From Erinaceus europaeus (Eukaryota > Chordata > Mammalia > Eulipotyphla > Erinaceidae), in contig NC_080179.1 of assembly GCF_950295315.1 (NCBI RefSeq), positions 74,319,261 through 74,383,260 on the forward strand: DNA of 64,000 nt. The letters run 5' to 3'. This document shows, in pieces, positions 1 to 64,000 of this stretch. Positions within the stretch are counted from its first letter, which is position 1; each line of letters begins with the position of its first letter. The notes under the pieces are model-generated. The model was not told the DNA's origin. It saw nothing but the letters and a program-made list of their open reading frames with translations, and searched no databases. Both the position numbers and the translations under genes were made by a program.

Positions 1-32
1 TCTCTCACGCTCTATTGTAAAAAAAAAAAAAA

Positions 33-358
33 GGGGGTGGTGGTGACACACCTAGCGAAGTGCACATATTACCTTGCACAAGGACCCAGATTTGAGTCCC
101 AGCTCCCTACCTGCAGGGGAACACTTCACGAGCAGTGAAGCAGGTCTGCAGGTGTCTGTCTTTCTCTCCCTTTTGCTATCTCCCCCTCCTCTCTCAATTT
201 CTCCCTTTCTTAAGACAAATTAAAAAAAAAAGGAAAAAATAGCCACCAGAAGTAGTAGATTCCAGCAATAACCCTGATGGTTGCTGGGGAAAAAAAAAAA
301 GAATAAAAAGGCCACCAGGAGCAGTGGAGTCGTGCAGGTTTCCAGCCCCAGGGATAAC
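33..358 (+). mobile_element. SINE-A with 3' module
   Basis: tRNA-derived SINE. The head GGGGGTGGTGGTGACACACC is followed by the B-box-like AGATTTGAGTCCC, CTACCTGCAGGGG and GTGAAGCAGGTCTGCAGGTG, then an A-rich tail. Two copies of the GGCCACCAGGAGCAGTGG-type module follow, near 240 and 310, each after an A-rich stretch. Confidence 0.8.
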
Positions 359-672
359 TGGTTACAAACCAAATAGACGAGGACACAAAGGGAGATGGTA
401 TGAGGACTTGGGGGTGTGTGGGCATCTGCAGCCCAGGCTGTGGGCCTGGGACTCACAGGTCCCTCACACTCAACACTGGAAGTCGCCAGGGACAACTCAG
501 CTCAGGGCCTGAGGGACAGGCCTGGGGGACAGCAGGCCCACTGGACAGCTTGTGGGAAGATGGCTGCACGTGGTCCAGCCTCCTGACTCGACTGCGCTTC
601 CTGCCAGAACCTCATCCCCGTGGGCCCTCTGGAAGGGTCCAGGTGGGTCCTCTCAGATCTACTGCTGCAGAA
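359..672. other. Unique DNA, no gene seen
   Basis: No repeat family recognised and no open frame with protein-like content. Short open frames here have no recognisable domain. Confidence 0.5.
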
Positions 673-885
673 AGGGGGGGCAGGTGGTGAAGCACCAGGT
701 CAGGTGCACACACTACAGTGCTCAAGGATCCAGGTTCAAGTCCTTGCTCTCTACCTGCAGGTGGAGGAAGAGGGGAGGCAGGACTGCAGTTTTCTCTCTG
801 TCTCTTTCTCCCTCTGTTTCTCCCTCTTACCTCCCAATTTCTCTCTGTCTCTACCCAAAAATAAATAAATAAAAATAGGTTTTTA
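673..885 (+). mobile_element. SINE-A
   Basis: Diverged copy: CAGGTGGTGAAGCACCAGGT head, AAGGATCCAGGTTCAAGTCC B-box region, CTACCTGCAGGTGGAGG, C/T-rich segment and AAAAATAAATAAATAAAAAT tail. It abuts the A/T-rich end of the next, inverted Rep-R copy. Confidence 0.75.
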
Positions 886-892
886 TTTTTAT

Positions 893-1226
893 TTTTTTTA
901 AATTTATTTATTTAAAAAAGGAGACATTAACAAAACCATAGGATAGGAGGGGTACAACTCCACACAATTCCCACCACCAGATCTCTGTATCCCATCCCCT
1001 CCCCTGACAGCTTTCCTATTCTTTATCCCTCTGGGAGTATGGACCCAAGGTCATTGTGGGATGCAGAAGGTGGAAGGTCTGGCTTCTGTAATTGCTTCCC
1101 CGCTGAACATGGGTGTTGGCAGGTGGATCCATACTCCCAGCCTGTCTCTCTCTTTCCCTACTGGGGAAGGGCTCTGGGGAAGCGGGGCTCCAGGACACAT
1201 TGGTGGGGAGATTTTTTTTAAAGGAA
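893..1226 (-). mobile_element. Rep-R retroposon 3' end
   Basis: Read on the minus strand this ends ...GTGGAGTTGTACCCCTCCTA and an A/T-rich tail. It is close to the copies at 37,082 and 60,385: each carries CCACCTTCTGCATCCCACAA, a statement-like ACTCCCAGAGGGATAAAGAA and TTCTGGTGGTGGGAA in the same order. The 5' end is truncated. I cannot say whether the family is an L1 3' end or a separate non-autonomous retroposon. Confidence 0.7.
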
Positions 1227-1345
1227 GTTTCATGGCAGGTGGCACAGTGAACACAACGTCAGACTCTCAAGCGTGAGGTCTTGGGTTTAATCCCTAGTAT
1301 TGCATGTGCCGGAGTGATGCTCCGTCTCTCTTTCCCCCTTCTATC
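1227..1345 (+). mobile_element. SINE-C, 3' truncated
   Basis: Shows GGCAGGTGGCACAGTGAACA, then CAGACTCTCAAGCGTGAGGT, TTTAATCCCTAGTATTGCAT and CCGGAGTGATGCTCCGTCTC, in the order of the better copy at 23,800. Confidence 0.75.
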
Positions 1346-1395
1346 CGCCCATCCTCTCTCCTCCTCTCCCCTCCCCATCCTTCCCCTTCCCCCAC

Positions 1396-1536
1396 ATGGA
1401 GACACAGAGGCAGAGGGGGAAAGTGAAAGATACCGCAGCCCAGAAGCTTCCTCCAGTGCGGCGGGGGCTGGGCTCAAACCTGGGTCACACACATGGCAAA
1501 GCTGTGTTCTATCCAGGTGAGCTATTTCGCAGACCC
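1396..1536 (-). mobile_element. SINE-E
   Basis: The minus strand reads AATAGCTCACCTGGATAGAA, GACCCAGGTTTGAGCCCAGC and GGAGGAAGCTTC before a C/T-rich end: the tRNA-like head, B box and body of SINE-E. Confidence 0.75.
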
Positions 1537-1654
1537 TTTTTCTCATTAACTAAGTAAATTAATCTTTTAATTATTATTATTATTATTATTTTAGAAAAGA
1601 GCCAGCAGTGTTTGGTGAGGGTGCAGTATGTGATGACTGTGTCTCAGAGGCCTG

Positions 1655-2020
1655 AAGGCAGGCAGGCAGGCAGACAGGAAGACAGGCAGACAGGCAGGCA
1701 GACAGACAGGCAGACAGGCAGGCAGGCAGGCAGACAGGCAGGCAGGCAGGCAGGCAGACAGGAAGACAGAAAGACAGGCAGGCAGACAGACAGGTAGGCA
1801 GGCAGGCAGACAGGCAGACAGGCAGACAGGCAGACAGGCAGGCAGGCAGACAGGAAGACAGACAGGCAGAGAGGCAGGCAGACAGGAAGACAGGCAGACA
1901 GGCAGGCAGACAGACAGGCAGACAGGCAGGCAGGCAGGCAGACAGGCAGGCAGACAGGAAGACAGAAAGACAGGCAGGCAGACAGACAGGTAGGCAGGCA
2001 GGCAGACAGGCAGACAGGCA

Positions 2021-2053
<33 letters not shown>

Positions 2054-2132
2054 ACAGGTAGACAGGCAGACAGGCAGGCAGGTAGGCAGGCAGGCAGGCA
2101 AGAAGGCAGACAGGAAGACAGGCAGACAGGCA

Positions 2133-2169
<37 letters not shown>

Positions 2170-2516
2170 ACAGGCAGACAGGCAGGCAGGCAGGCAGTCA
2201 GGCAGGCAGACAGGCAGGCAGACAGGCAGGCAGGCAGACAGGCAGGCAGGTAGACAGGCAGGCAGACAGGCAGGCAGGCAGGCAGGCAGACAGGCAGGCA
2301 GGCAGGCAGGCAGGCAGACAGGCAGACAGGCAGACAGGCAGGCAGGCAGGCAGACAGGCAGACAGGCAGGCAGGCAGGCAGGCAGGCAGACAGGAAGACA
2401 GGCAGGCAGACAGGCAGGCAGGCAGACAGGCAGGCAGGCAGGCAGGCAGACAGGCAGGCAGACAGGCAGACAGGCAGGCAGGCAGGCAGGCAGACAGGTA
2501 GGCAGGCAGGCAGGCA

Positions 2517-2549
<33 letters not shown>

Positions 2550-2556
2550 ACAGGCA

Positions 2557-2633
<77 letters not shown>

Positions 2634-2672
2634 ACAGGCAGGCAGACAGGCAGGCAGGCAGGCAGGCAGGCA

Positions 2673-2745
<73 letters not shown>

Positions 2746-2788
2746 ACAGGCAGGCAGACAGGCAGGCAGACAGGCAGGCAGACAGGCA

Positions 2789-2825
<37 letters not shown>

Positions 2826-2831
2826 ACAGGT

Positions 2832-2873
<42 letters not shown>

Positions 2874-2912
2874 ACAGGCAGGCAGGCAGGCAGGCAGGCA
2901 GACAGGCAGGCA
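1655..2912. repeat. GGCA/GACA tetranucleotide array, ~1.26 kb
   Basis: Almost uninterrupted 4-bp units, mostly GGCA with interspersed GACA, and rarer GGTA, GGAA and AAGA variants. The minus strand gives long stop-free frames of Cys-Leu-Pro-Ala type in all phases. That follows from a 4-bp period, because every frame reads the same 12-bp cycle, and it does not indicate a protein. A variant pattern starting at 1761 recurs at 1957, showing a ~196-bp higher-order duplication. Confidence 0.97.
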
Positions 2913-2929
2913 CACTCCCCTGTGACTGT

Positions 2930-3189
2930 GTGTGTAGTTTGTGTGTGGGCGTGCCGCCCCCACCTCTCTCTGAGTCACATTGGCATGTGCCTGGGGACAG
3001 TGGCTCAGGGGCTCAGGGGCCACACAGCAGGAGTCTAGGCCACTTCTCGGGAGCATCTGGCCTGCCATCTGGCACCCCTCTGAGGCCCCCAGGGCTGCCA
3101 GCTCTGCTTCTGGTGACATCCTGCCTGGCTCATTTTTGTTGCCCTTGTCACCTGTACTACTCCACTATTTGTGATAACTGTTTATTTCC
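2930..3189. other. Unique DNA, no gene seen
   Basis: Non-repetitive sequence between the tetranucleotide array and a SINE. Nothing recognised. Confidence 0.5.
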
Positions 3190-3375
3190 TTTCCTCTAGG
3201 TAGAAGGTGAGAGACAGAGTAAAAGGAAGGGCACCTGTAACACTGATCCCCAACTTGTGAAGCCCCCCCCCCCCCCCCCCCCCCGCCGCAGATGTTCCCT
3301 TCTGGTGGCTGGGGCTCCAGCCTTTGTCCTCCTGCATGGTAACGTGTGTCCTCCACTGGTTGAACCACCTGCCGG
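3190..3375 (-). mobile_element. SINE-A interrupted by 22-bp poly-C
   Basis: The minus strand carries the ACCAGTGGAGGACACACGTT head region and GGAGCCCCAGCCACC, then the GAAGCAG-equivalent region. A run of 22 C at 3263-3284 sits where the SINE body has GGGGGA, i.e. an expanded G-run inside the element. Confidence 0.7.
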
Positions 3376-3774
3376 CACTCCCCGTCCTGGGTGGCTGTGC
3401 CCTCGGAGCCCAGGCTCCTTCCTGCAGTCTCCTTCATCCCTGTGCCAAGTCAGGGTCTGTTCTAGACAGACAGGAGACAGAAAACAAAGCCAAGTGGAGT
3501 CTCATCCCAGGTGAAGGGAATGCATCTATGTTCCGTGGTGGTACGTGCTCTGGGGAGAGCTCAGAGAGACATTCAGGGAGGGGACAGAGCAGGCAGCAAG
3601 GGGCTGAGGCTGGTCTGACCCAGGTACCAGCTGGCAGAAAACTGGAGCTCTTCTAGGCAGTGGGGAATCAGAGTGTGTCTAGGAAGTAGGATGGAGCATG
3701 GGCCACGGGCCTGTCTTCCCACTATGCCCAGGTGGATAGAGAACACTTGATGTCAGCCAGGACCTCTCTCTCTT
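3376..3774. other. Unique DNA, no gene seen
   Basis: No repeat recognised and no convincing coding signal. Confidence 0.5.
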
Positions 3775-3806
3775 AAAAACTATTTTCTTTATTTTATTTT
3801 AATGAA

Positions 3807-3843
<37 letters not shown>

Positions 3844-4262
3844 GAGAAAGACCAGAGCGCTACACAGCTCTGGCTTATGATGGAGCTGGGGACTGAGTTT
3901 GAGACCCTAGAGCCTCAGACATGAAAGTCTTTTTTTTTTTTTTTTCAAATATTTATTTATTCCCTTTTGTTGCCCTTGTTATTTTACTGTTGTAGTTATT
4001 ATTGATGTCATTGTTGTTGGATAGGACAGAGAGAAATGGAGAGAGGAGGGGAAGACAGAGAGGGGGGAGAGAAAGACAGACACCTGTGGACCTGCTTCAC
4101 CGCCTGTGAAGCGACTCCCCTGCAGGTGGGGAGCCGGGGACTCGAACCCGGATTCTTATGCCGGTCCTTGCGCTTTGCACCGCCTGCGCTTAACCCGCTG
4201 CACTACCGCCTGACCCCCGATGAAAGTCTTGTGTCATCATTATGCTGACTCACCAGGGCCTC
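3775..4262 (-). mobile_element. SINE-D, split by a SINE-B
   Basis: The minus strand of 3775-3930 has the ACCATAAGCCAGAGCTG-type body and CTGAGGCTCTAGGGTCTCAA. The head remainder lies at 4231-4262 after the inserted SINE-B. A GA-rich run (about 3808-3850) marks the C/T segment of the element. Confidence 0.8.
3931..4219 (-). mobile_element. SINE-B with 11-bp TSD
   Basis: Full-length minus-strand copy: ACCGGCATAAG near the head, GGCTCCCCACCTGCAGGGGA, GTCGCTTCACAGGCGGTGAA and a CAATAATAACTACAAC-type tail. The TSD ATGAAAGTCTT at 3921-3931 and 4220-4230 fixes the insertion inside an older SINE-D. Confidence 0.93.
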
Positions 4263-4734
4263 TCCCTGCAGACTCATGACTATCTGATCAGGTGCTGCTG
4301 TTGAGGAAGTAGGCTCAGATGACTTTCCAAAGGTCGTGTGTGTGGCCTGATACTAAGATCTGTTGGCTTCAGCACTGATCCCTGTCCCTCTCTGTCCCCC
4401 GTGACCTGCCTCTGTCACCCACCCCTCTCTAGACATGTGACGCTTCAGGTACTGCTGATGTCTGAGGTCTTGGAGCCTTGGGAAGGAATGATCAAGTGCA
4501 CACCAGCACTTGCCTGACGTGGTCCCTTGACTCCAGCTGGCTGAGCAGCAGGTGGTGACTGGGAGCTGTGCGGCTCACAGAGCAGAGCCCAGGGAACTCC
4601 AGGCAGTCTCCAACCAGGCCGGCAGGGAGCAGAGTAGTGCCCCCATCAGCCTCCTTTTGTCCAGCCCTGTCATGGGGGGGACCAGCTGGGGCTACACACC
4701 CTGGCAGCAACTCATTTTAATACCCTTCCAATTA
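4263..4734. other. Unique DNA, no gene seen
   Basis: No repeat or coding signature recognised. Confidence 0.5.
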
Positions 4735-4856
4735 TGTTGTTAAAGACAGAGAGGCAGAGAAAGAAAGAGTGCCAAAGCTTCCTTCAATGTGGCGGGGGTC
4801 AGGCTCGAACCTGGGTCACACAGAGCCTCTTTCCAAGTGAGTCATTTTTGCTGCCT
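4735..4856 (-). mobile_element. SINE-E
   Basis: The minus strand contains GACTCACTTGGAAAGAGGCT, GTGTGACCCAGGTTCGAGCC and CATTGAAGGAAGCTTTGGCA, diagnostic for this family here. Confidence 0.8.
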
Positions 4857-6285
4857 GGAAGCAATTTTCATCTGCAAAGTGATTCTGAATCCACAGCCCC
4901 TGGGCCACAACTCTTGGAAAATGTCAACCGGGAGGAACATGTTCGCCCTTCCCCCAGGTCACTCAGGCCCTTCCCTGCAAGTACCCACATGGCCGGCCTT
5001 GGCATTCTTCCTTCCTAAGAGCTCTGCATGGACACTCTGCAGGCTGACTGAGCACCCAGCCTGCTCAGGCCACAGTGCTCCATGATTCCTTGGCCTTGAA
5101 GGCAGCCTTGCGTCCCCAGAAAGCCTCTGGGGGTGGCAGGGGCCCTCCCCCAACACCGTGCACCGCCCCTGCAGATGGTGATGGGAATGGGCGTTGTCAG
5201 CTGCAGGAGAGAGAGCACATTATGAATGAGTCCACTCCAGACCGCTTTTAAGAGGAGGAAATCGATTCGAGCTTCCTGGCACTGTTGCTCCCTTACCTGA
5301 CCTTCTGCTCCTCTCCTGCTTCCTTCCCAGAAGGGGCTGTCCCTTTCTCTGAACCTCCCTGGGGCCCCCAGGGGAGGCAGGCTGGGGGCTTAGCTGGAGA
5401 GACATCCTGGGACCCATCCACTGCACCGCCTGGCTTGGGTCCTCTGCAGTCAGGGCCAGGGTCAGAGTTCGGGGCAAGGCCAGGGTCGGAATTGGGGTCA
5501 GGGTTAGATCAGGGCCAGGGCCAGCCTGGCCTCTGCTACTGTCACTGGGGTGCACTCAGCCTGTGGGCACATGGGGCATTGCCCCAGACCTCCACTAGAC
5601 ACACAGAGAAACTGAGGCTTAGGGAGGGAAAGTGGTCCCCGAAGACTTGAACCTGGCAAAATCTGCAGGCTGAGCTCTGTGCGTCGGATCCCAGAGCGCA
5701 GGTCATGGGGGCTAGGGGCTTGAACCCAGCTTTCATGGGGAGCTCTCTTACTCCCACTGGGCCCCCTTTTTGCCCCTGAAGGAGTACCTGAGTCCCTTGT
5801 CCCCTTTCCTTCTTCCTGCCAGGGACGGGCAGCACACAGGCGTTCCCTTGGCCTGCAGCTGGGCTGAGCAAACAATCCAGGTGTTGAGCAGATTTCTGTT
5901 CCCCTTCCTAGCTCCCTCCTGTAAGCCAGGCCACCCATTCCTTCATCTCTCCTTTCTGCCTGGAAAGCACTTTCACAGAGGCCCCTCCTCCCTCCTGAGC
6001 GTATGAGTCAGCAAAGCAAAAGGCCAAGGGCACATGGGGATGGGCACAGGGTTTCAGTGGTGCCACCCACCACGCAAAGGGCCCGAGATACCAGCTTTCC
6101 ACCTGCAGGCCTCAGTTTCCCTCACTGAGGTGGTTCTGGCTGCAGCTCTGGGGACTGGGGGCAGGTGGGAGTCCTGCGCACCAACTCTGCTCCTTCCCAG
6201 ACTGGCAACCTGGAGACCCTGTGTCTGGGCCTTCTCATGACCGACCAGTCTCGGTGGCTGCCTCCCCTGGAGCATGGCAGGGACT
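4857..6285. other. Mostly unique DNA with a MIR relic
   Basis: No host gene supported. 5460-5520 has a degenerate run of GGGTC/GGGCCAGG motifs. A second possible MIR trace, reverse orientation, is CCTCAGTTTCCCTCA near 6108-6125. Confidence 0.5.
5590..5690 (+). mobile_element. MIR-like fragment
   Basis: GAGAAACTGAGGCTTAGGGA, then GACTTGAACCTGGCAAAATC and GGCTGAGCTCTGTG, follow the order of the MIR core (the ...GAAACTGAGGC...GAACC... pattern known from mammalian genomes). Short and diverged. Confidence 0.5.
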
Positions 6286-6539
6286 GGGAGGACCATACTG
6301 GAAAAGGGAGGACTATGCTGGGGGAGGGAGGAGCATACTGGAAAAGGGAGGAGCATGCTGGGGAGGGAGGAGCATACTGGGGAGGGAGGGAGGACTATGC
6401 TGGGGGAGGGAGGACCATACTGGAAAAGGGAGGACCATGCTGGGGAGGGAGGATCATGCTGGGGAGGGAGGACCATGCTGGGGGAGGGAAGACCATATTG
6501 GAAAGGGAGGACCACTCTGGGGAGGGAGGAGCATGCTGG
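6286..6539. repeat. Minisatellite, 19-20-bp unit
   Basis: About 13 tandem units of GGGAGGACCATGCTGGGGGA type, with GACCAT/GACTAT/GAGCAT and CTGGAAAA/CTGGGGA alternatives and unit lengths of 18-20 bp. Strongly purine-rich on the plus strand. Confidence 0.93.
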
Positions 6540-6616
6540 CATTTATCTGGGAAATGCAGTGGGTTGGAGAGTGTGTGACGGATGAGGCAGCTTCTGGCTT
6601 CTGTCTGGGACCCTGC

Positions 6617-7512
6617 CAGCACCCAGCATCCAGCACCTGGCATCCAGCACCCGGCATCCAGCACTCGGCATCCAGCACCTGGCATCCAGCACCCGGCATC
6701 CAGCACTCGGCATCCAGCACTCGGCATCCAGCACCTGGCATCCAGCACCAGGCATCCAGCACCCGGCATCCAGCACCCAGCATCCAGCACCTGGCATCCA
6801 GCACCCGGCATCCAGCACCTGGCATCCAGCACTCGGCATCCAGCACTCGGCATCCAGCACCTGGCATCCAGCACTCGGCATCCAGCACCCGGCATCCAGC
6901 ACCCGGCATCCAGCACCCGGGCATCCAGCACCCGGCACCCAGCACCCGGCATCCAGCACTCGGCATCCAGCACCCGGCATCCAGCACCCAGCATCTAGCA
7001 CCTGGGCATCCAGCACCCGGCATCCAGCACCCGGCATCCAGCACCCGGCATCCAGCACCCGGCATCTAGCACCTGGGCATATAGCACCTGGCATCCAGCA
7101 CCCGGCATCCAGCACTCGGCATCCAGCACCCGGCATCCAGCACTCGGCATCCAGCACCCGGCATCCAGCACCCGGCACCCAGCACCCGGCATCCAGCACC
7201 CGGCATCCAGCACCCGGCATCTAGCACCTGGGCATCCAGCACCTGGCATCCAGCACCCGGCATCCAGCACTCGGCATCCAGCACCCGGCATCCAGCACCC
7301 AGCATCCAGCACCTGGGCATCCAGCACCTTGCATCCAGCACCCGGCATCCAGCACCCAGCACCCAGCACCCAGCATCCAGCACCTGGGCATCCAGCACCT
7401 TGCATCCAGCACCCGGCATCCAGCACCCAGCACCCAGCATCCAGCATCCAGCACCCAGCATCCAGCATCCAGCATCCAGCACCTGGCATCCAGCACCCAG
7501 CACCCAGCACCA
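6617..7512. repeat. Minisatellite, 14-bp unit, ~64 units
   Basis: Tandem CAGCACCCGGCATC units. The commonest variants change CCCGGC to CCTGGC or CCCAGC, the two transitions expected from CpG deamination. CTCGGC is also common. Some units gain one G (CACCTGGGCATC, 15 bp). A ~70-bp block is duplicated near 7305-7440. Long open frames on both strands arise because 14 bp is not a multiple of 3, so each frame cycles through 42 bp. Confidence 0.96.
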
Positions 7513-7999
7513 CTGGAGCAGCCCCAGGGTGGACAGGAGCACACGTGCACAGCTGGCCCGAGGGACGACATTCATCACGTCTCTCAGCAAGGCCTTAGAC
7601 ACGAGTGAGTGTCAGCCTAGATGCTGCCTATTCACTCGACCTTCATGCCGTCAGCAAGCAAGGGGCTGGGGGGAATTGGAGTCTGGTCTTCAGACACTGG
7701 ACCTGTGCCCAGGACTGTGTTTCCGTCCCAGGCCTGCCCGGACCCTGCACTCCGCACCACATCCTGTCACCATCTGCTTTCCGGGGCCTTCGTAGCACTG
7801 GGCCTGGCTTTGGTCTCTGCACCTTCTGTCTGTTTACAGAGCAGAAGCACAAGCCTGGATATGATCTTGTAGCCTGCTCTGAACTCAAGTCTCATGACCA
7901 GCATTTTATTGGGCTGATTCATGTGTTTGATAAGTATTTTATTATTTTTATAATGTTATTAATATTTTAAAGTATTAAAACATTTACTATCTTTTATTT
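7513..7999. other. Unique DNA, no gene seen
   Basis: No recognised repeat except an A/T-rich end after 7930 that may belong to the following SINE tail. Confidence 0.5.
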
Positions 8000-8175
8000 C
8001 TTTTTAATTATGATAGAGACATAGAGAAACTGGGAGAAAGATGGGGAGAGAGAGAAAAAGAGAGAGACACCTGCAGCCCTGCTTTACTGTTGTGAACCTT
8101 CCCCCTTGAGGTGGGGACTGGGGGCTTGAACCTGTGTCCTTGCTCATGGTAACATGAGTGCTTTACTGGTTATCC
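8000..8175 (-). mobile_element. SINE-A
   Basis: The minus strand shows ACCATGAGCAAGGACACAGG, TTCAAGCCCCCAGTCCCCAC, CTCAAGGGGG and CAGGGCTGCAGGTGTC, then a C/T-rich segment. Confidence 0.85.
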
Positions 8176-8194
8176 CTCTTCCCTCTCTCTCTCT

Positions 8195-8283
8195 CTCCCT
8201 GCATGATGGAGGTCAGTCTTAAACCTGGGCCATGCACATGACAAAGCAATGTGCCACCATCCAGGTGAGCTATTCTGTTAAAA
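8195..8283 (-). mobile_element. SINE-E, partial
   Basis: The minus strand has AATAGCTCACCTGGATGGTG, GCACATTGCTTTGTCATGTG and GCCCAGGTTTAAGACTGACC, i.e. head and B box only. Confidence 0.75.
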
Positions 8284-9239
8284 ATCTTTTTAATGGCTGT
8301 GATTGCCCGAATGTAGACTCTAAGTAAGCGCTTTGGAGTCGCATAAATAATGCCGTAGGATCTCTCTCTCTTGCAGGTAGTGGCTGCTGCCTGCAGGGGA
8401 CTGTGTGTTTGAGTCTCTGCTTTGTCTAAGCCAACCCCCTGGCCCTACCTAAGGAAATGGGTGCAACGCAGCGCCAGCCCTACACTCTGGAGAGACGTTC
8501 CTAATGGGTAAACATGCCCGCTTCCCTAAATGAATCCAATCCATTTCTCTCCCATACATATTTCATGGGCTTCCTCTCACAGTAATTTAATTATCACCGT
8601 TGTTAGTGTTAATGTCCTGGTTGGTACAGCTCCGCTCCCCTGAACCCCAGAGTCTGAAGCTGTCACTGCCAATGCTGCTGAGCTCTAGGGAGGACCCAGA
8701 GTATGGGAGCGTCTCTATGGCAACGGGGCACACTAATACTTCCCAGTGATCTATTGCTTCAATCCAGAGGGTTCCATGAGTCTTGCCAACTTGAATAAAT
8801 AAGTCTCAATAACATCCTGGTGAGATTGATATGATTCTGTCCATTTTACTGATGGATAAGCAGCAAATGGATGATGTGTGTGTGCGTTCGTTTAAGCACC
8901 TGGCCTGGAGAGGCACTTCCAGAGGTGAGAAAGGCAGTGATGATGAAATGCAGGCTGAGTGCCACCTTGGTGACTAACATCCCTGCTGGGAGGCCGGGTC
9001 AAATCCCACAGGGAACATCGGGGCCAGTGGGATAGCGACAGGCCAAAGACCCCTGGCTGTGTGCCACCTGCAGTTTCCAGCGATGGGGTCAGAGCCAGCC
9101 CTGCTGGTATCTCCATTCTCCCAAAGGAACTGCCGCACTGGACTCTGTCAGAGGGAGCCCCAGGACTCCTGTCTGGTGGGGAGAGTGCTCCCCTCTTGGC
9201 CATCTCCAGGGGTTCCTTTTACTTCTAGCATTCTGTTTC
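8284..9239. other. Unique DNA with a short MIR-like trace
   Basis: No gene supported. 8832-8870 contains ATTCTGTCCATTTTACTGAT, resembling the CATTTTACAGATGAGG core of MIR. Too short to be certain. Confidence 0.45.
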
Positions 9240-9427
9240 TTTTTCTTTTAATAAATATTTTTTATTGTTGTTTATAGTATCTGACAAGACTGTAGGAATA
9301 CAGTGTATAGTTCCATGTACCACATTCACCACCAAAGTTCTGGATCCCACCCTCTGCCTTCCCAAAGTGTTTCTTCCACCATTGTTCTCACAAGTCTTAC
9401 AGTTTGTTTGCGTCTGTTTTGTTTGCA

Positions 9428-9458
<31 letters not shown>

Positions 9459-9481
9459 CTTCTTCTTCTTCTTCTTCTTCT

Positions 9482-9513
<32 letters not shown>

Positions 9514-9780
9514 CAAGTTCATGTGAATCGGATCTTTAGAGTAAAACCATCTGGTAGTTGTCTTTCATCTCTTTCCTTATTTTGCTAAGCACAATCACCT
9601 CCAGTTCCATCCATTTTGTCCCAAAGGACACAATATCACCTTTTTGATTTCAGAGTAGTATTCCATAACTTCTTTAGCCAGTCATATGATGATGGACATT
9701 TAGGCTGCTTTTACTCTTTGGCTGTTGTGAATAATGTAGCTATGAGCACAGGGTGGCACTTGGTGTGTTTCTGTCGTGGT
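9240..9780 (-). mobile_element. Old L1 3' end
   Basis: The plus strand reads as an inverted L1 3'UTR/ORF2 end: TTTTTATTGTTGTTTATAGT, CAGTGTATAGTTCCATGTAC, CTCCAGTTCCATCCATTTTG and GAGTAGTATTCCATAACTTC, then TGGCTGTTGTGAATAATGTA. More diverged than the L1 copies at 33-41 kb. A CTT array and poly-T split it. Confidence 0.85.
9429..9483. repeat. (CTT)n microsatellite
   Basis: About 18 uninterrupted TTC units followed by CTCTCTCT and a ~20-bp T run. Lies within the old L1 3' end. Confidence 0.97.
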
Positions 9781-9965
9781 CATTCAGTGCCCCCTTTCTC
9801 ACCTTGACTCCTGCATTTTGATCTCTGCAGCTGCTCTAGTCTCCAGCTGCCCATCTCTTCCCCCCCCCCCAGCCTAGTCCAGTGGGTCCTTGGTCTAGTT
9901 CCTCACCCAGCCTTCTTCCTTCTAGGTGAAGGCTTTGTGGTGGAGGTGGGTAGCTGATATCCACC

Positions 9966-10252
9966 CCCCTTTTTAAATTTTTTAATTTCCTTTTGTTGCC
10001 CTTGCTATTTTATTGTTGTAGTTATTATTGTTCTTGTTGTTGATGTCACTGTTGGATAGGACAGAGAGAAATGGAGAGAGGAGGGGAAGACAGAGAGGGG
10101 GAGAGAAAGACAGACACCTGTGGACCTGCTTCACCGCCTGTGAAGCGACTCCCCTGCAGGTGGGGAGACGGGGGCTCGAACCGGGATCCTGACACCGGGC
10201 CCTGCGCTGTGCGCCATGTGCGCTTAACCCGCTGCGTTACCGCCCGACTCCC
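9966..10252 (-). mobile_element. SINE-B, full length
   Basis: The minus strand runs from GGGAGTCGGGCGGTAACGCA through GCTCCCCACCTGCAGGGGAG, TCGCTTCACAGGCGGTGAAG and TCTCTGTCCTATCCAACAGT to the CAATAAAATAGCAAGGGCAA tail. The A-box-like and B-box-like segments are well preserved, suggesting a young copy. Confidence 0.93.
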
Positions 10253-10309
10253 GGGTTGGTCCATTTTTTTCCTTTTTGCCACTTGAGTTTGTCAGTGGGC
10301 TTCGAGTCT

Positions 10310-10478
10310 GCATGGCCAGAGAGACTGAAAAAAAGGAGAGACACTGCAGCATGACTCCACCACTCTTGAAGCTCTTCCCTGCTGCAAGTGCTTCCATGGC
10401 GTGGTCTGGGTTCGAACCTGGGTCTTCAAGAACGGTAACTTGTGCACTCCATTAGATGAGCCACTTGCTACCCCGACC
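10310..10478 (-). mobile_element. SINE-A, diverged
   Basis: The minus strand keeps AAGTTACCGTTCTTGAAGAC, CCAGGTTCGAACCCAGACCA and a CAGCAGGGAAGAGCTTCAAG body. Confidence 0.7.
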
Positions 10479-10497
10479 CCCCAACCCCCTTTTTTTA

Positions 10498-10735
10498 CAT
10501 TAGAGTTATTGCTGGAATTCTACGTCTGCATAATTCTACTGCTCCAAGTGGAATCTCAGTCTCTCTCTCTCTTTCTCCCTCTCCCTCTCATAGTGTGAGA
10601 CAGATAGAGCAGAGGCACCACAGAACTGTTCCATCCTGAAGCTGCTCCCTTGCAGGTGTTTCCACATGGAGCTTAAACCCACACCCTCAAGATAGTAACA
10701 CGTGGACTCTGCTGAGTGAGTTCTCCTCTGCACAC
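10498..10735 (-). mobile_element. SINE-A with 3' module
   Basis: Minus-strand SINE with GAGGGTGTGGGTTTAAGCTC and ACCTGCAAGGGAGCAGCTTC. The inverted 3' module (GAGTTATTGCTGGAATTC) lies at 10,500-10,560. Confidence 0.7.
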
Positions 10736-10876
10736 CCCCACCCCACACCCAGCAAAGCGTCGTGAGTCCCTGAAGCCGACGCTGAGTTGCATTAATCATT
10801 AACTATCAGAGCACACAGCAGGGTAAAATTTCTCTAGAAATAATAGATGAGGCAGAGTATAAAAGGATGATTGATA

Positions 10877-11005
10877 GACTGGAGAAATAGTTAGATAGTT
10901 AGATAGTTAGATAGTGTGCTGCTTTGCTCTGTGTGTAGGACCCAGGTTCAAGACTGGTCCCCACTACATTGAAGGAAGCTTTGGTGCTGTGACCTCTCTT
11001 CTTTT
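10877..11005 (+). mobile_element. SINE-E with GTTAGATA expansion
   Basis: GGAGAAATAGTTAGATAGTT, then AGTGTGCTGCTTTGCTCTGT, GACCCAGGTTCAAGACTGGT and ATTGAAGGAAGCTTTGGTGC. The head contains TTAGATAG repeated at 10,888-10,914. An L1 3' end follows, after which a 3' module resumes (GCTGGAGCAGTGAAG, ~11,150). Confidence 0.8.
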
Positions 11006-11010
11006 CTTTT

Positions 11011-11084
11011 TTAAATTTCTCTATTGGGGAATTAATGTTTTACACTCGACAGTAAATACAATAGTTTGTACATGCATACCATTT
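11011..11084 (-). mobile_element. L1 3' end, very short
   Basis: TCTCTATTGGGGAATTAATG and TTTTACACTCGACAGTAAAT are the inverted 3' terminus also present at 33,280 and 40,350. Only ~75 bp, i.e. a heavily 5'-truncated insertion. Confidence 0.85.
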
Positions 11085-11185
11085 TTCTTTTCTTTTGATA
11101 TCTCTTGTTTTCTTTTCCTTTCTGACAAGACAAAAAAGAAAAAAAAGTCAGCTGGAGCAGTGAAGCTCCAATGATAGCCCCAAAA

Positions 11186-11774
11186 TAAAAATGAGTCACA
11201 ACAAGGAAACCTAGCAATTTCTCTCCTGCTAGTGTGGCATTTGTACTCAGATGGGAGAAGTGGAATTATTTATTTATCAACACTTGGATCAGCTTAAGAC
11301 TGTCCCCAGGCCCAGCTGAATTCTTCCCATAACGCACAGCTTTTCTGTGGCTGTAAGGACACCACCTTGGGATCCAGAGCCACAGAGGGGACCCACCCCC
11401 TCCACTGTCTTGGCTGGTCTGGGGGTCAAAGTCAAAGGTCGGTCTAGGCCTCCTGCCTCTGCAGCTGCAAGTCCTGATCTGACCCAGTTCCCCCATGGGA
11501 CTATGCAGAGGTCAGTGATTCTGGCTGGTCGGAGCCCGGAGACCTTGTAGGTGAGGTGAGCATCAGTGAGCACCCTGGGATACCCCTGTGGCCTCTGCGT
11601 GTTCAGCTGTGCCCCCTGGAAAGGGCTGGGCACTGCCAGGCTGGCTTTATGTCATCATATCTCTTTCCCTTCTCTTTCTGGGAGCAGCTGACTCATATTT
11701 AACCTTGGCCTCTGGTTTCTAAGGTCCATACACTGAATATGTTTTTTTTAGTGTGTATGTATGTGTGTATGAGA
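11186..11774. other. Unique DNA, no gene seen
   Basis: No repeat or convincing coding frame. Confidence 0.5.
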
Positions 11775-11826
11775 GATAGATAGACAGACAGACAAACAGA
11801 CATATAGATAGATAGATTGATAGATT

Positions 11827-11868
<42 letters not shown>

Positions 11869-11870
11869 CA
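11775..11870. repeat. (GATA)n microsatellite
   Basis: GATA units with early GACA and GATT variants, about 24 units in all; the last stretch is uninterrupted. Confidence 0.95.
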
Positions 11871-11904
11871 AGGGATTTGTAAAATTATGATTTCACAGCT
11901 CCTG

Positions 11905-12075
11905 GACTACTTATTTATTTATTTAAATTCACAGAGACAAAGAGAAAGGGACAGTCACTACAAGACTGGTGATGACTGGCTTCTGCTAGTGCCAGGGCAC
12001 CTTCCCTGTGGTATTGGGGCTAGAGCCTGGGCCTCCCAAGGCTTGCACCCTTCTTGGTGAGCTGTCTCTGGTCCC
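11905..12075 (-). mobile_element. Diverged tRNA-SINE
   Basis: TTATTTATTTATTTAAATTC and ACAGAGACAAAGAGAAAGGG lead to a SINE-like inverted body and head (CTTGGTGAGCTGTCTCTGGT). Subfamily uncertain, closest to SINE-A. Confidence 0.55.
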
Positions 12076-13017
12076 CACCTTGAATCTCTTGTCTCTTCTC
12101 TCTACCACACGACATTCTGACTATGAAAATGATCTTTCAGCTCCACAGATGGTGGGTTGATGCTTTGTGAATTCTCTCTTTTCTACTGTTATTCCAAAAC
12201 TAGGAAAAAGATATTGAATGTGAGGTGCCTGAGATCCAGGTTCAATCTCTGGCCTCCTGTGAAAAGACCTTGGACTAGCCACTGCCTGGTTCTGGGTGGT
12301 GAGACTGGAGATTAATAGCAAGAGTCAAAACCGAAAGCTATCTGTATGAAAGGTAAACAGAAACATATAAGCACTGACGTGATTTCCTAAGAAAGCAAAT
12401 CAAAGCAAACAATCCCCCCGTGATCATTTGAAACTATCAGTACAGTGCTGTATCCTGAGGATATAGTGACGTGAAACCGCAATAGATCATAACTTAGAAG
12501 ATGTGTCTCAATGATAATGAAATGCATTCACGACTCTAAATGATTTCACCGTGAGGCAGAAATGAGAAATAAATAAAGCTTTCGATTCAAGTTAGAGGAA
12601 GACAAATAAAGTAAACTTAAGGACAGCAGGATGAAGGAACTAAGAGATGGAAAACGAAATCAATGAATTACTCTCTGCCGCCCAACCAGAAATACAACCC
12701 ACATATGGGTCTGTGGAAAATCCTCAACCAAAGGACTGAAAGTCTCCAGCTACTCTGGCTGGCTCCAGTGGGCTTCACCAGGACACACATGATGGCTGGC
12801 TGGCTGGCTGGCAGGCAAGATGGTTTCTGTGAGTGGACCCAAGGTCAATGGGTGTGGTCACTCCCTCCTGGGACTTCTTACCCCCAAACATTCCAGGAAC
12901 CTCAGGAATGCAGTAAAGTGGAATGTGACTGGCTCAGGGGGTCAACTTGAACTCAGCTGATGGCTAAAAGAGATTACACAATTTTGATTACTGCACTATA
13001 ATTAGAAAAAACCAAAA
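12076..13017. other. Unique A/T-rich DNA, no gene seen
   Basis: No recognised repeat apart from a TGGCTGGCTGGCTGG run at 12,794-12,812. Short frames show no domain. Confidence 0.5.
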
Positions 13018-13200
13018 GAACGGCCAAGACAGCTCACCTGGGAGTTTTTTGTCATGTGTACAGTGTAGGTTTCAGCCTAGCTCCTACTGCACTGGAGATA
13101 GTCCTGGTGTCGTGGTTATTGCTTTTCTCTGTGTGTCTCTCTTTGTCTCTCTGAAAAAGTGGGTCCAGAGTGGTAAAGACCCAGTGACAACAAAAAGAAA
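13018..13200 (+). mobile_element. SINE-E, diverged
   Basis: GGCCAAGACAGCTCACCTGG head, CATGTGTACAGTGTAGGTTT, ACTGCACTGGAG body and a C/T-rich end, then a CAACAAAAAG tail. Confidence 0.7.
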
Positions 13201-13216
13201 TAAAAAAAGAAAGAAA

Positions 13217-13440
13217 GGGGGCCAGGTGGTGGCGTACCTATTTGAGCGCACATGATACAATATGCAAGGACCCAGGTTTGAGGCCCTGCTCCCCACCTGC
13301 AGGGGGAGAACTTTGTGAGTGGTGAAGCAGGGATGCAGGTGTCTTTCTGTCTCTTCCCCTCTCTATCTCCTACCCTCTCAGTTTCTGACTGTCTCTATCC
13401 AATAAACAAAGATAATAAAAAATAAAAAAATAAAGTAATT
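13217..13440 (+). mobile_element. SINE-A
   Basis: GGGGGCCAGGTGGTGGCGTA head, GACCCAGGTTTGAGGCCCTG, CTCCCCACCTGCAGGGGGAG, GTGGTGAAGCAG and TCCAATAAACAAAGATAATA tail, all in order. Confidence 0.92.
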
Positions 13441-13540
13441 AGAAAAAAAAAAAGGAAAAGGAACCGCCACTTTCACGATATGCTCAATTTGATACCCTCA
13501 AACCCTTGAGTCCTCATCATGGAAAAGAAAGAGGACTCTG

Positions 13541-13690
13541 GAAGTTGGGGAGGCAGCATAATGGTTATGCTAAAGATTCTCATGCCTGAGGCTCTGAGGT
13601 CCCGTGTTCAATCCTCAGCACCACCATGAGCCAGAGCTGAGCAGGGCTCTAGCCTGCAACCTTCTCTCTTTCTCTCTTCCTTTCATAAAT
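13541..13690 (+). mobile_element. SINE-D
   Basis: GGGGAGGCAGCATAATGGTT, CATGCCTGAGGCTCTGAGGT, TTCAATCCTCAGCACCACCA and GAGCCAGAGCTGAGCAGGGC. Confidence 0.88.
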
Positions 13691-14212
13691 GAATACAATC
13701 TTAACCAAAGGGGAATTATAACAGAGGGACTGGGAAGAGAGGGGAGTAGTTCAGATATGGGAGAGAGGAAAAGGAGCTTAAGAAACTTCCGTGTACAGAA
13801 GTAGACGGAGAAAAGACACTTGAGAAGATTCAGCACACTTTCGTGACAGAAGCACTCGACAAGTCTGAACAGAGGGACACACTCTCTACTTGATAAAAGG
13901 CCTTTGTGAAAGCCCACACTTGACTTCATGCTCAGTGATGAAATACTGAACGTTTCTCGTGTGAGATCAGGAATAAGATGAGGAGGTTTGCTGTCTGCAA
14001 TTTTCCACGTTTCGCTGGAAGTTCCAGGCAGAGTTTTGAGATGAGATAAAGAAATAAAAGGCTGTCAACTTGGAATGGAAGAGAAAACAACTCTATTTGC
14101 AGATGATGTAATTCTATATACAGAAAATCCACAACATAACTACTAGATCTAATAAACAGAATCTGAACTTTTGCAGGTGACAAGGCCAACATGCACAGAG
14201 TAGTTGTGATTT

Positions 14213-14660
14213 TTTAAAAAAAAGATCTATTTATTTTATTTTAATAAGAGAGATAAAGAGAAAGGCAGGCAGACAGAAAGACTGAAGCTGCGATTTGAGG
14301 CTTCAGTCATTAAAGTCTATAAGTAGGGAGTCGGGCGGTGGCGCAGCGGGTTAAACGCATGTGGTGCAAAGCGCAAGGACCGGCTTAAGGATCCCGGTTC
14401 AAGCCCCCGGCTCCCCACCTGCAGGGGAGTCGCTTCACAGGCGGTGCAGCAGGTCTGCAGGTGTCTGTCTTTCTCTCCTCCTCTCCGTCTTCCCCTCCTC
14501 TCTCCATTTCTCTCTGTCCTAAGAATGACGACATCAATAACAACAACAATAACTACAACAACAATAAAAAAACAACAAGGTCAACAAAAGGGAAAATAAA
14601 TAAATATAAAAAAAATTTTATAAAGTCTATAAGCAACTGCTACATTATCTCTCCAGTCAA
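14213..14660 (-). mobile_element. SINE-D, split by a SINE-B
   Basis: Inverted SINE-D body (TGAAGCTGCGATTTGAGGCT) to 14,310 and head remnant (CATTATCTCTCCAGTC) at 14,634-14,660. It inserted in the old L1 and was later hit by the SINE-B. Confidence 0.7.
14324..14620 (+). mobile_element. SINE-B with 13-bp TSD
   Basis: Near-intact: GGGAGTCGGGCGGTGGCGCA head with an A box matching TGGCGCAGCGGG, GATCCCGGTTCAAGCCCCCG B box, GGGGAGTCGCTTCACAGGCG body and a CAACAACAATAACTACAACA tail. The TSD TAAAGTCTATAAG lies at 14,311-14,323 and 14,621-14,633. Confidence 0.96.
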
Positions 14661-14799
14661 ATCAGTTGTGATCTTATAAAACAATCTAAATAAAAAGTAA
14701 AGAAAATTATCCCATTTACAGTAATATCCAAGAATGCCAAAAAATAAATTCAACTATAGAAAAGACTTGTATGGTGAAAGCATGAAACATTGCTGAAAT

Positions 14800-14962
14800 A
14801 AATTTTTATTAAAAAAATTAAATTATATTTCATTATAATGAGGTGGGGGTGAGACCAGAGCACTGCTTAGCTCTAGCTTATGGTGATCCTGGGATTTGAA
14901 CATGAGACCTCAGCTTCAGGCATGAGAATCTTTTGCATAACCAATATGAAATTTCACCAGCT
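14800..14962 (-). mobile_element. SINE-D
   Basis: GACCAGAGCACTGCTTAGCT, CTAGCTTATGGTGATCCTGG and CAGGCATGAGAATCTTTTGC read inverted as body to head. Confidence 0.85.
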
Positions 14963-14989
14963 CTAGAAAAAAAATCAAATAAAAGCTAG

Positions 14990-15075
14990 TTCAGTGGAAC
15001 TATAGTAGTGGGTATGGTGTGTAACTATCCCCTGTAACCTTATAATCCTGTAAACCACAATTATTAACAAAAACC
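14990..15075 (+). mobile_element. Rep-R-like 3' tail
   Basis: AACTATAGTAGTGGGTATGG, then CTTATAATCCTGTAAACCAC and AATTATTAACAAAAACC, resembling the tails at 19,500 and 19,900. Short and diverged. Confidence 0.45.
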
Positions 15076-15087
15076 AAGAATGGATTA

Positions 15088-15202
15088 ATGCCCCCCTCTA
15101 ACACTACTCAGTTCTAGTTTACGGTGGTGCAGAAGATTGAACCTGGGATCTTTGGTGGCTCAGGTATTTCACATAACCATTATTCTATCTACCTAGCCCA
15201 CC
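15088..15202 (-). mobile_element. SINE-D, diverged
   Basis: AACACTACTCAGTTCTAGTT, GATTGAACCTGGGATCTTTG and CATAACCATTATTCTATCTA match an inverted SINE-D. Confidence 0.75.
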
Positions 15203-15540
15203 CCATTACTTTTGCAAAAACATTTGTACAACAAATAAAATAGATTTGTACAAAAACAACAAAACATCTAATTTAGTGGAAAGAAAGCCCATGTTCATGG
15301 ATAGCAAGACAAATACCGCTCGTACGGTAACACTCCCCAAAGCAAACTACATGTTCTTATCAAGATCTGATGGTTTGTTTTTGTGTAAATGGGAAAACAA
15401 GCATCAGATTTGCACGCAGTTGCAAAAGACTGCAAGTAATCAAAATAGTGTTGAAAAAGAAAAAGGAAATGGGACGAGTCCTACTTGTGGGTTTGGGAAC
15501 TTAACCAGAAGGCTATAGCGGTCAAAACAACACACAGGCG

Positions 15541-16107
15541 GCCTGAAGCTCACCCTCAGCGAGAGGAAACCTGTGTAGTCTCCTCGTCCCGTTCCACTGG
15601 GGGCTTCCCGCCAGCGTGTCTGCCCACCCACTAACTGGGACTCTCCTGTGGGGGAGGCAGTGGGGATCCCTCTTCTGGCACTTCCCTCCCTTGTGGGCTC
15701 ACTCTGTCATGTTCAGCTAGTGTGTCTCCAAACCCCAGTGCTGGCCAGGTAACTTCTGGAACAAGGTGAAGCCTGACAACCAAACAGAGTGCTCCTGGTC
15801 CTCACTACTGCTCGGCTCGGCTTCCAGGTAACATGCAAAGAGGGGACTTTCCACTGGACGACAGAGTCCAAGGCCAAACAGGTGGCTTCGACTTTACATC
15901 GCGGGGAATAGTCCCCAAGGCCTGGCTCTGTGTGCAGAGGGCTTTGCAAGCAGGCTGCCCAGGAGGGAGAGGCCTCAGAGTGCTCACACAGTGCTGGTTC
16001 TGTGCCCCGCCAGTCGGCACTGCAGACAGGGGAGCTCCCAAGGGCAGACAAAGCAGTTTTTTTTTTTTTGTCAATTAAACAAAGATATGGGGGTGGGAAG
16101 GGGGCTG
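15541..16107. other. Unique GC-richer DNA, no gene seen
   Basis: Open frames of up to 143 codons overlap on the minus strand, but none has a recognisable domain or a splice-bounded structure that I can support. Confidence 0.45.
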
Positions 16108-16305
16108 AGGAGGGCAGGGCAGTAGTGCACTGGGTTGAGAGCACATGTTACAATGTGCAAGGACCCAGGTTCAAGTCCCTAGTCTCCGCCTGCAGGGGGG
16201 AAGCTTTATGAGTGGTGAAACAGCGCTGCAGTGTCTCTCTCCCTCTCTATCTCCCTCGTCCCTCTAGATTTCTCTCTATCTCCATCTAATGGGGAAGGAA
16301 AGAAA
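16108..16305 (+). mobile_element. SINE-A
   Basis: GGGCAGTAGTGCACTGGGTT, ACATGTTACAATGTGCAAGG, ACCCAGGTTCAAGTCCCTAG, CGCCTGCAGGGGGGAAGCTT and a C/T-rich end. Confidence 0.88.
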
Positions 16306-16356
16306 GAAAGGAATAGTGAGCAAAGCGTTTGATTGTATGTTTCTTTAAAAATACAT

Positions 16357-16425
16357 ACACAAACCAAACCAAACCAAACCAAACCAAACCAAACCAAACC
16401 AAACCAAACCAAACCAAACCAAACC
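16357..16425. repeat. (AAACC)n pentanucleotide array
   Basis: About 13 uninterrupted AAACC units. Not the vertebrate telomere motif. Confidence 0.95.
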
Positions 16426-16432
16426 GAAGAAA

Positions 16433-16640
16433 GAAGCCAGCCAGGCAGTGGCTCACCTGCTAGAACACACACGGCACCATGAGCAAGGATCTGAGCGGAG
16501 CAGTGCTGCAGATCTCTGTCTGTCTTTCCCTCTTCTTTTCCAGTTTCTATTTCTCTTTGTTTATCACCCTCAATAAAATAATAATAATAATAATGGCTAC
16601 AGGGAACAGTGGAGTGGTGTTATATCAGTGATAACCTGAT
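16433..16640 (+). mobile_element. SINE-A-like, diverged, with 3' module
   Basis: GCCAGGCAGTGGCTCACCTG head, GAGCAAGGATCTGAGCGGAG, CAGTGCTGCAG, AATAAAATAATAATAATAAT tail and module GGCTACAGGGAACAGTGGAG. The B-box section is partly deleted. Confidence 0.7.
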
Positions 16641-16641
16641 G

Positions 16642-16642
<1 letters not shown>

Positions 16643-16676
<34 letters not shown>

Positions 16677-17029
16677 CACGCATGCACACACACACAGACA
16701 GACACACACACACAGATGCACACACACACATACACACACACAAATGCACACATACACACAGATGCACACACACAGACAGACACACACACATACACACACA
16801 GATGCACACACACAGACACACACAGACGCACGTGCACACACACACAGACACACACATACAGACGCACACACACAGATGCACACACACAGAGACACACACA
16901 GAGACACACAGAGACACACACACATACAGACACACACACACAGACACACACACACAGATGCACACACACACACAGACGCACACACAGATGCACACACACA
17001 CAGACGCACACACAGATGCACACACAGAT

Positions 17030-17063
<34 letters not shown>
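16643..17063. repeat. Compound (CA)n / CAGA / GATGCA array
   Basis: CA dinucleotide array with frequent CAGACA, GATGCACA and CATACA variants forming loose 20-40-bp repeats. Both strands lack stops over most of it, giving His-Thr or Cys-Val frames that I reject as proteins. Confidence 0.96.
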
Positions 17064-17206
17064 CATAATCATGCATTTCTACCTATCAATCTACATAGGA
17101 AAATGAAGGCAGTGAACAAACATTATGGAATTATTTTTTTCTTCTATATTTGGTAATTTTCAGAGACCAATTCATAAAGGAAAAGGAAAGTTATAAAAGC
17201 ATCAAG

Positions 17207-17490
17207 GAAGGGGCTGGATGGTGGATTACCTGGTAGAGTACTACCATGCTCAAGGACCCAGGTTCAAGCCCCTAGTCCCCACTTGCAGCGGGGAAACTTC
17301 ATGAGCAGTGGAGTGGTGTAGCAGGCGTCTCTCTGTCTCTCTTCCTCTCTATCTCCCTCTCCTCTCTCAATTTCTCTTTGTCTCTATCAATTAACAGAAG
17401 GAGGGGGAGGAACAAATGGCCACTAGGAGCAGTGGGTTCATTATGCAGGCTCTGAACCTCAGCGCCAATGCTGATGGCAAACGAACAAGA
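17207..17490 (+). mobile_element. SINE-A with 3' module
   Basis: GGGGCTGGATGGTGGATTAC, GGACCCAGGTTCAAGCCCCT, CCACTTGCAGCGGGGAAACT, TTTGTCTCTATCAATTAACA, then module GGCCACTAGGAGCAGTGGGT and GCTGATGGCAAACG. Confidence 0.9.
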
Positions 17491-17879
17491 AAACCAAACC
17501 TAGAAAGACTCTTCTCCTTGTAGCTCTACAAGGAGTATAAAGTAGAACCAAGATATAAATATAAATCCCATTGAGTATAAAGTAGAACTAAGTCTAGGCA
17601 GCACTGAAGGGTGACTCCACATCTGGGCCCTGTTCCAGCATCCACCAATCCCCCCATGCCCCAAATGCCCTAGTTGCCTGGGGTACGAGAGGGAGGGAGT
17701 GGGCAGAGCAGAGGATCAGTCCCAGCTCAGAAAGGAGTAGTAGGTGACGGTCTCTCTTAAGCGGGGCCAGTGGTCCTCAGAACCCAGCTGCTGTGATGAG
17801 TAGGCCAAGTGGGCTTGGGTCTTCCTCTCCCCCTTTCTCCTCTCAGCCACCCCGACTTCTAGGTGCTCCCTGAGCACTT
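17491..17879. other. Unique DNA with a short duplication
   Basis: GAGTATAAAGTAGAAC occurs at ~17,529 and ~17,573. No gene seen. Confidence 0.5.
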
Positions 17880-17891
17880 AAAGCCTTTGCC

Positions 17892-18117
17892 TTCTGGGGC
17901 CAGGTGGTGGCGCCCCTGATGGAGCGCACACATTACAGTGCACAAGGACCCAGGTTTGAACCCCTGGTCCCCACCTGCAGGGGTGAGCTTCCTGAGCCGT
18001 GAAGCAGGTCTGCAGGTGTCTCTCTGTCTCTCTCCCTCTTTATTTCCCTCACCCCTCTTGATCTCTGGCTGTCTCTATCCAATAAATAAAGATAATAAAA
18101 AATTGTTTTTCAAAAAA
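17892..18117 (+). mobile_element. SINE-A, young, with TSD
   Basis: GGGGCCAGGTGGTGGCGCCC head, ACCCAGGTTTGAACCCCTGG, CCCCACCTGCAGGGGTGAGC and TCCAATAAATAAAGATAATA. The TSD AAAGCCTTTGCC occurs at 17,880-17,891 and 18,118-18,129. Confidence 0.94.
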
Positions 18118-18129
18118 AAAGCCTTTGCC

Positions 18130-18624
18130 CTCATTCCTCTTTTGCCTGGCACATCTCAACCCCACTCAGCTGCTTCCGGGCCCTCAGGCCCTTCTGAGCC
18201 TCTGTGGTCATGCCTTCTGGAATGGGCTTCCCCAGGGCATCTCTTCAGCTCCTGTCCGTTGCTTCTGGGAAGGCAGAGGGCTTGGCTGGCCTGATGTCTG
18301 CTTCCCTCTGCTAGGTGCTCAACAGTGCTGGATGAGGAGGAGTGTAAAGTGACCGTGCTGGGTACACACACATGGTCTAGTGGAGGTTTTCCATTCCTGC
18401 CTTCAAAAAGCATATTAATGTCCAGGTCATGCTGGACACTCCCTGGACTAAGCACACAGACCTCAGAGGGTCTCTTAGGTCTTCTGTGGGGTCTGGTCTC
18501 TGAGCCCTGGACTCCTGTGTCATCAGCTGTCACCACAGTAAATTCCAGGTTCTCCCGGCCCTCATGGGGGTGATATATATCTTTTAAACCTGGGATGTCT
18601 TTCCTTTGCTCACATTTTTTGTTG
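18130..18624. other. Unique DNA, no gene seen
   Basis: Some CTG/CAG-rich sequence but no recognisable domain. An 126-codon minus-strand frame (18,156-18,536) has no family resemblance. Confidence 0.45.
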
Positions 18625-18712
18625 TTTTCCCACCAAGGTTATCTCTGGAGCTCAGTGCCTGCATGACCACATTGTTCCCTGTAGCAGGTTTTTTTTTTTT
18701 TTTTTTTTTTTT
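18625..18712 (-). mobile_element. SINE-A 3' module fragment with poly-T
   Basis: Inverted module (GGTTATCTCTGGAGCTCAGT, GTTCCCTGTAGCAGG) followed by 24 T at ~18,689-18,712. Confidence 0.55.
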
Positions 18713-18989
18713 CCCCTCCCTCTCATTTCCTTTCCACTAGATCAGAGATGGGGAAGTATTTTTCTGCTGAGGGTCATTTGCACTGTGGCATTAAGTTTTG
18801 CACATGACTTTTGCCAGACTGGTGGCCTAAGCAAATGAAGCTAAGTAAGCAAGGCTGGGCAAAAAAATGTAGTCACACTGGTATGGTACAGGGCAAAATT
18901 CTCTCAGTACCAGAAAGTTCCTGGTACTAGTTGATGGAAATAATGAGACTTGCTGTCCACTGAGATTAAGAGCTTTGATAGAAGTTTCC

Positions 18990-19575
18990 CCAGGCTGTGG
19001 ACCACCACTGATGAAGGACTTGATAGAAAGAGCCCCGTCTCACATGGGGGCCCAGATCAGCTGGCCCATGTCCGCGTCCAGCAGAGAAGCAATTACAGAA
19101 GCCAGAACTTCTTCCTTCTTCACCACAGAAAGAATTGTGGCCTAGACTCCCAGAAAGGGAAATGTTAGTAGACGATGACCAGAGGGCTCTGAACCCCAAT
19201 TCAATCAAGTCCTTGAACTTTCGTGACAAGGAACCTTTGTTTTTGCACCGACACTGAGAGGGAAGAGATTCTGGAGAACACCTGAGGAAGCCAGGAGCTG
19301 TTTCTCTCATCTGAGAGGGAAGAGGGAAATGGGAGGACAGCCATGGAATGTTTTCATTTGTAAGTGGAATATAGATAGTTGAAACACAGGGACTTGAGAA
19401 AAGAAAAAATATATATATAGTAAACCCATAACTATGACCTCAGGAAAGAGCCCTGTCGATCACCGTTATGGAGGTGGGGACACAGAACTCTGGTGGTGAG
19501 AGGGGTGTGGAATTCTTTCCCTATTATCTTATAATCTTGTAAATCTTTAATAAAAATACAATAAAAATATGTTAA
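18990..19575 (+). mobile_element. Rep-R, older copy
   Basis: AGAAGCAATTACAGAAGCCA, GAACTTCTTCCTTCTTCACC, GACTCCCAGAAAGGG, AGAGGGCTCTGAACCCCAAT and finally ACTCTGGTGGTGAGAGGGGT with an AATAAAAATACAATAAAAAT tail. It shares order with the Rep-R copy inverted at 50,560 and is more diverged than those at 37 and 60 kb. Confidence 0.65.
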
Positions 19576-20062
19576 ACATTAAAATAAAGAAGGAACCCCG
19601 TCTCTATGCATGATATAAGGCAAGAAGAAGAAGAAGTTTTCTTGACTCCAACAGAATGGGGCCCTGAAAATTCTAGGCATAAAGACAAGTCCTTCCCAGC
19701 AGCCAGTGGGCAGCTGGTCTTTGCTGGCTCCCTGTCACCTCCCCTGAGACCCTTTGTGGCCATTTCTTGGCTTGTCTATCCTAGTCAATGGCAACCTTTT
19801 CTAAAACTTTGTTTGCTGCCTGTTGACTTACTCTTTCTGGTCCTCTGCACCTCACTGGCCAACCCCTAATCAGTTGGGCTGCAGCATCTGTGGTAGGCGC
19901 AGTGTGCACTCTACCCTAGAATCTTACAATCTTGTAAACCACTATTAATCACAATTAAGGAGTGGCTTGATAAAAAATCTTTTCTAAAAAGCTTTAAAAA
20001 AAGTTCCTTAGTAAAATTCAATAAGTTAAAAAAAAAAAGGAAATAAAAGAAAAGGAAAAGAA
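19576..20062. other. Unique DNA, with a possible Rep-R-like tail
   Basis: 19,893-19,990 ends TCTTACAATCTTGTAAACCA and CAATTAAGGAGTGG, similar to Rep-R tails. The remainder is unassigned. Confidence 0.4.
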
Positions 20063-20335
20063 AGGAGTTGGTTTGTAGCACGGCAGGTTAAGCGCAGGTG
20101 GCGCCAAGCACAAGGACCGGCGTGAGGATCCCGGTTCGAGCCCCCGGCTCCCCACCTGCAGGGGAGTCGCTTCACAAGCAGTGAAGCAGGTTAGCAGATG
20201 TCTGTCTTTCTCTCCCCCTCTCTGTCTTTCCCTCCTCACTCCATTTCTCTCTGTCCTATCCGACAATGACAACATCAGCAACAATGGCAACTACAGCAAC
20301 AATAAAAAGGGCAACAAAAGGGAAAATAAACATAA
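20063..20335 (+). mobile_element. SINE-B
   Basis: AGGAGTTGGTTTGTAGCACG (mutated head), GATCCCGGTTCGAGCCCCCG, GGGGAGTCGCTTCACAAGCA and ACAACATCAGCAACAATGGC tail. Confidence 0.92.
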
Positions 20336-20457
20336 TATTAAAAAATACATTAAAAGAAGATAAAAGAAAAAAAGCACAGAATGTTGCTGTAAAGCAAAGC
20401 TCTACATGATTTTACTGGCTGTATATGGCCCACAGGTAGGACATACCCCACCCCTGG

Positions 20458-20600
20458 CATAGAGGGCAAGAGACAGAGAGAGAAGGAGAGATACCAGCAA
20501 CACTACTCCACAGCTCATATGTGGTGGCTCAAGCACTGGGCCTGGGTCTCTGCACGCAGTAGCAGGTGCGTCCAGTTGAATATGTCACCTGCCGCTCCCA
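20458..20600 (-). mobile_element. SINE-A, diverged
   Basis: GCAAGAGACAGAGAGAGAAG then CACTACTCCACAGCTCATAT and GGGCCTGGGTCTCTGCACGC read inverted as body to head. Confidence 0.6.
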
Positions 20601-21414
20601 CTTTGCTCATATTCCGGCTGTGAGGCCGGGACTCTGCCCTGGGCAACCCCAGCACTCCTGAGCCCTCAAGCTCGCTTCACGCTCCAATTCAGCAGTAAGA
20701 TCTGTCATTCAGTCCAACTGAGGTATCTGTAAGCAGAGGTGCTGGCCTCTCTCATGGGCAGGGGATTCCTGGTAGTGGGCACCTCATTACTAGGACGACC
20801 TGTCCCCAGGAAGGTCCCTGATGTGGGAGGACTGAGCAGACTTTGTGGAGAGTGCCTTCTTGGCCAGCACCACTCTGCCCACTAGCCCCATCTCCCCTTT
20901 CTGCTTTGTCTGCTTGCCTCTCCTGTCTGAATAAACAGCCTCCTGTGTCTACACCTCCCACCACCCTCAATGGCTTCCAGATGTTCACCACTGCTGCATT
21001 AGGGGAGGCTGCTAACTGCCATTGTTCAGGCCGGCAGGAAACAAAAGAGTTTACAGAAGTTAGGGGGGTGGCTTCCACCAGGTTCTCACACCAGTTAAGC
21101 GATGGAAAAGCCAGCAGCAAAGCCCTGCCAGATGGCACATATGGTCTTTGATCCAAGGGGCTGAGACACATGGGAGCCACATACCAAGGGTGTTAGCTGA
21201 GGGAGGAGAGGCAGGGGTGGGCATGCGGCAGACCCAGCCCAGGGGAAACAATACTTGCAGGCAACAAAGTAGTTGATGCCCTTTCCCTTTCTAGCTTCTG
21301 TTGTGGGCAGAACCTTCTCATGGGTGGTGCTAGGCTGGTAGGAGTCCCAGCACACCTCTTACTTGGGGGCTTGTAGCTGGGGGAGGACTTGGTAACCCCT
21401 GCACACCCTCATCT
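20601..21414. other. Unique DNA, no gene seen
   Basis: The longest frame (20,752-21,180, minus, 142 codons) lacks any domain I recognise. Contains one AATAAA in a GC-rich context near 20,930. Confidence 0.45.
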
Positions 21415-21690
21415 GCAGAACTCGGGTGATACCGTGGAGTGTGCACTGAAGAGAGCATGCAAGGCAAGGACCTGGCTTCAAGCCCCTGGTCCCCACCTGG
21501 GGGGGAGGCACTTCACAAACGATGAAACAGGTTTGTCGAGTATCTCTTGCTCTCCCTCTCCGTCTCTCCTTCTCCCTTTCAATTTCTCTGTCATGTCAAA
21601 TGAAAAAGCACGGGGCGGGGAATACCTGCTGGGGCAGTGGATTTACTGTGTAGTCACCAACCTCCAGTGATAATCCTGTTGGCAATAAAA
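21415..21690 (+). mobile_element. SINE-A with 3' module
   Basis: GGTGATACCGTGGAGTGTGC, GACCTGGCTTCAAGCCCCTG, GTCCCCACCTGGGGGGGAGG, a C/T-rich tract, and module CTGCTGGGGCAGTGG with TGATAATCCTGTTGGCAATA. Confidence 0.8.
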
Positions 21691-21782
21691 TGAGAGAGAG
21701 GGAGAGGGAGAGAGAGAGGGAGAGGAGAGAGAGGGAGAGAGGGAGAGAGAGAGGCAGGAGAGAGAGAGAGGGAGAGAGAACG
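21688..21782. repeat. (GA)n/GGGAGA purine tract
   Basis: About 95 bp of GAGAGAGG, immediately 3' of the SINE tail. Confidence 0.93.
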
Positions 21783-22614
21783 CAAGCTCATTACCACTTT
21801 GGTGGTAGAGATGGAGATGTGGGTAGTCTCAGCCAGTTTTATGAATAAGCAGAATGTCGTCAAGCCATTCCATACCTTGCCAAGGGGAAGAGAGGGCTTA
21901 GGAGCCGTTACGTCAGAAACACTGTTTCTGCTGCTGCCATAGGGTGCACTGCCCCCCCCCCAACCCCACCCTGTGGGTCCCTGATATGACGGGGAGACAT
22001 CCCCTTCCCTGGTCACATTGCACCCATCCCTAAGGCTACAGCCCCCAGATTCCTGGCTGGAGGTTGCCAACAGAGGAAACAGAAGGTGTCCTGGGAACAG
22101 GGAAGCTTTGCTAACGGCCTAGCAGAGCTGAGCTGTTTTCCCCTGAGAACGAAGCTGGAGAGGGTCTCTCTGACTTAGAGACCTGGGCCTGCTCCTAGAC
22201 TCACTTCCTTCTCTTTCTGTTCATCTGAGCCAGCAGGTCAACTGCTTTCAGGGGGTGTCATTGTCCAGGGCATGTGTCCACTCTATTCCGCAGCCTTTGG
22301 CCCTGGGGCCCTGGGGAGGGGGTAGCAGATGGGGAACAGGCGGGCCAAATCTCTTGTGTCTTCCCCAGTGGGTTGAGAAGGAAAGGCCTGGTTGCTGAGA
22401 AGAGAGCTCTGTGAGAGGACTCAGTAGGCTGGGTAGATAAGCTCTGGTGAGCATGAGAATGCCGGGGAAATAGGATGGCTGGTGGGGTGGGGTCCTGGAA
22501 GCAAGGACACAGGAAGGCAAAACACTGCACAGCTGGGGGCATTGGCTGCTGCTTCCCCCAAGACTGACTCACGTGGCCCTTTCTGATTCTTTTTGCTTTC
22601 TTTTCTTTTCTTTT
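21783..22614. other. Unique DNA, no gene seen
   Basis: Includes a C run near 21,951-21,962. No domain in the open frames. Confidence 0.45.
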
Positions 22615-22795
22615 ATTTTTTACCACTAGAGCTTGGTGCCTGTGTGTCTCCATAATTTCTGCGGGTTATTTATTTATTTCTTCTTTCCTTTGCTTTTTGA
22701 TAGGTGGTGAGAGACAGAAAGTGAGAGAAAGACATCTGCAGCACTGTTTCATGGCTCATGGAGCCCCCGCCTATAGGCTGGGACCAGGTCATTTC
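22615..22795 (-). mobile_element. SINE-A, 5' truncated
   Basis: Inverted module (CTAGAGCTTGGTGCCTGTGT), then GATAGGTGGTGAGAGACAGA and ATCTGCAGCACTGTTTCATG. Head missing. Confidence 0.7.
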
Positions 22796-23134
22796 TGATT
22801 CTTTTCTACAGCACGAGGAAGAATCACAGAGTACAGACAACACCAGCACATCAAGAGGAAATTTATTAAGAAATGTGGGCACAGCTTATTATATATATAT
22901 TAAGAAGGCAAGGGAATGAGAGTTACAGCCTTTAACATTCCTGGGGAGACTGAGAGATGGCAGGCTCTAGTGAGGAGAGGAATATCCCAAGGCCAGGCAC
23001 TTCCTGGCCTTTATTTTTTCTTCTAGCTCACCCCTTCTGTTGTCTGTGGTATGCCAGCTTCTATCTGAGTAGACTAGCTGATTCCCCTGTCAACTGCTGT
23101 AGCGGGTCACAGATCTCTTCTACACTGTTGGGCT
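22796..23134. other. Unique DNA, no gene seen
   Basis: A TATATATATA run near 22,890 only. Confidence 0.5.
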
Positions 23135-23383
23135 GGAAGCAGGCTGGTGCAACTACTGCAGTATGGAGAGTTCTCAAACAAATAAAAATGGAAATACCTT
23201 ATGAGCCTGTATATGACTCTCAGGCATATGTCCCAAAGACCTGAGAACACTAATAAAAAAGAATATAGCAAAAAAAAAAAACTGTGCTAATATTACTGTA
23301 TCAATGGAATAAGATCATATGTACATATATAATGCAATGCAAATAAATGCATCACGATATTTACTGGAAAAAAAAGAATATAG

Positions 23384-23520
23384 CAGGGTGGGGAGATAGC
23401 ATAATAGTTATTCAAAAAGACTGTCATGCCTGAGATTCTGAGGTTCAATCCCCAGCACCACCATCATAAGCCGAGTTGAGTAGTACTCTGGTCTTTCTCT
23501 CTCCCATTAAAATAAAACAG
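23384..23520 (+). mobile_element. SINE-D
   Basis: GGTGGGGAGATAGCATAATA, CATGCCTGAGATTCTGAGGT, TTCAATCCCCAGCACCACCA and a CCATTAAAATAAAACAG end, flowing into a TATATATGTA run. Confidence 0.9.
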
Positions 23521-23547
23521 ATTATATATATATGTATATATGTATGT

Positions 23548-23612
23548 ATAATTTATTTTGGATAGAGACAGAAATTAAGGGGGAAGGGAGAGAGAGAGGA
23601 AAAGAGACCCCA
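23548..23612 (-). mobile_element. SINE-A 3' fragment
   Basis: TAATTTATTTTGGATAGAGA and AGGGGGAAGGGAGAGAGAGA, then directly joined head-to-head to a plus-strand SINE-B body. Confidence 0.6.
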
Positions 23613-23798
23613 CCTGCAAGGGGAGTCGCTTCACAGGTGGTGAAGCAGGTCTGTCTCTGTCTCTGTCTTCCCCTCCTCTCTCCATTTCTCTCTATCCTGT
23701 TCAACAACAATGACATCAGTAACAACCACAAGTAACTACAACAATAAAAACAACAAGAGCAACAAAAGGGAATTAATAAATAAATATTAATAAAAATG
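23609..23798 (+). mobile_element. SINE-B, head missing
   Basis: Begins at CCCACCTGCAAGGGGAGTCG and continues through CACAGGTGGTGAAGCAGGTC to CAACAATGACATCAGTAACA and the AGCAACAAAAGGGAATTAAT tail. The tRNA-like head is replaced by an inverted SINE-A piece. Confidence 0.85.
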
Positions 23799-23799
23799 T

Positions 23800-23950
23800 G
23801 GTCTGGGAGGTGGCACAGTGGATAAAGCACTGAGTTCTCAAGCATGAGGTCCCAAGTTCAATCCCCAGCAACACATGTACCAGAGTGATGTCTGGTTCTT
23901 TCTCTCTTCACCTATCTTTCTCATTAATAAATAAATAAAATCTTTAAAAA
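23800..23950 (+). mobile_element. SINE-C, full length
   Basis: Reference-quality copy: TGGTCTGGGAGGTGGCACAG, TGGATAAAGCACTGAGTTCT, CAAGCATGAGGTCCCAAGTT, CAATCCCCAGCAACACATGT and TCATTAATAAATAAATAAAA. Confidence 0.93.
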
Positions 23951-23954
23951 AAAG

Positions 23955-24060
23955 AGAGAGAGAGAGAGAAACAGTTGTTGGTGGCACTGCTTCTCCAATC
24001 ATACAGCTTCTCCCCTTGTAGTTGGGGACTGGAGGCTTGGGACGAGGTCCTTGCACATTA
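23955..24060 (-). mobile_element. SINE-A, truncated
   Basis: GGTGGCACTGCTTCTCCAAT, CTTCTCCCCTTGTAGTTGGG and GACGAGGTCCTTGCACATTA inverted. The head is cut at the join with L1. Confidence 0.7.
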
Positions 24061-24138
24061 TTAAAATATATTCTAAAAAAAGAATATAGTAACACTATTT
24101 GCAAAGGAATCAACCTAAAAGATACCCATCAACAGATT

Positions 24139-24499
24139 TTTTTTTTTGTTTGACTCTGACTGGATGGAATTGCCCTGGGGGACCCCCTGCCTAGGAAGCA
24201 TAGCAGCCCCCCCCCCCCCCCCCCAGACTCAGCCTTTGCTTCCCCATGGTGAAGTTGAGTTGAAATGGCCTGTACATGTCACATTGCCTCCTGACTCATG
24301 TGCTTCCCAGCTGCTTCACACAGCTGCCCTGGGACCTCCCAGTTCCTCTTTGTTTTTTGGAGCAGTGCTTATGTATGGAAGGATGTGGTGTGAAGTCCAG
24401 TTGGTCAGGTGGAGGAGGTCACATTGCCCACAGGCAGTTAATGGAGATTAGAGATGTGGTGCTGGCCTGGAGAGAGAGAGGAGGGAAAAGAGAGGGTCA
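24139..24499. other. Unique DNA with an 18-bp C run
   Basis: C run at ~24,208-24,225. Nothing else recognised. Confidence 0.5.
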
Positions 24500-24775
24500 T
24501 TTGGATGTAGTAATGGTGCCATGAGTGGTTTGGAGGGAAGAGAGGACTGGACCAGGGAGAAAATTAGGGGCAACTATGTACAGATGTGGACAGAGAGTTG
24601 TAGAGATGATGGTTGGCCCATGTCTACAACCTTAGGAGAACTTAGTGGCCTGCAGTGAGGAGATGGGCCATTCAAGACACTGGTGGTGGGAACGGTGTGG
24701 GGAGGTATACTCCTGTGGACATGCAGTTTTGCAAATCCATATTAAATCACTAATAAAATTTAAGGAAAAAAGAGA
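24500..24775 (+). mobile_element. Possible Rep-R-related 3' end
   Basis: Ends GACACTGGTGGTGGGAACGG, TGTGGGGAGGTATACTCCTG and CACTAATAAAATTTAAGG, like the Rep-R terminus, but the upstream part does not align by eye with the other copies. Confidence 0.45.
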
Positions 24776-25629
24776 TGTGGTGCTGGCAGGTGGGGAGGGA
24801 AGTCTCCCAGTCACATGAAAGATGACCAGGTTTTCTGGAAGCTGAATGGGTGACTCACGCTGATCTCACGTTCGAGAGAACCAAAACTAAATCTTGCAGT
24901 GTTGGCATGTCCGTATAGAATTTGCTATGCCACATTGCTGGTGGTAGAATTATTCTTTTCCCATATCTGTGGCCTTGACACGACTTACACTGAAGAGAGA
25001 CCAAGGGGACAGCAAACAGGCCAGACCCATCAGAAGGCCCAGTCAGATTCATTTTGTATTTCTGTCTATGTAGGGTTCCAGCTCTGCACCTCCAGGGCCC
25101 TGGGATAGCATGAGGGGCAGCTGGCTGGGTCCTTGCGCAGAGTGTTGCTTGGTGCTGGCAGGGTGTAGACTATGGCTTTGGGTAAGCGAATCCCTAGCTT
25201 GACTGCCTATTTATGAGAGAAAGACCCTCCTGCTTCATCTTATAATGTTCCTCTGGGGAGTTTGCAGTGAGGGGACAGGGGACCTAGCTAGAGGGCTGTC
25301 ACACCTGGGACAAGCACTGTCCTTCCCTGGTCCTGTTCCCCTTCTCCTGCCTGCTCAGTCGTGGGTCCTGAGCCTCTGCAGTGGGTCAGGGGGTTGCACT
25401 GAGGCTGAGCCCTGGAGGATTTCTCCAGTTCATATTGCCACATCATTCTATCCTCAGGAGAGGAGTCCCTCAGCTCGGGCGGGGCGGGGGGGGGGGGCAA
25501 AGAGCACCGCGTTGTGGCCTGTCGAGTGTCATGAGCCTGTGCGGAATGGGGGTCTGATTAGGGTAGGGCGTCAGGTGTGTGTTGTCAGGTGTAATGGGTC
25601 CCTAAATACAGCTGCTGCCACTACTACTA
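24776..25629. other. Unique DNA, no gene seen
   Basis: A 195-codon frame (25,245-25,832) runs into the TCTCC array and an inverted SINE, so I do not accept it as a gene. A G run sits at ~25,484-25,497. Confidence 0.45.
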
Positions 25630-25978
25630 TTTTCTACCAGGCACTGCCACTGGCACTTGGTGCCTCCATGGCTCCCCCTTTCCTGGAGGTCATTTTCACC
25701 CTCTCTTCTCTTCTCCTCTCCTCTCCTCTCCTCTCCTCTCCTCTCCTCTCCTCTCCTCTCCTCTCCTCTCCTCTCCTCTCCTCTCCTCTCCTTTCCTTTT
25801 TCCTCTTTCTTTTTATTTTGGATAGAGGGTGAGAAACAGGGAGAGAGAGAGAGAGAGAGAAAGGCTCCTGCAGCACAGCTTCACCACTCTTGATATCTTC
25901 CCTTTGCAGGTGGGAACCAGGGGCTTGAACCTGGGTCTTTGAGCATGGTAATATGTACATTCTACTGGATCAACACTT
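25630..25978 (-). mobile_element. SINE-A containing a TCTCC expansion
   Basis: Inverted module (GCACTTGGTGCCTCCATGGC) at 25,640-25,690, then the pentamer array, then the inverted body: CTGCAGCACAGCTTCACCAC, GGGCTTGAACCTGGGTCTTT. The tandem array has grown between module and body. Confidence 0.8.
25711..25793. repeat. (CTCTC)n pentanucleotide array
   Basis: About 16 near-perfect CTCTC units, homopyrimidine, within the inverted SINE. Confidence 0.95.
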
Positions 25979-25987
25979 GGGTATTTT

Positions 25988-26141
25988 CTTTTAAAGATTT
26001 TATTTATTTATTCATGAGAAAGATAGGAGGAGAGAGAGAAAGAACCAGACATCACTCTGGTACATGTACTGCTGGGAATTGAACTCAGGACCTCATGCTT
26101 GAGAGTCCAATGCTTTATCCACTGCGCCACCTCCTGGAACA
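25988..26141 (-). mobile_element. SINE-C with 17-bp TSD
   Basis: Inverted TTTTATTTATTTATTCATGA, ACCAGACATCACTCTGGTAC, CCTCATGCTTGAGAGTCCAA and CACTGCGCCACCTCCTGGA. TSD CAACACTTGGGTATTTT at 25,971-25,987 and 26,142-26,158. It inserted beside the SINE-A head. Confidence 0.95.
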
Positions 26142-26158
26142 CAACACTTGGGTATTTT

Positions 26159-26446
26159 TGAGTAAACGACTTTGGCTTGATTTATATTTTCTTCTGTACA
26201 CTTTTATGCATTCTCACATGTCTTCCAGGGATTATCTATTACTTCCATTTTAATGCCTGTGTTATTTTAATAATGAGAATAAGGCCCTTATTTCTGAAAA
26301 GCAGCGAAACAAGTTATATGCTGAGGTGCTGCCACCCAGCTGGGTACAACACGGACGTGATTTCATTTTCTCTCCTGTGCATTTCATTATTTTATGAGAG
26401 AATAAAGGGAGCCAGCAAGACAAACAAACAAAAAGGGAAAACACCT
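26159..26446. other. Unique DNA
   Basis: No gene or repeat recognised. Confidence 0.5.
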
Positions 26447-26590
26447 TGGGCCTGCCAAATCGCTCACTTAAATAGTGTGCTGCTCTGCTGTGTGCACAGC
26501 CTAGGTGTGAGCCTGGCCTGCACTTCACTGAAGGAAGCTCCAGTGCGGTGGTCTCTTTCACTCTCTCTGCCTTCTCTGTCTCTGTTGAAA
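26447..26590 (+). mobile_element. SINE-E
   Basis: GCCAAATCGCTCACTTAAAT, AGTGTGCTGCTCTGCTGTGT, CTGAAGGAAGCTCCAGTGCG and GTGGTCTCTTTCACTCTCTC. Confidence 0.82.
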
Positions 26591-26727
26591 ACGCAGAATG
26601 TATCTAGCCCTCCCTGCTGATAGCCTCAGTCTATCAGAGAAACAGAGCAGCCCGAGGGATTCCACAGGTGTCCTGTGCTTTTGTTTGTTCGAGGAATGCA
26701 CCTGCATGGACTAACAGGCTCTCGGTT

Positions 26728-26771
26728 CCATCTTGTGGTAATTCACATGCCATCTTGTGGTAATTCACATG
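26728..26771. repeat. 22-bp perfect tandem duplication
   Basis: Two identical adjacent 22-bp units beginning CCATCTTGTGGTAATTCACA, followed by a partial third unit (TGTTGTAATTCACAAATG). Confidence 0.95.
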
Positions 26772-27204
26772 TGTTGTAATTCACAAATGTGTTGAGATCG
26801 TGCCACAGCTGTTGATCTTAATCAAGCCATCTGGTTTTTCCTAACTGGCTAATAGCAGCAGAAACCAGGCCTTCCTGCAAGGCTGTGTGAGGGGAAAGCG
26901 TGTAGCATGCTGTGTCTGGCCTCAGCACACTGTTTCATTCTACTGTGAGGACTTCTAGAGGGGCCCCGAAGGCAGACAGACAGATCTACTGGGGCTCTGT
27001 CTTCAGGGGAGCCCCCCTCCAACTAGAAAAGATGCTGGATATTCCCTGACCTGGGAGCAGATCTCAAAGGCAGGAGGTTGGCAAGGACATGCCAAATGGA
27101 AGGGTGGTCTGTCCCCTGCCACCAGCAATGAGTGGGCATTCAGAGCTAGGGAGGGGTGTCTTATTTCTTAAAAGAACTGAGTCTTAAATATTTTTACATA
27201 TGTA

Positions 27205-27391
27205 TTTATTTATGTGATGGAGACGGAGAGAAATTGAGAGGAGAGGGGGAAATAGAGGAGGGAGAGACACTGGAAGCATTGCTATCGTCACTAATGAAGT
27301 TTTCCGCTTACAGGTGGGGCTCAGGGGCTGAACCTAGAGCCTGGCACACAGTAATATGTGTGCTCTACCAGGTGCACCACCACTTGGCCCC
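27205..27391 (-). mobile_element. SINE-A, diverged
   Basis: Inverted TTTATGTGATGGAGACGGAG, CGTCACTAATGAAGTTTTCC, GCTTACAGGTGGGGCTCAGG and GCTCTACCAGGTGCACCACC. Confidence 0.8.
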
Positions 27392-28894
27392 CAAACTTTA
27401 TATATATATATGCTTAATAGCATGACTCATCTCTGTTCCTATCTGTCTAGTTGGCTATCCACAGGAACAAGAGTTGGGAGGAGCTGCCCTGGGACCACCT
27501 CAGCGAGGAACCACCTGGGAACCTGCACCTTCACCACGGAAATCAGTTAGCTTGTCCAGCCAGGCCCAGACAGTAGGCTTTTCCTGTCCTGTTATACCCA
27601 AGCCTCACTCCAGTCCCTTCCATATCCCTGGAGAGGCCCAGAACCGCAGCAGGTGTAGGGAGGGAGTGGTATGAGGAGAGTGAGGACTGGCCAGGTCTTC
27701 CCCCTACGGAAGGCGTCCAGGCCGGAACAGCTTGAGTGGTTGATACAAGATGCTTCCCTGCGTAGGAAGTTGAGGCTTCAGTACCAGACTGTAATGAACT
27801 GGAATTCTGAGTGTCAGTATTCAGACCTTTTGTGATGCTGAAGAGGCTGAGACCACAAGCCCTTGCTCCCTGAGAGTCCCTTTTGGGCAAGAAGGACAAA
27901 CCCAAGGTGTGACGTGAAGACCCAGAAGGAGAAGAGCATACCCTCTGTCCACTCTGAGGCTAGGTGGCCTCTGAACTAGGAATACCATGCCTCCCCTCTC
28001 GGGGCGCCCTGGCTTAGTCTGAGAGAAAGCTTCCTTCCCAAGCATTTGATGGTGGTCGCAGCGGGCTGTGTGCAGGGCCTGATGGACAGGCACTTGGGAG
28101 TAAACCTCTGGACTGCTCCTTCTTTCTCGGCCTCAAGCTCCTGGGTGGCTCAGGAGTGCTCCTGCTTCTTTCCTTCTGTGCCTGAGTCCCGTTCCGGGGC
28201 ACTTGTGGTCGGCAGACATCTGATAGACCCAGAGTATTTCCGAGCACTTCCAGACAGGGGACCCCGGGGGGCGGTGGGGTGGGCGGTGGACTTGGCCTTC
28301 AAGGCACCTGTTTTTCTTGTCTATGTGATGTCAGGGACACTTGGACAGGGTCTCTAGGAATATGCTGGGACTCTATCAGTGACAAACTCAGCGATGGAAT
28401 GGGGCTGATGGAGGACCCTAGATCACAACTCTGAGCTGTGTCTCCTCCGCTCAGCACATGAATGGGCGACATCAAGGATAACTGCAGCTGACAGGACTGC
28501 TGATGGGACGTGTCCTCTCTGCTGTCCTCTCGGCTGCGTGTGTGTGGATGAAGTGAGGAGGCAGGTGTGTCCTCAGGGGTCCCAGGAGGGAAGCACTGGT
28601 TGAGAAGCAAGAACACGGCTGAGACTGTGGGTGCCAAGTGGCTGTTCCCTCAGTGTGTAGGTGGGCAGGAGGCTCTCCTCACCTTGCTCTGCTAACGGAG
28701 CTCCGCTCACTGAATATTCTCAGCCCCAGCTCCACATGCAGGGTGAGGCACAGGCATTGTCCTTGTGGTTGGATTTAGTAGGTCCTAAATGGCTGCTTTT
28801 CTGGGTAACCCTCACAGTGGCTCCGTGCTGGAGACTCCCTGGAGATCCAGCACGGACTCTTTCTTAGAGTGATCGCTTTCAGAACTTCAGTTGC
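27392..28894. other. 1.5-kb unique block, no gene seen
   Basis: The longest repeat-free stretch in the left half. Overlapping open frames of 60-120 codons on both strands carry no domain. No CpG island: CpGs cluster only weakly near 28,255-28,290. It could hold an exon too diverged to recognise by eye. Confidence 0.4.
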
Positions 28895-29055
28895 TGTGAT
28901 CCGAAATGTGTCACCCCTACCCCACATTCTCATTTTGAAGCCCTAAACTCTACTGTGACTGTACGAGCCAATAGAGCACTCAGACAAGTCATTAAGGTTA
29001 AAAGATGTCATGACCTCACAACTGGAATTTAAGAAGCCAGGATATATAAAGGGAA
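28895..29055 (+). mobile_element. MLT1-like LTR fragment
   Basis: GTTGCTGTGATCCGAAATGT, CATTCTCATTTTGAAGCCCT, ACTGTGACTGTACGAGCC and AAGGTTAAAAGATGTCATGA follow the order of ERVL-MaLR (MLT1) LTRs: the TTGAAG.CCTAA block and the GGTTAA..GA.GTCAT block. Short and old. Confidence 0.6.
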
Positions 29056-29065
29056 AATTAAAAAA

Positions 29066-29270
29066 AATGAAACTTAGACTGTGTGTGATGTATTGCACCA
29101 GAGCAAAGGACTCTGGGGAAGGAGGGCAGGGAGGGGCTGGGGGACATTGATGTCCTGGTATCTGATGGTAGAAAAGGGCCTAAGTAGGGTGTGAGAGTAT
29201 TGTGCAGATAGCTATCGCAGGGAGACGAGAAACTGTATCCACGTGTCAGTAAGTGCCCATTAAGCCCCCA
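29066..29270 (+). mobile_element. L1 3' end
   Basis: GATGTATTGCACCAGAGCAA, AGGACTCTGGGGAAGGAGGG and CTGTATCCACGTGTCAGTAA are the plus-strand form of the L1 3'UTR seen at 46,835 and inverted at 33,275. Confidence 0.7.
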
Positions 29271-29271
29271 G

Positions 29272-30080
29272 TGCCGGGGGCTGGCCCCAGCCACAGTTAT
29301 TAGAGTCCCTGAAGGATGGGGGAGTCAGCGAGAAATGAATGAGCGACACACCAGCTGCAGTAGGCGCAGGAGAGAAGCGCCTGTGCCCTCTGTCTGCAGG
29401 GCTTTACTTTAAAGACTTGTTGCCTGGATCCAGATGACATTATGTATGATGGTCTTCATTAACATCAAGGATACAGCTGATATCACCTAAGACTATTCTT
29501 ATTAACATTAAAAATAACCCCAGGCATCATTATCATCATAGACATTGTTATCATTCTAGACATGTTCTCCTTGAAAGTTTCTTTGGTCTTGAGACAGCCT
29601 GTCCTCCCTTAGGTTTTGACCATCTGTGTGGTGTGGCCAGAATCACTTTAAACATGATTCCCTTTGTTTTAACTATCTGTGTTGGTTAGCATATCTTTTC
29701 TGGGGCTCAGTAACAGCTTTTCTTTTTAACCCATTCTTGGATGGGTCTAACTAAGTAACACTTTTCTAATATCTAGCAAACTGTCGACCTAAAGAAATCT
29801 TCTGCCGTAAAGCAAAGACACACCACGAGGGCTCTCTTCTGGCTCACCTTGGAATATATGAGAGTTCACTAACTTTTGCCTACATCAAAGTTTACTAACT
29901 TCTACCCACTAACCCTCACATTAGCTAAAGAACTCCACAACCTTTATATTCATCATAGATGCCTGCAAAGGAAGGCAGGGGTCTGTAGGTGAAGGTAAGC
30001 ATTAGGGTCTCTTTATAACTAGGTGAAGACCACAGTCTGTCACTCAGACTATAAGCCACCCATAATTCTGGCTTTTGGTC
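29272..30080. other. Candidate LTR-like or unclassified repeat
   Basis: Starts near GTGCCGGGGGCTGGCCCCAG and includes AACATTAAAAATAACCCCAG and ACTATAAGCCACCCATAATT. The base texture (short T/A-rich blocks, a GC-rich start) resembles an LTR, but I see no terminal repeat, TSD or poly(A) signal that settles it. No protein frame. Confidence 0.25.
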
Positions 30081-30237
30081 CGAGTCCAGCTAACTGAGAA
30101 GCTGTAGTGGTGACAAGTAGCTCTTTTCCTGGAAGCCTCAGTGGGGACAGCAGCTTCTGCTCCTGGGCCAGTTTTGGTCTTGTTACCCTCACTGCCAGAA
30201 TTGCTGTCACTATGTGCTTCCCCTGGGGATCTCTTTC

Positions 30238-30244
30238 TTTCTTC

Positions 30245-30290
<46 letters not shown>
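30238..30290. repeat. (TTTC)n microsatellite in a SINE tail
   Basis: About 13 CTTT units between the left TSD and the poly-T end of the inverted SINE-B, i.e. an expanded poly-A tail. Confidence 0.95.
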
Positions 30291-30291
<1 letters not shown>

Positions 30292-30304
30292 GTCGTTTTT
30301 CTCT

Positions 30305-30582
30305 TTTTTAAAAAAAATATTTATTTATTCCCTTTTGTTGCTGTTGTTGTCTTTATTGTTGTAGTTATTATTGATGTCGTTGTTGTTGGATAGGACAGAG
30401 AGAAATGGAGAGAGGAGGGAAAGACAGAGAGGGGGAGAGAAAGACAGACACCTGCAGACCTGCCTCACCACCTGTGAAGAGACTCCCCTGCAGGTGGGGA
30501 GCCGGGGGCTCGAACCACGATCCTTACACAGGTCCTTGCGCTTTGTGCCACGTGCGCTTAACCCGCTGCCGACTCCCCGGGT
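30305..30582 (-). mobile_element. SINE-B with TSD
   Basis: Inverted full body: GTTGTAGTTATTATTGATGT, ACTCCCCTGCAGGTGGGGAG, CCGGGGGCTCGAACCACGAT, GTGCGCTTAACCCGCTGC. GATCTCTTTCT occurs at ~30,226 and ~30,583, the probable TSD. A few head bases are deleted. Confidence 0.9.
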
Positions 30583-31716
30583 GATCTCTTTCTATAGCCC
30601 CCAGGTAATATTTGTGTATTTTCAATATAGCCAGTAAGTCCTCAAATTACCAGTGTAATTAAAAACAAATAGCATTGGTTTAGTCTAGAACTTCCCGCTC
30701 TAGTTTCCAGCCTGTTTGCCCTTTGGCAATAGACGTGATGTCACCTCCGCCATTATACAAAAAGGATGAATAGTTTCAGTGCGGTTCTGGCTTGCTTGGA
30801 CTTTGTCTGACAGCAGCCGTGATGTCGCCGCCACCATTTCTCCTGTCTTTTTATAATTATTATTATTTTTTAATAAGAAGGTCTCTAATTTCAATTGAAT
30901 GGACTGGATGCTTTAGCTCAGGAGTCAGATGATGACTGGAGGCACAAGAAGCAGTACGAATATAACAGCCAAAATAATGTCTCTATTTATGAGAAGAGAA
31001 GTCTATGTCTTGTCATTAACAAAATTAAGGCGCTGTTCAGAAATGGAGGTAACCACCTTGGAAGCACTGGCCCACGGCACATGAGCCTGACTGATAGAAT
31101 GGACTTGGGCTTGTCATTTTTGTAAGAAATATTTGTGGCAGACCAAAGAACTTTCAAGTGGTTTTTAATCAACATTTTCTCAAGGATGAACAAAATCCAT
31201 TTAAAGTTAGAGTAGCATCTAGCGGTACAGCAAATTTTGACAGACTTTCCCATAAATTTGAATCCTTCACCCAATTATGTAATTATTTGGGTTATGGGTT
31301 TGAAACATTTTCTCATTTCCTAATCTAGACTGGGAGAAGGTCAGAGACAGTGATGTCATTCACTCCATGCACCTCAGAGATCTTGTGAGCGTGAGCACGT
31401 AGCACACTGAAAGCTGTTTCCTGGGACACAGAGGTCTTAACCCCTTAAATCTGTGTTCTGACAGCTGGTGCACAGATTCTACTATGAAGGTTGTGTCAGA
31501 TAAGATTTCCTACCATTTAGCTACTGACCTGGCCACCTACACCCCCAGTTCTTCTTCTAGCGTTTGCCCTTCTTCCGTAGCCAGTTAATGGCTTTGAAAG
31601 TGACTGGGATCCATGTGGATTCAGTCGGCTAGGAAGGATCGTCAGTTTCCCCAATGAATGGGTACTCACGAGATGCACCACGGGAAGGTCGATCCAATGC
31701 ATCCCTACACCCCAGT
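30583..31716. other. Unique DNA with an internal degenerate duplication
   Basis: AGACGTGATGTCACCTCCGC at 30,731 and AGCCGTGATGTCGCCGCCAC at 30,815 are related segments 84 bp apart. No gene assigned; frames at 30,700-31,274 have no recognised domain. Confidence 0.45.
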
Positions 31717-31900
31717 AAAGAGGTAAAAATGATGTCATGAGAATGGGGCCTAGTTACATAGGACCAGTATCCTTATAAGAAGAGAGAGGTATACCAGATG
31801 TTGCTGTCTCTCTCTGTGACTCTGTCCCTCTCTCTACTTTCTTCCCTTACACTGGGAAAAGGCTGTGTGGAGACCAGGAGAAGGTAACCTTCTATAAGCC
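31717..31900 (+). mobile_element. MLT1-like LTR fragment
   Basis: GATGTCATGAGAATGGGGCC, CCAGTATCCTTATAAGAAGA and GTTGCTGTCTCTCTCTGTGA, then AAGCCAGGAAGCAGA, match the middle of ERVL-MaLR LTRs in order. Confidence 0.65.
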
Positions 31901-32129
31901 AGGAAGCAGATCTGAGCTTGTATTTGCAGTTTCTGGAAGTGGAAGGGAATCCGTTTTTAAGCTTCTGGTCTGTGGTAGTCTCTGAGGAAGCCCAGTGGAT
32001 TAAGAGTCCCAGAGGTGACTTTTTCTGAGTCTCAGGGGTTTTGTAGACATGGATCACACTGATTACTGCTTTTCTTTGTATGGACTCCATGTCCTGTTTC
32101 ATCTTGGTACTTTGACCGTCATCATCATC

Positions 32130-32412
32130 ACCATCATTATTTTATTGTCACCAGAGTTATTGCTGGGGCTTGGTGCCTGAGTACTGAATCTACTGCTCTA
32201 GTTGGCTTTTATGCTGTATTTTATTTTGATAGAGACAAAGAGAAATTGAGAGGGAAGTGGGAGGTTGAGAGGGAGAGAGGAGAGAGACGCCTGCAGCCCT
32301 GCTTCACCACTCGTGAAGTTTTCCCCCTGCTGGTGGGGACTGGGGGCATGAACCTGGGTCCTTGTTCATGCTTCTTTGTGTGCTCTACCAGATGTGCCAC
32401 CAACTGGCTCCT
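32130..32412 (-). mobile_element. SINE-A with 3' module
   Basis: Inverted module (GAGTTATTGCTGGGGCTTGG, CTACTGCTCTAGTTGGC), then GATAGAGACAAAGAGAAATT, CCTGCAGCCCTGCTTCACCA, CCCCCTGCTGGTGGGGACTG and CCAGATGTGCCACCAACTGG head. Confidence 0.9.
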
Positions 32413-33065
32413 TAGCCCTGTTTTTTCATTCTGCTTTTTCCAGCAAAGCACAGGGAAGTGGTTTACCCAGGGTTTAAAAAAAAAAAAAGCAGAATCAGGA
32501 TTTGAATCCTAGGAGGGGCACCCCTCAGTCCAGCATTTTGACACCCCTCCACCACACGTGAGACCCCCTAACATGAGGAGCATTAGTCTGACCTAACCTG
32601 GTCCCTACATCCTCTATGCTGTGACCTGAAGCAACCCTGCCTGGGAGTGGGGCCCCAGCTGCTCTCTCTACAGCCGGGAAACAGGGCTCATGACTCCTGA
32701 GGGAGTGAGGTTGGTGCCGGGCTCCTGAGGTAGCCTCCCAGGGCTGCAGTCCAGCTTTCCGATGAATAAGAAACATTTCAAGTTTTCTGTAAAGATGTCT
32801 GTTGTGGAAAGATAAGGTGCTTCTGGCACACGCGGCAGCGACTTCTTAATGAGCTCCTTCAGGAACCGGCGCTTATTTTTAGCCTCAGGGCTGAGCGCAG
32901 CAGTGGGGGAGAGGCAGGCCAGGGCCCTCTGTACAGTTGCCCTCCCTGCCCCCTTCCACTCCCGCTACAGTCCAGTCCTTGCTTCTGTAGGGAGCCATGG
33001 AAACCAGAGAACTTCCTTCTCATCCAAACAGTGGCCTATGTGGTTCATCCTTTGTCTCTTATTAT
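32413..33065. other. Unique DNA, no gene seen
   Basis: No repeat or domain recognised. Confidence 0.5.
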
Positions 33066-33187
33066 TTTTTCTCTTAAAGATTTGTTTTTTTTTATTAATG
33101 AGAGAGAGAATCGGAGCATCACTTTGGTTCAGTACATGCCATGCTGGGGATTGAACTTGGGACCTTATGCTTGAGACTCCAATGCCT
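33066..33187 (-). mobile_element. SINE-C
   Basis: Inverted TTTTTATTAATGAGAGAGAG, ATGCTGGGGATTGAACTTGG and CCTTATGCTTGAGACTCCAA. Head lost. Confidence 0.8.
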
Positions 33188-34061
33188 TAAAAACTCTTTA
33201 TTCCCTCTTCCCCTTCCTCCATCTTTCCTTTTTTTTTTTTTTTTTTTTATCTTTCTCGCTCTCTATTTTTTAAAAAAATCTTTATTGGGGGATTAATGTT
33301 TTACATTTGACAGTAAACACAATACTTTGTACATGCATAACATTTCTCAGTTTTCCACATAACAATACAACCCCCACTAGGTCCTCTGTCATCCTTTTTG
33401 CACCTATACTCCCCCCCTCCCCACCCCAGAGTCTTTTACTTTGGTGCAATACACCAACTCCAGTTCAGGTTCTACTTGTGTTTTCTCTTCTGATCTTGTT
33501 TTTCAACTTCTGCCTGAGAGTGAGATCATCCCATATTCATCCTTCTGTTTTTTACTTATTTCACTTAACATGATTTCTTCAAGCTTCATCCAAGATGGGC
33601 TGAAACAGTGAAGTCACTGTTTTTAATAGCTTAGTAGTATTCTATTGTGTATATAGACCACAACTTGCTCAGCCACTCCTCTGTTGTTGAACACCTGGGT
33701 TGCTTCCAGGTTTTGGCTATTACAAATTGTGATGCTAAGAACATAAGTGTACAAAATCTTTTTGGATGGGTGTGTTGGGTTCCTTAGGATATATCCCTAG
33801 GAGAGGAATTGCAGGGTCATAGGGTAGGTCCATGTCTAGCCTTCTGAGAGTTCTCCAGACTGCTCTCCACAGGGGTAGGACCAGATTACATTCCCAACAG
33901 CAGTGTAGGAGGGTTCCTTTGACCCCACAACTTCTCCAGCGTTTTTTGCTGCTACCTTTTCTGATGTATGAAATTCCCACAGGAGTGAAGTGGTATTTAA
34001 TTGTTGTCTTTATTTGCATTTCTCTGACAGTCAAAGACTTGGAGAATTTTTTCATGTGTTT

Positions 34062-34545
34062 TGCCAGGAAGTTGTACAGATGTGGTTGAGTTTGGCAGGG
34101 CTCACAAAGCACCCTGCATTCCTGATACTATGGCCTATCTACATAATCATTGTTTTGCTTGAAAGAGCCCCACCCATTTCATTCCTTTGATCTATCTTCT
34201 TTCTACCCTCAAGACCCTCCCTGCCTGCAGGGTATCATTAATCCTACCAGTTAAAACTCTCACAACTGTTGCTAAGGAAGTTCCTACCTTTCAAGCCTCC
34301 TTTTGCCTTTCTCCACACCTTTCCTAGCCATTTCCATTTCCGACTTGCCACTTCCAGGTCTGTCTTTTAAAAGCCTTGGCTCTCTGATCAATAAAGATAT
34401 TGCATTGCCTTGCCTCAAAAAGAGCTTGATTCCTTAGTCATCTCCCTCACGTCACTGAGTAGCAGCCCAGGCTGGCTCTGGTTGAGTTCTCTCCAACCCA
34501 GAGAGCATGTGCCCAGGAAGAGGCACACCCACGCTAGCCCAGCGG
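34062..34545 (+). mobile_element. Solo LTR inside L1, 5-bp TSD
   Basis: 484-bp insertion beginning TGCCAGG, flanked by TGTTT at 34,057-34,061 and 34,546-34,550. L1 sequence resumes on each side (compare the uninterrupted L1 at 41,120). It contains TTTTAAAAGCC (TATA-like) and CAATAAAG (poly(A) signal) ~20 bp apart, as in retroviral LTRs. Related to 57,361-57,860 over GTTGTACAGATGTGGTTGAG and the CTTTCCTAGCCA..ACTTGCCACTTCC block. No viral genes are present. The right terminus is not a canonical CA, so the edge may be mutated. Confidence 0.8.
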
Positions 34546-36065
34546 TGTTTCTCAGCCTTTTGGGTCTCTTCTGTGGTGAATATTCTGTCCATGTCCTCTC
34601 CCCATTTTTTGAAGGGGTTATTTGTTTTCTTGTTATTGAGCCTGGCAAGCTCTTTGTATATTGTAGTTATTAAACTTTTGTCTGATGTATGGCATGTAAA
34701 GATCTTCTCCCATTCTGTGAGGGGTCTCTTGGTTTGGATGGTGGTTTCTTTTGCTGTGCAGAAGCTTTTTAATTGGATGTAGTGCCATATGTTTATACTT
34801 GCCTTAGTCTTCTTTGTAATTGGATTTGTTTCTTTGAAGATGCCTTTAAAATTTATGCAGAAAATAGTTCTGCCAATATTTTCCTCTAAGTATCTGGTAG
34901 CTTCTGGTCTAACATCCAAGTCCTTGACCCACTTGCAATTTACTTTTGTGTTTGGTGAAAAAATTGGTTCACTTTCATTCTTCTGCATGTTTCAATCCAT
35001 TTTTTCCAACATCATTTGTTAGACTCTGCTTTCCCCATTTAATAGTCTGGACACCTTCGTCAAAGATTAGATGTCCATAGATGTAGGGGCTTACTTCTGG
35101 GCTCTCATTTCTATTCCACTGGCCAGTGTGTCTATTCATGTTCCAGTACCAAGCAGTTTTGATGACAATGGCCATATAATACAATTTGAGATCTGGGAGT
35201 GTGATGCCTTCAATTCTGTTCTTTCTTCTCAAGATTGTTTTGGCAGTTCTAGGTTTTTTCTGGTTCCAGATCAACAATTGTAGCATTTGTTCTATTCTCC
35301 TAAAATATGTGTTTGGGATCTTGATGGGGATAGCATTAAATTTGTAGATGGCTCTGGGTAGTATATTCATTTTGATGATGTTAATTCTTCCAACCCACTT
35401 CTTTGTGTCTTTTTCAATTTCCTTGAGTAGTGACTCATAATTTTCAGTATACAAGTCTTTCACTTCTTTGGTTAAGTTTACTCCTAGGTATTTTATTGTT
35501 TTTGTTGCTATAGTAAAAGGAATTGATTTCTGGATTTCAATTTCTTCTAACTTAGTTTTTGCATAGAGGAATGCCACTGACATTTGTGTATTAATTTTGT
35601 ACCCTAACAATTTACTGTATTGCCTGATGATTTCCAAAAGAGTCTTGTTGGATTCTTTAGGTTTTTTTTTTTTTAATGTATACTATCATGTCATCTGCAA
35701 ATAGGGAGAGTTTGACTTCTTCTCTTTCAATTTGCATGCCTTTATTTCCTTGCTTCTGCCTGATTGCTATGGCAAGAACTTTCAACACTGTGTTGAATAG
35801 TAATGGTGATAGTGGGCAGCCCTGTCTAGTACCTTATCTGAGTGGAAATGCTTCCAGTTTTTCACCATTGAGTATGATGTTGGCTATAGGTTTGCTATAT
35901 ATAGACTCCACTATCTTGAGGAATTTTCCATCTATTCCCATTTTTTGTAGAGTTTTGATCATGAAGGGATGTTGTTATTTTGTCAGAGGCTTTCTCTGCA
36001 TCTGTGGATATTACCATGTGGTTTTTGGTCTTGCTTTTATTGATGTGGTGGATCACATTGATTGA
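34452..36065 (-). pseudogene. L1 ORF2 reverse-transcriptase relic
   Basis: A 220-codon open frame (34,975-35,637) carries L1 RT sequence downstream of the active site: [30 protein letters not shown] and [19 protein letters not shown]. The FADDM catalytic motif lies just upstream in a different frame segment (35,690-35,701). A second frame (34,452-34,988) overlaps by a few codons after a frameshift and is then cut by the LTR at 34,545. ORF2 is therefore dead, though moderately preserved. It is an RT/endonuclease polyprotein remnant of a LINE-1, not a host gene. Confidence 0.88.
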
Positions 36066-37081
36066 TTTATGTATATTAAACCAACCTTGAATCCCTGGGA
36101 TAAACCTGACTTCATCATGATGAACAATCTTTTAAATTTAATGCTGTGTCCGGTTGGCTAGAATTTTGTTCATTATTTTAGCATTTATGCTCATCAGAGA
36201 TATCAGTCTGTAGTTTTCTTTTTTTGGTTGTATCCTTGACTGCTTTTGGTATCAGAGTGATGCTGGCTTCATAGAAGCTGTGTCTTCAATCTTCTGGAAG
36301 ACTTTTAAAAGTAGAGGTGTTAACTCTTCCTTGAAGGCTTTGTAGAATTCGTTTGTAAAACCATCTGGTCCACGACTTTTATTCTTGGGAAGGTATTTTG
36401 ATAGCTGTTTCAATTTCACTAGCTGTGATGGGCCTGCTCATATTATATAGTTCCTCTTTATTTAATTTTGGAAGTTCGTAGGTATCTAGGAAATTGTCCA
36501 TTTCTTCCAGGTTCTCTAGCTTGGTGCCATATAGTTGTTCATAGAAACCTCACATGATATGTTGAATTTCTGTGGTGTCTGTTGTGATATCTTCTCTTTC
36601 ATTTACAATCCTGTTTATTTGGGTCTTCTCCCTTTTTTGTTTTGTGAGTCTGGCTAAAGGTTTGTTGATTTTGTTCACTCTTTTGAAGAACCAACATTTA
36701 CTTTTGTTGATCTTTTGTATGGTTTTCTTATGATTTTCAATGTTATTGATTTCTGCCCTAACTAGTGATTTCTGTCCTTCTGGTTGTTTTAGGGTTCCTT
36801 TGTTCTTTTTCTTCTAGGTTTTTAAGGAATGCAATCCGGTTGTTTATTTGTGATTTTTCTTGTTTCCTAATGTGTGCTTTTATGGCTATGAAATTCCCTC
36901 TCAGTACTGCCTTAACTCTTTCCCAAATATTTTGATACCTTGTGAGTTCATTATCATTGAACTTTTGAAACATTTTGATTTCTTCCTTTATTTCCTCTTT
37001 GACCCAGTAGTTATTAAGTAGTGTACTATTGAGCTTCCACATTTTGGGACTATTACTAATCTTTTGTTGATTGTTAAGTGT

Positions 37082-37705
37082 CTCTTCCCTGATCCAACTT
37101 TCTGGTCCTTTTTCCAGCCATGACATCATCTCCCCAGACGATAACTTGGATCCACCTGCATATAAGATGTCAAAAACAAAAACAAACAAACAAAAAACTA
37201 GTACAGTCATGGGCTTTTTGGAATGTAACTAAAATAGGCTTACTAACTATCTATTAAACAGAGACCCCTTCCCCCCCAACTCTACATCTGAACTATTCCA
37301 GCCTTTAGGTTCAGGATTAGTCAACACTTTTTTGACTTTATACGTTAACTCTTTATTTAGCCACCAGGTTCCAGATGTTAAGATGATGCCAACTGGGCTT
37401 CCCTGGGCAGACGATCCCACCAATGTGTCCCAGAGCCCCACTTCCCCAGAGCCCTGCTCCACTAGGGAAAGAGACTGGGAGTATGGATCAACCTGTCAAC
37501 ACCCATATTCAGCGGGGAAGCAATTACAGAAGCCAGACCTTCCACCTTCTGCATCCCACAATGACCTTGGGTCCATACTCCCAGAGGGTTAAAGACTAGG
37601 AAAGCTATTAGGGGAGGGGATGAGATATGGAGTTCTGGTGGTGATAATTGTGTGGAGTTGTACCCCTCTTATCCTATGGTTTTTTGTCAGTGTTTCCTTT
37701 TTATA
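37082..37705 (+). mobile_element. Rep-R, 5' truncated, abutting L1
   Basis: Begins at the L1 edge (CTCTTCCCTGATCC), then AGCCATGACATCATCTCCCC, GACCCCTTCCCCCCCAACTC, CCACCAGGTTCCAGATGTTA, CCACCTTCTGCATCCCACAA and ATGGAGTTCTGGTGGTGATA. It is the closest relative of the copy at 60,385. Orientation is opposite to the L1. Confidence 0.85.
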
Positions 37706-37855
37706 AAAAGGAAGTTTCTTTCCCATTTTTAAAGGGTTTTATGATTTCTGGTCTCACAACTTCAGAGTATTTAATGGAAAGAAGACAATTTCTTCAACAA
37801 ATGGTGAAGAAAAAATTGGATTGTCATGTGTAGAAGAATAGAACTAGTCCTCAAT

Positions 37856-38153
37856 GTTTTTTTAATGTTTCTGCTTATTTATTTATTCCTTTTTGTTGCC
37901 CTTGTTTTATTGTTGTAGTTATTTTTGTTGTAGTTATTGATGTCGTTGTTAGATAGGACAGAGAGAAATCGAGAGAGGAGGGGAAGACAGAGAGGGGGAG
38001 AGAAAGATAGACACCTGCAGACCTGCTTCACCGCCTGTGAAGTGACTCCCCTGCAGGTGGGGAGCTGGGGGCTCGAACCGGGATCCTTATGCTGGTCCTT
38101 GCACTTTGCACCACCTGCGCTTAACCTGCTGCGCTACCTACCGCCCGACTCCC
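37856..38153 (-). mobile_element. SINE-B with 12-bp TSD
   Basis: Inverted: TTGCCCTTGTTTTATTGTTG, GGATAGGACA-type end (GATAGGACAGAGAGAAATCG), CCCCTGCAGGTGGGGAGCTG, TTAACCTGCTGCGCTACCTA. TSD CTAGTCCTCAAT at 37,844-37,855 and 38,154-38,165. Confidence 0.96.
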
Positions 38154-38165
38154 CTAGTCCTCAAT

Positions 38166-38818
38166 CTTCTATCTTGCACAGAAAGTAATTTTAAAGAGAT
38201 TAAACACATAGGCTGCCAGGTATCATTATGCATCATCACTAAAAGGAATCAGCCCTGTCCCTAAATATTGTGAGACGCTAAGAGTGCTCTAACTCGAATC
38301 AAACTTCCTCCTGACAAGGTTATCAACTCACTACCCATGATCTCTCTCAGTGGAGCACCTGGCAGTAACTGTATTCTCCCTGATTCTCTGCTGCCTCCTT
38401 GCACTCACAGCAGTTTGTGATACTTAGCAGAAGCTCAGTAAAATTGCTAAATGACTGAGTAGCTTTTCATCTGTGAAGTCCATTCATTTTATATCTCCCA
38501 TATTGGGCATCACTATTATATGTTTATTTATTTTATTAGTGATTTAATATTGACTTATGTTAGTCATCATTATTCTTAGCATTTTTGTATCTTTCTTGAG
38601 TGATTGGTGTTTTTGCCTTCAAGGATTTTTGCCAGGAGTTACATTCTCCCTGGAATCAGGGTCAGCCTTACACTTAGAGGAGTCTCGAGGTCACTACATC
38701 TTCTAATGGTGGTAACTTTGCCTCATGAAGCACTTGCTCTTCAGCTGTGTAAGGGGCTTCCATTGGCTGGCGAGGGTCATGGTGACAATGTGTTGTCCCT
38801 GGCTTGTCTACCATGAGG
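38166..38818. other. Unique DNA, no gene seen
   Basis: A/T-rich with no recognised repeat. Confidence 0.5.
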
Positions 38819-38832
38819 GAGAACGAACTTTT

Positions 38833-39094
38833 TTTTAATATATATTTATTTATTCCCTTTTGTTGCCCTTGTTGTTTTATTGTTGTTGTCGTTGTTGGAT
38901 AGGACAGAGAGAAATGGAGAGAGGAGGGGAAGACAGAGAGGAGGAGAGAAAGATAGACACCTGCAGACCTGCTTCACCGCCTGTGAAGCGACTCCCCTGC
39001 AGGTGGGGAGCCGGTGTTCGAACCGGGATCCTTATGCTGGTCCTTGTGCTTTGCGCCACCTGGGCTTAACCCGCTGCGCTACAGCCCGACTCCC
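38833..39094 (-). mobile_element. SINE-B with TSD
   Basis: Inverted full body with CCCCTGCAGGTGGGGAGCCG and TTAACCCGCTGCGCTACAGC. GGGAGAACGAACTTTT at ~38,818 and 39,095-39,110 is the TSD. One CAACAACAATAA block is shortened. Confidence 0.95.
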
Positions 39095-39110
39095 GGGAGA
39101 ACGAACTTTT

Positions 39111-40110
39111 AACATATGTGCTGTGGAGTTCAGGACGGAGTTCCCCAGCTTCCTCCCATCATTTTTGTACCAGCATTTCCCCCTTCGCAATTGGACACTT
39201 CCCACCACCATCCACATATGCTGTCTCTGCTCCAATGTGGTAATAAGCCCCCCACCGCCACCTGCTCCCCCCATGACTATGGAGGAGACCATGGGAGCTT
39301 CAAGCTGGAGCTACCTGGGCTGCCAGGTGGAACAGCTACACCAGTGAGAAGGGTGCTGAGCCTGCTACTGGCTGCTGTGCAGGCTGCCCAGTGGGAAACT
39401 ATACCCCAGGTCTGGGGGAAAGAGATGGCAGGTCACAGTTGGGGAGAGGAGACCCAGGCTCTTTGGGGCTTTTAGAATGTTTGAAGGAACCACAGGAGCC
39501 TGTATTTTTTCCTTATCTAAATAAGATCTGCTCTCTTACCTCCCATTCACAGGCATCTGTGTGCCACCACTCCCACCACCTCAATTCCTGCCCCACTATC
39601 TGAAGTCCTCCTCCACTGTCTAACAGCCTCCCATCTAGAGTCCTCCTCCGCCATCTGAAATCCTTTCTCATGCTTGTGCACTGGGTTCCCAATCTCTTCT
39701 CCACCCTCTTCAGCCTCCCCCTTAAAGCGATTTGGAAAAAGAAAAAATGAAAGAGGGATCATTGCAACTCATGCTACATAAGTTAGGGTCATGCTAAGCT
39801 GCTATGGACAATTGTACATTGATACACTGGGGACTTGGAAATAGAGAAAAGACTAGAAAGAAGCCCATTTATCTGCGGTTGCCAGACCTCTGGGGCCTTC
39901 AGGAAGGTGAGGAGCCTGCTTTCCAAACACAGAGTGCTAGACTTTGAAGAGACAGGGAGCTTGGCCTTTCCTTTTTTTTTTTTTTCTTTCAGGAATTTTA
40001 AACTTTGTTCAAGAAAATTGAGAACATTCACATGAGAGAGGGAGAGAGGGAGAGAGGGAGAGAGGGAGAGGGAGAGAGAGAGAGAGAGAGGAGAGGAGGA
40101 GAGGAAGTAA
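39111..40110. other. Unique DNA, ending in a GA tract
   Basis: Open frames of up to 119 codons without domains. Purine tract GGGAGAGAGGGAGAG from 40,036 to 40,110. Confidence 0.45.
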
Positions 40111-40117
40111 GACAGAG

Positions 40118-40259
40118 GGGAGAGAAACCCCCAGAGCTCTTAATCACATGTTGATGGGGTGCTCACCTAGGGCTGAGAGAAAGAGGAAGACAGGAAGAGA
40201 GAGAAGCCCCTGAGAGCTCTCTGACTCACGTGTTGACCCAGGGCTCACCCAGCCGAGAG
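40118..40259. repeat. Degenerate ~81-bp tandem duplication
   Basis: GAGAGAAACCCCCAGAGCTC...GTTGAT...GGGCTGAGAG is repeated as GAGAGAAGCCCCTGAGAGCT...GTTGACC...CCGAGAG. Confidence 0.7.
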
Positions 40260-40342
40260 TGTGAGCTTGGCTTTTCTGAGCTGCTCTTATGAGGGAAAGG
40301 GCAGAAGCCCCACCACACAGCAACAGGGAGTATTCACTTTTT

Positions 40343-41972
40343 AAAAACATTTCTTTATTGGGGATTAACTGTTTACAGTTGACAGTAAAATACAGTAGTT
40401 TGTACATGCACAGCATCTCCCAGTTTTCCACATAACAGTTCACCCCTCAGTAGGTCCTCCCCTGCCATCATCTTCTAGGTCCTGAACCCTCCCCCCACCC
40501 CAGAGTCTTTTACTTTGGTGCAAGACACCAACTCCAGTCCAAGTTCTGCTTCGTGTTTTCCCTTCTGTTCTAGTTTTTCAGTGTCTGTCTATGAGTGAGA
40601 TCATCCCATAGTCATCCTTCACTTTCTGACTTATCTCACTTAACATGATTCCTTCAAGCTCCATCCAAGATGGTGGAAGAAGATGAATTCACCGTAGCTG
40701 AGTAGTATTCCATTGTGTATATAGACCACAACTTGCTCAGCCACTCATCTGTTGTTGGACCCCTGGGTTGCTTCCAGGTTTTGGCTATTACAGATTATGC
40801 TGCTAAGAACATAGGTATACACAAATCTTTTTGGAGGGGTGTGTTGGGCTCCTTAGGGTATATCCCCAGGAGAGAAATTGCAGGGTCATAGGGTAGGTCC
40901 CCATCTAGCTTTCTGAGAGTTCTCCAGACTGTTCTTCACAGAGATTGGACCAATTTACATTCCCACCAGCAGTGCAGGAGGGTTCCTTTGACCCCCTCCC
41001 CTCTCCAGTATTTGTTGCTGCTGTCGTTTTTTGCTATATGACATTCTCAGAGAAGTGAAGTTCTATTTCATTGTTGTCTTTATTTGTATTTCACTGACAA
41101 GCATGACTTGGAGCATTTTTTCATATGTTTATTGACCTTTTGGATCTCTTTTATGGAGAATATTCTGTTCATATCCCCCTCCCATTTTTGGATGGGGTCA
41201 TGCTTTTCTACTGATGAGTTTGTCAAGCTCTTTATATATTTTGGTTATTAGCCTCCTGTCTGATGTATGGCATGTAAATATCTTCTCCCATTCTGTATGA
41301 GGTCTCTTTGGGTGATGGTATCTTTTACTGTGCAGAACTTTTAAACTTTTATTTAGTCCTGTTGGTTTATTTTTGATTTAGTCTTCTTTGTAATTGGGAT
41401 TTGTATCATTGAAGATGCCTTTAAATTATAAGGAAAAGAGTTCTGTCAATATTTTCCTCTAAGTATTTGATAGTTTCTGGTCTAATATCCAGGTACTTTA
41501 TCCTGGTATTTACTTTTGTGTTTGGTGAAATATAATGGTTCAGTTTCATTCTTCTGCATGTTTCGACCCAAGTTTTCCAACTCCATTTGTTGAATAGACT
41601 CCCCTTTCCCTATTTAATAGTCTGGGCACCCTTGTCAAAGATTAGATGTCCATAGACATGTTGGGGCTTATTCTGGGCTCTCAATTCTATTCCATTGGTT
41701 AGTGGGTCTATTTATGTTCTAGTACCAAGTAGTTTTGATGACAATGATCCTGTGATACTGTTTGAGATCTGGGAGTGCGATGCCTCCAGTTCTATTCTTT
41801 CTTCTCAAGATTATTTTGGCAATTCTAGGTCTTTTCTGGTTCCAGATGGACATTTGCAACTTTTGTTCTATTCTCCTAAAAAAAATTTGGGTGGGATCTT
41901 GATGGGGATTGCATTGAATTTGTATATGGCTCTGAGTAGAATACTCATTTTGATGTTAATTCTTCCAATCAA
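40343..41972 (-). mobile_element. L1 'B', 5' truncated
   Basis: Inverted 1.63-kb L1 3' end: TTTCTTTATTGGGGATTAAC terminus, then the same order as L1 'A' (CCCCAGAGTCTTTTACTTTG, GAGATCATCCCATAGTCATC, GCTTCCAGGTTTTGGCTATT, TGATGTATGGCATGTAAATA). It is not interrupted by the LTR, so it gives the empty-site reference for the 34,062 insertion. Frameshifts abolish ORF2. Confidence 0.92.
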
Positions 41973-41976
41973 ATAT

Positions 41977-42127
41977 ATTTTTAAAGGTTTTATTTATTTG
42001 TTAATGAGAAAGATAAGAGGAAAGAAAGAACCAGATATCACTCTGGTATATGTGCTACCGGGGATTGAACTTGGGACTTCATGCTTGAGAGTCTAATACT
42101 TTATTTACAGTGCCATCTCCTGGACCA
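41977..42127 (-). mobile_element. SINE-C
   Basis: Inverted TTTTATTTATTTGTTAATGA, ACCAGATATCACTCTGGTAT, CTTCATGCTTGAGAGTCTAA and CAGTGCCATCTCCTGGACCA, exactly abutting the truncated 5' edge of L1 'B'. Confidence 0.92.
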
Positions 42128-43048
42128 CATGGAGAGAACAGGACCCTGGGTCCCACTCACATCTCATGGTTGAGAGATAAAGCTTCTGTGACTCTTGATG
42201 ATCTGTGTTTAGAGTATGTGTTCCCAATGAGAACTTTAACAAAGTCCTCATTATAGCAGAGCATGGCACAAAAAACATCAAAAGCAACTTTTAAAGGGGA
42301 CACAAATTACAACAGTTAATTCAGGACCACCATAATATTGCCATGGAATCCTCTGACCATGTAGTAGGTACTCATCATGTCCACATTATAAATTCCATGG
42401 TCTGAGAGGCATCGGTGTTTACCAGTTCTAGGCCTTTGGCCTCAGGATCTTGTAGACCAAGCTGTTCTTTAGCTCAAGACATCCACCAGATGCCCCTCAG
42501 AGACTAAGAGTTGAATAGCCAGAATAAAGAACATGAGAGTCAGCAGGTGGTCAGCATTTCTTTAGCTCTCCACATAGCTTGCCAGTAATTAGGGAAAGAA
42601 CTCAGCAGAGAAATCACCAAAGATATCAATTAGTAACAACCATTACAATTCAGGGGTCTTATAACCATCAAGAAATTAGGGATTAAGAAATCAGGGGGTC
42701 TCCAACAATGGAGTCCTGAATTCCCTGAGACTAGCAGGTAGGCAAGGGGTCCCTAACTCAGTGAGAAGATACGAACCCCCCACAGGCAGGTGCACAAGCG
42801 CCCCCACGACAGACCAGTAGCAGCTGCTGGTCTGGCAACCCGCCACCAGTTCCAGATAGGCGTGTGCTAACAGCACTCAGGCCTCAGCTGTCTCCAGTCA
42901 ACTTCTCCGTCGTCCTCACTGCTCAGGAGCCACTGCAGTAACCCCTGCCCTAATCACGCACCCTGAGTGCTGCCTCACTCCGCTCTCCCTTCTTGGGGGG
43001 GAGGGGCAGTCAATAAGTGAGACCTTGTGTACATGGTGTATTAGACAC
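42128..43048. other. Unassigned 0.9-kb block
   Basis: No protein frame or known repeat recognised. It lies between L1 'B'/SINE-C and the CA array inside the interval that splits the L1. Confidence 0.45.
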
Positions 43049-43108
43049 ACACACACACACACACAGATACACACACACACACACAGACACACACACACAC
43101 ACACACAC
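43049..43108. repeat. (CA)n microsatellite
   Basis: CA repeats with two GA/GATA interruptions, at the 3' tail side of the inverted Rep-R copy. Confidence 0.95.
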
Positions 43109-43119
43109 TACCCCCCATT

Positions 43120-44335
43120 TTTATTGATTTAATAATGATCAAGAAGATCATAGGATAAGAGGAGTACAATTCCACACAATTCCCACCACCAGAGTTCTAC
43201 ATCCTATCCCCTCCATTGGAAGCTTTCCTGTTCTTTATCCCTCCAGGATCATTATGGGGTGAAGAAGGTGGAAGGTCTGGTTTCTGTAATTGCTTCTCCA
43301 CTGGATATGGGCTTTGGCAGGTCGATCCATATTCCCAGTCTATCTTTCTCTAGTGAGGCATGTCTCTGGGGAGGTGGGGTTCATTGGTGAGGTCATCTGC
43401 CGAGGGAAGTCAGTTTGATGTCATGGTAGGATCTGCAACTTGGTGGCTGAAAAGTATTAAGATATAGAGGAGTACAAGTTATTTAATAGTCAGAAACCTA
43501 AAGATAAAAAAAAAGATGAGAATTGGGGTCTCCATTTTAGAAAAAGCTAGTGAGTGTATTTTAGGTCTGTTCCAAGGGGCCCATTGCTTTACTAATTTTT
43601 GCTTGAGCTTGATAGCAAACAGGCAGGTGGGCTAAAGGTATTGTCTGGGGAGATGGTGTCAGAGTTGGAAATAGGACTAGAAAGCTGGATCAGGACAGAG
43701 AGTAGCTTCCAAAATATGGGAAAAGTCTATAAATACCTCTAGTCTCTGCGTCCTGCATGGGGACAAGTCAAATGGTCCCTAGAGGAGGAATGAGAGCTGA
43801 GGGGTAGGGAGGGCTTGTGCCAAAGACACAGCAAACTTTATTTAGGATAATACATGGATATATACTTCACATAATCAGTTAAAGAATAAGCAAGAGGTTA
43901 CATAAGTTCAAGCAGCACCTGGTGTTTATGAACTCCTACTATATGTTTGGGTTTATTCAGCAGCTAGCAAAGCCAAGGCCAGGTCAGAATGTTCTGCTAA
44001 TGTTTGCAGACATAACTGGGGAAGTTGCGGGTTCAATCAAAGGCCATGGGGTCCTTTCCCATGCTTTTTTGCTTCCGGCAGCCTTGTTTACCAAGGGCCT
44101 ATTGAAGACTTGCCTTTTGATGGTCACCTACAAATACCACTAACTGTGAACCCCACTGATCTGATCTGGGGCCCATACTCAGCACAGGGGCCTGTGTGAC
44201 CTCTGCCTCCCTGTAGGTTGGTGCTCACATTCTGTGGTCACAGCTAGGAACATTCTAGGCTGCACTCATTTCAGGACCAGTCTATCTCAAGTGGCAGAGT
44301 ATGTTGACCCAGCCTCCCTTTGGAGAATGGGGTAG
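43120..44335 (-). mobile_element. Rep-R, long copy, split by an LTR
   Basis: The minus strand carries the 3' end (GTGGAATTGTACTCCTCTTA) and extends upstream through AGACAATACC and CCAACTCTGACACCATCTCC. After the LTR it resumes at 44,139 with ATCAGTGGGGTTCACAGTTA, then CCTACAGGGAGGCAGAGGTC and GAATGTTCCTAGCTGTGACC. The upstream part aligns with 60,385-60,590 and 51,170-51,290, giving a unit of at least ~1 kb. Confidence 0.7.
43738..44132 (-). mobile_element. Solo LTR candidate inside Rep-R
   Basis: ~395-bp insertion flanked by AATACC at 43,732-43,737 and 44,133-44,138. The minus strand begins TGTAGGTGACC and contains TATATATCCATG and CCTAAATAAAGTTTGCTGTG, an LTR-like TATA-to-poly(A) layout. 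The terminal bases are not a perfect TG...CA. No internal viral region. Confidence 0.6.
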
Positions 44336-44649
44336 TCCCTACCACTGTTGACCCATATTGAGGGCAAGATCCTGTAAAGGCTCACAAGAGTGTCCACTGT
44401 GTTGTTCTTGATGAATCTTACCATCGATGGTGGAAAGAGGAATCTGTTAGAGGTTTAGGCCCATCATGTCTATGTGGGAATCCTGGGATCCCTAACTAGG
44501 GTCCTGGTTGTGACCAAAAGAGTCATCATTAAAGTATATGGGTCTCTTGTTTTTATCCAGCTTTTGTAGTTTCTACTTTGTCTGACATGCTTAGCCTTAG
44601 AGTCACACTACTCTTTTTAAATGACTGACAGCATCTTGTTTTGTCTACT

Positions 44650-44760
44650 ACAGAACTCTTGTGAAGTAGAAAGAGTCGGGATTACCTTCTCATTTTAGAA
44701 ATGGGGATACAGAGAGACCTGGGACCAGGACCCTGCCCTAGTTCAGAGCCCCTCTGTTTC
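44650..44760 (+). mobile_element. MIR-like fragment
   Basis: CTTCTCATTTTAGAAATGGG, GATACAGAGAGACCTGGGAC and CCTAGTTCAGAGCCCCTCTG follow the MIR core order. Confidence 0.45.
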
Positions 44761-44954
44761 TTCATCTGTGGGATTCCAACACATTCTCTGTCTAGAGCTA
44801 GTTGCACAGCCCAGGCACACCTGCTGTATCTAAGCTCCATGTTCAAATTCATATACAACCCCTTCCTTGATCCTTCCTTATAAGGATTCTATTGGTTTAT
44901 TAAGGTAAAGAAATCTTAATGAATTTAGACTTATTTACTGGTTAAAAATTAATT

Positions 44955-45137
44955 GCTAGAAACAGAAGTTGAGAAAAATGGGGAGGGGAAAGAAAGAGGG
45001 AAAGAGAAAGATACAATACCTACAACACAGCTTCACTGCTCATGAGGCTTCCCCCATGCAGGTGGCGACCAGGGGCTTGAGTCGGTGCCTTGTACATGGT
45101 AAGATGTGTGCTCTTCCAGGAGTCTCCACGGCCTGAC
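44955..45137 (-). mobile_element. SINE-A
   Basis: Inverted AGAAACAGAAGTTGAGAAAA, ACACAGCTTCACTGCTCATG, CCCCCATGCAGGTGGCGACC and GTACATGGTAAGATGTGTGC. Confidence 0.82.
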
Positions 45138-45202
45138 TCTGTGACTAAACTGATTTAGAAAGAGAGAGAACCAGAGCATCACTTCGGCACACATGGTGCC
45201 AG

Positions 45203-45360
45203 ATTCTCTCTTTCCCTCTCTATCTTCCCCTCCCCTCCCCTCTTAATTTACTCTGTGCTATGCAATAAAAAAAAAAGCAAAAAGTGGCATCTAGGAGCAG
45301 TGTATTCATAGTGTTGGCACCAAGTCCCAGCAATAACTCTGGTGGCAACAAGAAAACAAA
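45203..45360 (+). mobile_element. SINE-A 3' part with module
   Basis: ATTCTCTCTTTCCCTCTCTA, AATTTACTCTGTGCTATGCA, an A run, module GGCATCTAGGAGCAGTGTAT and CCAGCAATAACTCTGGTGGC. A SINE-C/D-like inverted scrap (45,150-45,200) precedes it. Confidence 0.75.
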
Positions 45361-45784
45361 AACAAAAACAAACCCCTGATCCTTCCTTACCCGCTCCTGG
45401 CCTGCCACACTCTGCTACTTGGGGCTGCTTCTCTGTCACGCTTCCCTGCTCCACCGGCTCCTCTTGCCTCAGCAGCTTCACTCCAGCCCAAACATGCAAT
45501 TTCTCACCTGGATGGATCACTCTGCCTCCCTAATCCACGCTCTGCCAGGCAACCCGTGTGTGAGCTTTTAAGAACGCCAATTGGATCCTGTCACGTTGCT
45601 GCTGAGATCAATCTTTGCTGATAGCATCCTGTGGGATCCAGGCTGCTTTTTCTCTCTCTCCAGTCCAGGTCCCTCAAAGCCTTGTACGGTCGCTTGAATA
45701 CACACCCTGGTCACTCAGAACACCTTCCCATACCTGCAGAGAGGGTCAGCCTCCAGCCGTCTCAAATGCTGCTCGTGACTGCCT
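45361..45784. other. Unique DNA, no gene seen
   Basis: No repeat or domain recognised. Confidence 0.5.
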
Positions 45785-45980
45785 TAAAGAGCTGGCTGTG
45801 GTGATGTACACAGTGGAGCACATGTTACCATGTGCAGGGACCTGGGCTCAATCCCCTAGTCCACACTTAAGGAAGGAGGTAGCTTTCCAAGTGGTGAAAT
45901 GGTGCTTCATGTGTTTCTCTGTCTCTATCTTGAACTTTGCTTTCTTCTTAATTTCTGTCTGTATAAAACAAATAAACAAA
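45785..45980 (+). mobile_element. SINE-A, diverged
   Basis: GAGCTGGCTGTGGTGATGTA, CACATGTTACCATGTGCAGG, CCTGGGCTCAATCCCCTAGT and ATAAAACAAATAAACAAAAC tail. Confidence 0.78.
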
Positions 45981-46120
45981 ACCTCTGTGTTGTGGGTTTG
46001 CCCATGAGCACCACCTATTAGTGTCCAACTGTCATTTCTGCACTTCCTACATTTCTCTCTCCTGTCTGTCTCCCTCCCTGAATTCTAGACCTGAATGGTT
46101 AGCTGCACTCTTGAGAAACC

Positions 46121-46300
46121 TGGGGCTGGGGTTTGGCTGTGGCACACTGGTTGAGTGACAATACACGAGGACCCCAGTTCAAATCCGCAGTTGACACCTG
46201 CAGTGGCGAAGCTTCACAAATGGTGGAGCAGGGCTGCAGGTGTTGTTCTTCCCCTCCCCTCTTGATTTCTCTGTCCCTATCCAAACAAGTAAATAAAATA
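46121..46300 (+). mobile_element. SINE-A, diverged
   Basis: TGGGGCTGGGGTTTGGCTGT, GAGGACCCCAGTTCAAATCC, GACACCTGCAGTGGCGAAGC, GGGCTGCAGGTGTTGTTCTT and AACAAGTAAATAAAATA. Confidence 0.8.
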
Positions 46301-46340
46301 TAAGAAAATTTAAAACAGAAATAATAGAGAAAGAAAATCC

Positions 46341-46534
46341 AGGGGCTGGGAGATGGCTCACCTGATGGTGTCCACTTTAGTATGCACGAGGACCTGGGTT
46401 TGAGCCCCTGGCCACTACACTAGAGCGCTGTGCACGGTAGCTTCATGAGCAGTAGGGCAGTGCTGTGTCTTCCTTTCTCCTTCTATCTGTCTCTGGTTCT
46501 CTTTCGTGCTGTCTTTCGTTCTGTATCTGGAAAA
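46341..46534 (+). mobile_element. SINE-E/A mosaic
   Basis: Head GGAGATGGCTCACCTGATGG is SINE-E-like, while GTAGCTTCATGAGCAGTAGG and the following C/T tract are SINE-A-like. Possibly a recombinant or an intermediate subfamily. Confidence 0.65.
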
Positions 46535-46548
46535 GAAAATCTGCCTGA

Positions 46549-46800
46549 TTGGGTGGGATAGATTGACCTGTCATTGCCCATGTTCAGCGGAGAAGCAATT
46601 ATAGAAGTCAGACCTCCAACCTTCTGCACCCCAAATAGAACTTTAGTTCATACTTCCAGAGGGATAAAGAATAGGGAACCTTCCAATGGGGGTGTAGTGG
46701 AATGGAATGTGGCACTCTGGTGGTGGGGATTGTATGAATTTTACCCTTCTTATGTCACAATCTCATTGATCATTATGAAATTACTAATAGTAAAAAATAT
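46549..46800 (+). mobile_element. Rep-R, truncated
   Basis: GCCCATGTTCAGCGGAGAAG, CTTCTGCACCCCAAATAGAA, CAGAGGGATAAAGAATAGGG and CTCTGGTGGTGGGGATTGTA, with an AATAGTAAAAAATATATATA tail. It sits between two copies of a TSD (46,536 and 47,046) together with the L1 3' end that follows. Confidence 0.75.
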
Positions 46801-46834
46801 ATATATAAGAAGTTGAAAAATAAGAAAACACAAA

Positions 46835-47042
46835 TCAGAACTTGGACTGGGTTAAGTGTATTGCATCAAAGTAAAAGACTCTGGGTGCGGGGGAGAGGGT
46901 TCAGGTCCTGGAACTTGATGTCAGAGGAGGACCTAGAGGGGGTTGAATTGTTATGTGAAAAACTGAGAAATGTTATGCATGTACAAACTACTGTATTTTA
47001 CTGTTGAGTGTAAACCATTAATCCCCCAATTAAAGAAAAAAA
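46835..47042 (+). mobile_element. L1 3' end
   Basis: TGGGTTAAGTGTATTGCATC, AGACTCTGGGTGCGGGGGAG, CATGTACAAACTACTGTATT, TTACTGTTGAGTGTAAACCA and CCCCCAATTAAAG tail: plus-strand L1 terminus. Confidence 0.9.
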
Positions 47043-47059
47043 GAAAAGAAAATCTGCCT

Positions 47060-47279
47060 GGGGCTGGGTGGTGGCGCATCTGGTTGAGCACACATGTTAC
47101 AATGCACAAGGACCCAGGTTCGATCCCCTAGTCCCTACCTACAGTGAGAAAGCTTACAAGTGGTGAAGCAGTGTTGCAGGTGTCTGTCTCTCTCCCTCTC
47201 TATCATCCCCTTCCCTTTCGATTTCTACCTGTCTCTATCCAATAAATAAAGATAAGCAAAAAAAAAAAAATTAAAAAAA
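47060..47279 (+). mobile_element. SINE-A with TSD
   Basis: GGGGCTGGGTGGTGGCGCAT, ACATGTTACAATGCACAAGG, ACCCAGGTTCGATCCCCTAG and TCCAATAAATAAAGATAAGC. GAAAATCTGCCT flanks it at 47,047 and 47,281. Confidence 0.94.
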
Positions 47280-47317
47280 AAGAAAATCTGCCTAAGAGGT
47301 GGAGTTGTGTACAGTGT

Positions 47318-47506
47318 TTATATATATATATATATATATATATTTTATTTATTTAATTTTGAGAGAGATGCCGAGAGAGAGAGAGAAACACCAGAGCACT
47401 GCCCAGCTCTGGCTTATGGTGGCACGGGGGATTGAACCTGGGACTTTGGAGCCTCAGGCATGAGAGTCTCTTTGCATAACCATTATGCTATCTACCCCCG
47501 CCCTAC
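47318..47506 (-). mobile_element. SINE-D with (TA)n tail
   Basis: TATATA run at 47,318-47,342 at the tail, then inverted CACCAGAGCACTGCCCAGCT, GGATTGAACCTGGGACTTTG, CAGGCATGAGAGTCTCTTTG and TAACCATTATGCTATCTACC. Confidence 0.92.
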
Positions 47507-47940
47507 AGTGGTTTTTATAAAAGATTCATGTCTGAGTCTCTGAAGTCCCAGGTTAAGTCCTTGGCACCAGAGTTGAGCAGTGCTATGGCTAAAATGAGGA
47601 AGAGAGGAAGAGACATTAATCTCTCTCTGTACATATTCCTTGGGGAAAACACCCATACCAAGACCCCAACATATCCAGCACTTGGATCTTGGATCCCAGC
47701 TACCAGAAGCAAGAGGAATAAATGCCTATTGGTAACCCCCTGGTCTGCAGTCCTTTGTAGATGACACTCAACTGTAGATGACACTCCTCTGCAGTGATCA
47801 AAAATAAAGAAATGGTAATGACTAGATGAGATATACAGAATGCAAAACTTTCTAAAACTGAGCATGGTATAATCATGTCAGTGGAAAAGTAGTGAATTTT
47901 AGTCAGAATGTGTCACAAGAAATAAATTAAAAAATATTTT
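47507..47940. other. Unassigned DNA, possible SINE-D scrap
   Basis: 47,525-47,600 (GTCTGAGTCTCTGAAGTCCC, GAGTTGAGCAGTGCTATGGC) may be a truncated plus-strand SINE-D. TAGATGACACTC is repeated near 47,758 and 47,777. No gene. Confidence 0.4.
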
Positions 47941-47947
47941 TTATCTT

Positions 47948-48660
47948 TTATTGATTGTTAAGTGTTATTTTAATTCCAATGTGGTCTGAGAAGATGCTCG
48001 GGATGATTTCAATGCTCTTGAATTGGCTGATGCTGTCTTTGTGGCCCAACATATGGTCTATCCTTGAGAATGACCCATGTGGACTTGAGTAAAATGTGTA
48101 TTCCAGTTTCTTGGGATGAATGACTCTGAAGATGTCCAATAGTTCTATCTATCTCCTCATTTAGCTCCCTCATGTCTTTAATGATTTTCTGCCTGGATGA
48201 TCTGTCAAGTTGAGAGAGTGGGGTGTTGAAGTCCCCTACTGTGACTGTGTTGCTGTTAATATATTGCTGTAGCTCTTTCAGTAGATGTTTGATGTATTTA
48301 GATAGCTTCTCATTGGGTGCATAGATGTTAATAATTATTAAGTCCTCTTGATTGACTGATCCACTGAGCATTAAGTAGTATCCATCCCTATCTTTTTAAA
48401 ATTTATTTATTTTGAAGTCTATCTTGTCATATATGAGAATAGCTATTCCTTCCCCTTTTTGTGGGCCATTGGCTTGTATGATAGTTTTCTATCCTTTCAC
48501 TTTGAGTCTGTGTTTGTCTTGTTGAGTTAGGTGGGTTTCTTGTAGACCCCATATTGCTGGGTTGTGTTTTCTGATCCATCTTCCTACTCTGTGCCTTTTA
48601 GTAGGTGAATTCAGGCCATTGAAATTTATTGTAATCAATGACTGAAGGTGTTTTAATGCC
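47948..48660 (-). pseudogene. L1 ORF2 endonuclease-domain relic
   Basis: AP-endonuclease-like domain of LINE-1 ORF2. Seen: INFNGLNSPTKRHRVGRWI near the start, the WGLQETHL motif (catalytic Glu), INIYAPNEK, the VGDFNTPLSQLDRSSRQK motif, FSRIDHMLG and the SDHIGI motif with the catalytic Asp-His pair. Frames break: one open piece is 48,009-48,371, another 47,948-48,139, and a stop replaces a Trp/Glu-type codon before HTIIQAN. Inactive as it stands. Confidence 0.85.
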
Positions 48661-48699
48661 ATTCTTGTAGATTTTTATAGTGTTCTGATATATGGCCTA

Positions 48700-49541
48700 T
48701 TTATGGTGGTCTGACTGTTTACAGGAGACCTTTCAGAACTTCTTTCAGGATAGGCTTGGTGTTAGTTGATTCTCTCAACTTCTGCTTGTCTGAGAAGGTT
48801 TGATGCCTCCATCTACTTTGAATGGACAGTCTAGCAGGATACAGAGGAAAACCTTTCTCATTGAGCACTCAATAGATATCTTGCCTTTCTCTTCTGTCCA
48901 GTAGTGTTTGTGTGGAGAAGTCTGCTGCTAATCTTATGGGTTTTCCTCTGTAGGTGACTCTTTTTCTCTTGCAGCCTTCAGGATCCTTTCTTTATCCTTA
49001 TTCCTTTCCATTCTAAATATGATGTGTCTTGGTGTCTTTAAGTCTGGGTTAATTCTGTTTGGGACCCTCTGGGCTTCTTGAACCTTTATGTCTTTGATGT
49101 TGTCTAGACTAGGGAAGTTCTCAGCTATTATGTCCTGAAGAATGCTTTCTTCCCCTCCCTCTCTTTCTTCCTCTGCTAAGCCAGTAATGTGTATATTATC
49201 TATTTTGAAGTCATCCCTTATGTCTCTGTTGTTTTCAGTATCTCAATCTCTTTTTGAGATTTCTTACTTTTTTTAGTTGTCTCTACTTTGTCCTCAATCT
49301 TGTGAATTCTCTCTTTAGCCTCATTTATTCTATTCTCTTTCCCATTTATTGTTTTCTGTAGTTCATCTATTTTGTTAGCCTGTTCTGATACTGTTTTAGC
49401 TTGTTCAGCTAGTTGTGTTCTTAGCTCAGCTATTTCAGCATTCAGCTCTCTAATAACCTTGAGATAATTAGTGTTTTCTTCCAGGGTCTCATTTGTTGTT
49501 TCTGCATTTCTGATGACAATTCTTTCAAACTCTTTACTCAC
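48700..49541 (-). pseudogene. L1 ORF1 relic (coiled coil, RRM, CTD)
   Basis: LINE-1 ORF1p, an RNA-binding trimeric chaperone. The open 107-codon frame at 49,218-49,541 is a heptad-rich coiled coil (IRELNAEIAELRTQLAEQAK). Downstream, in broken frames, come the RRM part (VQEAQRVPNRINP, TPRHIIFRM, DKERILKAAREK near 48,960-49,090) and the C-terminal domain (ADFSTQTLLDRREW near 48,900). Stops lie between the blocks. Confidence 0.85.
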
Positions 49542-50559
49542 TCCTATGATTATTTTCTTAACTAGTGTTTGGATGTTGACCTCATTATTTTGTGCTTCAA
49601 CCTCTGGGGAACCTTTTTAGCTGGACTCTTGTTCTGGTTCATTTCTCCAGTATTTCTTCTTATTGGCTTTACCATTCTATATAGTATGTTATGAGGTTCC
49701 TCTCTCTGTACTTTTCAAATTACTGATCACTTTTGCCTGGATTGACTTGTGTCTAAGTAAGGTAAGTAAAGGGTTCACAGTTGTGGAAATTGACAGTTGT
49801 TTCAATAGTATTTTAATCCCTGAGTTGGAGCACAGTGCCTTAAAAGCCTCTTTTGTTCTTTTTCTTCCCTGTAGGGTATAGGAGCCTGAGGACTTTTAAA
49901 CTATAAGTAGGCTTCTTAGCTTAATCACTGACTCCTGACCAAGAGATAAAGCAGAATGGGGTAGAGATAATCCAGTGATTATGCAAAGAGACTCTCACAA
50001 CCCCACTGCTAGGCCACTGGAGATATAGATCTTCTCCTGAGTTTCCTGGTTAGTTCTCTGTCCCCTGGTGTCAGCACAGGGCCCCCTGTTGCTGCTCCAG
50101 ATTCTGAGGGCAGTAGCAATGGAGACTCACAGTTGCATTTGGTGAGTCTTAGGGGAGTCCTCTCCTCCCTTCAGCTGTCCCCTTGTTGGTGAAACAGACT
50201 GGAGGTGGTGTCTCAACTGGTAAACTGTGGGACTGTTACCAGTCACTTAATCTCTCCCTAGGCTCCTCTCTGTTCATGAGCCAAATGTGTTTGCACTTAC
50301 CAGTGATTTGGTGATTTTCTAAGGTCGTTCTAGGCCTATCTTGTTGTGGTCCTATGTGGTCTCCTTTGGAATTCCTAGTTGACCCTGGAGAGGAGAGGAG
50401 AGGAGAGGAGAGGAGAGGAAAGGAGAGAAACACAACTGCTGCTCTGTAGCCATATTGCCCACTTTTCTATGGCCCTGCTTTCTCTTCCTTTCTAAGTCAC
50501 ACCTATACCTATAATTTCTTCTGAATGTCCTTCTTTTTTCTCCCTATTTTCTCTTTGGG

Positions 50560-51290
50560 TCCTGATGGAATTGTAGTTCAGAGCCCTCTGGTCATCTTCC
50601 CCTAAAATTTCTCCCCCTCTGGCAGTGTGGACCAAAAACTTTTTATGGGGAGCAGAAGGTAGGAGTTCTGGCTTCTGTGATGTCTTCTTTGATGGACATG
50701 AATGTTGGCAGGTGAATCCATTACCCCCAGCCTGTTTGTGTTTTTTCCTAGTTGGGTAGGACTCTGGAAAGTTGAGGTCCCAGGACACATTATTGAGGTT
50801 TTCTGTCCAGGCAGGTCACGATGAAATCATGGTAGCATCTGCAACTTGATGGCTAAAGGCAGTAAGATGTAGAGTAGGATAAAATGTTTAATAAACAGGA
50901 ACCAAAAAGTAGTAATAGAGCAGATGAGACTGGGGGTGGATTGGGGTGTAGCGAAGTCGGGAAGTCTTATTTTAGGTCTGTTTCTAGGAGTCCTTGACTT
51001 TAGTAATTTTTGCCTGAGCTTGATAGCTAATATGCACATGACCTAAACATATTGTCACCTGGTAAGATGGTGTCAGAGTTAAGAATAGACCTAGAAAGCT
51101 GGATTAGGGCAGACAGTAGCTCCCAAACTTGAAGGGGAAATATATATATATATATATATATATCACAGCAGCCTGTGTAACTTCTGAGTCCCTGTCAGTC
51201 TGAGCTCATAGTCCATGTCATAGCTGGGAACATCCTAGGCAGCACTCATTTCAGGACCAGTCTTTCTCAAGTGGTAGAATAGGGGCCTGC
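50560..51290 (-). mobile_element. Rep-R, older copy
   Basis: Inverted: TTCAGAGCCCTCTGGTCATC, GGAGCAGAAGGTAGGAGTTC, GGCTTCTGTGATGTCTTCTT, CAACTTGATGGCTAAAGGCA, GAGCTTGATAGCTAATATGC and GATGGTGTCAGAGTTAAGAA, then the part shared with 44,200 (TTTCAGGACCAGTCTTTCTC). A (TA)n run lies at 51,138-51,162. Confidence 0.72.
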
Positions 51291-51356
51291 TCTTTATGAA
51301 AATGAGGCTAGTATTGATGGACTATGGAAGGATGCAGCAGAAATAAGGTTTACAAA

Positions 51357-51510
51357 GAGGGACAGAGAAATAGCTTACCTGGACAGTACGCTGCTTTGCC
51401 ATGTGCATGACCCAGGTTTGAGCTTGGTTCCCACTGCATTGAAGGAGGCTTCTTTGGTGCTGTGGGCTTTCATTCTCTCTCTGTCTCTAAAAAAAAAAAA
51501 AAAAAAAAAG
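51357..51510 (+). mobile_element. SINE-E
   Basis: GGGACAGAGAAATAGCTTAC, CTGGACAGTACGCTGCTTTG, GACCCAGGTTTGAGCTTGGT, CATTGAAGGAGGCTTCTTTG and an A run of ~21. Confidence 0.9.
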
Positions 51511-51547
51511 GAAGGGAAAGGAAGGGAAGGAATAGAGAATATGGGAC

Positions 51548-51700
51548 TGATGAATAGCTCCCTTGGCTAGTTGGCTGCTTTTTCATGAGCATGACCCAGG
51601 TTTGAACCTGGACTCCACTGCACTGGAGGAAGCTTTCGTACCGTGGTCTCTTTTTCTCCCTCTCAACCCTACTACCTCTATCTAAAAACAACAACAAACA
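51548..51700 (+). mobile_element. SINE-E
   Basis: GACTGATGAATAGCTCCCTT, CATGAGCATGACCCAGGTTT, CACTGCACTGGAGGAAGCTT and ACCTCTATCTAAAAACAACA. Tandem neighbour of the previous copy. Confidence 0.88.
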
Positions 51701-52212
51701 AACAGACACCAAAGTTTAGAAAGAAACAAAAGGGTGTTTTAGGAGCACTCTGACCATGGAGGCACGGCAGGCAAAGGCAGAGTGGCACCTGACCCAGAGC
51801 AAAGAGGTGGAGTTTGTGTAAAGTTCTCTTAGTGGCTTGACCATGTCCTTTCACTTGTGTTTGATGCATGGTGCAAGCGTTGTGGTCTGGAGTCTATTTC
51901 TCTTTGATGGTTGTGGCCCATCCTTGATGTTCTGCTTGATTAGACACACATCAGAAAAACAAGACATGAGAATGTGAAAAAGTAAATAGAACTCACTGGA
52001 AAATGTATGGTGTGACATGAAAAAAACAGGATGTGCTGGCAAATGCATGGCCAGCCTTGTTTCATCTGTTGCACTGGGTGTCTGCTCTGAAACTGTTAAC
52101 TGAAATGAACCCTCAGCACTTGCTGTTGTTTTCTCTGACATCTCGGTGGCCTCAGCCATGCTTTCTCACTGGGATTCCAGAATCACAGCCACTGGATTAT
52201 TTGTAGACCACT
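51701..52212. other. Unique DNA, no gene seen
   Basis: The longest frame (51,851-52,159, minus, 102 codons) has no recognised domain. Confidence 0.45.
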
Positions 52213-52330
52213 ATTGTAGGCTGAACTGTGTTCCCCTAATATTTCCTCCATATTCAGATGTTGAAGTCCTAACTCTCATTATCTCCACATATGACTACAT
52301 TTGGAGATGGAATCTGGAGGGAGAAACTTC
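52213..52330 (+). mobile_element. MLT1-like LTR 5' fragment
   Basis: ATTGTAGGCTGAACTGTGTT, CAGATGTTGAAGTCCTAACT, ACATATGACTACATTTGGAG: the GGCTGAA.TGTG / TGTTGAAGTCCTAA / TTTGGAGAT order typical of ERVL-MaLR LTRs. Confidence 0.75.
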
Positions 52331-52473
52331 ATTCTGAATGACACTACACAGGCCGGTGCTTGGCACAGGCTAAGTGGCCAGTAACTAAGAAGGTTGCTGA
52401 GCCAAGATGGAGTCTGTTAGGCCAACCAGCGTATGTTCTGTCACTCATAGTCCCATCAGGGAAATGGGCTTCT

Positions 52474-52609
52474 CTCCTCAAAGGAAATGACGACAGATGG
52501 TCACATTCAGTAAATATTTTGAGGCTGCCCCTATGAATACTCCCCCAAACCCTGTAGGCACCAGACATGAGGCATGTGGTAACCATCCAAGGATGTGCTG
52601 CAAGAAAGA
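52474..52609 (+). repeat. Left arm of a 136-bp inverted duplication
   Basis: From CTCCTCAAAGG to GTGCTGCAAGAAAGA. Its reverse complement recurs at 54,030-54,164 with three substitutions and one single-base indel (~97% identity). Homology stops sharply at both ends. Confidence 0.96.
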
Positions 52610-52754
52610 ACCCAAGTCTCGTTATCAATGGACAGACACCTGCACCCACTGCAAGGCTTTCTCCTTCTCTTCATTCTCATCCACCCATAAAAGCCCACTG
52701 TGCCCTGGAGCAGAGGCACCCTCTAGTTGAGCTAAGTGCATCCATCACCCTGTG

Positions 52755-52835
52755 CGGGAAACCATGAACCTGGGTTCAGGTCCCTACTCCGTACCTGCAG
52801 GGGGAAGTTTCATGAGTGGTGAAGCGGTATACAGG

Positions 52836-52899
<64 letters not shown>

Positions 52900-52990
52900 A
52901 TCTCCTTTCCCTCTCTATTCCTTTCTAGCTTATTTAAAAAAAAAAAAAGGCTACTGGGAACATTGGATTTATCCTGCAAGCACTGAGCAG
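52755..52990 (+). mobile_element. SINE-A carrying a (CTAT)n array
   Basis: Head partly lost. GAACCTGGGTTCAGGTCCCT, GTACCTGCAGGGGGAAGTTT, GTGGTGAAGCGGTATACAGG, then CTAT repeats at 52,835-52,899 in place of the C/T tract, an A run and module GGCTACTGGGAACATTGGAT. Confidence 0.82.
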
Positions 52991-52996
52991 AAGCTG

Positions 52997-53029
52997 CACA
53001 GCTTCTCTCTGGAGAAATGGGCTCTGTCA
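52997..53029 (+). repeat. 33-bp direct repeat, copy 1
   Basis: Begins CACAGCTTCTCTCTGGAGAA. It is identical over 33 bp to 53,814-53,846. Both copies lie in the spacer of the inverted duplication. Confidence 0.95.
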
Positions 53030-53813
53030 TATGTCCAGAAAAGTGACCAGGCTAGCAGAAAAAAGCAATTGATGTAGGTCCTATCCCCTCCTCCCTCCTG
53101 CCCAACAGCTGTGCCAGTAGCCCACAAGGCTGGGGACAGTGCTGAGGTCCCCAAGGTGATGAGGCTGCAGACCCAGGACACCGGTCATTAGATCTTCCCT
53201 TGGGGCTTGGGAGCAGCTGTCCTGAGGCAGCCTAAATGCATCAAGGGTACAGTCTCCTGAGTGTGCCCCCACTGGGCCCTGGCACTGTCTTTGGTTCCTA
53301 CGATCTGAACAGCCCTGACTGCTGCTATTAGCCGTATGGTTCCACTACAATTTGGCCTGTATTGAGAACACAAGAATCCCCACACTCCTAGGCTCAGGCA
53401 GCCAGAGTGACAAAGAGTCAGAACCAGCTTCCACACTCTTAATGGACAGACACCAAGTGGACACTGAGAAGACACTCTGCAGGCTGCAGGAAGCCCAAGA
53501 AACTCACAGCCTGTGGCCCAAGTTGAGCTGGTCATTAGTTGAGACCCAGCACACAGCCGGCCCTCACAGACTGGTGGCTCATGCCACTACAGGGGCAGAG
53601 GCTGAATGGCAACTGTCACAGGTCCCCATGACCCTCGAGATCTCATCTGTGAAGTGACTGGGTGTTATGGACGAGGTGACATGCATGGAAGTGTGACTGC
53701 AGGAAGGAACGTGGACCCTGGGACTCAGGCCAGGTTGCTGTGTCCTGCATGCTTGCTGGCCAGGGCCATCATGGGCCACCTTGGAGGTCCTTTCACATTC
53801 ATGCGTTAAGCCA
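53030..53813. other. Unique spacer DNA, no gene seen
   Basis: Open frames of 60-115 codons on both strands show no domain. 53,591-53,690 and nearby is unassigned. Confidence 0.45.
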
Positions 53814-53846
53814 CACAGCTTCTCTCTGGAGAAATGGGCTCTGTCA
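53814..53846 (+). repeat. 33-bp direct repeat, copy 2
   Basis: Perfect copy of 52,997-53,029. The flanks (GTTAAGCCA before, GAGCTAGACATGG after) differ from copy 1. Confidence 0.95.
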
Positions 53847-54029
53847 GAGCTAGACATGGAGAGCATCATTACTCCGTGAAACTGTTAAAGGGGGCAGCAG
53901 GTGTGCATGGCAGGGCTAGACTGGACAATAAAGTGCCATATCTAGAAAGCATTTTCATTCAGTTCCTCATGGCCAATTCCTCTTCCATCTTTCTGATGAA
54001 ATAAGATAAATCTCCTAAGCTGAGATAAA

Positions 54030-54164
54030 TCTTTCTTGCAGCACCTCCTTGGATGGTTACCACATGCCTCATGTCTGGTGCCTACAGGGTTGGGGGAGTA
54101 TTCATAGGGGCAGCCTCAAAATATTTACTGAATGTGACCATCTGTCATCATTTCCTCTGAGGAG
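54030..54164 (-). repeat. Right arm of the inverted duplication
   Basis: Reverse complement of 52,474-52,609; 1,420-bp spacer. Immediately outside lies a SINE-A in inverted orientation (54,185). Confidence 0.96.
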
Positions 54165-54184
54165 CTCATCTGAACTTTTATCTT

Positions 54185-54294
54185 GTCACCGGGGCTTGGC
54201 ACCTGTGCAATGAATCTACCACTTCCAGGTACGTGTTTTTTCTTTTGATAGAGACAGAAAGAAATAGAGAGGGAAAGGGAAGAAGGAAAGAGAC

Positions 54295-54325
<31 letters not shown>

Positions 54326-54465
54326 TAGGGAGAGAGGAAGAGGAAGAAACACACCTGCAATGCTGCTTCACTGCTGATGAAGCTTCCCCAGTGCAGGTGG
54401 AGACCAAGGGCTTGATCCTGTGTCCTCATGAATGGTAAAGTGAAGGCTCTACTGGGCGCACCTCT
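54185..54465 (-). mobile_element. SINE-A with 3' module
   Basis: Inverted module (CGGGGCTTGGCACCTGTGCA, CTACCACTTCCAGG), GATAGAGACAGAAAGAAATA, a GA-rich tract, CTGCAATGCTGCTTCACTGC, AGTGCAGGTGGAGACCAAGG and GGCTCTACTGGGCGCACCTC. Confidence 0.9.
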
Positions 54466-55396
54466 GCATGACCTAAATTTGTACGACTTTTATAGAGGAA
54501 AACTGTCAAATGTTTGCTGTTGGAGTTTAGTAAGACTTAAAAAATGAATTTGAATTCTGGCAATTTGAGACTCCCTTCTGGACAAGGAGGCCCACTCCCT
54601 TGGGAGCCCTCACTGTAGTGAGAGGGTCTTGGGCTCCTTTGTCACCTAGGAGCCTCCCATCCTAGTGATTATCCCCCTATTTTGAGGGCGCCACGTACTC
54701 AGTGCAAATTTCCAGTATCAGGACAAAATGGCCCCGTCTGGGAAGCTGGAAAATCTGGGCCCTCCAACAATGTAACATTTCTTAGCCTGTCCTGTTTGCA
54801 CCGAATGCTGAAGGTGTGGAGTGACAGGAACACTCAGTCATCATTGGGGGAATGCAAAATGGGCCAGCCACGTTGTGTACAATGCTATGTTCCTTTCTGA
54901 AACAGAGTCTGAGATGACCTCCATGTGCTCAACTTTCATGGCAAAGTGACTTTGGGCAGCCTTGTTTTCATGTGCTTTGATGAGCCCTTTGATATGGGAT
55001 CTGAGGAGGCATGTCTTTCAGCTTAACAGTTTCTCTGGTTATTTAATACCCCACACTCTGTTTTCTGTGTTTTTCTCCAGTATTATTTGAACATGTACAT
55101 TACCTTCCATAAGTCCCCCCAAAGCCATGTCTGAGATGGAAGTTTCCTTTGTTACTGACTGTAAAGAGATGTCTGGGGAGAGGAGAAGGAAACGGAGAAG
55201 GAGCAGGAGACAGTTTGACTTTAGGCAAGATCTCCTAGGTAGGTGGTGTGAGAGTAGGATCGTCTGGGGGACTCTGGAGTGCAAGTCACACTTCAGAACC
55301 TTCCTACCCTAAGAAGGGAGCTAGAATTTCACCTCCCATGTCCACTGACCCAGAGTCATCTAGGACACAGATGCTCCCAACACTTCTGGTGGACTC
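54466..55396. other. Unique DNA, no gene seen
   Basis: No repeat or domain recognised in 0.9 kb. Confidence 0.45.
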
Positions 55397-55560
55397 TTTC
55401 TTTCATGTATCTATTGAAAAATAGAGAGACGGAGAAGAGACACCACAGCACTGCTCCCCTGCTCCTCAAGTTTTCCATTTGTGTGGTGATCCTATGTGAC
55501 GGGCAGGGCTCAGGCCTGGGTCTCCTGCATGGTAAGTGGCACTACACTGGGTGGGTGGGG
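55397..55560 (-). mobile_element. SINE-A, diverged
   Basis: Inverted TTGAAAAATAGAGAGACGGA, CACAGCACTGCTCCCCTGCT, GCAGGGCTCAGGCCTGGGTC and CTGCATGGTAAGTGGCACTA. Confidence 0.75.
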
Positions 55561-56079
55561 TGAACTAGGGTCTAGGTTGCTTTCTCATTCTTTGCCTTTT
55601 TATATTTTCTGAGAGGTGTATTCAACTTTTTACTCCAGTGCTCCACTAATTTAATTTTTTATGAGCATATGTTGTGCTTTTTTTCTCTCAGATTTTATCC
55701 TTTGTGATTTCATGAATACAGTACCTTCTCTTGTCTCTGAGGCTATTTGGGGTGGGTTCTTTGGAATTTCTCTTTACATGTCTGCTTCCTCCAAGCTGCT
55801 TATTCCATCTTTCATGATGGAAGCTGTCTGTTCTTCCTAAGCCTAAGAGCCAGGCACAGATTGCCAGCAGTGGGGTCCAGCATTTGGTCCAGTTTGAGCT
55901 GAAAGATTAACAACACAGTGATTGCAGTAAAGGGGACTGTCACATGACCTATGCTACTAGCCTCCAGCCAGTTGTCTTTCTTAACCTGATAGAGTTCATC
56001 TCAGCTTGATATGAGGGAAAGAGGTTGTGAAGTTGTGACATGAGACCTACTACTCTCTAGCAGTCAACCATTATTTCAG
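55561..56079. other. Unique DNA, no gene seen
   Basis: A/T-rich, nothing recognised. Confidence 0.5.
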
Positions 56080-56300
56080 CACAGCACTCTGGCTTAGCTC
56101 ACTTAGCATGCTTCCTTTAAGTTCCATCCAAGATATAGTTAAAGAGAAGATTTCATCTTCTGTTTCAGCTGTTTCTATTTCATTGTGTATATTATGTCAT
56201 AACTTTAATAACTACTCACTCTACATTGGACATTTGGGTTGGTTCCACATTTTGGTGATTACAAATAGTGCTGCTATGGATATAAATTAGATCATTTCAA
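56080..56300 (-). mobile_element. Old L1 3' fragment
   Basis: TAGCTCACTTAGCATGCTTC, TTTAAGTTCCATCCAAGATA, TTTCATTGTGTATATTATGT, GGACATTTGGGTTGGTTCCA and AATAGTGCTGCTATGGATAT: inverted L1, more diverged than the copies at 33 and 40 kb. Confidence 0.85.
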
Positions 56301-56568
56301 ATATATGTTTTTATATTCTTTGGATAGATGCTTAGGAGAACAGTCGTGGCTGGCACACTTAGACCATGCACATGGGAAAAAGTGGGATGGGGAGAGGAGT
56401 TACTGTGTATACTGGGAGGTTCCAGGAAGTCTAGGAATGATGACTAACCCATAGATAGAGATCTTAAAATACAGTTGTAGACATGCTGTGCTTACATAGA
56501 AACCAAGTCATAGTCTGTGATGTGATTGTATTCAGATTTTAAAATGTGAAGTTCAAGCTTTCCCAGAA
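56301..56568. other. Unassigned DNA
   Basis: Possibly part of an older retroposon (GGGAGGTTCCAGGAAGTCTA), but not assigned. Confidence 0.35.
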
Positions 56569-56584
56569 GGTCCATGGCATTTTA

Positions 56585-56735
56585 TTTAAAAATTTTATTT
56601 ATTTATTAATGAGGAAGGTAGGAGGAGAGAATAAGAACCAGACATCACTCTGGCACATGTGCTGCTGGGGATGCAACTCAGGACCTCATGCTTGAAAGTC
56701 CAAAGCTTTATCACTGCACCACGTTCTGGACCACA
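56585..56735 (-). mobile_element. SINE-C with 16-bp TSD
   Basis: Inverted TTTATTTATTTATTAATGAG, CAGACATCACTCTGGCACAT, CCTCATGCTTGAAAGTCCAA and CACTGCACCACGTTCTGGAC. TSD GGTCCATGGCATTTTA at 56,569-56,584 and 56,736-56,751. Confidence 0.96.
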
Positions 56736-56965
56736 GGTCCATGGCATTTTAGAAATAGCACTGCTACTTAGACTGCAGACATCTTCTTCAGGGTCTCAGA
56801 AGAGTTAGTCCTAAGATGCTAAAGGTTCTCTCCTCTCTGATGCTTATAATCCACTACCACTAGCTTGTGTAGGACACTCCTACAGAAACATCTACACATC
56901 TACCACATCACCCATTCACCTACTTATCTCATATCTATCCAACTCTCCAGCCATTTCTTCCTTCA

Positions 56966-57140
56966 TCCATCCATCCATCCATCCATCCATCCATCCATCC
57001 ATCCATCCATCCAACTGCCACCTGTCTATATAGTTTAGCCATCACCTATCTGTCTGGCCATCCATCTCTCCAGCCATTTCTTCATCCATCCATCCATCCA
57101 TCCATCCATCCATCCATCCATCCATCCATCCATCTATCCC
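56966..57140. repeat. Two (CATC)n arrays in a duplicated ~120-bp block
   Basis: CATC arrays at ~56,966-57,013 and ~57,085-57,135 are each preceded by CCAGCCATTTCTTC and followed by TGCCACCTGTCTATATAGT and TAGCCATCACCT, so the block duplicated as a unit and each array then changed length. Confidence 0.93.
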
Positions 57141-57360
57141 TCCATCCAATTGCCACCTGTCTATATAGTCTAGCCATCACCTTTCTGTCCAGCCATCCAT
57201 TTGCTCATTCATTTAGCCATTCATTCATTTACCTAATCTCCTTCCTTCTGTCTGTCCATTGTTCACCTGTCCATCCATCCATACATTTGCCAACTACCTT
57301 TTTTATTCACCCATTCCTCTGGATATAACACCCATCAAGCGCTCTCTTTACATCAGGCAC

Positions 57361-57860
57361 TGTACTACATGTAGGTTGTGCAGATGTGGTCGAACACTGT
57401 CAGGGCCCACAAACCACTATATTTCCATGCAAGCATTATTTACAGATATCCATCACATTATCCCCTCAGGGTACTGCTAATTCAGTTAAAACCATTGCAA
57501 CAGTTGCTAAGGATGCTTCCACCTTCCCATCATGTCCTTTGCCTCTCTCCACCCCCTTTCCTAGCCAGTCCCGTCGAGACTTGCCACTTCCGGAATCCCC
57601 CCATAAAAGCCACTAGTATTTCTGCTTCTGCTCTCTTTTCTCTTCCGTGACTCGGCCTGGAGGGCATAGTGGGAGGCGGCCATTTTGCTAGTTCCACATG
57701 GCCTAAACCGCTGTGCCCGCTTGCACCCAACTCTGGGATGCCCATGTGAACAAAGATTTGTGTTCCACTCTTCCCCGGACTCTTCTCCCTCCCCCGTGAC
57801 ACAACCTGACATAGGAGAGCTAGCAGATGAACCAAGAATCATTCTTTGTGTCAGTGATCT
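57361..57860 (+). mobile_element. LTR candidate, relative of the 34,062 LTR
   Basis: Shares GGTTGTGCAGATGTGGTCGA, CAGTTAAAACCATTGCAACA, GTTGCTAAGGATGCTTCCAC and the CCTAGCCAGTC..GACTTGCCACTTCC block with the LTR in L1 'A', in the same order. CCATAAAAGCC is TATA-like. The right end is not fixed, no TSD was found, and no viral gene region is visible. Confidence 0.6.
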
Positions 57861-59496
57861 CAGCCTATTTATCAGGGGCCATGTGAGCAAGTGAGAAAGA
57901 AACAACAAACAAACAAGTAAAGTCTGAGCGGGTGCTATGGTGGGAGCAAAGGGACGCTTGTACTTGATTTCTGAACTTGAGGTTTTGGCATCAAGCAAAG
58001 AATGGGAAAGGGAAGCCACTGAGGAGCTAAGTAGAAGAACCATGGGAAGATTTACATTTCAGGACCACCTCTTGGGCACTTCTAAGCAACAGACTTAATT
58101 CCAGGAGAGATGAGACACTGAGTGGTTGGCAGATTGTCCTGACAATCTAGGAATAGGAAGGAAAAAATCCAGGAATCAAGGCAGGATGCTTTGCAGGCAT
58201 GATTTCTGGCTGGGAGTTGTCGTGTTTGCTCTTTGTGGTGGAACAGGCATTCTGAAATATGGAAGCAGACATCAGCCAAGTTTGTGGGCAGACCAGTGAC
58301 CTTGGAGTCCAAAGGCCAAGACATCATTATTGCTTGGTCAACTGTGTTCTTTTATCCCGCAAGGCTGCTGACCTTAAGTCCTGCCTCCTGCTGTGGTCCT
58401 GCGTCTCTGACCCACCCTTCTTTTTCTAGAATTATGAGAGCTGACAACAAGCCAAGGGCCAGGATGGAATAAGTGAATTTCCTGCTTTTATATCACTGCA
58501 GCAGCACCGACTACTCTTTGCAGTTTTGCGCTGACTGGTAACCATTTATCTGCATAATGCGTTGATGTATTGCCACTTGGTCGTTTTGCATTGAGATCTG
58601 TGTGCCAACTTAAAGTGCCAATGATTTGCTCGCAAACACTGAAGGTAGGGCAAGTAAATGAAGTCGGGCATGCGAGATGATTTAGTATTGAATTTGGTGC
58701 TGGCAGCAACCCTCACCCCACCCTACCCTGGCCCCATGTTTCTCTGTCTCTCGCCTTTTCCTGCAAATCTGTTTACACAACTTTAGCTGGAAGTGTTATG
58801 TGGGGTTAGGGTGTGGGGAAGACCTGGATGTGGGACTTGTCCTTCCAGAAGGCAGCTAGGTGTTTCTGGGCTTAGGCCAGGGGTGTTGGGCTGGACAGAC
58901 TGCAGTCCCCACCCCCATCCCTCAGACCCCACAGTTCCTGGAACAGGAGCACAGACACATGTACACATATGATCACACATGCATAGTGACACACACAGGC
59001 ACACATATGTGCACACACCACACAGGAACACATACATGCCACATGTGAGTATATCTTCAAGCACAACTGTGCATTGTGAATCAGCCACTGTGCTCTGGTG
59101 GGTTTTTTTTTTTTTGGGGGGGAAGAGGTTACAACAAGTGACTTTGGGCATCTAGAGGAGATGGGTGTCCTGGGCTTTATGAACATCACAAGGTGGTGCA
59201 AGCTTTGAGGGTGATCAGCCTGTGAACAGGTGCCACGTTCGGTACTGAAGTTCTCGGCATCCCCCTGGCTCGCAGAGCATGCCGTCCATCTGCACATTCC
59301 TTCCTGCCTGGGGGAACCTCCCTGCCCACTCCTGGCAGCCTCCTGCCTCTCCGCAACCCTGCTCTGTGCTTTCCCTCTCTCAGTGCCCTTCCCTTTCCCC
59401 CCTCTCTAACCATATGTTCTCTCTTGGACCTCAAGTATAAGGATAGTCATAGCACCATATATGTCCCAACTTTCCAAATCACTTAAAAACATTGCT
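57861..59496. other. 1.6-kb mostly unique block
   Basis: No gene recognised. 58,480-58,710 is unusually rich in octamer-like words (TCTGCATAATGCG, TTTTGCATTGAG) and may be conserved noncoding sequence. A CA-rich patch lies at 58,965-59,040. Confidence 0.4.
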
Positions 59497-59690
59497 TTAG
59501 GACTGGCAAAATAGCTCCTTTGAATAATGTTGTGCTTTGCCATATATGTGACCCAGTTTTGAGGCCGGCCCCCACTGCATTGAAGGAAGCTCAGTGCTGC
59601 GGTCTCTTTTACTCTCTCCCTCTCTCTCTCTGCTTCTCTGTCTCTGTTACCATCTTAAAAAAAGAAAGAAAGAAAGAAAGAAAGAAAATG
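59497..59690 (+). mobile_element. SINE-E with (GAAA)n tail
   Basis: GACTGGCAAAATAGCTCCTT, GTTGTGCTTTGCCATATATG, GACCCAGTTTTGAGGCCGGC, CATTGAAGGAAGCTCAGTGC, then an AAAGAAAGAAAG tail. Confidence 0.88.
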
Positions 59691-59739
59691 AAACAAAACC
59701 AACACCAACCAAACAAGCAAACAGAAAACACTGATTTTG

Positions 59740-59910
59740 GGGGGGCCAAGCGGTGGTGCATATGACACCATATGCAAAGACCAGGCTTCCGGTCCCCAGT
59801 CCCACCTGTGTGTGTGTGTGTGGGGGGGGGGGTTATGAATGGTGGAGCAGTGCTGCAGGTGTCTCTCTCTTTCTCTCCTTTTCTCTGTCTCTGTCTCTAT
59901 CCGTAGAAGG
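59740..59910 (+). mobile_element. SINE-A with internal (TG)n/G run
   Basis: GGGGCCAAGCGGTGGTGCAT, CCATATGCAAAGACCAGGCT, CCAGTCCCACCTGTGTGTGT, a G run of ~11, GTGGAGCAGTGCTGCAGGTG. The B box is damaged. Confidence 0.82.
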
Positions 59911-60384
59911 AAAATGGAGGGAAGAATGAGCAGAGGGAGCAGCAGAGTCAACAGGTAGACACTTAGCCCGGGTAGGAGACCTGGTGGGGCCTGAGAGGAC
60001 GGCAGGCAGGAAGGGCCCCAAAACATTCATTCATGAGACCAGTGAGCTCGCAGGACCGGCTGAGGCCAAGGCCTGTGCTGTAAAGTCCAGCTGCTTGGCT
60101 CCCCGCTGGCTCTGTGTCCTTGTAAGGCCCAGGTAGGTGTTAGTCCTCTCAGCTGCTCAGTGGCACATTTTGCTTTGCTCACTGAAGTCACTGGGCTGAC
60201 ATAGTAAGAAGCACATGGGGTTCACACAGGGGGTGACAGTGAAGATACTGCTAAGTGCACAGTGCACTCCAGAGCAGTGATGAGAAGTGGGACGTGGAAG
60301 CCCTGGCCTCAGTCCCAGGGGCAGCCATGTGACTTCACAGAACACCAGCCACTCTGCCCTCAGGCTTCCTCTGCTGTTTCAAAC
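59911..60384. other. Unique DNA, no gene seen
   Basis: Nothing recognised; possibly includes the undetected 5' end of the next Rep-R. Confidence 0.4.
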
Positions 60385-61190
60385 AAGGCCAAGGCTGGAC
60401 AACACACTCTATGTTCCACCTGAGGAAGATGGGCCCTGCAATTGGGGCAGCTTGGAATGTTCCTACTCATGACCACATTGCGTGAGCTCAGACCTACAGG
60501 GATGCAGAGGTCACATAGGCTCCCTAGATGAATATGGGCGCCAGATCAGAACAGATCAAATCAATAGGGTTTACAGTCAACAATATTTATACACCTTTTT
60601 GCAGCCATGACACCATCTCCCCAGACAATAACTTGGATCCACCTACATATCAGATGTCGGGCTCAGAAAAAATAAACAAATAAAACTAGTATAGTCATAG
60701 GCCCTTTGGAATATAACTAAAACAGGCCTACTAACTATCTACAAAACGGAGACCCCCCCCCAACTCATCATCTGAACTATTCCAGCCTTAGTCAACAATT
60801 TGTTTGGCTTTTTATGTTTACTCTTCTTTCAGCCACCAGGTTCCAGATGCAACCATGATGCCAACCAGACTTCCCTGGACAGACAACCCCACCAATGTGT
60901 CCTGGAGCTCTGTTTCCCTAGAGCCCTGCCCCACTAGGGAAAGAGAGAGACAGGCTGGGAGTATGGATCCACCTGCCAACGCCCATGTTCAGCAGGGAAG
61001 CAATTACAGAAGCCAGACCTTCCACCTTCTGCATCCCACAGTGACCCTGGGTCCAAACTCCCAGAGGGATAAAGAATAGGAAAGCTGTCAGGGGAGGGGA
61101 TGGGATACGGAGTTCTGGTGGTGGGAACTATGTGGAGTTGCACCCCTCTTATCCTATGGTTTTTGTCTGTTTCCTTTTTATAATTTAAAA
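60385..61190 (+). mobile_element. Rep-R, longest well-preserved copy
   Basis: GGCCAAGGCTGGACAACACA, GGAATGTTCCTACTCATGAC, CACCATCTCCCCAGACAATA, GCCCTTTGGAATATAACTAA, CCACCAGGTTCCAGATGCAA, GGCTGGGAGTATGGATCCAC, CCACCTTCTGCATCCCACAG and CGGAGTTCTGGTGGTGGGAA, then an A/T tail. It carries no long open frame, so the family looks non-autonomous or represents an untranslated end. Confidence 0.82.
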
Positions 61191-61269
61191 TTAAAAGAAG
61201 GCCAAGCTGACACCAGATGCTTTTAGGATCTCTGTGCTGAGCCCTCAATGGATGAACAAATGGCAGGAA

Positions 61270-61460
61270 TCATCTTTTTTTTTTAATTAAAATTTTTCTT
61301 GTTTTGATAGAGACAGAAAAGCAGAGGTGGGGGTGGGGTGGGGGAGGCCACAGCACTGAACCCTCCACAATGCTGTGTGCTGTGGGGTCAGGTTCACATC
61401 TGGTTTGTACCCATGGTGAAGCAGCACACTATCCAGGAGAGCTATTTTACCCCATCAGCA
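61270..61460 (-). mobile_element. SINE-E, diverged
   Basis: Inverted GATAGAGACAGAAAAGCAGA, CCACAGCACTGAACCCTCCA, GGGGTCAGGTTCACATCTGG and CACACTATCCAGGAGAGCTA. Confidence 0.75.
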
Positions 61461-62794
61461 TTCATTTTTTTTTCCCTTCTGTGATCTTAGCAGAGGGTTA
61501 GTGACTTACAGTATAGCTCTTAACACGTGGATACAATTTCCCATCTCCCTGTGTCCGCAAAACACTCTCTCCTCCAACTTAGATGCTTTCCTACCCTCAG
61601 GCACCAGCATCCCAGAAACCACTAGCCCTTCCCAGAGTCCTCTGCTTTGACACACCCCTCACACTCAGTGTTCATTGTTTCACAGCTAGCAAGACTGAGG
61701 ACAGGCTCTGTGAACCAGAAAATAATTAGAGAGTTTGAGATGTCGAGGGATAAAGAGCTCCTTCTTCCGTGTGGCATCCATCTCCTGTCTGTCCCACCTT
61801 GGAATGAAAGGAACAAAGGGGGCTGCAGAAGGGAGCTAGGGAGATCCCCTGACAGCTGTCCCCTGCCCCTCTCCCTGGCTTCCCAGTCTGGGTGGGGGTT
61901 GCTAAGCTGGTGGCAGTGTCAAGCCTGGGGCTCCCTCCTGCGGGTCTCCTGAGCTGGCTCCCTGAGCTTGTCGCCTGCAGGGCGGGGGCTGGGCTGGCTA
62001 ATGAGGCCGGCCCGGGGCTGCCTGCTGAGGTGGGCAAAAGCGCCCTGTCAGCATTTCTCCAGCTTTGCATAAAATCACAGACTAACACCCTGCAGAGAAA
62101 AGCCAGTTGCTGGGTCTCTGCTTGGAAGGACGAGCCCTGAAATCAGAGTGGAACTGGGCTCCTCCTTCAGTCCCTAATATTTTCCAGGGAAGGAATACGG
62201 CTGCCAGAGACATTCAGGCTGGCTCTCTGTCCCCCTGCCCCCTCCCTGCTCCCTTTTCTCTGCCCCCATCTCCCCATCCCCCCCCCCCCCCCCCACATCC
62301 TCTCCGTCTTTCTCCTCCTCCTTGATCCTTTTTACCACTTCCTCCCGGCTCTGGTGTCTCTTTGGTGCAGTTTCTGGCTCCTAAATGCTACACCGAACAT
62401 TTGTGACTTCTGATGCTTTGCCTCTTGGCTCTGGCTAGACACTTTGGGTTTCTGAGGCCAGAGGAAGCTGGGTGGGATCCCCTCCTTTTAGTCAACTTCG
62501 AACACAAAGGCTTTGTTACCACCCCTCCCCGAGAAGGGGGCCCAGTGAAAGCCTGGTGCCCCTGGGCTGGCCTGTAGCTGGAGAGCCCTCTGGAGTGGAC
62601 AGAGAATTCTCATTCACCTCCTGCTGCATGGCCTTCAGTCTGAAGAAGCTCCTGTGAAAGGAGAATGGATCCCGACAGGAGGACGCTATTTCCCTGTAAG
62701 GCTCTAAGAGTTCACGTGAAAAGTTTCTGGGTTTTGCACACTTCTGCTAGAGGTTCCTTTTTTTCCTTCTTTTCCTCCTTCCTTCCATATCTTT
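61461..62794. other. 1.3-kb unique block, possible conserved noncoding DNA
   Basis: GC-rich and repeat-free from ~61,640 to 62,270. It contains CAGCTTTGCATAAAATCACA and GGCTAATGAGGCCGGCCCGG. A poly-C run lies at 62,279-62,294. Open frames (for example 61,726-62,088, minus) have no domain. Confidence 0.4.
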
Positions 62795-62960
62795 CCCATT
62801 CATTCATTCATTCATTCATTCATTCATTCATTCATTCATTCGAGAGACTAAGAACACCGCTCAGCTCTTGCTTGTGGTGGAGCTGGGGGATTCAGCCTGG
62901 GACCTCAGAGCCTCAGGCATGAAAATCTTTTTGCATAACCATTATGCTGTCATCCTGCCT
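62795..62960 (-). mobile_element. SINE-D with (ATTC)n
   Basis: ATTC repeats at 62,799-62,841 replace the tail, then inverted CGCTCAGCTCTTGCTTGTGG, GGATTCAGCCTGGGACCTCA, CAGGCATGAAAATCTTTTTG and ACCATTATGCTGTCATCCTG. Confidence 0.92.
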
Positions 62961-63189
62961 GGAAGATAACTTTTTATTTTTTCCTTGAAAAAGGCTATAG
63001 GATTATGTACTAGTGATGTCTAGATCTCTCTGGGGTCTTTGATATTTGATAAGCCCTATTGATATTAAAAACACAAACCAGCTAGAGAGAAATGTGTGGG
63101 GTGGTGAAAGGATCATAGTTTTATTTTTTTTCATTTTTATTCATCTCTATTTGTATTTTAAGAGTTCATTTAAGTGTGATATTATTATT

Positions 63190-63420
63190 ATTATTTTACC
63201 AGACCAATAAATTTACCACTCCCAGTGATTTTTTTTTTTAGAGACAGAGAGGAGTTGAGATAAAAGGAAGAGACAGTTGGGGGGTGAGAATGAGAGACTC
63301 CCGCAGCATGCTTCATTGCTCATGAAGCTGCCCACTTCAGATACGGACCAAGGGCTTGAACTTGAGTCCTTGTGCATAGTAACGTGCTTACTCTACTAAA
63401 GGAACCATCTCCTGGCCCCA
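63190..63420 (-). mobile_element. SINE-A with 3' module
   Basis: Inverted module remnant (ATAAATTTACCACTCCCAGT), AGAGACAGAGAGGAGTTGAG, GCATGCTTCATTGCTCATGA, ACGGACCAAGGGCTTGAACT and GGAACCATCTCCTGGCCCC head. Confidence 0.85.
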
Positions 63421-63839
63421 GACCCCCACTTTGTTAATTCAAACCTAGAGTCATGACAGCACAGCCTTGGGGGCTGGGTGAGGGCTCCCTGTGCCCCTGA
63501 AATTAATGTTCGAATCTCCCCAGCTTCCTACCCATCTCCAGGGACACCCAGCCTTTTCTTAGAAGGGCTGTTCTTAGCCAAAGGCCCTTTGGTATCGTGG
63601 CTACAATCTTAACTGCAAGGAGCTGTGTGTGTCCTGTCTGGTTGTCTGGCTGCACAGGGAGGCAGGCTGTGTGGGGAGAGCAAGACTAAGACCAGAGGCC
63701 AACTAACCTGAACTTGAACTCGGCCCTTCAGGGACATGAAGCCGTGGGCTTTGCTGACTTGAGGACTCTAGCTCCAAGTGGCTCAATAAATTCTCCATAA
63801 GCCCAGGAACACATACACAGCTACCTCTGGCCACAGTGA
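63421..63839. other. Unique DNA, no gene seen
   Basis: Nothing recognised. Confidence 0.5.
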
Positions 63840-64000
63840 TTGGCAGGTCCTCCCTGCTCAGTGGGATCATGGCCTGGTTCTCTTTCCCACAAACACCTCA
63901 TCACAGACCCCTGCAGGCGTCAACCCGGCTTTGACCTAGCACATTATGATCGGGCCCTCCTCAATCGCTATCGAACAGGCCATGGCCGGTGCGCCGCTAT
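63840..64000 (+). pseudogene. Partial non-LTR retrotransposon C-terminal sequence, cut by window edge
   Basis: The frame starting at 63,840 stays open to the window end. From ~63,891 it reads KHLITDPCRRQPGFDLA then HYDRALLNRYRTGHGRCAA. From memory, the GFDL...LLNR(Y/F)RTG(H/Q)G.C.A pattern lies in the C-terminal part of jockey/I-like non-LTR retrotransposon polyproteins, just before a Cys-rich DCG/HIV-C-P segment. It is not LINE-1. The last 90 bp hold 8 CpGs and ~60% G+C, unlike the CpG-poor surroundings. Whether it is intact cannot be seen, because the window ends. Contamination, a young horizontally acquired element or a domesticated fragment are all possible. Confidence 0.5.

Follow-up and report, generated by a model that had tools for sequence, protein, structure and literature searches.

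The window analysed here, a stretch of 64,000 nucleotides from the hedgehog Erinaceus europaeus (contig NC_080179.1, positions 74,319,261 to 74,383,260), contains two incomplete L1 elements, A and C, which lie 10.9 kb apart. The locus raises the question of whether these are the two halves of a single L1 and, if so, what came to lie between them. A reading of the letters alone, hereafter the sequence-only reading, had placed A and C on the minus strand, arranged as the parts of a single L1 would be, and this is confirmed. At the protein level, A corresponds to the RT part of human ORF2p (residues 711–933) and C to its endonuclease part (residues 91–173). The features discussed below are collected in the table. 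Most likely, A and C represent one L1 cut by an insertion led by Rep-R, a high-copy repeat on the plus strand that begins immediately to the right of A. The split of one L1 by a second jumping gene is routine; what is odd is that a block of apparently single-copy DNA, which looks older than the L1 itself, now lies within the split.

Table. Features of the locus, in coordinates of the window
Feature	Position	Strand	Remarks
L1 A, 3′ half (RT to 3′UTR)	33279..37081	-	~5% from majority base
Insert of 483 bp within L1 A	34062..34544		GTGTTT on both sides, read by eye
23-bp L1 stretch, left copy (proposed target-site duplication)	37059..37081	.	
Rep-R body, 5′-truncated at the L1 edge, without its usual tail	37082..37707	+	30/561 non-CpG positions diverged
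Inner block, mostly older-looking DNA (L1 B, SINEs and old repeats besides single-copy stretches)	37708..47917	.	10.2 kb
L1 B, 5′-truncated, more diverged than A and C	40338..41970	-	
Old interspersed repeat	42240..42710	.	39 other places 70–78% identical over the main stretch
A-rich tract, putative 3′ tail of the inserted Rep-R	47918..47934	+	
23-bp L1 stretch, right copy	47943..47965	.	
L1 C, 5′ half (part of 5′UTR, ORF1, endonuclease)	47943..50457	-	

The inner limits of both halves were examined by searches of the species' own 2.72-Gb assembly. The 39 best other matches to the A edge reach 92–93% over ~182 bp, and those to the C edge 94–95% over ~301 bp. Since the homology of the 39 other matches listed for A ends at 37,079–37,082 (query base 180–183), the end of A is independent of the edge chosen by the analyst. 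The outer limit of C, which had been put at 50,460, is roughly correct, six of the seven displayed copies ending near this position as judged by eye; C itself, however, extends further 5′ and has this longer extension in common with one other copy, L014. The 483-bp insert within A, previously taken for an LTR, is missing in the 10 of the 12 fetched L1 loci that could be aligned there.

These 12 loci, chosen from the same genome among the best matches to the A edge, provide 13 sites at which the point of interruption could be inspected. The L1 is uninterrupted at all of them, and the end of A and the start of C overlap there by 23 bp, as measured with the edges set by the analyst. In the window, the two copies of this stretch are identical at 22 positions and differ at one, and the alignment can be extended to 31 columns with four differences. 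The repeat reported earlier, of ~25 nt with two differences, is thus real, but its size and number of differences had to be revised. When 37,081 was joined to 47,966 in a script, ORF2 remained open for 168 codons across the point of junction, the frame being broken farther away. Two features of the repeat speak against such an insertion: a duplication of 23–31 bp lies at or above the range of 4–25 bp given for target-site duplications in PMC4862182, and inspection by eye revealed, at either end of the 23-bp stretch, no TTTT/AA-like nick of the kind left by the L1 endonuclease.

Comparison of the divergence of the two halves had been proposed by the sequence-only reading as a check on their common origin. 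Measured against the majority base of copies selected by similarity to the A edge, the non-CpG divergence is similar for the RT part of A (130/2387, 5.45%) and for C (105/2296, 4.57%; z 1.4); the 3′UTR of A differs at 37/734 such positions. The mean raw distances separating each half from the copies agree less well, which is a point against a single element: A stands at 9.8% from copies that differ among themselves by 9.0%, and C at 10.4% from copies that differ by 11.8%. In the window, the correlation between A and C in their lineage relationships was −0.54, a value exceeded by 86% of mismatched pairs; this measure is without power, since the eight true pairs averaged 0.00. Copy L009 is the nearest to both A and C among the eight copies compared. 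The geometry of a split L1 is itself ordinary, as eight inserts of 228–2,739 bp, with L1 edges overlapping by 3–15 bp, were counted in the 12 fetched loci without base-by-base checking.

The nature of the left edge points to a retroposon. Two other Rep-R copies in the window (at 43k and 51k) and one elsewhere (L019) extend upstream past the point at which the copy next to A begins; the copy at 60k has a gap at that point, and further copies start farther in. Because three other copies continue upstream, the Rep-R adjoining A is truncated at the L1 edge, and its divergence is similar to that of the L1. At the right edge, the A-rich tract directly adjoins the duplication if the latter is read as 31 bp, and falls 8 bp short of it if it is read as 23 bp. 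At least 12 A residues are found in 603 of the 63,983 plus-strand 17-mers of the window. The tract is only moderately Rep-R-like: its mean likeness score was reached by 10 of 141 composition-matched 17-mers and its best score by 52 of 141. The marks of a Rep-R insertion are present: the left edge is 5′-truncated, the right edge carries an A-rich tract, and there is a duplication. Both edges together look like one target-primed retroposon insertion into L1 ORF2. A 5′-truncated Rep-R would thus have entered ORF2 on the plus strand by target-primed reverse transcription, its truncated 5′ end coming to lie at 37,082 and its tail at 47,918–47,934, and would have created a target-site duplication of 23 bp, perhaps of up to 31 bp. 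The earlier suggestion that one L1 was split by a large insertion with target-site duplication remains the best reading and is partly supported; it is favoured by the uninterrupted copies, the similar divergence of the halves, the truncated retroposon on the left and the A-rich tract on the right.

Alternatively, A may be an independent 5′-truncated L1 and C an unrelated L1 lacking its 3′ half, the interval between them being native DNA. We consider such a coincidence unlikely. A 23-bp match arising by chance in a 6-kb element has a probability of ~0.5% by rough estimate, and the L1 is unbroken at this position in all 13 other sites. If A had inserted alone, it might be flanked by a duplication of its own, and there is a candidate: the bases left of its poly-T (33,205–33,228) resemble those that follow it from 37,082 on. 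With the candidate pinned to the edges of A, only 7/1000 random and 8/1000 pyrimidine-matched windows did as well; the figures rise to 360/1000 and 881/1000 when another tail position was tried, and unpinned the match was equalled in 52/2000. Over its ~21 bp, the match needs three substitutions plus a gap of 2 bp, which is poor for an L1 that is ~5% diverged; its nick site looks atypical by eye, and what would be its right copy consists of nothing but Rep-R sequence. Moreover, the upstream part of Rep-R was not detected on the left side of A. C taken by itself shows no flanking duplication, 814/2000 and 1779/2000 windows scoring as well as the best candidates. For the L1 as a whole, no clear flanking duplication emerged, the best of six combinations, with the 5′ end uncertain, being matched by 52/1000 random and 3/1000 composition-matched windows. 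The old, single-copy appearance of the interval is what would be expected of native DNA and speaks for the coincidence.

The sequence-only reading had also considered that C might have ended prematurely, through a base change creating AATAAA (inverted at 47,947–47,952). The change is real, the other base being present at 13/13 comparison sites. Premature polyadenylation is not supported all the same, since the signal would place a tail ~4 nt behind it, at the edge of C, and no flanking duplication was found for C alone.

If Rep-R opened the L1, it does not account for most of what now lies inside it. Nineteen Rep-R copies were sampled on the basis of a good 3′ end; of these, 18 continue as TATAA(A/G)T(A/C), L050 being the one that differs, and most of the 18 then become A-rich (L039, L042 and L044 hardly so). 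The copy at the L1 edge halts at TATAAA (37,707) and is followed by DNA without a second copy. In the genome searches, the window was the sole match for 37,721–37,842 (best 40 of 842 candidates scored), for 38,154–38,821 apart from ~45 bp (all 16 of 16 candidates scored), for 42,720–42,980 (best 40 of 148), for 44,607–44,940 (best 40 of 9,184) and for 47,614–47,940 (best 40 of 192). A close paralog of a whole query is expected to rank first in such searches; one that matches no more than the unique portion might escape them, most easily in the case of 44,607–44,940. Given these single-copy stretches, the reading of the insert as a multi-copy transposon is rejected, and a tandem duplication with later loss, one of the models put forward earlier, is likewise not supported, as no second copy was found for any of the five stretches searched. 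At gathering score, no Rfam family matched in the window, and a Pfam scan of 10 of the 47 ORFs of the interval gave one match, below the cut-off.

An aspect of the insert that was absent from the sequence-only reading is the apparent age of its repeats. The 39 best other matches of L1 B reach 84–86%, as compared with 89–92% for the equivalent part of A. At 43,149–43,701 lies a Rep-R copy that differs from the majority of the sampled copies at 82/507 positions, subfamily differences included. Together with the repeat at 42,240–42,710, these divergences suggest that the interval holds DNA older than the L1 that surrounds it, and its repeats do look older. The earlier statement that the interval is too much for one ordinary retrotransposition applies to the inner 10.2 kb and not to the edges.

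How, then, could older DNA have come to lie inside a younger L1? A giant 3′ transduction, in which a Rep-R transcript with 10.2 kb of 3′ flank was retrotransposed as a unit of 10.9 kb and its source was later lost or is unassembled, would explain the 5′ truncation, the A-rich 3′ end and the long duplication at the outer edges. We regard it as very unlikely: a transcript of 10 kb would be extreme, the Rep-R tail is missing at 37,707, unlike in 18 of the 19 copies just after TATAA, and no source copy was seen for the five stretches searched (with all candidates scored for 38,154–38,821 only). The arrangement resembles L1-mediated 3′ transduction as described in the cited section of PMC4862182 in that a retroposon is followed by unique DNA, an A-rich end and a target-site duplication; it differs from it in the 10.2-kb length, in the lack of a visible source and in the missing Rep-R tail. 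Another conceivable course is a single step in which the retroposition event took up 10.2 kb of chromosomal DNA, rather than RNA, between body and tail; old single-copy DNA would then have been moved into a young L1 together with the formation of the target-site duplication, a course that we consider improbable.

It also seems very improbable that the arrangement is an assembly misjoin, in which a 10.2-kb piece was attached wrongly behind a repeat of high copy number. The left inner junction does coincide with the 3′ end of such a repeat; yet the window is free of N, and two matching false joins would be required, the second leading back to the tract and to C. The 23-bp copies are furthermore not one copied k-mer, since they differ by one base.

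The course of events that we consider probable is that one L1 was interrupted by the Rep-R insertion and that an older chromosomal block, 37,708–47,917, was later placed between the Rep-R body and its tail. The position of the 10.2 kb would fit best if the block had entered the A-rich tail non-duplicatively, possibly by cut and paste during break repair; insertion of this kind, as opposed to copying, is suggested by the finding of no second copy of the stretches searched. Relocations of 10.2 kb that leave no source behind are rare, which weighs against this step. Insertional translocation by break repair is a process that moves old chromosomal DNA without keeping the source. The present case is unlike such a translocation in that its outer edges bear the marks of a retroposon; a narrow literature query on insertional translocation by break repair found nothing.

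Nested transposons offer a further comparison. In the part cited of a transposon-interruption analysis (PMC2517846), older transposons split by younger insertions are rejoined by defragmentation, and the poly-A stretch inside Alu is a target favoured by L1 and Alu insertions. The hedgehog locus is similar to the nested L1s of that section, given that an L1 has probably been split by an insertion here and that poly-A is a favoured target there. It is dissimilar in that the insert measures 10.9 kb and consists largely of older single-copy DNA instead of a younger repeat.

If the block did move, the locus would represent a non-duplicative relocation of 10 kb within a mammalian genome that can be dated, with its landing site marked to the base by the split L1 and the retroposon. 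If it did not, two L1 fragments can easily mimic one split element, and such mimicry would matter for the automatic defragmentation of repeats.

One window copy of Rep-R, a high-copy repeat, is bordered on each side by the 9-mer AAGGCCAAG, which occurs four times within the window. This pair fits the view that Rep-R is a retroposon having its own duplication. Elsewhere, a 3′ part of Rep-R precedes an L1 3′ end whose tail is A-rich. This composite carries the same 15-mer on both flanks, and a third near-copy of the 15-mer comes after a SINE; the arrangement is apparently a chimeric retroposon together with a nested SINE. Two further SINE copies, each with a flanking duplication, lie inside the 10.2-kb, mostly older block between the two L1 halves.

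L1 A, the 3′ half of the proposed split element, carries a 483-bp insert that starts with TG but does not end with CA. Among the 12 L1 loci fetched, 10 align at this position and the insert is missing in all of them. At another locus of the same genome, L018, two L1 pieces in the same orientation lie near each other, and both span the ORF2 site at which L1 A and L1 C break off in the window.

Features in and outside the window
Feature	Position	Flanking repeat	Basis
Insert in L1 A	34,062-34,544	GTGTTT	
SINE	37,843-38,160	CTAGTCCTCAAT	by eye
SINE	38,817-39,110	GGGAGAACGAACTTTT	by eye
Rep-R/L1 composite	46,533-47,060	AAGAAAATCTGCCTG	boundaries by eye
Third AAGAAAATCTGCCTG near-copy, after a SINE	47,280-47,294		boundaries by eye
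L1 C 5′ extension	50,563-51,281		
Rep-R copy	60,385-61,206	AAGGCCAAG	
L014 L1 5′ extension	L014:1870-2462		
Paired L1 pieces	L018:4,653-10,000		

The 5′ extension of L1 C, the 5′ half, consists of Rep-R-like sequence, as does that of the L1 at locus L014, while the six other L1 copies printed have their 5′ ends near the equivalent of window position 50,470. L1 5′ ends here are of two kinds, one of which has sequence in common with a separate retroposon, Rep-R.
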